Below, in pieces: positions 1 through 36,831 of a DNA stretch of 36,831 nt (the stretch's first letter is position 1; every line of letters starts with the position of its first letter). The stretch covers positions 13,195 to 50,025 of the forward strand of contig PBXF01000031.1 of NCBI GenBank assembly GCA_002727515.1, read 5' to 3'. Source of the stretch: Methanobacteriota archaeon. GTDB lineage: Archaea > Thermoplasmatota > Poseidoniia > Poseidoniales > Poseidoniaceae. Below the pieces are notes generated by a model that was given only the letters and a program-made list of their open reading frames with translations, was not told the origin of the DNA and did no database searches. A program made the position numbers and the translations under genes.

Positions 1-335
1 GAGCACCCTTGGAACGCCTCTTTTCTGTGAGGGCTTGCTACGTGAATTGAAACAATATTTTCACCTGGAGCAACCGAACCCACTCTATGAGCCATTGCGA
101 CTGAATGGAGAGAAAAATCCTCTATTGCTTGTTCTGCAAGCCGATGAAGTGTTTCACCTAATTTTTCTTGCCATGCATCGAATTCCAACCGCAGAACTTC
201 GTCACCTTTCTCCATACCTCTGGTAATTCCAAGAAAAGAGACGATTGCGCCACAGTTTTCGGTATCCAATTCGTCTCGCAGAGCATTGACATCCAATTCA
301 TCAATCGCCTCTTTGATGACAATTCGCCCCTGCAT
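1..335 (-). CDS. moaE: Molybdopterin synthase catalytic subunit MoaE, truncated by window edge
   Basis: The reverse strand reads without a stop from an ATG at 335 to the left edge, giving the first 111 residues of a family usually 135-150 long. MoaE, with the sulfur carrier MoaD, converts precursor Z to molybdopterin in the cytoplasm. The family pattern is clear: CGAIVSFLGITRG near residue 28, the LEFDAW strand, then HRVGSVAPGE and PHRKEAFQ, which match the E. coli HRIGELWPGD and AHRSSAFE regions. The C-terminal Lys-containing active-site segment lies outside the window. An in-frame ATG at 380 would add 15 residues without obvious family similarity, so 335 is preferred. The gene is divergent from the flavoprotein at 390, with only about 54 bp between. 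No moaD is visible here. Confidence 0.85.
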   Translation of the reverse strand, partial: MQGRIVIKEAIDELDVNALRDELDTENCGAIVSFLGITRGMEKGDEVLRLEFDAWQEKLGETLHRLAEQAIEDFSLHSVAMAHRVGSVAPGENIVSIHVASPHRKEAFQGC

Positions 336-389
336 GTCTACACGCACAACTTCCGCATCCTTGAAACCATCTTCACACATGTCCCCATC

Positions 390-1622
390 ATGTCCGAGGT
401 CGGGCCAGTCAAAATCATGGGAGCGGGCCTGTCGGGATTAGCCGCAGCGACCGTCCTTGCTAAAGCGGGCGTGGAGGTTCATGTCCACGACAGCAGAGAG
501 GATTCTGGCAAGCGATTCGATGGGGATTTCCAGGCTCTTGAAAACTGGTCAATGGATGTAGATTTTTTTGACCAATTAGAGTCTTGGGGATTCGATGCTA
601 ACGAGTTCAAATATACAGAATTCAAAGAGGTAGATCTTATTCATCCCGATGATGAAATTTCCAAAACCTATTCCCCAAAGGTCGCTTATCGAATTGTTGA
701 GAGAGGCACATCAGAACACACAATCGACCAAGGGTTCAAGCGAATGGCAATGGCAGCAGGAGCCACATTGCACTACAAGAGCAAGGTAAAGGAAGAAGAT
801 TGTCATATTATTGCCTGCGGTCCAAAAGGCACTAGTGCAGTTGCGTATGGTGAAATTTTCAAAACCAGTCACCCAGACCATATTGCATTCCAATTAAATG
901 ACAAATTAGCTCCAGGTGCGTATTCATATTTGATTATTATAGATGGTATTGGTTTGATTTGCACATGCTTGTGGAGAAAACAAAGAGGTACTGAAAGATT
1001 CCTGAATGAGACTATAGCTTGGTATCAGAAACATTATCCTGATATTGACATGGAGCCCATCAAAAGAGTTGGTGGTAAAGGCGACTTTACGATAAACAAG
1101 AGATATTTCCAAGATAATAGGTACTATGTCGGCGAGTCAGGTGGCCTACAGGATTTCATGTGGGGATTCGGAATGAGAATGGCAGTGTGGTCAGGTTATC
1201 TTGCAGCACAAGATATTCTTGGTAATTGTAATTATGAAAAAGAAGTCAGAAAACAACTTATGCCATACGTTAGAACTTCAGTTGCAAATCGATTCCTGAT
1301 GAATAGAGTTGGAGATAAGACATTCAAATTCATGTGCAAATCATGGATGAAAGACCAAAAGAAAAGACAAGATGGTTTGGTGTGGATTGGTAAATTGTTC
1401 AGACCTAAAATATACAAAAATATACTCTACCGTATCATAAATCCGTTTATTCTCAAAAAAGATCCAAAAGCGCATGGAAGAGGTGTTCGACGATTACCAT
1501 TCAGAAAGGCTTTGAAACGAGATAACTGGGAACAATCAGAAGAAGCCTTGGAAATCGGTCAAAGATGGAACAAAATCCGAAAAGGCGGCGGAACAGTCTC
1601 GTTCAAAGAATCTAGCGATTGA
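390..1622 (+). CDS. FAD-dependent oxidoreductase, geranylgeranyl-reductase-like
   Basis: This 410-residue protein opens with a dinucleotide-binding strand and GxGxxG motif (VKIMGAGLSGLAAA, residues 7-20), as in FAD oxidoreductases of the geranylgeranyl reductase / p-hydroxybenzoate hydroxylase superfamily. A second FAD-contact segment is YYVGESGGLQDFMWGFGMRM around residue 246, equivalent to the GDAAG..P..G..I motif. In archaea such enzymes saturate isoprenoid chains of membrane lipids, so a lipid role is likely but the substrate is not shown. The C-terminus is basic, with a hydrophobic patch near residue 345, suggesting membrane association. The frame is open upstream to 168, but those extra 74 codons lie opposite moaE and resemble nothing. 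The ATG at 390 puts the nucleotide-binding strand at its usual distance. Confidence 0.72.
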   Translation: MSEVGPVKIMGAGLSGLAAATVLAKAGVEVHVHDSREDSGKRFDGDFQALENWSMDVDFFDQLESWGFDANEFKYTEFKEVDLIHPDDEISKTYSPKVAYRIVERGTSEHTIDQGFKRMAMAAGATLHYKSKVKEEDCHIIACGPKGTSAVAYGEIFKTSHPDHIAFQLNDKLAPGAYSYLIIIDGIGLICTCLWRKQRGTERFLNETIAWYQKHYPDIDMEPIKRVGGKGDFTINKRYFQDNRYYVGESGGLQDFMWGFGMRMAVWSGYLAAQDILGNCNYEKEVRKQLMPYVRTSVANRFLMNRVGDKTFKFMCKSWMKDQKKRQDGLVWIGKLFRPKIYKNILYRIINPFILKKDPKAHGRGVRRLPFRKALKRDNWEQSEEALEIGQRWNKIRKGGGTVSFKESSD

Positions 1623-1651
1623 CTCATTAAGCGAACCGATGTGGGAATGCT

Positions 1652-2515
1652 ATGAGCGACCTTTACGGATTAAAACTCGAACCTATGACAAACCGCCTAG
1701 TAAACTACGGTACAACAGACAACGGTATCGCAGTTATCGAATTAGCATCAGATTCTGCTGGTGCACCTCTTGAAGGAGATGCAATGGGGCCAAACACTTA
1801 CACCCACGGAATGATGAGAGATATCGATGAAGCAATCATCAAAGCAAGATTCGATGACGATGTCACTGTCATTGTAATCACAGGAAATGGATCAAAATTC
1901 TTCTCTGCAGGAGCATCCATTCAGATGCTAAACAGTGTATCACCTGGATTCAAATACAATTTCTGTCTTCACGCAAACGAGACTCTGTCTCGCTTCGAAC
2001 AGACAACTAAACTAGTAATTTGCGCAATAAACGGACACGCTGTAGGTGGAGGACTTGAAATCGCAATGGCAGCGGACATCAGAATCGCTAGAAAGAATGC
2101 AGGTAAAGTTGGACTTCCTGAAATCAATCTAGGTGTACTTGCTGGAACAGGTGGAACTGCCAGACTTACTCGCTTAATCGGTAAGGCAAAAGCACTAGAA
2201 ATGATGGTCACTGGAGAATTGATGTCTTTCGAGGATGCACTAGATTGCAACCTTATCAACCACATCTGGGAAGGAGATGCTGATGACTTTAGAAGAGATA
2301 TTCTAGATTGGGCAAGCCAATTCACTCTACCAAACAAGGCTGTCAAGGCTGTTGGAAACATCAAGAGATCTTGTCAAACAGGTCCAGAAATTCCATTCGA
2401 ATACCACTTGGCTCTAGAGCGTGAACTACAAGCGGCTCTGTTCAACAGCAGCGATGCGAAAGAAGGAATCGCGGCTTATGTCGAGAAGAGAGTTCCATCG
2501 TTTGAAGGACAATAG
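1652..2515 (+). CDS. Enoyl-CoA hydratase/isomerase family protein (crotonase fold)
   Basis: At 287 residues this is a normal-sized crotonase. The oxyanion-hole segment FFSAGASI (83-90) and GHAVGGGLEIAMAADIRIA (128-146) are typical. Both hydratase glutamates are present, Glu136 in GGGLEIA and Glu157 in GLPEINLG, equivalent to the rat mitochondrial Glu144/Glu164 pair. This argues for water addition to a 2-enoyl-CoA rather than only isomerase or decarboxylase chemistry. The N-terminus carries about 25 extra residues. It follows the flavoprotein by 29 bp on the same strand and may be co-transcribed. It could act in fatty or amino acid degradation, or feed the acyl chemistry suggested by the megasynthase at the right end; the sequence does not choose. 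Confidence 0.87.
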   Translation: MSDLYGLKLEPMTNRLVNYGTTDNGIAVIELASDSAGAPLEGDAMGPNTYTHGMMRDIDEAIIKARFDDDVTVIVITGNGSKFFSAGASIQMLNSVSPGFKYNFCLHANETLSRFEQTTKLVICAINGHAVGGGLEIAMAADIRIARKNAGKVGLPEINLGVLAGTGGTARLTRLIGKAKALEMMVTGELMSFEDALDCNLINHIWEGDADDFRRDILDWASQFTLPNKAVKAVGNIKRSCQTGPEIPFEYHLALERELQAALFNSSDAKEGIAAYVEKRVPSFEGQ

Positions 2516-2590
2516 TCGCTTAGTATTCCGAATTGCAACCATTAGTGGTTGAAGGAATGATTGATAAATCACTGATGTTTAGTTCACAGT

Positions 2591-3250
2591 ATGAGATTTA
2601 CCGCTATACTGGTCATGTTGATCATGATAATGCCAGGCTGTTTGGATGACATATTCCCTGGTGAAGAAACAAATGAATCAACAACCATAGTGATGAAAAT
2701 CTTTCATGGAGAAACTCTAGAAAATGCTACTGCTAACTATACCATTACTATCGAACTAGATAATTCAGCAGCGCCAATTCATACTGCAAACATGTTAGCG
2801 CATGTTGAGGCTGGAAATTTCGACATGACTCATTTCCATAGAATAATTGATGACTTTATGATTCAAGGAGGGGACTTCACCAATCATGATGGCACAGGGG
2901 GGCATGCTGCAGATTGGCACGAATTGTGTAACGGCCAACCGAGCGGTGATTCTTCTTGTGATGGTTCAAATGAACTAGCTTGGACTATTCCTGATGAAGC
3001 AGATAATGGACTGCAACATTTTGCTTGTAAGTTATCAATGGCCAAGACTAGCCAACCTGATACTGGAGGAAGTCAATTTTTCATAATGCCAGACGATATC
3101 AATCATCACCACTGGCTTGATGGGGTGCACACGGTGTTTGGAGAAGTGACTGAGGGTTGTGAACACATTACTACAATCTCTGAAGTTGCAACCGGACAAA
3201 ACGACAGACCAATTGTTCCTGTAATAATTCTAAGCGCAGAAATTGTGTGA
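2591..3250 (+). CDS. Cyclophilin-type peptidyl-prolyl cis-trans isomerase, lipoprotein
   Basis: The 219-residue product begins with a short hydrophobic signal ending in a lipobox-like IMPGC (Cys17), so it is probably lipid-anchored on the outer face of the membrane. The rest is a cyclophilin domain that speeds prolyl isomerisation during folding of exported proteins. Recognisable blocks are FHRIIDDFMIQGGDF (around residue 77, with the catalytic Arg and the FMxQGGDF motif), SMAKTSQPDTGGSQFFIM and WLDGVHTVFGEVTEG. An insertion with two cysteines (ELCNGQPSGDSSCDG) lies between the first two blocks. It may serve the large secreted proteins encoded further right, but that is only contextual. Confidence 0.9.
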   Translation: MRFTAILVMLIMIMPGCLDDIFPGEETNESTTIVMKIFHGETLENATANYTITIELDNSAAPIHTANMLAHVEAGNFDMTHFHRIIDDFMIQGGDFTNHDGTGGHAADWHELCNGQPSGDSSCDGSNELAWTIPDEADNGLQHFACKLSMAKTSQPDTGGSQFFIMPDDINHHHWLDGVHTVFGEVTEGCEHITTISEVATGQNDRPIVPVIILSAEIV

Positions 3251-3322
3251 ATAATTTCAATAAATGCACTAAAATCAGTCATTTTGTGAAAATTTGCAAA
3301 CGATGTTTTCAAGTCCTCTACA

Positions 3323-4267
3323 ATGGTCGCCCCGTTCATGGAGACAAAATATCCAGTGCCTGCTGATGTACCAGACGAATTGATTGAAACCTACATCGAC
3401 AACATGGATGCGGCGACTTGTGGCACAGGAAAGATGAACCTGTTCGCTTGTGACCAAAAAATAGAGCATCTTAACGACGACTTCTATGATGGTGGAAATA
3501 AAGTTCCATTGCCTTCTAATGACCCAGAACACCTCTTCGAAATCGGTGCTCGTGCACATGCGGAAGGAACCATTGGAGTATTAGCGGGTCAATTAGGACT
3601 AATTTCTCACTACGCAAGAGATTATCCTGACATTCCATACCTTGTAAAATTAAATTCAAAATCACACCTAATCAAAACAAGCCAAAGAGATCCTGTGAGT
3701 CAAGCTCTTTGGGACATGGATGACGTCTCATCTTTGCTACACAATGGCATAAACGTTGTAGGAATTGGATACACAATTTACATTGGTTCTGAATATGAAC
3801 ATGATATGATGACAGAAGCGTGTCAATTTATTCGCCAAGCACATGAAATGGGAATGATTGCTGTTGTATGGATGTACCCAAGAGGACAAGCCGTCTCAGA
3901 CGAGAAAGATCCTCAACTAATCTCAGGTGCTGCAGGAGTTGCTGCATGTATTGGTGCTGACTTCGCTAAGGTAAACTACCCTCGTGGATTCGAAGGAATG
4001 ACACAACCAGAAAGTCTAGGAATCGCTGTAGAAGCAGCTGGACGATGTGGAATCATATGTTCAGGAGGAGGAACTCTGCCACCTGAAGAATTCTTGGGAA
4101 GATTGGTTGACCAAATGCAAGTATCTGGATGCAGAGGCGCAGCCACTGGAAGAAATATTCACCAAAAAGGTACTGAAGATGCCGTTAGAATGACTGCAGC
4201 ATGTAAGGCTGTAATCTGTGACGGTGCAAATTTAGAAGAAGCTTTAGCGATATACAACGGCCAGTAA
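3323..4267 (+). CDS. Archaeal class I (DhnA-type) fructose-bisphosphate aldolase family
   Basis: The 314-residue TIM-barrel protein belongs to the DhnA/archaeal class I aldolase group, which forms a Schiff base with a lysine to cleave or build fructose-1,6-bisphosphate. The candidate Schiff-base residue is Lys216 in GADFAKVNYP. WMYPRG (Tyr185) matches the general-acid tyrosine, and the phosphate-binding loops GGGTLPPEEF and GAATGRNIHQ are present. Family members are often 260-280 residues; the extra length here is mainly N-terminal. The related 2-amino-3,7-dideoxyheptulosonate synthases share the fold, so the exact substrate is not certain. The gene is monocistronic: its stop at 4265-4267 directly abuts the stop of the minus-strand zinc ribbon at 4268. 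Confidence 0.87.
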   Translation: MVAPFMETKYPVPADVPDELIETYIDNMDAATCGTGKMNLFACDQKIEHLNDDFYDGGNKVPLPSNDPEHLFEIGARAHAEGTIGVLAGQLGLISHYARDYPDIPYLVKLNSKSHLIKTSQRDPVSQALWDMDDVSSLLHNGINVVGIGYTIYIGSEYEHDMMTEACQFIRQAHEMGMIAVVWMYPRGQAVSDEKDPQLISGAAGVAACIGADFAKVNYPRGFEGMTQPESLGIAVEAAGRCGIICSGGGTLPPEEFLGRLVDQMQVSGCRGAATGRNIHQKGTEDAVRMTAACKAVICDGANLEEALAIYNGQ

Positions 4268-4363
4268 TCACTGAACCATTCCGCACTCTGTGCAAAGGCT
4301 TCCTACGACTAAACCACCGCAAAACATGCAAACTGTTGCATCATATGCAAGTATGCGAATCAT
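4268..4363 (-). CDS. 31-residue zinc-ribbon microprotein
   Basis: A minus-strand ATG at 4363 opens a 31-codon frame ending in TGA (4270-4268). It contains two zinc knuckles, CMFCGG (Cys12, Cys15) and CTECGM (Cys24, Cys27), that is C-x2-C-x8-C-x2-C, a complete four-cysteine zinc-ribbon ligand set. The start lies two bases after the stop of the upstream winged-helix-like gene, so translational coupling is likely, and the frame fills the gap to the aldolase stop exactly. A complete ligand set in such a tight position is unlikely by chance, although a 31-codon frame alone would not be convincing. Function is unknown; a partner of the adjacent DNA-binding candidate is plausible. Confidence 0.6.
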   Translation of the reverse strand: MIRILAYDATVCMFCGGLVVGSLCTECGMVQ

Positions 4364-4365
4364 GC

Positions 4366-4692
4366 TTATTGTCTCTTGATTAAGTCGCTTGTTTGGATGT
4401 TACCATTGTCGTCTAGGATCAATGGTTGTCCCTCTGTCCATCCTGGACAGTTGTCTGCGACCCATGTTCGTGTTGCCCATTCGCAGATATCATATCCGCC
4501 TGAAAGAATGCCTGATCTCTTGATGTATCCTACTTTGACAATATCCTTGTCTTTGGAAAGAACGTTGCCTAATTGTTGGCTTGTAGTACCGTGTCTCATT
4601 GTACTATTGATGTGTTCCAGAATCTCCGCTGTGTTCCTTGGTTTGTCGCCTAAAAACTTCTTGATCTTCTCCCTAATTCTAACTGTTTTCAT
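4366..4692 (-). CDS. Small winged-helix-like protein, probable DNA-binding
   Basis: The 108-residue product has a basic N-terminus followed by what reads as a winged helix-turn-helix: KIKKFLGDKPRNTAEILEHI, a polar turn, TSQQLGNVLSKDKDIVKVGY, then a wing-like SGILSGGYDICEW. The C-terminal third has a conserved-looking tryptophan/cysteine stretch (WVADNCPGWTEG) that I cannot assign. A strong Shine-Dalgarno AGGAGG at 4706-4701, eight bases before the ATG, supports the start. It shares a 222-bp intergenic region with the divergent large wHTH gene and is followed two bases later by the zinc-ribbon frame. I cannot name a family; DNA binding is inferred from the helix pattern only. Confidence 0.72.
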   Translation of the reverse strand: MKTVRIREKIKKFLGDKPRNTAEILEHINSTMRHGTTSQQLGNVLSKDKDIVKVGYIKRSGILSGGYDICEWATRTWVADNCPGWTEGQPLILDDNGNIQTSDLIKRQ

Positions 4693-4700
4693 GTTTCTTT

Positions 4701-4706
4701 CCTCCT
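4701..4706 (-). promoter_or_regulatory. Strong Shine-Dalgarno for the small wHTH gene
   Basis: AGGAGG on the minus strand, eight bases upstream of the ATG at 4692. It fixes the start codon and shows that this organism uses SD-led translation for at least some genes; many other genes in the window lack such a site and may be leaderless. Confidence 0.75.
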
Positions 4707-4959
4707 GTCATTTTGTGCAATTCACCGGTTAGGTGTTCCGCTGTTATGAAGGAGCAAAGCAGCACATATAATGATTGCTGAAAAAATGAGGCTAAAGTTA
4801 CATTAAATTCCGTAAAACAGGCAGGAAATAGTGGTTTTATTGTTAAACTGCCTTTAGAAATAATAAACTCCAGTGGAAATATGTAACTAATTGTAACTAA
4901 TTAGTGTAAATAAAGTGAAAATGTTGATAAATCAGTATTACCAGCGACAACTGGTGACA

Positions 4960-7233
4960 ATGGGCAACCCTAAGCGTATCAGATCCAATTACCAAAGAAG
5001 GGTTCTGGATTGGCTTACTGATGGAGGCGGCACCGTTTCAGATGTTGCTAGAGCATTAAATCTCAGAATGCCACACGCCTCTGCTGCTCTAAAGCAATTG
5101 AGAGAATCGGGAGACGTCGTTCGAGACGAGGAAAACATCAGAGGCTCATATTATCGAGTCACATCGCAAGGTTTGGCTCGAATCGAGGCTGATGAATTAT
5201 ACCGATTAATCAGTTCAGTTCAATGGCCTCCACCACCAGGTGCAGCAGGAATCGTTCTCAGCAGAGATGGCTCTATGCTGCTACTTGGTTACGCATCAAA
5301 ACCTTCTGGACCACTCCTTGGACTACCAGATAGACCAATGGACATAGAGACTGATGGAGTCAACATCTCCAGTGGAAAAGAAGGGGCGGGTAGAATTTGG
5401 AGATGGGCAGTCCAAAGAGATAAATTTCCGAAGTGGTGGGACATTGAAACAAAACGTAAAGCAGAACCTCCAACAGAATCGTCGTCGCTAACTCTTGCAG
5501 CATGGATGGAAAGGCCAAAAGTGATGGGCATAGTAAAAGCAAGATTGCTCGATGATAACGATGCCTGGCCATTAAGCGTAGGAAGTTGGTTTGAAGAGTT
5601 ACCTGATGGCTACTGGCCAGAACTACCGAAGGTATTGACCGAAGGCGAGTTTACAATTGGAAAGGCTGGCAACTCAGGACCTAGAGTTAATCCTAGAGGT
5701 GCAATATTAGCTAAAATCGGAAGAAGAAAGGACAAATCTATGATTTTAGAATCCATCCCTACAAACACCATCAAAATATCAGATGCAACAACTGCTGGTA
5801 AGATCCAGGCACCATTACCTTACAGAGTTCTAGAAAATTGGCTGAAATCGGTTCACCCTCGTTTAGGAGAAAAGAGTCTGAAGTTGAAATATGATAAACT
5901 GAAAAAGGAATTAGGTAAAGTATCGAATTCTTTGACAAAAAAAGTGCTCAATGATTTTCCGGGTAAATTTTGGACTAGTAAGGAGGTTGAATTCTTTGAC
6001 ACTACTTCGGTTACGAAAAGAGGAGCAGAAGCAATAGTTGAGTTTGCCCTGGAAAATTGTACTGAGCCTATAGCGCTAGATTGGAGATGGTCTCCTGATA
6101 ATGGCCTTCTTCAAAGATTTGTCAATGACTCAAAAGGGAAACTACTGATTTCAGACAACAGTATTGTGCAAACACAGTTTACGCTTACAGCTACTGCCGT
6201 TTCTGGAAAGTTTGAACTAACAACCGAAAATAGACTTAGAATTCCAATTAGCATGGGGGCAAAGGCTACTGCACCGATTGATTGGACTCCTCCAAAATCA
6301 CCGCAAGAGTTAGTCAGAGGTAAAAATCAGACAGCAATAAACGTCGAAAATGAAATCGATGCTTTATGGCAAGCCGTTAATTTGGAAAGAGGAGATGACA
6401 AATGGGCTGATAAAAATGAATCTAAATTCCCACTCGCATCATGGATTGCATCTAGTTCTGACACTCATCAATCACGTTGGAGGCGTATTGGCCACCTGCT
6501 AGATCCAAATTGGGCCTCGATTGCGAGTTACTCCACTTTCGACGATGAGGATATTTCTGAACTTGCTATTTTTCAAGAAGAAGCATTGGATGAATTACTG
6601 AATCGGATAAGAACCAACCCCTTAGTTGTAAATAACCTAGATTTAGAGAACCCTGCAGTTGCAACTGCAATATTATTGTCTGGAGAGTGGTTCGAACAAA
6701 CTATTGATGTGATTGATTCTTGGCTTGAAAATCCAATTCGAACGGATGAAGTGCTCACAAAAAATTGGGACTCAAAAAACATCGATAAATTGAGTAAAGC
6801 CTCTCCTCACCATAGTTTACTGCTCGAAAACACTACGCTTTCTCGAAGTCAAATGCTAGCAATTATGGAAGACGTGAACTATTCATTGTGGAAACACAAG
6901 GCGAAAACTTGGCTAATTTCCTGTCTTTCATCAAATGTTGGAAGAACGGCACTTGCGGAATTAGACCTACCTTGGCCAGTTATTCTAGTAGATTCTGAAA
7001 TATCTTCTGAAGATTTGAATCTGATCTACCATATGCCAGAAGGAGGAGGTAAAGACTCACTGTTGGATACAATTGAAGGAATTGAGGCGGCTGAGTTAGG
7101 CAAAACACCACCAATGGGTAGAACCCATCCCTTTGCAGGATGGCTTTTCCAAGATATTATTCCGTCCATACCAATGGATTGTCATTGGAATGTAGACATA
7201 CACATCGCACTACACCGTCGCATTCAAGGATGA
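4960..7233 (+). CDS. Large orphan protein with N-terminal winged helix
   Basis: From the ATG at 4960 the product has 757 residues. In-frame GTG (4915) and ATG (4921) starts would add up to 15, and none of the three has a convincing ribosome site. Residues about 8-75 form a MarR/ArsR-like winged helix (RRVLDWLTDGGGTVSDVARA, then SAALKQLRESGDVV and a GSYYRVT wing). The remaining 680 residues are rich in Trp, Glu and Ser and match no domain I know. There are no membrane segments. A coiled-coil-like stretch (GEKSLKLKYDKLKKELGKVS) lies near residue 310. The gene diverges from the small wHTH gene across an AT-rich spacer. A regulator or a lineage-specific DNA-binding scaffold is possible, but function is unknown. 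Confidence 0.75.
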   Translation: MGNPKRIRSNYQRRVLDWLTDGGGTVSDVARALNLRMPHASAALKQLRESGDVVRDEENIRGSYYRVTSQGLARIEADELYRLISSVQWPPPPGAAGIVLSRDGSMLLLGYASKPSGPLLGLPDRPMDIETDGVNISSGKEGAGRIWRWAVQRDKFPKWWDIETKRKAEPPTESSSLTLAAWMERPKVMGIVKARLLDDNDAWPLSVGSWFEELPDGYWPELPKVLTEGEFTIGKAGNSGPRVNPRGAILAKIGRRKDKSMILESIPTNTIKISDATTAGKIQAPLPYRVLENWLKSVHPRLGEKSLKLKYDKLKKELGKVSNSLTKKVLNDFPGKFWTSKEVEFFDTTSVTKRGAEAIVEFALENCTEPIALDWRWSPDNGLLQRFVNDSKGKLLISDNSIVQTQFTLTATAVSGKFELTTENRLRIPISMGAKATAPIDWTPPKSPQELVRGKNQTAINVENEIDALWQAVNLERGDDKWADKNESKFPLASWIASSSDTHQSRWRRIGHLLDPNWASIASYSTFDDEDISELAIFQEEALDELLNRIRTNPLVVNNLDLENPAVATAILLSGEWFEQTIDVIDSWLENPIRTDEVLTKNWDSKNIDKLSKASPHHSLLLENTTLSRSQMLAIMEDVNYSLWKHKAKTWLISCLSSNVGRTALAELDLPWPVILVDSEISSEDLNLIYHMPEGGGKDSLLDTIEGIEAAELGKTPPMGRTHPFAGWLFQDIIPSIPMDCHWNVDIHIALHRRIQG

Positions 7234-7520
7234 GAAGTCTGTGCGAATACTAACCGCACATGCAACATCGCAGAGAGGACGTGCTGTCCGATGAACTGTG
7301 ATACCAATGATGTGGTTACGCGCCATCGTCGAAGACCAGGGTGACTCGCAAGAGAATGACCTCTGATGCAAACCGATGGACTATGTGGTCGGATATGGGT
7401 CCTCGCTGGACGAGAGAATGAGAGTGAGACAACCACCCGTCTGCACAGACGCCCTGACCCTGGGTCAAGCCTCCGAGGAAACGATGAAAGGGGCTGTTAC
7501 GGGTCGGGGCACACTTCTTC
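7234..7520 (+). ncRNA. Structured RNA candidate, possibly archaeal RNase P RNA
   Basis: This stretch between two protein genes has no credible reading frame and is GC-richer than other spacers. Its ends pair: GAAG (7234-7237) with CTTC (7517-7520), then TGTGC (7240-7244) with GCACA (7509-7513). An internal arm has the stem CCATCG/CGATGG (7323-7328 with 7374-7379) closing joining strands TCGAAGAC and ATGCAAAC around a second hairpin. That hairpin has a CAGGG/CTCTG stem, then a textbook kink-turn (GA on one strand, AATGA on the other), then CTC/GAG capped by a GCAA tetraloop. This resembles the P11-J11/12-P12-J12/11 region of RNase P RNA, whose archaeal P12 can carry an L7Ae-binding kink-turn. 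I could not find clear CR-I or CR-V/P4 sequences, so the family assignment is tentative. The strand is inferred from the purine-rich loops. Confidence 0.45.
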
Positions 7521-7560
7521 ATGCGATTTATTGAAGAGCCTTTGAAACTCCTATTACACT

Positions 7561-8550
7561 ATGGCGAAGCTTGAGAGGTGTCTGGTTGGCGGCACCTTTG
7601 ATAGATTCCACGATGGTCACAAATTACTACTTACATCTGCTTTGGAGAGAGCGGAACTCGTTGAAGTATGGATCACAAGTGACTCTATGTCGTCAGGTAA
7701 GTCGCCTATAATCGAGCCTTTTGAAGATAGAAGAGAAGCAATATTGCAATGGGCTGATGAAAGAATTACTACTCATTTACTAGAAGATAACATGGGTCCA
7801 GCTCCGCATAGGAAAGATTGTGATTCAATTGTATGCACGCCAGAAACCTTGGGTAATTGTCAAGCAATCAACGAAAAAAGAGTTGCGAATGGTCTTCTAC
7901 CTCTAGAAATTATTGAGGTCGAGCATGCGATTGACGAAACTGGAGGGATCATCTCAAGTTCAAGAATCCGAGCCGGAATAATCGACACAGATGGCTCATC
8001 ATGGCTGCCTGAAAAAATGAAAGGGAATACCTATCATTTCCACAAAGCACTCGATGAAGAACTGAAAACTCCTTCTGGTCAGTTGTATACTGGGCCAGAG
8101 GACATGCCTGAAGTAGCAATGTCCTCTGCCATCGCGGATTTACTGCCAGGTTCGGTTATAGCGGTGGGAGATGTTTCTGTAGCAACATTGCTAAGCATGG
8201 AATATACACCAGATATTGGGGTGATTGATGGTATGACAAAACGACAAAAACTGTCTGAAAAGGTCGACATAAGTGGGTTTGATTCGAAAATATCTGCGGA
8301 AAGTCCTGCCGGGCAAATTACACCTTCCATGATACAAGCCATTGAAACTGCATTGCACAATGATAGTACAATTTGCATAGAAGTTGACGGTGAGGAAGAT
8401 TTAGCGCCTATGATTATCCATCTTCTTGCACCAATAGGAACTAATGTCCTGTACGGACAACCAAGACAAGGGGTCGTACTCGCCATAACTGACTTGAATA
8501 TGAAGAGGAGATGTAAACACCTTCTTTCATTGTTTGAGGTGAGAAATTGA
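7561..8550 (+). CDS. Bifunctional phosphopantetheine adenylyltransferase / GTP-dependent dephospho-CoA kinase fusion
   Basis: This 329-residue protein appears to carry the last two steps of CoA synthesis. Residues 1-155 are an archaeal-type (COG1019) phosphopantetheine adenylyltransferase with the nucleotidyltransferase signature GGTFDRFHDGH (10-20) and ISSSRIR (131-137). Residues about 165-329 are a DUF359 domain, the archaeal GTP-dependent dephospho-CoA kinase: VIAVGDVSVATLL (199-211), PDIGVIDGMTKR (217-228), SPAGQIT, DGEEDL, and YGQPRQGVV near the end. In characterised archaea the kinase is encoded separately. The TGA stop overlaps the TTG start of the next gene (8547-8550), so translation is coupled. 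No SD is visible before the ATG at 7561, so the message may be leaderless or processed from the preceding RNA region. Confidence 0.88.
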   Translation: MAKLERCLVGGTFDRFHDGHKLLLTSALERAELVEVWITSDSMSSGKSPIIEPFEDRREAILQWADERITTHLLEDNMGPAPHRKDCDSIVCTPETLGNCQAINEKRVANGLLPLEIIEVEHAIDETGGIISSSRIRAGIIDTDGSSWLPEKMKGNTYHFHKALDEELKTPSGQLYTGPEDMPEVAMSSAIADLLPGSVIAVGDVSVATLLSMEYTPDIGVIDGMTKRQKLSEKVDISGFDSKISAESPAGQITPSMIQAIETALHNDSTICIEVDGEEDLAPMIIHLLAPIGTNVLYGQPRQGVVLAITDLNMKRRCKHLLSLFEVRN

Positions 8551-9566
8551 CATCTGTTTCTATCGCTGTTTGTGTAAGGGATGGTAGAGATTGGATTGAC
8601 GGATGTATGACTTCACTGGTAAACCAAACCCATGATGACTTTGAAGTGATATTGGTGGATGATGGATCATCGGACGGTGGCGAGGAACTGGTCGGAAAAT
8701 GGTCTAAACATGAAAAGGTAACAACCATCCTCCAAGGAAAGAAAGGGCTCTCTGCAGGCAGAATGGCAGCCCTAGAGATTGCAAATGGAGAATGGTTTGC
8801 GATTACAGATATTGATGTTAGACCTGAAGCAGATTGGATTGAGAGATTACTTGAGGAATCTGTTTCAAGAAAGGGCGAAGAAATTATGGCAGTAACAGGC
8901 AGAACTATCTTCCAACAAGCTGATGATACAATTTCTAAAATACGGTCTATTGAAATTCAATCCAAATACAAATCAAGACCTAGATTAACCAATCTTGCCA
9001 ACGGCCCATGTTCAATGTTCAAGAAAGCTAGATTATTAGAAATTGGAGGTTTCAATCCAGATTGGTTCCATGCAGAGGACATGGAAGTTTCTCTAAAACT
9101 GATTGAGTTGGGCGGAGTGATAATTTACGCACCTCATGCAGTTGTAAATCACGTCCCTGAAACAGGTTTAAAGCGATTCTTGCACAAAAGAAGAAGAGAT
9201 GCAAGGGCTCACGTCCGAATTCATAGGAGATACAACAAGAAAAAATATGATTTTATTGGATCATCTTGGACTGTATTATGGTACTTGCCGATGCTCATAC
9301 TGAGTTGTTTGGGTATTTTCGAATATTCCCAAATAATCAGGACGTATGATGATATGTTAACCGTAGAAGCGATTTATAATTCTCTAACAAAAGAAGTTCT
9401 TTTGTTATCTTTTGCACCGCTTCTGTGGTTATTTGTTTTCATTAATGGCGATCTACCAAAAAAAGGATTCAAATCTAATATTGTTCTATTAGCATGGTCA
9501 CTATACCTTTGGCAAGGTATCGTTTTAGGATATATTGATGCACTTCTAAAAAGAAATGGTCATTGA
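8547..9566 (+). CDS. GT2 family glycosyltransferase with C-terminal membrane segments
   Basis: The 339-residue product has a GT-A fold: an N-terminal SVSIAVCVRDGRDWIDG strand, VDDGSSDGG (about residues 33-41), a DxD-like DIDVRPEADW and GGFNPDWFHAEDMEVSLKL with the catalytic-base ED. Three hydrophobic stretches after residue 235 (WTVLWYLPMLILSCLGIF, LLLSFAPLLWLFVFI, IVLLAWSLYLWQGIVLGYI) anchor it in the membrane with the catalytic domain cytosolic. It probably transfers a sugar to a lipid or surface glycan; donor and acceptor are unknown. It starts with TTG at 8547, four bases overlapping the upstream stop, with a GAGGTG site at 8536-8541. Its stop abuts that of the convergent membrane protein at 9567. 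Confidence 0.85.
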   Translation: MTSVSIAVCVRDGRDWIDGCMTSLVNQTHDDFEVILVDDGSSDGGEELVGKWSKHEKVTTILQGKKGLSAGRMAALEIANGEWFAITDIDVRPEADWIERLLEESVSRKGEEIMAVTGRTIFQQADDTISKIRSIEIQSKYKSRPRLTNLANGPCSMFKKARLLEIGGFNPDWFHAEDMEVSLKLIELGGVIIYAPHAVVNHVPETGLKRFLHKRRRDARAHVRIHRRYNKKKYDFIGSSWTVLWYLPMLILSCLGIFEYSQIIRTYDDMLTVEAIYNSLTKEVLLLSFAPLLWLFVFINGDLPKKGFKSNIVLLAWSLYLWQGIVLGYIDALLKRNGH

Positions 9567-10118
9567 TTATTCTTCAGGAGTCAGTGTTGACATCTTCCTA
9601 GAGATTAATCCTGTTGCCATCAATGCAATTGCGATTGAATAAACACCTGGGTCAATCCAACCGGTGTGAAGAATACCCCACCAGAAGTAGAAAACGATGC
9701 TTGCCATCATGCACCATGTTCCGATGATTAGGCTCCAGCCTCCATCCTTCATGTCAACTAAATCATTGTACCAGTCAGATTTTGCCATAGATGTCAACCA
9801 TTTTCCAAGTCCGTCTTCTGCTGCTAGGGTTTTAGAACCAAGGAAAACAAGTCCCCCACACAATGCTATGAATATTGCATCAGAAGCAACAATGAATGGA
9901 GCCGTGTCTTTATCATCAAATGCTGCATTAGTAAGTTCGAAAGTAAATAGACCACCCCATGATACTCTGTAGTTAGGATGAATGATGCCTAAAATGTTCA
10001 AAATTGCTAGCAGTAATCCCAAGCTTCCAAGCCAAAAATACCAGTTCGCTAGCGCTTTTGATGGATTGGATAGAATTGAGATGAAACTCTCATTCGCATT
10101 CTCACCGTCAGTGCTCAT
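9567..10118 (-). CDS. Multi-pass membrane protein of unknown function
   Basis: The 183-residue product has four to five hydrophobic segments: WYFWLGSLGLLLAILNILGI (about 26-45), APFIVASDAIFIALCGGLVFLG (72-94), SLIIGTWCMMASIVFYFWWG (around 128-148) and VYSIAIALMATGLI (158-172). Short polar loops and an acidic C-terminus (STLTPEE) make up the rest. I recognise no family. It lies 60 bp downstream of orc1/cdc6 on the same strand and could be read through from it. The N-terminus MSTDGENANES is polar and probably cytosolic or a short leader. Confidence 0.7.
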   Translation of the reverse strand: MSTDGENANESFISILSNPSKALANWYFWLGSLGLLLAILNILGIIHPNYRVSWGGLFTFELTNAAFDDKDTAPFIVASDAIFIALCGGLVFLGSKTLAAEDGLGKWLTSMAKSDWYNDLVDMKDGGWSLIIGTWCMMASIVFYFWWGILHTGWIDPGVYSIAIALMATGLISRKMSTLTPEE

Positions 10119-10178
10119 GGGCTGTCCGAATTTGGTCGCGGTTAAGAGGCTTCGGATTATTCAAATTCCTAAAAATCT

Positions 10179-11420
10179 CTAAAGTTGAGATTGGTATCTG
10201 TATTTTGCTTCGAATACATCCATTAGTATTGGCTCGGATTTGGACATAACTTCAGTAGGATCGATATTGGTAGGAATGCATGAGTTAATCTCTTTACTGC
10301 GCCCATATCTTCCTCTAGAAATTGTCTTGGCTGTAATGAGTCCTAACATATCTAAATTCGAAATTAGTCCTGAAACTCTTCTTGCTGTCAAGAACTGTTG
10401 ACTCACATGATTACATGCCTGCTTGTATACATGGTAAACTTCGCCGGTTTGTATATTTCTTAACCCGTGCTTTTCGTTGATTAATACCGCAGCAAGAACC
10501 AATTTTTGTTGAGTAGGTAAAGTGCGAATTACAGGTGTAACCTGGTCTGACTCAATTTGTGCTTGAGCAATCCGAACGTGAGATTGTTCTACCAAACTAC
10601 TACCTTCTTGTTCTGCTTTCTCGGTTGAAACTCTTAACAAATCAAGAGCACATCTAGCATCTCCATGTTCTTGTGCTGCAAGTGCAGAACAAAGTTCAAT
10701 CACACCTGGAGAAATCGCTTCAGTGCTAATACCTAACTTTGCTCTTGAACGAAGTATGTCCTGTAATTGTTCAGCATTGTATGGATTGAATACTATATCT
10801 TGTTGACCAAGTCTGCTTCTAACTCTTGGGTCAAGGAAGTCTGTAAATTTCAAATCATTTGAGATTCCAATTACACACGCTCTAGCGACTTTCAACTCTG
10901 CGTTTAGGTTCGTTAAATTGTATAGAAGATCATCGCCCGACTTCTTAACTAGATGATCAATCTCATCGAGTACGATTACATAGACGCCGCCTTTCTTATC
11001 CATTCTCTTTACGAGTTCAGAGAACACTTTGTCGGTTGGCCAGCCTGTGAATGGAATGTCTTTTAGTTCATAATCTTCCAATAATGCATTTCCTAGGTAG
11101 GAAAGTACTCGGTATTGAGTATCTATTTGACGACAATTAACCATTATTGGGAAAGCATCTCTGCCGATTGATTTTCCTTTCTGTTGAAGTTGTTCGCAAA
11201 CATATCTAGTCACAGCTGTTTTTCCAGCTCCCGTAACACCATAAAGAATCATGTTTGAGGGGATGTGACCCTTCAATGCTTCAACCAAATTGAACGAAAG
11301 TTGGTCAATTTCGATATTTCTGTGAGGGAGTTCAGATGGCTGGTGAGTGTGGCGCAGTACTTCTTTTTGGATGAAAAGAGTTTTTTGATTCAGTATTCCA
11401 TCGAAAATATTTTTGTCCAA
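10179..11420 (-). CDS. cdc6: Orc1/Cdc6 replication initiator
   Basis: The 413-residue protein is an archaeal Orc1/Cdc6 AAA+ ATPase that binds origin boxes and loads the MCM helicase. Walker A is GVTGAGKT (61-68), Walker B is VIVLDEID (148-155), sensor 1 is IGISND (around 187), and an arginine-rich sensor region follows (DPRVRSRLGQQDIVF). A C-terminal winged helix for DNA contact runs from about 300 to 395. Translation starts at TTG (11420), supported by AGGTG at 11432-11428 with a 7-base spacer. Upstream lies a 417-bp non-coding AT-rich stretch with palindromes, the usual setting of an archaeal origin. Length and motif set are normal for a functional initiator. Confidence 0.93.
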   Translation of the reverse strand: MDKNIFDGILNQKTLFIQKEVLRHTHQPSELPHRNIEIDQLSFNLVEALKGHIPSNMILYGVTGAGKTAVTRYVCEQLQQKGKSIGRDAFPIMVNCRQIDTQYRVLSYLGNALLEDYELKDIPFTGWPTDKVFSELVKRMDKKGGVYVIVLDEIDHLVKKSGDDLLYNLTNLNAELKVARACVIGISNDLKFTDFLDPRVRSRLGQQDIVFNPYNAEQLQDILRSRAKLGISTEAISPGVIELCSALAAQEHGDARCALDLLRVSTEKAEQEGSSLVEQSHVRIAQAQIESDQVTPVIRTLPTQQKLVLAAVLINEKHGLRNIQTGEVYHVYKQACNHVSQQFLTARRVSGLISNLDMLGLITAKTISRGRYGRSKEINSCIPTNIDPTEVMSKSEPILMDVFEAKYRYQSQL

Positions 11421-11542
11421 AAAATAACACCTGCCCGTTTTTTCCTTATTTGTTCCAACCCTTTACGCCATCATGCGTGATGCCTTCGGGGAGGCCGAGT
11501 CCACCATATAAGTCTAGTCCCGCCGGATAGAAAATAAGTGAC

Positions 11543-11556
11543 TTTTGTCGACAAAA
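11543..11556. repeat. 14-bp perfect palindrome TTTTGTCGACAAAA
   Basis: A perfect self-complementary 14-mer about 120 bp upstream of the cdc6 start. It could be an operator or part of an origin. The same region has a second palindrome of identical length. Confidence 0.6.
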
Positions 11557-11639
11557 CCCATTTTCAATTGGGGGTATAAAAAGGAAAGGTGCAAATTTGA
11601 GTTTTACATATAAAAAGAATATACTGTGAAGCAAAAAAA

Positions 11640-11655
11640 TTTCGAGTTTTCGAAA
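11640..11655. repeat. Inverted repeat TTTCGA / TCGAAA with 4-base spacer
   Basis: Six-base arms separated by GTTT in the AT-rich spacer upstream of cdc6. It may be a protein-binding site or a minor structural element of the origin candidate. Confidence 0.45.
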
Positions 11656-11689
11656 ACTAAAAAAATTGCAGCCATCAAAAAAAAATCCC

Positions 11690-11703
11690 TTTTTGATCAA
11701 AAA
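11690..11703. repeat. 14-bp perfect palindrome TTTTTGATCAAAAA
   Basis: A perfect 14-mer palindrome centred on GATC. An ATCAAAAA word about ten bases upstream can also pair with its left half, giving alternative hairpins. It lies in the most AT-rich part of the cdc6 upstream spacer. Confidence 0.6.
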
Positions 11704-11837
11704 TACACTGTTTTTGTTTTGGTATATAATAGGATAATAAAAATTCAATTGGAAATGGACGATGTAAAAATTTGAATAAGCATAATTAGGGAGAAAAGGT
11801 TTAATTTTTACACCGTAGCCGATGTTAATTTAAAATA

Positions 11838-12608
11838 TTATAAAATAACATTTTTCCCGCTGCTGTCTAACGTGAATTTCATTCCATCGCTTCCATGAAT
11901 TACATTAGAGGGGAAATTAGGGATATCTGTAGTCAATATTTTGTATCCATCATCGATGTATGTATGAGTCAATACAATAGTAGTGTCCTTGCATTTTTCT
12001 GAAAGTTCGAAAATATCCTTTGGTTTGTGATGGTGTTCAGTTTCAACATAATCAGGAACACCCATCTCGACCACTGCAAATGTACACTTCTCAACCCTAT
12101 TCCAAAGCTCGTCACAAGGTCCCGAATCACCAGAATGTAACATAGACCAGCCGTTGCTGTGAGTTAGCATCCATCCATGTGGATCAACTTCTTCATCATG
12201 CAGAACCTTGAATCTCTCAAAAGTCCAGACATCTGACGTAGGAGTGTCAACCCAATTGATTGTTTCAAGCATGGCCTCAAGAGATCCTGGATAAGCCAAT
12301 TTACAAAGAAGTGTGAGTCTTTCTCTGACTCCTTTTGAACCTGCTACTGTTAATGGTTTTAGATTCTCTCTGTCTGATATGTATTTTCGCTCTAATAATA
12401 AAAATGGGAAACCAAATACATGATCTCCGTGAACATGAGTAATCAAAATAGTATCAATATCTGCGGGACTTATCTTTGCTTTTCGTAGGCTTGCTAAGGC
12501 TGTTGGCGGACAATCAACAATGATGTGTTTGTCGATTAACAAAAAGGAGTGCATCCTTTCTGATGGTAGGAAAGCATTACCACTTCCAAGTAGTTCAACT
12601 TCCACCAT
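11838..12608 (-). CDS. Metallo-beta-lactamase fold hydrolase, RNase Z-like
   Basis: The 256-residue product is a compact MBL-fold enzyme of the COG1234 (RNase Z/ElaC-like) type. The zinc motif is HVHGDH (58-63), the bridging Asp is in MLHSGDSG, and a late metal-binding His is in VLTHTYIDD. The N-terminal strand ELLGSGNAFLPSERMHSFLL matches the GTG.A.P...R..S.. opening of this group. The exosite features of true tRNase Z are not apparent, so the substrate (RNA, cyclic nucleotide or small ester) is open. It diverges from the flavoprotein gene at 12698, sharing a roughly 90-bp promoter region. No SD precedes the ATG. Confidence 0.8.
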   Translation of the reverse strand: MVEVELLGSGNAFLPSERMHSFLLIDKHIIVDCPPTALASLRKAKISPADIDTILITHVHGDHVFGFPFLLLERKYISDRENLKPLTVAGSKGVRERLTLLCKLAYPGSLEAMLETINWVDTPTSDVWTFERFKVLHDEEVDPHGWMLTHSNGWSMLHSGDSGPCDELWNRVEKCTFAVVEMGVPDYVETEHHHKPKDIFELSEKCKDTTIVLTHTYIDDGYKILTTDIPNFPSNVIHGSDGMKFTLDSSGKNVIL

Positions 12609-12697
12609 ATACAGCGGGAGGGGAATCTTACCTATGAGATAATCGCACTAACATTCATGAAGCCGATTCAGGTCGCATTGCTTATCTGGTGAATACC

Positions 12698-13960
12698 ATG
12701 AGTTCTTGGAGCGCAAAAAATCCATACATGACTAAAATCACTGAATGCTATATTCTTAACGGCGAAGGTTCGAAAAAAGAGACCAGGCACGTCGTTTTCG
12801 AACTAGGCGATTCAGGAATGGACTACAAAGTGGGAGATGCTCTAGGAGTACTTCCAGAAAACCCGCCGGAAACGGTTGATCTCCTAATTGAAACAGCTGG
12901 CTGGGATAAAGACCACATGGTCACAACCCACAACGGAGAGAGAACTCTACAAGATGCTTTGAAGAAAGACTTCGAAATCCACAGAGTCAACAAGAAATTC
13001 GTAAAATCTCTAGCAGGTAAAATCAATACAAGTGGAATTAGAATCACAGTTAAACTAATTGACAGATACAGAGAATCTGTTTCTGGAAGTGGTAGTTCGT
13101 GGATGGATGGCGATTCAGCACTAGAGACTGAATTACAACCTTCAATCCCTGGAGATGACCCACTGGGAAGAGTTGAACTGCTTACTAACGACGCAGATTC
13201 AATGGAAGATTACATTTGGTCTAGAGACTACATTGACGTAATCCGCGACTTTGATGTAACTTACACCCCTGAAGAATTTCTTGAGTTAGCAGACAAACTA
13301 AAACCTCGTCTATACTCAATAGCAAGCAGTCATGATGCACACCCTGGTTTGGTTGAATTGACTGTTGGAATAGTTAGATACTCACATCATGGTCGTGACC
13401 GTGGAGGCCTAGCGACCGTGTTTATGGCTGATGAGGTAAAGGTAAAGGATACCGAAGTCGGAGTTTTCATGTCCCCAACCAAGTCATTCGTATTGCCTGA
13501 AGACAAATCTACTGACATTATTATGGTCGGGCCAGGAACTGGAATTGCACCATTCCGTGCTTTCATGGAACAGAGAGTTCATGATGGTGGCAGCGGAAAG
13601 AACTGGTTATTCTTTGGAGACCAATCTGCAAAAACAGAGTTTTACTACAAGGACACTATCGAGGCTTGGATGGATGAAGGACACCTATACAAATTTACAA
13701 CAGCATGGTCAAGAGACCAGGAAGAAAAAATCTACGTCCAGCACAGACTAAAAGAACACGGTGCAGAAGTTTGGGAATGGTTTGAAAACGGTGCTTACTT
13801 CTACATCTGTGGTGACAAGCAATACATGGCAAAGGATGTACACAGAGCTTTAATCGAAATTGCAATGGAACATGGAGGAATGTCAGAAGACGATGCGACT
13901 CACTTCATTGAGAAAACAATGATGCGTGAACAAAAGAGATACCTGAGAGACGTTTATTGA
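12698..13960 (+). CDS. CysJ/cytochrome-P450-reductase-type FAD/NADPH flavoprotein lacking a flavodoxin domain
   Basis: The 420-residue protein corresponds to the C-terminal two-thirds of sulfite reductase flavoprotein alpha subunit. It has an FAD-binding barrel with helical insert (VGDALGVLPENPP near residue 47, RLYSIASSHD near 203), then an NADP-binding half (VGPGTGIAPFRAFMEQR near 278, YFYICGDKQYMAKDV) ending in KRYLRDVY, nearly the CysJ C-terminus. No flavodoxin/FMN domain precedes it; the sequence starts directly in the FAD region. Electrons would pass from NADPH to FAD and then to an unknown separate acceptor (flavodoxin, ferredoxin or a siroheme reductase). A GTG at 12689 is an alternative start adding three residues. 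Its stop faces that of the SLOG gene. Confidence 0.85.
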   Translation: MSSWSAKNPYMTKITECYILNGEGSKKETRHVVFELGDSGMDYKVGDALGVLPENPPETVDLLIETAGWDKDHMVTTHNGERTLQDALKKDFEIHRVNKKFVKSLAGKINTSGIRITVKLIDRYRESVSGSGSSWMDGDSALETELQPSIPGDDPLGRVELLTNDADSMEDYIWSRDYIDVIRDFDVTYTPEEFLELADKLKPRLYSIASSHDAHPGLVELTVGIVRYSHHGRDRGGLATVFMADEVKVKDTEVGVFMSPTKSFVLPEDKSTDIIMVGPGTGIAPFRAFMEQRVHDGGSGKNWLFFGDQSAKTEFYYKDTIEAWMDEGHLYKFTTAWSRDQEEKIYVQHRLKEHGAEVWEWFENGAYFYICGDKQYMAKDVHRALIEIAMEHGGMSEDDATHFIEKTMMREQKRYLRDVY

Positions 13961-13962
13961 TC

Positions 13963-14442
13963 TCAAGGTGTTGGAATCTCAAAGGTTGGAATACCCATAG
14001 ACTGTGCTTTTTCAAGTACAATTCTAGTCCATTTCGTATCCTTACCTGGAAAACCTAGAACATGTGTTGCGTGTTCTAACATTTTATCAACTAACGCTGC
14101 AGGTGCTTCGGGCCTGCCTGAATCTTCCAAACCAGACCTTGGAGCTTCCCATTCTTCAGTAAACACTGCAATCTCAATTGCATTGTTGTCCGCCCATCTT
14201 TCAGCGAGATAATCAACTCCACTCGCTCCTCCGCAAATTATCAAATCCGGGTGGTCGTACCACCTTATCCATTGATCTAATTGATCTTCTAACCATTCAT
14301 AATCATAGAACCTAGAATTGCCACTGATAACTAGATTCACAACTTTTCCGTCTTTATTCAGGTCCTTGCCTGCTAAAGTTCGAATTTTTTCGCCACCGGT
14401 TGTATTACTGCCGCTCATAACGAGGCATCTACCGACTAACAT
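13963..14442 (-). CDS. DUF2493-type SLOG-fold protein
   Basis: The 159-residue product contains the nucleotide-binding Rossmann-like pattern of the YspA/DUF2493 SLOG group: a leading strand VVNLVISGNSRFYD, then PDLIICGGASGVDYLAERWA (glycine-rich loop plus acidic residue) and a closing THVLGFPGKDTKWTRIVLEKA. SLOG proteins bind nucleotides or related ligands and are often linked to stress or phage response, but many remain uncharacterised. The start may be ATG 14442 or ATG 14418; the first 30 residues are not conserved-looking. It diverges from the biotin carboxylase gene over 135 bp. Confidence 0.75.
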   Translation of the reverse strand: MLVGRCLVMSGSNTTGGEKIRTLAGKDLNKDGKVVNLVISGNSRFYDYEWLEDQLDQWIRWYDHPDLIICGGASGVDYLAERWADNNAIEIAVFTEEWEAPRSGLEDSGRPEAPAALVDKMLEHATHVLGFPGKDTKWTRIVLEKAQSMGIPTFEIPTP

Positions 14443-14477
14443 ATAAATCCGAGCGAAGTTTTACATGATTATTTCGT

Positions 14478-14503
14478 TTTTACGACCTTTTGCTTCCGTA
14501 AAA
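14478..14503. promoter_or_regulatory. Inverted repeat TTTTACG ... CGTAAAA in divergent promoter region
   Basis: Seven-base arms separated by 12 bases, between the SLOG gene (start 14442, minus) and accC (start 14578, plus). It is placed to act on either promoter. The right arm is part of TTCCGTAAAAC (14494-14504), a word also found in the divergent spacer at 4808-4818. Confidence 0.4.
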
Positions 14504-14577
14504 CGGTAAAAAATAAACAACATTTTCTATTGTTTTCAACCGCTTTCATCATAGATTGGTTCGGTTTGGATTAGGAT

Positions 14578-15918
14578 ATGGGATTCAAACGCGTGTTGAT
14601 TGCTAACCGTGGAGAAATCGCTCTGAGAATACTTAGAACCCTTAGAGACATGGGCATTGAAGCAGCAATAATTCATGGTAGAGAAGATAGATTATCTCTG
14701 CCGGTTAGGATGGCAGACATTGCATATCCAATAATGAGATCAAATCCTCTTGATTCATATTTAGACATTGAAGCGGTTGTTGCTGCAGCTAAAGAGTTGA
14801 ATTGTGACGCAGTACACCCAGGTTATGGTTTCCTTGCGGAAAACGCAAATTTCGTCAGAAGGCTGGAGGAAGAAGGTATAACTTTCATCGGACCATCTGC
14901 AGATGTAATCTCATTATTAGGTGATAAAATAGAGGCTAGAACAGCAATGGAAGCAGCAGGATTACCGACAGCAAAAGGAAGCAGTGAGCCTATATCTTCT
15001 GCAGATGTTGCAGCCAAATTAGCTGATGAAATTGGCTATCCTGTCATAATCAAAGCCGCAGCCGGTGGCGGAGGAATCGGAATGCAAATCGTACATTCCG
15101 AAAGCGAATTTGAAAGCGCTCTGAAACTTTGTCAAAGTAGGGCTAAGTCTGCTTTTGGCGATGATAGAGTATTCGTTGAGAAATACATTGAAGGAGCACA
15201 ACACGTTGAATTCCAGGTATTAGCAGATGGAACTAATGCTATACATTTCGGTGAAAGATTCTGCTCGATTCAAAGAAGACATCAGAAATTAATCGAAGAA
15301 GGACCATGGCTCACAGATGAAAAAAGAGCAGAAGTCGGAGCATTAGTTTGTGCTGGTGCTGAATCAGTTGGGTACAAAGGACTTGCAACATTTGAATTCC
15401 TCAGAGATAAAAATGGTGATTTTTACTTCCTTGAAGTCAATCCTCGTGTTCAGGTGGAACACACAGTTACGGAGTTGATCACAGGTTACAACCTAGTTGA
15501 ATTAGGAATCAGGGTTGCACAAGGAGAAAGTCTTCCTGTCAAGCAAGACGATATCAAAATTCGAGGCCACGCAATCCAATGTAGACTAAACGCAGAGGAT
15601 ACCATCAATTTCGCTCCATCGCCTGGTCGACTTTGGGAATGCCACTTCCCTTCAGGATTTGGCATCAGATGTGACACACATGCACATCCAGGTTACGAAA
15701 TGCCAGGTTGTTTTGACAGCCTATTAGCCAAATTATTGACATGGGGGCACGATAGAGAAGATGCTATCAGAAGAATGAGAACTGCATTAGATGAAACAAT
15801 CATCACTGGTGTCGAACACCTAATTCCACTTCATCGTAGAATTATGGATGAGGACGATTATCAGGCAGGAGACATCACTATCGCATATATCGAAGAACAT
15901 CAAGAACTGTTAGGTTGA
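14578..15918 (+). CDS. accC: Biotin carboxylase subunit of acetyl/propionyl-CoA carboxylase
   Basis: The 446-residue protein is a full-length biotin carboxylase, which uses ATP and bicarbonate to carboxylate biotin on a carrier protein. It shows KRVLIANRGEIALRILRTL at the N-terminus, VHPGYGFLAENANF, the ATP-grasp glycine loop KAAAGGGGIGM (about 159-169), GERFCSIQRRHQKLIEE and the catalytic FLEVNPRVQVEHTVTEL block. The order and length match bacterial AccC and archaeal acyl-CoA carboxylase A subunits. The biotin carrier and carboxyltransferase subunits are not in the window. Malonyl-CoA from such an enzyme would be the extender for the megasynthase at 30874; this link is inference. The PfkB gene follows within 6 bases. 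Confidence 0.93.
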   Translation: MGFKRVLIANRGEIALRILRTLRDMGIEAAIIHGREDRLSLPVRMADIAYPIMRSNPLDSYLDIEAVVAAAKELNCDAVHPGYGFLAENANFVRRLEEEGITFIGPSADVISLLGDKIEARTAMEAAGLPTAKGSSEPISSADVAAKLADEIGYPVIIKAAAGGGGIGMQIVHSESEFESALKLCQSRAKSAFGDDRVFVEKYIEGAQHVEFQVLADGTNAIHFGERFCSIQRRHQKLIEEGPWLTDEKRAEVGALVCAGAESVGYKGLATFEFLRDKNGDFYFLEVNPRVQVEHTVTELITGYNLVELGIRVAQGESLPVKQDDIKIRGHAIQCRLNAEDTINFAPSPGRLWECHFPSGFGIRCDTHAHPGYEMPGCFDSLLAKLLTWGHDREDAIRRMRTALDETIITGVEHLIPLHRRIMDEDDYQAGDITIAYIEEHQELLG

Positions 15919-15923
15919 TCGAA

Positions 15924-16850
15924 ATGGACGTTCTAGTCGTAGGCAGCTTAGCGTACGATACTCTAGAAACACCTGCTGGGTCTAGTGAAGACGAATTGGG
16001 TGGCTCTGCTAGTTACGGCGGATTTTCAGCAGCATTTCACAACAAAAAGAATCACGGTAATGGGATTTCGATATTGGGCGTAGTTGGTAAAGACTTCAAG
16101 CAAGAACACCTTGATTGGTATCAAGATAGTGAAATTGATATTTCTGGGATTGAAATTGTTGAAGGTAACACATTTCGTTGGACTGGCTCATATCACGGAA
16201 ATATGGCTGAAGCCGTAACCCATGACACCCAATTGAATGTATTCGAATCGTTTGAGCCAAAAATCCCTCAATCCCATACTAATCCAAAAATTTTGATGTG
16301 TGCTAATTTGTTACCATCGATTCAGTCAACTGTTCTTGACCAAGTCACTCCAGAAAGACTCACAGTTCTTGACTCAATGAACTTGTGGATAAATATTGCA
16401 TTAGATGAATTGCTTGAAGTTATCAAACGCGTTGAGGTGCTAATATTGAATGATGGAGAAGTTCGAATGTTATCTGGTGAAGATAATTTAATGAAAGCAT
16501 CAAAGAAAGTTTTGAGTATGAAAAACGGAGGAATATTGATTGTAAAACGTGGAGAACATGGAGTAATTGCATTTCATCCTGACGGGATAGTATCCATGCC
16601 TGCGTACCCTACTAACAATCTTGTAGACCCGACTGGATGTGGTGATACCTTTGCAGGCGCACTGTGCCAACACCTTTCCAAGAGTGAAGGGGCGCTATCC
16701 AGAGATGAACTCATAGAAGCGCTAACCCATGCCACAGTTACAGCATCATTCACGATAGAAGATTTTGGAACTAGTAAATTGAGAAATATAACTGAAGAAG
16801 GATATGATTCTAGATATCAGGATTACAAATTTATTTCTAACCTAAGATGA
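15924..16850 (+). CDS. PfkB-family sugar/nucleoside kinase
   Basis: The 308-residue product has the ribokinase fold: an N-terminal MDVLVVGSLAYDTLETP strand, substrate loop GGSASYGGFSAAF, and the C-terminal signature DPTGCGDTFAGAL with the catalytic Asp and anion-hole GCGD. It phosphorylates a sugar, nucleoside or related alcohol with ATP; the substrate cannot be read from the sequence. The start is uncertain: ATG 15924 fits the family, whereas TTG 15915 would overlap the accC stop by four bases and add three residues. Tight linkage to accC suggests one transcript. Confidence 0.83.
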   Translation: MDVLVVGSLAYDTLETPAGSSEDELGGSASYGGFSAAFHNKKNHGNGISILGVVGKDFKQEHLDWYQDSEIDISGIEIVEGNTFRWTGSYHGNMAEAVTHDTQLNVFESFEPKIPQSHTNPKILMCANLLPSIQSTVLDQVTPERLTVLDSMNLWINIALDELLEVIKRVEVLILNDGEVRMLSGEDNLMKASKKVLSMKNGGILIVKRGEHGVIAFHPDGIVSMPAYPTNNLVDPTGCGDTFAGALCQHLSKSEGALSRDELIEALTHATVTASFTIEDFGTSKLRNITEEGYDSRYQDYKFISNLR

Positions 16851-16876
16851 AGGCATTAGCCTCAATAATGAATTAC

Positions 16877-16882
16877 AGGTGG
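16877..16882 (+). promoter_or_regulatory. Shine-Dalgarno AGGTGG for the EF-Tu-like gene
   Basis: AGGTGG seven bases before the ATG at 16890, in the 39-bp gap after the PfkB gene. It supports both the start and co-transcription with translation re-initiation. Confidence 0.65.
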
Positions 16883-16889
16883 CGCAATC

Positions 16890-17909
16890 ATGACGGTCTT
16901 GAATATCGCTATGATTGGTAGCGACGATTTGGCTAAATCAATTGCTAAAGCTACAGATCAAAGGGACGTTCACACATACGTTCACAAAGAATCTGGCCCG
17001 GATGGTGCTAGGATTCTATCAATTATTAGACCTGCAAAAATGCCAGAAAGAATTAGACCATTTTTCAATTCACTATGTGCTGCAAGAGTGGGACTTCTTG
17101 AGATAACCAAAATCGATGCAGCATTTGGAGAAGTGCTGGTAGGATTTGCATCTGCAGGGGTCGATAAAGGAATTTATGTCATCAACCCAGAGGATGGTGG
17201 ATGGATAGATGAAGACCAAGTCAAAGGATTCATGACTCAAGCAGGCCTTACTAACTGGACAAAATCAAACAACGATGGTGTTGAATTAAGAGGCCATTTG
17301 TATCAATTAATGGACGACATTTCTGGAGAATTAGAATCTTCCAAGAATGAGCCACTTGTAGTACCAATCGACCAACATTTCAATGTAAAGGGAATAGGAT
17401 TGGTCGCAATAGGATATGTTCAATCTGGCTCAGTCAAAGTTCATGATGAATTGCATTTACTCCCAGCAGCAGGCCCAGGTGCCGTGAAAAGCCTTCAGGT
17501 AATGGATGACGATGTAAACGAAGCAGTTGCTGGAGACAGAGTCGGAATTGCTTTGAGGAATACCAAGGATGAACACCTTACTGGGGGCTCGATAATCATC
17601 CACCCATCCGTCGAAGACAAGAATAAGGGGATATCAATTCCTCTTTGCTTAGAAAAACACGAAAAGAGTAGTGTTAGTTTGCAGGTCTCTCCTTTCCAAA
17701 AGAGAAAATTAGATGTCGGAGACGTAATTCATGTGAGTGTAGATCTTCAATTCGTGGTAGGAAGGATTGAATCTATTGGAGATTCGATGATTGTAAACTG
17801 GGATTCTCCTCTTTACATTAGAAAAGAAAAACCTCCAGTAGTATTAGTTGCTCAATTGGATTCCAACCCTAGAATCATGGGTAGCGCAACTCTCGCTCGG
17901 CACGAATAA
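16890..17909 (+). CDS. SelB/EF-Tu-like protein with degenerate GTPase domain
   Basis: The 339-residue protein has the overall order of a SelB/EF-Tu-type translation factor: a shortened G-domain-like region (1-145), then two beta-barrel domains. The barrel near 155-240 reads VPIDQHFNVKGIGLVAIGYV, VHDELHLLPA, VKSLQVMDDDVNEAVAGDRV and GIALR, as in EF-Tu domain 2. The P-loop is lost: instead of GHxDHGKT the sequence has MIGSDDLAKSIAKATDQRDV, and no NKxD motif is present. It is therefore likely a pseudo-GTPase that may still bind a ribosomal or tRNA partner. Archaeal SelB-like paralogues without GTP binding are known as a type, but I cannot name an exact orthologue. Confidence 0.75.
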   Translation: MTVLNIAMIGSDDLAKSIAKATDQRDVHTYVHKESGPDGARILSIIRPAKMPERIRPFFNSLCAARVGLLEITKIDAAFGEVLVGFASAGVDKGIYVINPEDGGWIDEDQVKGFMTQAGLTNWTKSNNDGVELRGHLYQLMDDISGELESSKNEPLVVPIDQHFNVKGIGLVAIGYVQSGSVKVHDELHLLPAAGPGAVKSLQVMDDDVNEAVAGDRVGIALRNTKDEHLTGGSIIIHPSVEDKNKGISIPLCLEKHEKSSVSLQVSPFQKRKLDVGDVIHVSVDLQFVVGRIESIGDSMIVNWDSPLYIRKEKPPVVLVAQLDSNPRIMGSATLARHE

Positions 17910-17988
17910 TTACCCTGCGAAAAGGGCTTAGTTTGACCGCCAAAAAACGGTGGATTCTTAACCTCAAGCAAAACTGAACGATATAGGG

Positions 17989-19488
17989 ATGCTAATGGAC
18001 ACAAGGCCAGACGGGCCCAGTGTCATAGGAGCGGGGGTGAATTTCCGTTCTTTGTCACTGGGAGGAGTAAAGGGTAAAGTCAGAGCTACTTTGACTGAAA
18101 ACCAACTCTCGTTTGAATCAAAAACAGGCCATGCCTTAGACCTAAAATTAGATGCTATTCGCCGTGTTCACCATCACCACACTACATTGATTCCAGGTTG
18201 GCTAGCAATTGTTGGCGCGATATTTGTTTGGGTTGCATGGAGAGGTTTTACAGGCAAGATTCAAGCAATGTTCGCATCTCTTGGTTTGGTTTTGATGGCA
18301 TCGCATTTCATCACCCGAAAACCTACGATTACAATTGATACAAATGCGAATGATTGCCATACTGTATTTGGCTCAGACGTCTCGATGGTAAGATTGAGTT
18401 CATTGATTCAAAATATGGTTAATGGAATGAGCTTGCAAGATGCACAAATGGCCGTAGGTAACATGGTTAGCGATTCTGATTATCCTCGAGCAAGAGTGCT
18501 TGAAAACATAGAATTCCAACCACAACCCGTAGAACTTGCTGCATCCCCAGTAATCACTCATTTCATAGACTCCATGAGCGATGATAGTGAAGACATTATG
18601 GATGCTGAAATCATTAGTCCAGCACAGAAAATCGATGATTTAGACATCGGTGTTTGGGAAGATGAAGATGATGTTGAACCACAAATTCCAGACGGACTGC
18701 TTGAAAGAGCAAGAGAAAATCTGGTTACTCAGAGAAATAATGTAATGCAAAATGGTTGGCCACAAGAGCAAGTTAGACAGCAACCATACAATCAAATCTA
18801 CAGAGGAAGTTTCCAAGAAACATATGGCCAAAACCACAGGGCTCATATGCCAATTAATCCCAATGCTGTGCCATCACCAACTCCTCCTCCATCTGAATTC
18901 TTACCCTCTTTTGTAGGAGCTAATTCTGCTCATACTCCTTATTCTCAACCAGAAAGATTCAATTCACCCGACGCACCTCTAACAGCACCTGAACTAGATG
19001 AAGAAAAGCCATCCCTGGTAGCATCCGCCAGAAAGGAGGTTGTTCAGGAAGAAATATTAGCAGAGGAAATCAAAGAGACTCCAAGTCAAAGATACCCTGG
19101 GATGAGTGCAATGAATAGCAAAGGAAATCGAGTTCTCAAATCACGCCCCAAGAGAAATACAAAACTCAAATCTAAGTTTGTTATTTCTGAACTGGTACGA
19201 CCAAAGAAGAGAAGGCGTAAACTTTCTAGAAAAGCAAATCAAACCACTCAAACAGCAGATGCGTTAAGGGTTCAGGCTAGGAATTCGTCCAATGAAGAAT
19301 TAGCTCAAAATATTCAGAACCTTGCTAAGAGCAACGGTGGAAACGTAGATGATGAAAACGTTGAGAAGATGATGTCGCATTTAGAAAGGCGCCGGGAAGT
19401 TCCATCTACATTTGGTGAATTAGTTCGATCTGATAGAGACCGTGGTGAAGCGGTTAATTCCATAAAAAGAATCGAAGACTCTTCATGA
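17989..19488 (+). CDS. Membrane protein with PH-like N-terminus and long disordered cytosolic tail
   Basis: The 499-residue product (497 if ATG 17995 is used) begins with a beta-rich segment ending in LKLDAIRRVHHHHT, which looks like a small PH-like fold. Two adjacent hydrophobic helices follow (LIPGWLAIVGAIFVWVAW and AMFASLGLVLMASHFI), making a membrane hairpin, then a second short beta segment. From about residue 190 the protein is low-complexity, rich in Pro, Gln, Glu and Ser, with a strongly basic patch (RPKRNTKLKSKF, RPKKRRRKLSRK) around 385-425 and an acidic/basic helical end. No family recognised. It could tether nucleic acid or a partner to the membrane; that is inference from charge alone. 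It overlaps the convergent thioesterase gene by six bases. Confidence 0.65.
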   Translation: MLMDTRPDGPSVIGAGVNFRSLSLGGVKGKVRATLTENQLSFESKTGHALDLKLDAIRRVHHHHTTLIPGWLAIVGAIFVWVAWRGFTGKIQAMFASLGLVLMASHFITRKPTITIDTNANDCHTVFGSDVSMVRLSSLIQNMVNGMSLQDAQMAVGNMVSDSDYPRARVLENIEFQPQPVELAASPVITHFIDSMSDDSEDIMDAEIISPAQKIDDLDIGVWEDEDDVEPQIPDGLLERARENLVTQRNNVMQNGWPQEQVRQQPYNQIYRGSFQETYGQNHRAHMPINPNAVPSPTPPPSEFLPSFVGANSAHTPYSQPERFNSPDAPLTAPELDEEKPSLVASARKEVVQEEILAEEIKETPSQRYPGMSAMNSKGNRVLKSRPKRNTKLKSKFVISELVRPKKRRRKLSRKANQTTQTADALRVQARNSSNEELAQNIQNLAKSNGGNVDDENVEKMMSHLERRREVPSTFGELVRSDRDRGEAVNSIKRIEDSS

Positions 19489-19944
19489 TGATTTCTTTTT
19501 AATCATCAATTCCCGAATACCTTTAGCCATCTCCCATTCAGATATTTCTTCTTCTGTGGAAGGCGAATATTGAGGAATTGGAATTGGTCGCATCATGGAA
19601 TCGATTGCTACCATGAAGAAATATCCTTGACAAATTTCCGTTTTAGACCAATCGGACTTGCTCATTGCCCATGCAGTAACCTTGGTACAAGCTGTCCTGT
19701 TTGACGTGAATACAATTTTTGCTGTTACCTCGATTAGATCTCCCTGCCTAGCAGGTGCTTTGAATTGTAATGTATCTATCGAAATAGTAACAAATTCCCT
19801 GTGAGCAAACTTTGCACACATTATGCCTGCTGCTTTATCCATCAAGGATAATAATCGGCCTCCAAACAGTGTATTGTATGAATTTGTATCTTGAGGAAAT
19901 ACTTCCTCAATAAGGGTAACTGGTTCGGTACTGAACGGTTCCAT
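19483..19944 (-). CDS. Hotdog-fold acyl-CoA thioesterase
   Basis: The 153-residue protein fits the BACH/YciA group of hotdog thioesterases, which hydrolyse acyl-CoA to free acid and CoA. The active-site segment PQDTNSYNTLFGGRLLSLMDKAAG (around residues 17-40) has the typical N-x-x-x-x-x-GG...D pattern, and the following strands (VTISIDTLQFKAPARQGDLI, FTSNRTACTKVTAWAM) align with family strands two and three. Chain-length preference is unknown. It lies convergent to the membrane protein and divergent from the ThiI-like gene, so it has its own promoter. Confidence 0.85.
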   Translation of the reverse strand: MEPFSTEPVTLIEEVFPQDTNSYNTLFGGRLLSLMDKAAGIMCAKFAHREFVTISIDTLQFKAPARQGDLIEVTAKIVFTSNRTACTKVTAWAMSKSDWSKTEICQGYFFMVAIDSMMRPIPIPQYSPSTEEEISEWEMAKGIRELMIKKKSS

Positions 19945-20036
19945 GACTGCCTCCAGCCGCCTTTAGAATTTCAAATCATGCGTTATTACCCCAAAAAAAG
20001 GTGAGATTTCATCAAATAGGAATGCACGCGGCAAAC

Positions 20037-20702
20037 ATGGCTGGCGTTTGCGTTGCACTGGTTAGCGGAGGAATCGATTCTCCAGTAGCAGTGGCTAGAA
20101 TGCTGATGAATGGATGGAAAATATATCCTGTCCATGCTTCTCAAGAACCAATAACAGGGCCTGAAGGAGAAACCAAAGCCATTGCAGCCCTACAACACCT
20201 ACTGCAAATAGAAGGACCTGTAGGTGATGCTGCAAGAGAAAATTTAGTTCGAAGAATGACCGTTGTTCCAGTAGCGGAAGTACTCTCTCAATTTACAAAA
20301 AAATGGAGCCATTCAGAATATTTCATTCACATGAAAAGACTGTTTAATGAGATCGCAAATCTAGCATCGGAAGAATGTGATGCTACGCACCTGCTAACAG
20401 GTGAAAATTTAGGACAAGTATCGAGTCAGACTTTAGGTAATTTGGGTGGAGTTGAAATTATTTCAAAACTTGAGATTTTGAGACCTCTTTTGGCATTAGA
20501 CAAAATCACAATTATGGCGATGGCTAGAAAACTTGGAACCCTCGAGATAAGCGAAGGTCCCGAGATTTGTGATGCTTTAGGACCTGCAAAACCAACCACT
20601 GTTGCGAACAAAGAATGGCTAGAAAAATCAGAAAATCGACTAGGAGGCTTGCAGCACCTCGCTTCCGAATGCTATGCAAACAAAAGATTCGTTGATTTTT
20701 GA
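20037..20702 (+). CDS. ThiI-like PP-loop sulfurtransferase domain without THUMP
   Basis: From ATG 20037 the product has 221 residues and comprises only the adenylating PP-loop (AANH) domain of ThiI: VCVALVSGGIDSPVAVARML at the start, HLLTGENLGQVSSQTLGNL in the middle, then ILRPLLALDKITIMAMARKLGT. ThiI makes 4-thiouridine in tRNA, and in bacteria also serves thiamine synthesis. The usual N-terminal ferredoxin-like/THUMP RNA-binding region and a rhodanese domain are absent, so tRNA recognition must come from elsewhere or the substrate differs. Longer starts (GTG 20001, ATG 20022) add 5-12 residues before the first strand and cannot be excluded. The downstream end is followed by a GC-only hairpin at 20710. 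Confidence 0.78.
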   Translation: MAGVCVALVSGGIDSPVAVARMLMNGWKIYPVHASQEPITGPEGETKAIAALQHLLQIEGPVGDAARENLVRRMTVVPVAEVLSQFTKKWSHSEYFIHMKRLFNEIANLASEECDATHLLTGENLGQVSSQTLGNLGGVEIISKLEILRPLLALDKITIMAMARKLGTLEISEGPEICDALGPAKPTTVANKEWLEKSENRLGGLQHLASECYANKRFVDF

Positions 20703-20709
20703 GTTGATT

Positions 20710-20729
20710 TCCCCCCCTTTAGGGGGGGA
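20710..20729 (+). terminator. GC hairpin, possible terminator or transcript boundary
   Basis: A run of seven C, loop TTTA, then seven G, with a flanking T-A pair giving an 8-bp stem, eight bases after the ThiI-like stop. It is far stronger than anything else in the spacer. No poly-T tract follows immediately, so classical intrinsic termination is not certain; an RNA-stabilising role for the transcript end is possible. Confidence 0.45.
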
Positions 20730-20801
20730 CTTCTCATAGAGGCTTGTTCCCGCTGATATTTTATGCCCGTCTTGATTGGGTTAGGAGAGAGGGTGCGAAC
20801 A

Positions 20802-23800
20802 ATGAATGAAAATAAGAGTGCTATAACCGCCTTGGTATTTACATGTTTGATGCTAATATCTCCACTTGCTGGGGCCGCAAATATCACAACATTTAGCAAT
20901 GGTGATTCAGAAGTTACCGTTGAAGTGAGAGACAGTCCAGAATACACAAATATCGTCGATGGAACTGTAGGACTGCCGTCTGGTGATACCGTAACCAGCG
21001 CCACTGTAAAGGTTTCAACCGACTTTGCTCTGCATGAAGCACAGACAACAGTAAATGGAGAAACTGCACAATATGTTTGGGATCCTTTCTACAACATTGG
21101 TCAAACCGAATTCTCAAACCAAAATGACTTCACATACACTGAAGAATCTATACAATTGGTTAGCACTGGGTTCACGACTGATTTCGAATCAACCAGAGGA
21201 GGTTTCATGGACATTACACCTCCAAATAACCAATTCACATCATGGAATCATGGAATACTGAACGATGGAACATTCCTAAACGAAAACTGTTATTCTGGAG
21301 ACGAATGTTGGGGAACTAATGCTTTCGATATCGATAATGACTACCGAACCGATAACGATAACCAGAGTTTCGACTTTGAACTCCTTTCACCGGTGATGGA
21401 AGTTGACCCTGTGTCATACATCGCAAAATTCGAAAGCTGGCATGGACTCTATTGGAACAAAACAGGATCAGCCTCAAATCCAATCAACTACTACTACGAT
21501 TGTGCATATGTTATGATAAAATCTTCATCCATGGAAGATGACCCTATTTTCTCTGACCCAAACATGGGAGAATGGTCTTTTATCCCATTTGATGTGCAAA
21601 ACTCAAGTGGTGTCAATTATGCAAACGGCCTGTATCAGATTGGGGCTGGAAATGGAAGAATCCAGACCTGTGGCACTCTTACTGGCTCTGATTACGCTCT
21701 AGGAGGAGAATCAACCAACCCATCATCCAATCCAGATGGTTGGTCAACACTCGCTCTAAACTTGAAAGATTACATTCAGAGCGGTAGATATGTTCAGATG
21801 AAATTCGTGATGGAGCACAATGCACAAATTCCAATTAGAACCCCTGAAAATGCAACTATGCCAGGTTGGTTCATTGATGACTTCAGACTGGGTAATCTTT
21901 TACCACAATCTGGTTGGATGACTGTAAAGAATTTCATGCCCAAAGCAAATCCAAATCCAGGATTCCCTGACGGATATGGTCTGTTAACAATCGAGCAGGA
22001 AACTACCGATACAAATTCTATTGAAGTGACTGTTTTGAAAAGCGGAACTACCGACATTGTCCTTGACAACCATGGAAATCAGATGACTGGTTTGGTTGGT
22101 CCAATTGTTGAATTATGGGACATAGATTCTGCAGATTACCCATCGATTGACTTGAGATTTGACTTTGACACAGGATCTGGTCGTTTGTCGACTTCTGTAC
22201 TCCACGGGATAACTGTTGGAACTCGTGTAGGAACTGGATTGAACGGTTCTGATAACCCCGAAATAATCAACGGCATTTGGAATTCCCCTGGAATGGGAAT
22301 GCAATTTGATTATTCTCCAACTCTTCTAAATCCTAACGTAGGCAATGGACTTGAAACAGGCAAATTTTCACAGCCAATCATCGCAATGACTCCAAAAGTT
22401 TTGGACGACTGTTCTGAAGACGCAGCAATCTCAATCATATCAAGAACAGGTCAACTACACAACTTGACTGTAGATTCGAAATTTGTATTTTCAGAGCCGA
22501 TCTTTGGTTTCAATTCATTCGTATCTTATCAAAATCCATGTTCAATGTCGGAATTATGGTTTGACCTAGAATTCGGTCATTCTGCTACAGGTGTAACACT
22601 TGACGTTGCAAACGATGGTGATATCGAATGGGGCATGAGCGACCCTGCATTTGGAGCATTTGGTAGACAAACTAAATTCTGGGCAGGTGCTGTTCAAGGT
22701 GTCAATTACGCTATGGATGAAGCAACTCTAACCCTCAATGTAAACGGTCAAGCACAAGGTGGTAATTTCATGCTTCCAATCGGTGCAGATGTGATGGTTA
22801 GCGAAGTAGTGTTCGATAACAACACAGCTGGAGACTTCACTCTGGCGCTATCTTCCAGCGGACAAGATTATGCATTCGGAACCGTGCCAGACCAGCCTAC
22901 AATAGCCTTCGATACAGTTGGTAACTTAGTCAACCTAACCGATGGACTAAACAATTTATTGCAAAATCCACTATTGCAAATTTCACATACCGATGAATAT
23001 GGAAACGACTGGGCTACTTTCAGATTCAGTATAGAAAATGTAAACGCCGCAGGTGGAAGTCATGTTATTGTCAAGGAACTAGACATTGTATATTCATGGG
23101 AAAGAACCCTTGGTGCTGCGAACAACATTGACAGAGAAATGAATCAAGGTATCGCTCTTGGAACAGGAGCAACAGTAGACGTACCGTTGGCTATGAATGC
23201 AGGAAGCGGTGGAGCAATTAATCTATCCGCGCTCGCACTAACAACAGATACTGGATACGATTCAACTGTTACCCTGGTTGGAAATCCAGTGGGGCTATAT
23301 CCGAATGGAGATATCATTGAAGTCATCTCCACTCATTCTGTTGATGGAAGCACAGGAACATCATTCGCTGAAGCAAGATTGAGAATGGAATCCTCAAGTG
23401 GTCTTGTTGAACTAGCATTCTCTGAATTGTCTCTATTTACTGAGCCTTACGATCCAGATAACTTGGTTACAATGGAATCTTCTTCGTACCAAATCACAGG
23501 AGATGAAATGGAAATCACATGGAGGTTCAGAATCAACACAGCATGGGAAGATACACCGGAACTTCGAATTTACGCCAGCCTAATCGCAACAAACGGTGTA
23601 AAGGGACTACCAGGTGCAGTTGTTCTTGCCCCCGCTAACGGAAACGCAATTGAAAACGATGCTATGATTGCAAGCTTCGAATTACTGAATAATGCAGGTG
23701 TTTCTCAAGACCTTACTTCAGCAAGTTCTAACCAAAACATCAGAATGATTGGAACAATTAGACTTGAGGGATTGGAGGTTTCCCCAGACCCAACAGCATA

Positions 23801-26627
23801 CAACCTAAGTCTCCAAAAGTGGGATGTTCAAACCATAAACGGAAGCGTGGTTTCAGAATGGATGAACGTAACAAACTTGTCGAACATTATTGGTGGTAAC
23901 TTCGATTGGAATGTGAATCTTGGTTCAACTGCGGCTGGTGTTGCTACATACAGAGTTCTTATCGATGGCTACTCAGGAGGAGACACATTATGCCCTCCTT
24001 CACCTATTGTTTCAGACAGTGATTGTGCAATTCCATTCAACTTATCGATTGATACTTATTCTCCAACGCTGATCAATATCTCTGTATTGAAAGCATCAAA
24101 TTATGACCCAACAATATGGTCGAATTGGAGAAACCTAGTAGACGATACTTGGGTATTGCCAAATCAACAACAAAAGGTCAGAATCCTAGCACAAGACATA
24201 CCTAACCCACCAACCTCTCTTGACATGTATTACTGGATTGAATATGAACATGATTACGATGGAGATGGTCTTGCTGATCCTGATGAGTATGACATGATTA
24301 CCCTAAGCAGCGATGGACAGGCACCGATAGCAAATTACACCGGTACATTCAGTGATAATGCCAACAAGGGAGAAGAACCTCCTGGAAAGGTCAGTATCTA
24401 TGCAGTTGGTAGTGACCTTGGTGGAAACCCAATAGACGGTGGGTCGCCAGGATTTGACAACGATTTGGTAACTTATGTTTCGATGGACGCAAAGACGCCA
24501 AACATCAGAAATTTCTTCATAGAAGACAATGATGGAAACAGACTACACAACCCTAGCGAAGGCGCTCCGTTCTACCAAGGACCATGGAATATGACCATGT
24601 ACGCAGGAAAGGAATACCACCTGATTGTTGAAGCCGCTGATGAAAACGGCTGGAGAGATATCAACTACTTCGAAATCGACTTGGGTCCTGACAACATGGT
24701 CGTTTACTATTCACCAAGAAATGAAACTGCATGGTCAGACACAGACGCAATCACGATTGTGGAGGCAAGCAATGAAAGTAATGGGCCAGAAGTTCTTAGA
24801 ATGGATGGTGGCAGACTAATCGACCCATTCGAAGACGAATTCTATCTAGACTTACCAATCAGAATGAATTGGGACATTGTTGGAATTACTACTACAACAT
24901 ATGTTCCGCAATTAAGGATCAAGGATATGGATAGAGATCCATCTTTGATGAGTGAATCTGGTGGCAGACACAAGCAAAGATGGGTTTACAGTGATGGTAT
25001 TCAACTTGACTACAGAAACGGAATCTCACCATCTTTCGCTGATGTTTCAGAGCCATTCTCTTCTAACATTGAGATAGCTTCAGTATTCCCTGGAGATACA
25101 ATCGCGTTTACAGGTCAGTATGCTTACATCGACGGAATAAACAACGGAGTATACGTACTACCGGAGGGTGAATTCACTGTTGAAATAACAAGAGAACAGG
25201 CTTTCATGGATGGAGATAAGGGATACCTTGCCTATCCAGCAGGAGGAGCGGATGGTTCCAAGACTGATGGTCCAACAACTCACGTAATAAATGGTGGAGC
25301 GTTTACAATAAACGTGACAGCACCACCGATTTCTAACGATTATCAATATACATTTAGACTGATAAATCTGCCAGACGGTGCTGAAGATTCAACTGCAGCA
25401 ATTTGTTCTGGAAACAATGCCTTTGGCTGTGGTTCTTTCTCCATCAAAGTTGACGGAACACCACCAGAAGTCAAAGATAACACATGGACAGCTAAATCTG
25501 GAATCAACGGTGAAGAGCTACTAAGCACAATGCCTTCTTCAACAATGCATTGTGTCGACGTCCAGGCAATAGTCGAAGAAAACGCTGCTCTATTAGCAGG
25601 TGAAATTAACCTATACTGGTCATTCTACATGGATGCTTCAGCGAATCAAACATGGCCAGTATATGGTCAGAAATTCGGAATTGATCCACTGATGGAGGAA
25701 TTGAACGTTAAGGTTCAAGGTAGCGATTACCTAGTTTCCGCTGACTGTGTAGATTTGTGGCCTGACCCTGTCGACCCAACACAAGAAGAAATCACAATGG
25801 TTGACCTCGTGATGTGGATTGAGGGAAGCGACTCCGCTGGATGGTCGGTTAAGGGAGGAGGACCTGATTCTTCCGGAGGTGTCAGTTCGATATACTCAGC
25901 AGACCCTGAACACAATTCACAGTACAGATTAGTTCACGAACAGGCTAAGTTCTCTGTGATGGAAGTCAGAATGACTCCAAAAGCACCAGAAGTTGGAGAA
26001 ACACCTGAACTAGAAATTACAATTCAGAATATTGGAACACAAGACGGAACTATCACAATCGAGATTCAATCGGTTGTTGGTGGAGGATTCCCTACAACGG
26101 AAACTACCATAACAACTGATGAGATTTCTCAAGGTAGCCAATTGAATGTATTCATAACCGACCTTGAAGAGTTTGCATCGCCAACAAGTGGCATGTATTT
26201 CCTAGTAGTTGAGGCGGAGAGTAATGAAGTTCTTTGGAACGGCTCGCAAAACGGTAAATCATTCAACGTCGCAGTTGCAAGTGATGATGATGGATTCTTG
26301 GCAGGAGCTGGAATGCTAGTAGTCATCGGTTTGGGAACTTTGATTCTAGTATTGCTAGTTGTTGTTGTTGTACTTGCAAGAAGAGGTGGAGAAGAAGGTT
26401 CATACGAATATGAGTATGAATACGAAGATGACAAAGAATACGCTGACATTCCAAAAGCAAGGACAGGACCACCTTCGGCTGGCCCGCCGCCTGCACAGAA
26501 TGTAGACCCGACTATGGCTGCAGCACTCGCTGAGTTCCCACAATGGGACCAAGCAACTATCCAAGGATACTTTGACCAAGGATGGGACATTGATAGCCTC
26601 AAGGATTGGGTCAACAACAATCAGTGA
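20802..26627 (+). CDS. Giant secreted, membrane-anchored surface protein
   Basis: The start is set at ATG 20802, preceded by GGGTG and followed by a classical signal peptide (SAITALVFTCLMLISPLAGA); an upstream in-frame ATG at 20763 would bury the signal behind 13 residues. The 1941-residue product is almost wholly extracellular beta-rich sequence. Near residue 360 GWFIDDFRLGN resembles the end of MAM/immune-inhibitor-A-like lectin domains, and DYDGDGLADPDEYD (around 1150) looks like a calcium-binding type-3 repeat. A CARDB-like Ig module (VRMTPKAPEVGETPELEITI) precedes a single transmembrane helix near 1840-1865. The cytosolic tail has a repeated Glu-Tyr tract, a Pro-rich stretch and a 35-residue end (FPQWDQATIQGYFDQGWDID). 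Adhesion or an S-layer-associated role is plausible. The next gene begins six bases after the stop. Confidence 0.82.
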   Translation: MNENKSAITALVFTCLMLISPLAGAANITTFSNGDSEVTVEVRDSPEYTNIVDGTVGLPSGDTVTSATVKVSTDFALHEAQTTVNGETAQYVWDPFYNIGQTEFSNQNDFTYTEESIQLVSTGFTTDFESTRGGFMDITPPNNQFTSWNHGILNDGTFLNENCYSGDECWGTNAFDIDNDYRTDNDNQSFDFELLSPVMEVDPVSYIAKFESWHGLYWNKTGSASNPINYYYDCAYVMIKSSSMEDDPIFSDPNMGEWSFIPFDVQNSSGVNYANGLYQIGAGNGRIQTCGTLTGSDYALGGESTNPSSNPDGWSTLALNLKDYIQSGRYVQMKFVMEHNAQIPIRTPENATMPGWFIDDFRLGNLLPQSGWMTVKNFMPKANPNPGFPDGYGLLTIEQETTDTNSIEVTVLKSGTTDIVLDNHGNQMTGLVGPIVELWDIDSADYPSIDLRFDFDTGSGRLSTSVLHGITVGTRVGTGLNGSDNPEIINGIWNSPGMGMQFDYSPTLLNPNVGNGLETGKFSQPIIAMTPKVLDDCSEDAAISIISRTGQLHNLTVDSKFVFSEPIFGFNSFVSYQNPCSMSELWFDLEFGHSATGVTLDVANDGDIEWGMSDPAFGAFGRQTKFWAGAVQGVNYAMDEATLTLNVNGQAQGGNFMLPIGADVMVSEVVFDNNTAGDFTLALSSSGQDYAFGTVPDQPTIAFDTVGNLVNLTDGLNNLLQNPLLQISHTDEYGNDWATFRFSIENVNAAGGSHVIVKELDIVYSWERTLGAANNIDREMNQGIALGTGATVDVPLAMNAGSGGAINLSALALTTDTGYDSTVTLVGNPVGLYPNGDIIEVISTHSVDGSTGTSFAEARLRMESSSGLVELAFSELSLFTEPYDPDNLVTMESSSYQITGDEMEITWRFRINTAWEDTPELRIYASLIATNGVKGLPGAVVLAPANGNAIENDAMIASFELLNNAGVSQDLTSASSNQNIRMIGTIRLEGLEVSPDPTAYNLSLQKWDVQTINGSVVSEWMNVTNLSNIIGGNFDWNVNLGSTAAGVATYRVLIDGYSGGDTLCPPSPIVSDSDCAIPFNLSIDTYSPTLINISVLKASNYDPTIWSNWRNLVDDTWVLPNQQQKVRILAQDIPNPPTSLDMYYWIEYEHDYDGDGLADPDEYDMITLSSDGQAPIANYTGTFSDNANKGEEPPGKVSIYAVGSDLGGNPIDGGSPGFDNDLVTYVSMDAKTPNIRNFFIEDNDGNRLHNPSEGAPFYQGPWNMTMYAGKEYHLIVEAADENGWRDINYFEIDLGPDNMVVYYSPRNETAWSDTDAITIVEASNESNGPEVLRMDGGRLIDPFEDEFYLDLPIRMNWDIVGITTTTYVPQLRIKDMDRDPSLMSESGGRHKQRWVYSDGIQLDYRNGISPSFADVSEPFSSNIEIASVFPGDTIAFTGQYAYIDGINNGVYVLPEGEFTVEITREQAFMDGDKGYLAYPAGGADGSKTDGPTTHVINGGAFTINVTAPPISNDYQYTFRLINLPDGAEDSTAAICSGNNAFGCGSFSIKVDGTPPEVKDNTWTAKSGINGEELLSTMPSSTMHCVDVQAIVEENAALLAGEINLYWSFYMDASANQTWPVYGQKFGIDPLMEELNVKVQGSDYLVSADCVDLWPDPVDPTQEEITMVDLVMWIEGSDSAGWSVKGGGPDSSGGVSSIYSADPEHNSQYRLVHEQAKFSVMEVRMTPKAPEVGETPELEITIQNIGTQDGTITIEIQSVVGGGFPTTETTITTDEISQGSQLNVFITDLEEFASPTSGMYFLVVEAESNEVLWNGSQNGKSFNVAVASDDDGFLAGAGMLVVIGLGTLILVLLVVVVVLARRGGEEGSYEYEYEYEDDKEYADIPKARTGPPSAGPPPAQNVDPTMAAALAEFPQWDQATIQGYFDQGWDIDSLKDWVNNNQ

Positions 26628-26633
26628 TCCAAA

Positions 26634-27431
26634 ATGAATCTAGATTGGGAAGACATTTACTGGAAAGACCCTGATGGAGGAACAATTCTCCTTCATGGCA
26701 TATTACCAACGGTAGTTTTCCCAAATGGCTTGCGACCTAGAGTTCAATGGCATGGATTAGGTATACTTGCATCCACTGAAGAAGAAGAAGTATGGGCAGA
26801 AGAAGAGAAATCTGAAGCAGAAGATCCTGGAATTAATCTTGATAGCGCAATACTCAATGGCGGATTGGATAGTTTATACTTAGAAATGTTGACCTGGGTT
26901 GAAGGATTACAAGTTGGTAAATTCCCTGACCCAGAACCAAGAAGACTTCACAAAGCCGCTAGAACACACGAAAGGCCTGTTTTCTTTATTGAACCAGAAA
27001 TGTCTGATGACGATTGGGCAGAATTTCTAGAAAAAGAAGCACATGCAATGACTAGACCACGTAAATTACTGAAGATTGTTTTCACTGCCAGAAGATGGCG
27101 TAAATCGATAAAAAAGGTCAGACCACTAGTTATTGAACAACCTTCAAGGGAACCTGATGGATTACAAGCAGCCAGTGCTTTAGCTGCAACATGGTGGAAA
27201 CTAAATAGAGAAAATTCGATTGAAGAATTGAACAATCGAAAAGACATGAGATTTGCAGGAAGATTACGAGGCAGTCTCAAAGAATTGCGTGATTCGCATG
27301 GAGACGATGCTTTACTTCTTGTTCCAATTCAGCAGGCATGGAGAGAATCGATGGTGAAAGCGTTGGACACTCATCCTGAACCAGAGGAGGTTTCATCACA
27401 GAGTTCTTCCTCGGAAGGAGAGGAGGAGTGA
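26634..27431 (+). CDS. Unknown soluble protein in TBP-like operon
   Basis: The 265-residue product has no signal peptide or membrane segment. It opens with a beta-rich region (GGTILLHGILPTVVFPNGLR), then an acidic patch (STEEEEVWAEEEKSEAED), a central basic helical part (RKLLKIVFTARRWRKSIKKV), and ends in an acidic Ser/Glu tail. I recognise no family. It starts six bases after the giant surface protein and ends two bases before the TBP-like ATG, so all are probably on one transcript. The alternating acidic and basic blocks resemble proteins that bind nucleic acid or other charged partners, but that is only a guess. Confidence 0.68.
   Translation: MNLDWEDIYWKDPDGGTILLHGILPTVVFPNGLRPRVQWHGLGILASTEEEEVWAEEEKSEAEDPGINLDSAILNGGLDSLYLEMLTWVEGLQVGKFPDPEPRRLHKAARTHERPVFFIEPEMSDDDWAEFLEKEAHAMTRPRKLLKIVFTARRWRKSIKKVRPLVIEQPSREPDGLQAASALAATWWKLNRENSIEELNNRKDMRFAGRLRGSLKELRDSHGDDALLLVPIQQAWRESMVKALDTHPEPEEVSSQSSSSEGEEE
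27421..27426 (+). promoter_or_regulatory. Shine-Dalgarno AGGAGG for the TBP-like gene
   Basis: AGGAGG, seven bases before ATG 27434, lies inside the last codons of the upstream gene. It decides between ATG 27434 and the in-frame GTG 27428. Confidence 0.75.
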
Positions 27432-27433
27432 AA

Positions 27434-27970
27434 ATGTCTGACAATAATATCGATGTAAGAGTCGAAAATATTCTTGTTCGTTTCAGCGTATCTCCGCCAA
27501 TCGACCTAGAAGAAGCAGTTGAAAGACTGGGCGGAGTAAAGAACGGTGATGTAATCATCAAAGCCTTGGACGCACCGAGGGCAACTCTAGTCATCGACGC
27601 TCAAGGTAGAATAATTGTTCACGGCACTCATAGAATTGGGGCAGCTAGGGCTGCAGCAAAAGAAATGCTTCTAAGAATGGGCAGGGATGAGTCCGGAATG
27701 ACAACCGAACTCGGCCCTATCGTCGCATCTTTCGAATTCGGGGAAGTTGTCCCTGTCCACGACCTTCGTGCTAATCTACAAAGTGGAACGCAGAGTTTTG
27801 ATGAAAGGCTGGGTTGCATGAGATTAAATGACACACGTCACGACCTTGAATTACTAATCTGGCCAAATGGGAAGTGTGTTGCATTGAATGCAAGACACCC
27901 AAATATGGTTGCAATGGCAGCTGTACATTGGAAAACAAAATTTGCTGATAAAAAATCGATGAAGGTGTAG
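27434..27970 (+). CDS. Divergent TATA-binding-protein-like (two-repeat TBP fold) protein
   Basis: The 178-residue protein has the length and two-repeat layout of archaeal TBP. Repeat 1 (about 7-82): VRVENILVRFSVSPPIDLEE, then LDAPRATLVIDAQGRIIVHG and a helix RIGAARAAAKEMLLRM. These align with TBP's IENIVASxxLxxxLDL, DDPKxALLIFSSGKLVVTGAK and the following helix. Repeat 2 (about 94-168): GPIVASFEFGEVVPVHDL, then DLELLIWPNGKCVALNARH. However, the FPG segments and the Phe pairs that intercalate and kink TATA DNA are missing in both repeats (GDVIIKAL and VIDAQG in repeat 1, LGCMRL and LIWPNG in repeat 2). It may be a specialised paralogue with altered DNA or partner binding; a canonical TBP is expected elsewhere in the genome. 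Flanked within 2-3 bases on both sides, it is clearly in an operon. Confidence 0.7.
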   Translation: MSDNNIDVRVENILVRFSVSPPIDLEEAVERLGGVKNGDVIIKALDAPRATLVIDAQGRIIVHGTHRIGAARAAAKEMLLRMGRDESGMTTELGPIVASFEFGEVVPVHDLRANLQSGTQSFDERLGCMRLNDTRHDLELLIWPNGKCVALNARHPNMVAMAAVHWKTKFADKKSMKV

Positions 27971-27973
27971 GGA

Positions 27974-28816
27974 ATGGATTGGAATGGACCAATCCTTGAC
28001 GATCATTTTCACCTAAATAGAAATGGTAGATTTCTTGAGGCTGCAAAGGACTTTCAAAGAGTAGGCGGCACAAACCTCGTATTGGTTCATTGTCCGGATT
28101 TTGCATCACCTCCAACTACGAGAGAAGGGCACAAGGCATCTTATCAAGATACAATAAACATGGCACAAGAAGTAAGAGGCCTCGGCCTTGGAGTTCGAGT
28201 TATTCTAGGCCCACACCCTGCTGCATTCGCACATCAATTCGATTCCTTAGGTGACCGAGCCGAAGAAAATTATTGGGACAGTATAGAGACCGCTTTAGAA
28301 TTTGTTCAGGAAGGAAAGGCTCACGGGATTGGTGAAGTTGGAAGACCACATTGGCCTGTTTCAGATGAAATTTGGAGCCGTTCAAATGCATTGTTAATCG
28401 ATACAATGAAACTAGCAGCAAAGGAAGGAATACCCCTACAACTCCATGTTGAAGGAGAATCTGATGAAACATATGGCGACCTTGCTATCATGGCAGACAA
28501 AGCCGGCCTTGACAGGAAAAAATTAGTTCGGCATTATGCTCCACCAAATGTCGATGCGTCCTACACTCACGGACTAACTCCAAGCGTCCTTGCAGGTAGT
28601 GGTTCGATTGAGGTGATAATGGATACTTTTGAAAAATCATCACATGGTTTCATGCTTGAAACGGATTACATGGATGATTTGAGAAGACCTGGTGCTGTTT
28701 TAGGACCAAAAACCGTTCCAAAACGCACACGTCAGTTACTCGAAGCAGGATTGGATGAGGAAATTTTGTATATGTCTCATAAGGACTTACCTGAGCAAAT
28801 TTATGGTCCCGAGTGA
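27974..28816 (+). CDS. TatD-like metal-dependent hydrolase
   Basis: The 280-residue TIM-barrel protein resembles archaeal TatD-related (COG1099-type) hydrolases. Metal ligands appear in the expected order: DDHFHL near the N-terminus, GPHPAAF, the carboxylate in GIGEVGRPHW (about 116-125), LQLHVEGES, VRHYAPP and the late Asp in MLETDYMDDL. TatD enzymes are metal-dependent nucleases or related amidohydrolases; the substrate here is unknown. The ATG is three bases after the TBP-like stop, so expression with it is almost certain. A link to DNA or RNA processing with the TBP-like protein is an attractive but unproven idea. Confidence 0.8.
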   Translation: MDWNGPILDDHFHLNRNGRFLEAAKDFQRVGGTNLVLVHCPDFASPPTTREGHKASYQDTINMAQEVRGLGLGVRVILGPHPAAFAHQFDSLGDRAEENYWDSIETALEFVQEGKAHGIGEVGRPHWPVSDEIWSRSNALLIDTMKLAAKEGIPLQLHVEGESDETYGDLAIMADKAGLDRKKLVRHYAPPNVDASYTHGLTPSVLAGSGSIEVIMDTFEKSSHGFMLETDYMDDLRRPGAVLGPKTVPKRTRQLLEAGLDEEILYMSHKDLPEQIYGPE

Positions 28817-28862
28817 CGATGCATTCTTGACCTACCTATTACTCGCTCGGCATGGTGGATGA

Positions 28863-29957
28863 ATGAGAAGAGCATTAATTCTCACAATTTTTTTGCTCAG
28901 TATAGCCGCCCCTATGAATGCACAAGCACAGATTCCTTCTCCGCTAGGAGTTGAGATCGAATGCACTCAATCTACCATTTCAATAAATGTTCATCCTGAA
29001 CAAAACGCTCCAGTAAACGTGGTATGTACTGTTACAAACACTGGTGCACTAGCAGAAGAAATTGACCTCGACAGCAATGTTGATGGTAATGATTTCAGCC
29101 TTGTGTTATCTGAATCATCCTTGTCACTTGAAGCAGGAGAAGAAGCAGATTTCACAGCCACTTTCTCTGCGTCTCCAAGAATTGCAGAGGTTACTGAAGA
29201 TTTCAACATCACCGCAACCATAACCTCAGCGGGACCAATACCAATTGGTCAAGCAGGCCAATCCAGTGAAGTTGGAGGCACTGTTAAGTCACTACCATAT
29301 TCACGAATCGATTTAGAGGTTTCAAACCCATCAACTAGAAATATCGAAGTAGAGGAAGAAGCGGTTATACAGTTCACTGTTTTCAATGACGGGAACAGAA
29401 TCGACAACCTTGAGGTAGAGATAGTCAATGAAGATGAAATTTTGGAAGCAGGATTCAAGTTCAAATCAGACCCATTCTTCAGAGCGACTGTAAACCCAGG
29501 CACTTCCTCTGACCAAGGAAATATAATACTGGTAGCACCAAAAGATGCATCTAGTGAAATTACAGTTAACGTTCAATTGAGAGCCTATACAAAGCTAGAT
29601 TCCAGTGCAGAAGATGACCAAGTCAGTGTAAGAGTCGTCGTTGCTGAATCCGGCGGAGGAGGAGGCTCGATTGGAATATCCGACTTGAATTCAATTAGCC
29701 AAGATAATATTGCCCAAATCGGAATGATAGCTGGCGGCGCATTTGGATTAATCATGCTCCTAGTAATAATCTCAAGACTTTCCAAGAAAGCTGGCAAGCA
29801 AAAGATCGCTGCAAAAGAAGCAAAGAAGGCTGCTAAAGCCAACAAGAAAGCAGCAAGAAGAGGAAGAGCGCCTCCTGTCGAAGACGATGACTTCGACGAT
29901 GACCTTGATTTCGATGACTTTGATGAAGATGATGACTTCGATTTTGAAGACCTCTAG
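28863..29957 (+). CDS. Secreted Ig-like membrane-anchored protein with charged cytosolic tail
   Basis: The 364-residue protein has an N-terminal signal peptide (ALILTIFLLSIAAPMNAQAQ) and two extracellular beta-sandwich modules of the NEW3/CARDB kind (VNVVCTVTNTGALAEEIDL near 52; AVIQFTVFNDGNRIDNLEV near 168). A Gly-rich hinge (SGGGGGS) and one transmembrane helix (IGMIAGGAFGLIMLLVIISRL, about 286-306) follow. The cytosolic part is a Lys/Ala-rich helix (KEAKKAAKANKKAARRG) followed by an almost purely Asp/Phe/Glu tail. The topology parallels the giant surface protein, so it is probably a cell-surface or envelope component. Function unknown. Confidence 0.75.
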   Translation: MRRALILTIFLLSIAAPMNAQAQIPSPLGVEIECTQSTISINVHPEQNAPVNVVCTVTNTGALAEEIDLDSNVDGNDFSLVLSESSLSLEAGEEADFTATFSASPRIAEVTEDFNITATITSAGPIPIGQAGQSSEVGGTVKSLPYSRIDLEVSNPSTRNIEVEEEAVIQFTVFNDGNRIDNLEVEIVNEDEILEAGFKFKSDPFFRATVNPGTSSDQGNIILVAPKDASSEITVNVQLRAYTKLDSSAEDDQVSVRVVVAESGGGGGSIGISDLNSISQDNIAQIGMIAGGAFGLIMLLVIISRLSKKAGKQKIAAKEAKKAAKANKKAARRGRAPPVEDDDFDDDLDFDDFDEDDDFDFEDL

Positions 29958-30048
29958 TGAGCGTTTTCGCTATTTGTAAAGTGTCTTTGAATCCCACTAT
30001 TTGGTGAAGCAACTACGGTAACAGTCATAGGCGGACTGGTAAAGGAAA

Positions 30049-30070
30049 CACCTACCCTATAGGGTAGGTG
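30049..30070. promoter_or_regulatory. Perfect 22-bp palindrome over the fabI ribosome-binding site
   Basis: CACCTACCCTA followed directly by its reverse complement TAGGGTAGGTG. The right end supplies the AGGTG ribosome site (30066-30070) for the enoyl reductase start at 30077. As DNA it is an ideal dimeric repressor operator; as RNA it would fold back and hide the ribosome site. Either way it is well placed to control the fabI-megasynthase operon. Confidence 0.65.
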
Positions 30071-30076
30071 CTCATA

Positions 30077-30871
30077 ATGCTTGGATTACAAGGTAAAGTT
30101 GCATTTGTATTTGGTGTGGCCAGCGAAGACTCGATTGCTTGGGCTATTTGCAAGAGTCTCGCAGAGGCTGGTGTCACGCTATACCTCGGTTATCAGAAAA
30201 GATTCATGTCCAGAGTCTTCCAATTAAAGGACAAATTACCTGCTATTGCAGGCTTCTATCCTCTCGATGTTGCATCAGATGCAGACACAAAGGAGTTTTT
30301 CGACAGTTTCAGCAAAGAAAATCCGTGGGTTAAAGCGGACATTCTAATCCACGCAATTGGTTTTGCACCTCGAGAATGCTTTGACAGACCGATACTTTTC
30401 GTTGACGATGATAAAATCAATACAGCGTTTACAATTTCTGCTAACTCCTTACAGCGATGTTTGAAATTCGCATTACCATACCTGAATCCAGGCTCTTCAA
30501 CAATCACTTTGACCTATGCAGCATCGACAAGATATGTTCCCTCATATGGAATCATGAGCATGGCAAAGGCAGCACTTGAATGCTGGACAAGAGAACTTGC
30601 TTGCCATTTGGGGCCTGAAGGCCACAGAGTAAATTCAATCTCCAGTGGCCCGATTAGAACTATTGCTGCAAGCGGGATACCTGGCTTTGACAACATCCTA
30701 GACCATGTAGCAGAAAACGCTCCACTCAGAAGAAATGTCACTCAGAGTGATGTTGCAGGATGTACAACATGGCTTGCAAGCCAACTATCTGCAGGAGTTA
30801 CAGGCCAGTGTATTCATGTCGATGCAGGCTACTCGATAACGATGGTTCCTTCGAGTATCATGGGGGAGTGA
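30077..30871 (+). CDS. fabI: FabI-type enoyl-[acyl-carrier-protein] reductase
   Basis: The 264-residue SDR protein carries the FabI-specific features: GLQGKVAFVFGVASEDSIAW at the cofactor site, a catalytic Tyr/Tyr-x6-Lys set in STRYVPSYGIMSMAKAALE, and GPIRTIAASGIPGF, close to the E. coli FabI substrate-binding loop. It would reduce trans-2-enoyl-ACP with NAD(P)H, the final reduction of a chain-extension cycle. The start at ATG 30077 is chosen over GTG 30068 because AGGTG precedes it by six bases and the protein then begins normally. FabI is unusual in archaea. It stops two bases before the megasynthase, which lacks an enoyl reductase domain in the part visible, so the two probably work together. 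Confidence 0.9.
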   Translation: MLGLQGKVAFVFGVASEDSIAWAICKSLAEAGVTLYLGYQKRFMSRVFQLKDKLPAIAGFYPLDVASDADTKEFFDSFSKENPWVKADILIHAIGFAPRECFDRPILFVDDDKINTAFTISANSLQRCLKFALPYLNPGSSTITLTYAASTRYVPSYGIMSMAKAALECWTRELACHLGPEGHRVNSISSGPIRTIAASGIPGFDNILDHVAENAPLRRNVTQSDVAGCTTWLASQLSAGVTGQCIHVDAGYSITMVPSSIMGE

Positions 30872-30873
30872 AC

Positions 30874-33800
30874 ATGACAATTACAACCAAAGATGGCAAG
30901 GAATGCGACGGATTAGACCAAGCTCCATTCGAACCGATTGCAGTTATTGGCATGGCTGCACTAATGCCAGATGCTACCAGTATCGAAGAGTTCTGGCAGA
31001 ACATAATCGATGCACATGTCTCCATTAAAGAAGTCCCCTCGCATCGATGGGATCCTGAAATTTACTGGGAACAAAGTGGCCCTGGGAAGGTAACTGAAGG
31101 AAAGACATACTCAAAGATTGGAGGATTTGTCGAAGAATTTGAATTCGATTGGAGAAGATGGAGACAACCTCCTGGCTCAATACCTCAAATCGACCCATGT
31201 CAATTGTGGGCGGTAACCGTTTCTGCAGATGCTCTAGACGACGCAGGATATGGCGAAGGCGGCAAAGTCCTAGACAGAGCCAGAACCGGTGTGGTTTTCG
31301 CTAATGCTCTTGGAGGCGAAAATCGATCTGAATCAAACCTTAGAGTATTCAGCCAAGAGATGAGAAAAATCGCAATTGACAACGGAGTGACACCTGAGCA
31401 GGCAGACGCTATGGTTGAGAAAATGTGTGAAGGGAAACCACGAATCAATGAAGATACAATGCCTGGTGAACTAGCAAATGTAGTGAGCGGAAGAGTCGCA
31501 AATTTACTAGACTTACAAGGCCCAAATTACTCTACAGATGCAGCATGCGCATCTTCAATGGCCGCTTTACTCGATGCTTGCAGACTATTGCAGAACAGAC
31601 AAGTTGACACGATGTTAGCCGGTGCTACAGACAGATGCATGGAAGCGCCAACATATGCTAAATTCAGTGCAATTGGTGCGCTATCAGCAACTCATTCTAC
31701 GCCTTTCGACGCTAAAGCAAATGGTTTCGTAATGGGTGAAGGCGCTGGTGTTTTACTTCTCAAGAGATTATCAGATGCGATTCGAGATGATGATGATATC
31801 AAAGCAGTCATTCGTGGCGTAGGAGGTTCTTCTGATGGAAGAGGCAAGGGCATTACTGCGCCTAGTCAGCGAGGACAAGTTCAAGCTGTTAGTCGAGCAT
31901 ATTCACAAGCGGGCTATGAACCTGCAACTGTTGAATTAGTCGAAGCACATGGCACTTCTACAAAGGTTGGAGATGCCACTGAATTATCCACACTATCCAT
32001 GCTTTGGAATGGTTTAGATGGCGGAGACCACATCGCCGTTGGCTCTGTAAAGAGCCAGATTGGACACCTGAAAGCAGCCGCTGGAATTGCAGGAATAATG
32101 AAGGCCTGTAATGCGCTTTACTACAAAACAATCCCGCCAAGTGCTGGATTTGTTGACCCAAATCCTACTGTCGAATGGAATGAGATTCCATTCTTCGTCC
32201 CTACAGAAGCCAGAGATTGGCCAGAACCTGAGTCTCACCCTAGGAGAGCAGGAATTTCGGCATTCGGCTTTGGCGGCACTAATTTCCACGTTGCATTGGA
32301 AGATTATGTCCCCTCATACCATTCACAAATGGCTCAGCACTGGGAAACAAAATGGAAAACATACTCTGGATTTGAAGAAACTTCTAGTGAATTGAATGCC
32401 ACAATGACGCATGATGAGTTGAAAGAAGTAGAAGGCGGAATGTTGCTATTATCTGGCAAATCTACTGAACAAATTCTAAGCAAATTATCACAAATTTCGA
32501 TTCCTTCTGTTAATTTCGACAATGACCCTAGTGGCGTAAGACTATCTTTCGAACTCCAAAATCACTGGTCATATGATGCAAGCGATAACGTAAGGATGGC
32601 TCTGATTGCAACAAGTTGGGCAGAGTTATCAAAACGCATCGATCTAGTTAGCAAGGCTATTGCCGACAAAGGCAAGTGGGGATTCCTTGCTAGTCAAGGA
32701 ATATTGGTTACAGATGAAGACGCTATGCCGGAAGGTGCTAAGGTAGCACACATGTATCCGGGTCAAGGTAGCCAGTATGTCGGAATGACACTTGACCTAT
32801 ACAAGAGATTCAAAGGAGTGCAAGACGTTTGGGCTAAATCTGACATTACGATGTCGGATGTGCTTGGTGGTGAAACGCTGTCTTCTTTCGTGCTGAGAAC
32901 AAATCTTAGCGATGAAGAAAAGAAAGAAGCCGAATTCAAATTAAAGCAAACAGAGTACACTCAACCTGCAATGTTAACTGCAGACCTCGCAATTGAATCA
33001 GCATTGAATGCGTATGGATTCAAACCAGACATGGTTGCTGGACATAGCCTTGGAGAATACGCTGCTTTGATGAGCGCAGGAATACTTGACATGGACGGTG
33101 CACTAAGAGCGGCAGCAGCACGTGGAACGGAGATGGGCAGTGTTGAAATCGATGATAAAGGACTGATGGCTAGCGTAACTGCTCCTTACGAAAGAATCGC
33201 AGAAATAATCGAAGAAATCGATGGATACGTAATTGCTGCGAACAAGAATTCTCCGAAGATGACTGTAATCGCAGGAGAGACTGAACCGGTAAAGCAGGCT
33301 ATGTCTAAATTTGAGGCGGAAGGCTTCCAATGTGTGCAACTTGCTACAAGTCACGCTTTCCATTCTAGGATAGTAGCTCCGGCAAATGAACCACTACGCC
33401 GATTCCTTGAGGGATTAGAGATCAGATGGCCTTCAATTCCAATCACAAGTAACGTTGACGGAGGATGGTATCCAATGGATGATGGCGGAGATTCTAAGAC
33501 TGCTATTTTATCCAAATTAGCCCCGCAAATGGCATCCAGCGTTGAGTGGACAAAGCAAATAAATTCGATGTACGAAGCAGGTGCAAGAATTTTCTTAGAA
33601 GTTGGCCCAAAGCGAGCATTGACCGTTTTCGCAACTCAGATTTTGGAAGATATGCCTTCGGTTTCTGTAATGACAAATCACCCGAAAACAGGTGGTATAA
33701 CCTCACTATTAACCGCACTTGGAACCATGGCACTTGCTGGAAGAGTTCCTAAGAAATTAGATAAAAACGACTCGAGTTTAACTGAAGCATTTAGAGCAGG

Positions 33801-36800
33801 TCCCGTTGAAGCGAGTTCAGGCATTACCAAACCTGCAACGCCTCTCAAAGACAGAAGTAGACCTCTGCCCTCAAAGGGAGGCATGGTTGCAGCCCAAACA
33901 ATCACTGTGAAGGCGGACACATATGTCGATCCTGATGCTGCAAAGATAAACTTAGTTGGAAGTTTAATTTCAACCCACTGTGGCTATCCTGCCAAATTCT
34001 GTCAGGGTAATGTCAACATGAGAGAGGTACTAGGGATGACCGACTCTCAGATTCAGTCGGTCATTCAAACAGTTCATTCCAGTTGTCAAACAGACCCTGA
34101 ATGGGACGTGTCTACGGCAACTACAGTTGCAGACATTACCAGATGGATTGTATCCGCACCTGCAAACACAACCTCTGCAACTATGATGAAGGCAGACAAT
34201 AGAGGGCAAGACCCATTCGTAATCACTGGTGTATCGCTCGGCCTACCTGGTGGAGAGAGAGTTTTCGACGAGGGTAATTTCGAGAAATTAATTCGAGGGG
34301 AAACATGTATTTCAGAAGTAACTGATGACTACAAACAGAGATTGCTTGACAAAAACATTGTTCGATTAATCAAAGGGAGAGATGGAAGCGTAGGCATGGA
34401 CGCAGCCAAAGAATTCGGCGACATACCACAACTGGCTGGAGTAAAATCTGCATTTGACCCAGAAACCGAATTTGGCATCAATGGAAAGATTGCTGCGGCA
34501 TGGGACATAGCAACTCAACTCGCCTGTGCAGCCGGATTGATCGCACTCAGAGATGCAGGCATTCCGTTAACTCCGGTTGAACAAGTTGGAAAGGGCGGAT
34601 TAAGACTAATCAAATCATGGGAAGTTCCGTCCGTATACAGAGATAGGACTGGAATTGTATTCGCATCCTGTTTCGCAGGCCACCAAATGGCAGCCAAACA
34701 TGCCAAGATGAATGGAGATGACGGAGAAGGTCGATTCGACAGAAGGTATCTATTCCAAATCCTGAATATGGGTCATTCACAATTTGCTCAACATGTAGGA
34801 ATTCGTGGACCTAACACTACAATTAACCTAGCATGCGCATCTGCAACCGCTGCTTTCGGTGTAGCAGAAGATTGGCTGGCTAACGACAGATGTGACAGAG
34901 TTGTAATCGTTTCAGCTGATGACGTCACGGGTGACGACCTGTGGGAATGGATTGGTTCTGGATTCGCATCAAGTGGCGCTGCTGCTACAAACAATGTAGT
35001 TGAAGATACTGCATTACCATTTGACAAGAGAAGGAATGGTTTGGTTCTGGGTATGGGCGCAGCAGCGTTCGTAGTTGAGAGAAAATCTGAATCTGATGCA
35101 AGAGGAGTTCAACCAATTGCGGAACTACTTGGAACAAAAATTGCCAACTCTGCATTCCACGGAACTAGACTTGATGTCGACCATGTAGCACAAACTGTTG
35201 ATAATTTCATTGAAGAAATGGAGAATCAATGGTCTATTGACAGGCACCAAATGGCTCCAGACACCGTATTCTTTTCACACGAGACATACACTCCGGCTAG
35301 AGGCGGTTCTGCCCAAGCAGAAGTGAGAGCGCTCAGAGACACATTCGGAAAGAGTGCGGACGCTCTAGTTATTGCAAATACCAAAGGTTTCACTGGCCAT
35401 CCGATGGGAGTCGGAATCGAGGATGCTTCAATGTTCTACGGTTTGTTAACAGGAAAGATTCCACCTATAGCAAATCACAAGGAAGAAGATCCAGAACTTG
35501 GTAATCTAAACCTATCCAAGGGTGGAAGTTATTCCAATTTGAAGTATGGAATTCGATTTGCGGCTGGCTTTGGAAGCCAAATCGCATTATCACTAGTCAG
35601 AAAATATGAATTCCAAGGTGAAAGAATCAACAAACAGAAATTGATTTCTTGGAATCAGGCATTAGCGGGCACACAGGAATTGGAATTAAGAATTCTACAA
35701 AACAAATTGGTTGCATATGTCGACGGTGAAAATAATCTACATGGAGGCGTACAAGGAGAAGTTTATGCCGTCCCTGATAAGAATCAACCAGCGGCTCCAG
35801 TAGTTCATGCTACACCCGAACCTGAACCAACTCCAGCACCTACACCAGCTCCTGCTGCGCCAGCACCTGCTGCACCAGCGCCTGCTGCCAATGTTTCTGG
35901 AGACATCAATCAGGCTGTGATTGATGTTGTAGTCAAACACACTGGATATCCTGCAGACTTTGTTGAATTAGACCAAGACCTAGAAGGCGAGTTGGGAATT
36001 GACACTGTAAAACAGGCTGAAATTATGGCCGATATTAGATCTCAATTCAATCTGCCAGTAGATGAGGATTTCATACTATCAGACTACCCTACATTGAATC
36101 ACATGATAGGCTACATTCACAAGATGACTGGAGGAGAAGCGCCTGCTCCTGCTACGGTTACTCAAGCCCCTGAGCCAGAGGTTGTAGCCGTGCCAGAACC
36201 AAAACTTGAGCCTGTTACAACATCTGCACCTGTTGTTGATAGTGGAGAAATCCAACCTAAACTGATAGGTGTTGTCGTCAAACATACAGGATATCCTGAA
36301 GATTTCATTGAGATGGACCAGGACTTGGAAGGTGAATTAGGAATAGACACCGTAAAACAAGCTGAAATTATGGCTGATGTAAGGGATATATTCAATCTAC
36401 CAGTTGACGAAGACTTCGTTTTGGCTGAGCACCCAACTCTGAATCATTTCGTTGCATATATCCAGAAAATGACTGGAGGAGAGGTCACATCTGCACCAGT
36501 AGTTACAGCCTCGGCTCCTGAACCGACTCCTTCCCCTGTTGCAGAAATTGCAACACCTGCTCCTGCAGTACCGGTTGCAGATAGTGGTGAAATTCAACCA
36601 AAATTAATCGGGGTTGTTGTCAAGCACACAGGTTATCCTGAAGATTTCATAGAGATGGACCAAGACTTGGAAGGAGAACTAGGAATTGATACTGTAAAAC
36701 AAGCAGAAATCATGGCTGATGTGAGAGAAATTTTCGACTTACCTGTCGACGAAGATTTCGTTTTAGCAGACCACCCAACGTTGAATCATTTTGTTGCCTA

Positions 36801-36831
36801 CATTCAGAAAATGACTGGAGGCAGTACACAA
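30874..36831 (+). CDS. PfaA-like multidomain ketosynthase megasynthase, truncated by window edge
   Basis: From ATG 30874 (GGGGGAG five bases upstream) the frame is open for 1986 codons to the window end. Domains in order: KS1 (about 15-470; Cys225 in DAACASS, His359 in EAHGTST, His398 in SQIGHLKAAAG); acyltransferase (625-935; GQGSQYVGM at 630, Ser725 in GHSLGEYAA, and SHAFHS, the malonyl-type HAFH motif); a degenerate carrier-like domain (1023-1090); KS2 (1113-1580; Cys1321 in LACASATAAF, His1469 in HETYTPARGG, GHPMG); an Ala/Pro linker; and three carrier domains (1677-1754, 1790-1869, 1904-1983). The layout recalls the PUFA synthase subunit PfaA (KS-AT-ACPn), with an extra internal KS. All carriers have Thr in place of the phosphopantetheine Ser. 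KR and DH domains, if any, lie beyond the window. The product is unknown. Confidence 0.9.
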   Translation, partial: MTITTKDGKECDGLDQAPFEPIAVIGMAALMPDATSIEEFWQNIIDAHVSIKEVPSHRWDPEIYWEQSGPGKVTEGKTYSKIGGFVEEFEFDWRRWRQPPGSIPQIDPCQLWAVTVSADALDDAGYGEGGKVLDRARTGVVFANALGGENRSESNLRVFSQEMRKIAIDNGVTPEQADAMVEKMCEGKPRINEDTMPGELANVVSGRVANLLDLQGPNYSTDAACASSMAALLDACRLLQNRQVDTMLAGATDRCMEAPTYAKFSAIGALSATHSTPFDAKANGFVMGEGAGVLLLKRLSDAIRDDDDIKAVIRGVGGSSDGRGKGITAPSQRGQVQAVSRAYSQAGYEPATVELVEAHGTSTKVGDATELSTLSMLWNGLDGGDHIAVGSVKSQIGHLKAAAGIAGIMKACNALYYKTIPPSAGFVDPNPTVEWNEIPFFVPTEARDWPEPESHPRRAGISAFGFGGTNFHVALEDYVPSYHSQMAQHWETKWKTYSGFEETSSELNATMTHDELKEVEGGMLLLSGKSTEQILSKLSQISIPSVNFDNDPSGVRLSFELQNHWSYDASDNVRMALIATSWAELSKRIDLVSKAIADKGKWGFLASQGILVTDEDAMPEGAKVAHMYPGQGSQYVGMTLDLYKRFKGVQDVWAKSDITMSDVLGGETLSSFVLRTNLSDEEKKEAEFKLKQTEYTQPAMLTADLAIESALNAYGFKPDMVAGHSLGEYAALMSAGILDMDGALRAAAARGTEMGSVEIDDKGLMASVTAPYERIAEIIEEIDGYVIAANKNSPKMTVIAGETEPVKQAMSKFEAEGFQCVQLATSHAFHSRIVAPANEPLRRFLEGLEIRWPSIPITSNVDGGWYPMDDGGDSKTAILSKLAPQMASSVEWTKQINSMYEAGARIFLEVGPKRALTVFATQILEDMPSVSVMTNHPKTGGITSLLTALGTMALAGRVPKKLDKNDSSLTEAFRAGPVEASSGITKPATPLKDRSRPLPSKGGMVAAQTITVKADTYVDPDAAKINLVGSLISTHCGYPAKFCQGNVNMREVLGMTDSQIQSVIQTVHSSCQTDPEWDVSTATTVADITRWIVSAPANTTSATMMKADNRGQDPFVITGVSLGLPGGERVFDEGNFEKLIRGETCISEVTDDYKQRLLDKNIVRLIKGRDGSVGMDAAKEFGDIPQLAGVKSAFDPETEFGINGKIAAAWDIATQLACAAGLIALRDAGIPLTPVEQVGKGGLRLIKSWEVPSVYRDRTGIVFASCFAGHQMAAKHAKMNGDDGEGRFDRRYLFQILNMGHSQFAQHVGIRGPNTTINLACASATAAFGVAEDWLANDRCDRVVIVSADDVTGDDLWEWIGSGFASSGAAATNNVVEDTALPFDKRRNGLVLGMGAAAFVVERKSESDARGVQPIAELLGTKIANSAFHGTRLDVDHVAQTVDNFIEEMENQWSIDRHQMAPDTVFFSHETYTPARGGSAQAEVRALRDTFGKSADALVIANTKGFTGHPMGVGIEDASMFYGLLTGKIPPIANHKEEDPELGNLNLSKGGSYSNLKYGIRFAAGFGSQIALSLVRKYEFQGERINKQKLISWNQALAGTQELELRILQNKLVAYVDGENNLHGGVQGEVYAVPDKNQPAAPVVHATPEPEPTPAPTPAPAAPAPAAPAPAANVSGDINQAVIDVVVKHTGYPADFVELDQDLEGELGIDTVKQAEIMADIRSQFNLPVDEDFILSDYPTLNHMIGYIHKMTGGEAPAPATVTQAPEPEVVAVPEPKLEPVTTSAPVVDSGEIQPKLIGVVVKHTGYPEDFIEMDQDLEGELGIDTVKQAEIMADVRDIFNLPVDEDFVLAEHPTLNHFVAYIQKMTGGEVTSAPVVTASAPEPTPSPVAEIATPAPAVPVADSGEIQPKLIGVVVKHTGYPEDFIEMDQDLEGELGIDTVKQAEIMADVREIFDLPVDEDFVLADHPTLNHFVAYIQKMTGGSTQ
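35902..36822 (+). repeat. Three tandem carrier-domain repeats
   Basis: Three copies about 115 codons apart at 35902-36135, 36241-36480 and 36583-36822, joined by Pro/Ala/Glu-rich linkers. Copies 2 and 3 are almost identical in protein sequence from GEIQPKLIGVVVKHTGYPED to the KMTGG end, while copy 1 is more diverged, implying a recent duplication of the second unit. Synonymous differences show that the DNA copies have had time to drift. More copies may follow beyond the window. Confidence 0.85.

Follow-up and report, generated by a model that had tools for sequence, protein, structure and literature searches.

Do Marine Group II (MGII) archaea possess an acyl-chain assembly system of their own, and if so, what is it for? 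According to passages of PMC3533463, most archaea lack the acyl carrier protein (ACP) and the machinery that goes with it, and a few have acquired them by transfer. The window, i.e. the whole stretch of 36,831 nucleotides of archaeal DNA analysed here, has at its right end an enoyl-ACP reductase gene followed by a megasynthase gene, which the original prediction read as a candidate acyl-chain or polyketide assembly system. This reading is supported by the ketoreductase (KR), dehydratase (DH) and phosphopantetheinyl transferase (PPTase) found in relatives and by the conserved synteny described below. The features of the window are as follows.

30049..30070, no strand: candidate operator, perfect 22-bp palindrome CACCTACCCTATAGGGTAGGTG, ending 6 bases ahead of the fabI ATG
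30077..30871, + strand: fabI, enoyl-ACP reductase (SDR) of 264 aa, predicted trans-acting enoyl reductase (Pfam profile and alignment)
30874..36831, + strand: megasynthase, first 1986 codons, open at the window end
30931..32151, + strand: first ketosynthase (KS1), residues 20-426 (Pfam; Cys-His-His kept)
32752..33735, + strand: acyltransferase (AT), residues 627-954 (Pfam; motifs GHSLG and HAFH)
33955..34128, + strand: pseudo-ACP linker, residues 1028-1085, mapped from L020, with Asp1057 at the carrier site
34210..35607, + strand: second ketosynthase (KS2), about residues 1113-1578 (retains Cys-His-His; nearest PDB match is FabF)
35896..36126, + strand: ACP1, Thr1711 (codon 36004-36006) at the phosphopantetheine position
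36238..36471, + strand: ACP2, Thr1826 (codon 36349-36351) at the phosphopantetheine position
36577..36813, + strand: ACP3, Thr1940 (codon 36691-36693) at the phosphopantetheine position

Coordinates, Pfam and alignment confirm that fabI lies two bases ahead of a KS-AT-(ACP-like)-KS-ACPx3 megasynthase. fabI begins with the ATG at 30077, an alternative in-frame GTG at 30068 being possible, and its stop codon occupies 30869-30871; position 30049, taken earlier as the start, is the first base of the palindrome and no gene starts there. The megasynthase begins with the ATG at 30874 and its reading frame stays open to 36831, while full-length proteins of relatives span approximately 2650-3100 aa. 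Pfam recognises KS-N (253.8 bits), KS-C, AT and three PP-binding stretches in the window piece, and KS2 is confirmed as a real second KS domain. The linker between AT and KS2 is a pseudo-ACP, since Asp (residue 1057) occupies the carrier position and no carrier hydroxyl is present. This linker was read by alignment to the related synthase L020, in which the ACP profile matches residues 1027-1084; the same profile gave no match on the window's own linker copy.

FabI of the window matches PF13561 with 226.6 bits (cut-off 27), has the adh_short_C2 fold with the Tyr-Tyr-Lys signature and is 40% identical to E. coli FabI, with both active-site Tyr and Lys kept. It shares the fold family and Tyr-Tyr-Lys with FabI of bacterial FAS II, from which it differs in being archaeal, in adjoining a type I megasynthase and in its 40% identity to the E. 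coli enzyme. With NCBIfam, 162 families matched, and it stays below the cut-off of each of the 25 listed among them, the best score being 218.9 against 391. Calling it a canonical FabI was slightly too strong. Comparison with the copy in L006 gave a dN/dS of approximately 0.02, with dS near saturation, which at the sequence level indicates strong purifying selection.

The window ends before KR, DH and PPTase, which are known from relatives. There, the region beyond the window's end point encodes KR and a PKS-type double-hotdog DH, usually followed by an Sfp-type PPTase gene, so that KR, DH and PPTase, which were to be looked for past the window end, are all found, whereas a further KS is not present in these relatives. 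The full-length L020 synthase contains KS, AT, a second KS, three ACPs, KR (73.8 bits) and PKS_DH_N plus PS-DH over cut-off, and the gene after it matches PF01648 over cut-off (PPTase). FabI is encoded on the same strand no more than 47 bp upstream in all 50 MGII loci that reach the synthase start, and PPTase no more than 427 bp downstream in 41 of 45 (BLAST), some of these loci representing one genome reached twice. No PPTase was found in genomes G002, G111 and G171, where it was sought, and L017 lacks a full synthase ORF. Catalytic residues are kept in KS1, AT, KS2, KR (K-S-Y-N) and FabI, as are the PPTase motifs. His and Glu of DH are invariant across 14 alignment rows, and its structure model (pLDDT 83) matches PKS dehydratases. 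One point against the synthase interpretation given below is that the MGII DH carries Glu at a position occupied by Asp in PKS DHs; Glu is also the residue employed by FabZ. Judging from these domains and residues, all activities of the elongation cycle are encoded by the operon.

Most likely, this operon specifies a fatty-acid-type synthase of the iterative type I kind that is complete, works with FabI in trans and a PPTase of its own, and is ancient within MGII. We consider it probable that fabI, megasynthase and PPTase together form a module of three genes with which these archaea build acyl chains from malonyl units in an iterative manner. The activity that we infer, with its product and chain length, would proceed as follows. 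The tandem ACPs would receive their phosphopantetheine from PPTase, in most of the lineages seen on Thr; malonyl would be loaded by AT, whose HAFH motif we take to be malonyl-type; KS1 and KS2 would condense; KR would reduce and the double-hotdog DH then dehydrate; and FabI would reduce the enoyl group in trans, yielding a saturated chain. Since no thioesterase or reductase domain was found in the synthase, release would occur through a separate acyltransferase or thioesterase. Malonyl-CoA could come from the carboxyltransferases, three of which are present per genome in 10 out of 10 genomes. The lipid-related genes noted earlier elsewhere in the 37 kb, namely, biotin carboxylase, a CoA-synthesis fusion (CTP_transf_like plus DUF359), thioesterase and enoyl-CoA hydratase, are all four present but lie approximately 10-28 kb away, outside the operon; these distant neighbours do not count as evidence for the reading, and a role of the carboxylase and thioesterase as operon partners is not supported.

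By description, the closest known systems appear to be bacterial, namely, the secondary lipid synthases that Shulse and Allen 2011 termed ‘Type R’. The relevant passages of PMC3098273 report Type R clusters from Acidobacteria, Elusimicrobia and Chloroflexi and describe one protein with KS-MAT-second KS (there called CLF)-ACP(3-6)-KR and a PPTase gene next to it. Full-length L020 has this single-protein organization, and the downstream PPTase gene corresponds to that in the 41 of 45 MGII loci. MGII synthases differ in their archaeal host, in FabI directly upstream (50/50 loci), a word that does not occur in the text of PMC3098273, and in a distribution that is wide and not patchy. They further differ in the second KS with full Cys-His-His, the PKS-type DH behind KR and the pseudo-ACP linker; the retained active-site Cys and both His may argue against reading KS2 as a chain length factor. 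The KS-AT-KS-ACPn-KR-DH synthases of Actinomycetota and others, represented by the Nonomuraea protein L036 and its matches, have the same domain order and Thr ACPs, with 35% identity to MGII over 86% of the KS2-to-DH region. At the Nonomuraea locus a giant acetyl-CoA carboxylase adjoins, and FabI and PPTase had no match within the 28 kb covered. With the PfaA/PfaC/PfaD omega-3 PUFA synthases, MGII synthases share the KS-AT-tandem ACP-KR plan and their best NCBIfam match, but full L020 scores 936 against the PfaA (TIGR02813) cut-off of 1010.1 bits, so that membership is rejected. What is new is the archaeal host with wide presence, FabI as the enoyl reductase and the Thr carriers.

The PfaA similarity bears on the degree of reduction. 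That the product is reduced only in part (a hydroxy, keto or unsaturated chain, compare heterocyst glycolipid and PUFA synthases), with FabI acting in some cycles only, is unlikely but retains a real chance: TIGR02813 is by far the best NCBIfam match, the products of Pfa-like synthases include hydroxy, keto and polyunsaturated chains according to parts of PMC3098273, and the use of FabI can vary from cycle to cycle because it is a separate protein. However, the L020 synthase and the two genes downstream contain neither the FabA-type DH/isomerase pair nor the PfaD-type flavin enoyl reductase of the omega-3 PUFA clusters, DH is of PKS type and FabI is nearly inseparable from the synthase across genomes. 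Somewhat less probable is a specialised polyketide-like metabolite (a signal, pigment part or lipopeptide tail) instead of bulk fatty acid. In its favour, type I PKS is the name given to several of the related bacterial genes, and the portion of PMC3098273 on Type R clusters gives their product as not known. Against this, no tailoring genes are seen in the operon, its flanks are syntenic in many MGII, and its occurrence in the majority of the MGII sampled outside one clade, together with the selection on FabI, suits a basic function. We lean towards a fatty acid rather than a polyketide, given the complete KR-DH-FabI set, the HAFH motif and this wide presence.

None of the three window ACPs has the Ser of Ser-type ACPs; all three have Thr, as do 929 of 950 tandem ACPs, the other 21 having Ser. 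These domains are not independent, since the 41 MGII loci, 120 MGII protein matches and the window overlap in content, and the ‘bacterial’ rows are the 120 matches of a Nonomuraea query. In the linker position range, the 55 domains carry Asp (45), Glu (4), Asn (1), Val (1) or Thr (4), and the four with Thr are probably genuine ACPs that belong to shorter proteins. In some of the MGII synthases just two ACPs were detected. By contrast with MGII, five single-KS Pfa-like plasmid relatives have Ser at 17 of 17 ACP sites. Replacement of Ser by Thr might impair modification, and, Ser being the usual carrier residue and no paper on Thr carriers having turned up in our literature search, the synthase could be a relic without phosphopantetheine or use another carrier. 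This is improbable, as a hydroxyl (T or S) is kept in 950/950 tandem ACPs once four Asp matches, judged by sequence to be linker pseudo-ACPs of truncated proteins, are set aside, the site switched between T and S twice within MGII, L084 combines Ser and Thr ACPs in one protein with a fused PPTase, and PPTase tracks the synthase among genomes. Family-wide Thr in place of the carrier Ser is an unusual biochemical prediction that is easy to test.

Among 292 genomes of the order of G001, taken here as the MGII order and partly incomplete, 184 have the synthase, 169 FabI, 170 PPTase and 156 all three; all 169 FabI genomes and 169 of the 170 PPTase genomes are synthase genomes. In an RpoB tree of 15 of the 108 synthase-less and 16 of the 184 synthase-bearing genomes plus three others, 14 of the 15 synthase-less genomes fall into one clade. 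RpoB was sought in 29 genomes, of which five gave no match; the partial G051 was left out, and the position of G331 (branch length 10) is not trusted. Probably, the order had the synthase gene from early on, and most of one clade lost it. The synthase tree includes six representatives below 72% identity, chosen from the 94 of 120 bacterial-query matches that passed filters on length and on the KS motif; in the MGII rows, ambiguous X residues had been removed. With each of two models, one branch sets the MGII synthases apart, and other archaea of the phylum form two groups closer to bacteria than MGII is. No donor lineage was found. In both lists of the best 120 matches, the entries that carry a name are archaeal (MGII or Euryarchaeota/Thermoplasmatota). 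A single transfer and a deeper ancestry are both compatible with the unrooted tree and its six bacterial representatives. Bacterial contamination or a misjoined contig, to which the bacterial-type genes inside an archaeal genome and the slightly higher GC at the window's right end (0.45-0.46 versus 0.38-0.44) might point, is rejected as hardly credible, since the operon, whose absence from other MGII had been named as the counterevidence, occurs there with the same flanking genes in many assemblies, one copy on a 2.06 Mb contig, and the MGII synthases form their own clade.

Which lipids MGII make is treated as an open question in passages of PMC6962369, where no unusual intact polar lipids are reported in high abundance from MGII-rich waters. 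Sections of PMC6461757 describe MGII MAGs as lacking glycerol-1-phosphate dehydrogenase and mostly having G3P dehydrogenase. Parts of PMC6962369 and PMC7852524 mention a putative pathway for fatty acids, or genes for ester bonds, in MGII. The sections of MGII genome papers that were searched discuss fatty acid degradation or metabolism. Villanueva 2017 is reportedly the source cited for the MGII fatty-acid pathway and ester-bond genes. Membrane lipids would be the boldest outlet for the synthase product. We put forward, as a tentative proposal, that MGII make straight-chain saturated fatty acids de novo on a Thr-phosphopantetheine type I synthase, esterify them by PlsC-type enzymes and build bacterial-like or mixed G3P membranes. 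PlsC-type genes are not tied to the synthase, because 182 of 184 genomes with it and 106 of 108 without it carry them. If true, the proposal would answer the lipid question for MGII, and it would establish a large synthase family, shared by archaea and bacteria, in which the prosthetic group is attached to a new residue. With an entire synthase present in abundant surface-ocean archaea, together with a dedicated reductase and activating enzyme, the lipid question becomes directly testable in E. coli.

With as many as 3 mismatches allowed, no second copy of the palindrome was found within the window (shuffles: 0 of 100). A form of the palindrome occupies the corresponding position in the window and in 18 of 41 other MGII upstream regions examined. 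Its pattern, scanned across 12 genomes, matches in 11 of them, each time beside fabI, and revealed no regulon; the sole other match is in G048, a genome in which the reversed control matches as well.

The last 6.8 kb of the window are filled by fabI and the synthase ORF, which begins two bases after fabI. Both the FabI assignment and the megasynthase (KS-AT-(ACP-like)-KS-ACPx3) placed directly after it in the original prediction hold, with these Pfam domains:

30049-30070, perfect 22-bp palindrome CACCTACCCTATAGGGTAGGTG, 6 bases 5' of the fabI ATG
30077-30871, fabI (adh_short_C2)
from 30874, open at the window end, megasynthase ORF (KS, AT and three PP-binding stretches)

The palindrome is present in the window and in 18 of 41 other upstream regions of Marine Group II (MGII) archaea. 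In a genome-wide view, 11 of 12 genomes have it, only beside fabI except for one doubtful match in genome G048, and it is a candidate for a dedicated operator of the fabI operon.

The KR, DH and phosphopantetheinyl transferase (PPTase) to be sought past position 36831 are all present in a full-length MGII relative, L020, whose synthase of 2884 residues is organized as follows:

residues 20-426, KS
residues 626-954, AT
between AT and KR, second KS, then ACPs
residues 2359-2492, KR
residues 2571-2657, PKS_DH_N
residues 2739-2875, PS-DH

The gene after the L020 synthase encodes the PPTase (PF01648, 35 bits versus a cut-off of 25), and in 41 of 45 MGII loci a PPTase lies at most 427 bp downstream of the synthase. 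It is also present, by profile search, in locus L045 of genome G226. Profile and locus searches did not find it in genomes G002, G111 and G171 despite the presence of synthase and FabI; the synthases of these three genomes have ACPs with serine. In L020 the PPTase is followed by a small MerT-like membrane protein (19365-19796), as in many MGII loci, in either orientation. Because its orientation varies among loci, this protein is probably outside the operon.

The operon is real and conserved. Scanned records of named genomes, titled Candidatus Poseidoniales, Poseidoniaceae or Euryarchaeota archaeon, yielded 22 loci with best segments 60-81% identical. The order of the upstream genes at 26634, 27428, 27974 and 28863 is identical in many relatives. 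In 50 of 50 MGII loci holding the synthase start, with some genomes represented twice, fabI lies directly 5' of the synthase on the same strand (spacing of 2-47 bp, measured between BLAST ends); the one further locus in this count, L036 of Nonomuraea, has no fabI match. An erroneously joined bacterial contig, or absence of the operon from other MGII genomes, had been considered. An assembly artefact is rejected by the upstream gene order shared with many relatives, the linked fabI in all 50 loci, and one MGII copy on a contig of 2,064,136 bases. The gene at 27428-27970 keeps its synteny with the operon across many MGII loci and encodes a small protein with a divergent single repeat of TATA-binding protein, above the Pfam cut-off.

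Among the 292 genomes of the order taken as that of MGII, 184 have a synthase match (E ≤ 1e-30). FabI (E ≤ 1e-45) is found in 169 genomes, all within these 184, and PF01648 in 170, of which 169 are synthase bearers; all three occur together in 156 genomes and none of them in 107. Since PF01648 follows the synthase in distribution, the synthase is the sole client of the PPTase visible in this comparison of synthase, FabI and PF01648 matches. In the RpoB tree, 14 of 15 sampled synthase-less genomes fall in one clade, which also includes two bearers; the fifteenth, G082, pairs with a synthase-bearing genome as its sister and is possibly an incomplete genome. Synthase-less genomes measure 1.2-1.6 Mb (20 listed of 108) and bearers 1.2-2.3 Mb. 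Across the phylum searched, which we take to be Thermoplasmatota, 104 of 389 genomes have a synthase match, and 17 of the 104 lie outside the set of 292; the matches listed for ten of these 17 show 34-46% identity. Genome G276, perhaps a mixed bin, matches the synthase in two copies (68% and 48%), FabI twice and the PPTase four times.

Across 45 aligned synthases (20 from MGII, the window among them, 8 from other archaea and 17 hits of a bacterial query), Cys-His-His of both KS1 and KS2 and the Ser and His of AT are kept wherever a row covers the site unmasked. Lys, Ser, Tyr and Asn of KR are kept in the 25 rows listed, and most of these have the DH motif HxxxGxxxxP, exceptions including L043, where Asp replaces Gly, and L082, a synthase from outside MGII in which Ala replaces Pro. 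His64 and Glu255 are invariant among 14 aligned DH sequences, and the first structural matches of the AlphaFold model of DH (pLDDT 83, pTM 0.80) are the PKS dehydratases 5hst and 3kg6 (E 8e-15). FabI retains the two Tyr and the Lys of its E. coli counterpart; in the PPTase, the acidic motif and W/F-x-x-K-E-A are retained. The nearest PDB match of KS2 is FabF, and the AT-KS2 linker is an ACP-like domain whose carrier site is occupied by Asp or Glu in 49 of 55 domains of that position range.

On paper, these motifs suggest a mechanistically complete synthase system. AT, with the HAFH motif that we take to be malonyl-type, would load malonyl units; KS1 and KS2 would carry out condensation; KR would reduce and DH then dehydrate; and FabI would reduce the enoyl group in trans. 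The operon's own PPTase would activate the parallel carriers, and another enzyme would release the chain. PlsC-type acyltransferases (PF01553) occur in 288 of the 292 order genomes and had no match in any of four archaeal control genomes; as they are nearly equally present with and without the synthase (182/184 versus 106/108), they are only candidate partners. Lineages that lack the synthase might obtain fatty acids by scavenging. Three carboxyltransferases, sufficient in principle for malonyl-CoA, are found in each of ten genomes tested, two of them synthase-less.

The window ACPs read LGIDTVK, with Thr aligned to the Ser of the D-S-L motif in solved ACPs; in 1f80 chain D it aligns with a residue printed X, presumably the modified Ser. 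A profile built from these ACPs was searched against the window, 41 MGII loci, nine loci of other archaea and two sets of 120 hits each, MGII proteins in one and the hits of a bacterial query in the other. It gave 954 tandem ACP matches: 929 with Thr, 21 with Ser and four with Asp, the last being pseudo-ACPs. In two MGII lineages (10 loci) every detected ACP has Ser, which needs two changes on the KS1+AT+KS2 tree. One protein, the L084 synthase of a non-MGII archaeon, combines one Ser and three Thr ACPs with a fused PPTase, and five plasmid-borne Pfa-like relatives with one KS each have Ser in 17 of 17 ACPs (LGIDSIK or LGVDSIK). The carrier hydroxyl is therefore conserved across every tandem ACP counted, while the residue type varies, and attachment of phosphopantetheine to Thr would be the simplest reading. 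Motif-string and text searches of the open-access literature found nothing relevant on Thr carriers.

The MGII synthase represents an archaeal form of a synthase type described from bacteria. As described by Shulse and Allen (2011; PMC3098273), Type R synthases of Acidobacteria, Elusimicrobia and Chloroflexi have the organization KS-MAT-CLF-ACP(3-6)-KR with a PPTase and a product not known, a plan shared, PPTase included, with MGII, where a second KS stands in the CLF position; neither 'archaea' nor 'FabI' occurs in that text. Five MGII papers compared by term search (PMC6461757, PMC6336850, PMC9723583, PMC6741140 and PMC6864105) refer to degradation or metabolism of fatty acids, and the review PMC7838436 contains none of the searched terms. 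Two others (PMC6962369 and PMC7852524) mention genes for ester bonds or a putative fatty-acid pathway in MGII, citing Villanueva 2017, a study that may already have touched on parts of the system. Within the reach of these searches, what is new is the system as a whole, the way it is distributed and the presence of Thr carriers.

Archaea that belong to this phylum but lie outside the set of 292 (L080-L088) encode synthase ORFs of 1880-3800 residues, some of them truncated where a contig ends. These ORFs have N-terminal extensions and, in some, N-terminal ACPs. PPTase is fused to the synthases of L082, L084 and L085; after the synthase comes a giant acetyl-CoA carboxylase in L084 and a biotin carboxylase in L083, and in L082 a FabI domain lies within the upstream protein. 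In KS1+AT+KS2 trees (37 rows, LG+G4; 27 rows, LG+C20), which are unrooted and include a narrow bacterial sample, a branch with SH-aLRT 100 separates the MGII synthases from those of the other archaea and of six bacterial representatives. Nonomuraea gerenzanensis (L036, 7187-22132) has an acyl-CoA dehydrogenase, a synthase of the same architecture and a giant acetyl-CoA carboxylase in a row; here the role of FabI might be taken by the dehydrogenase.
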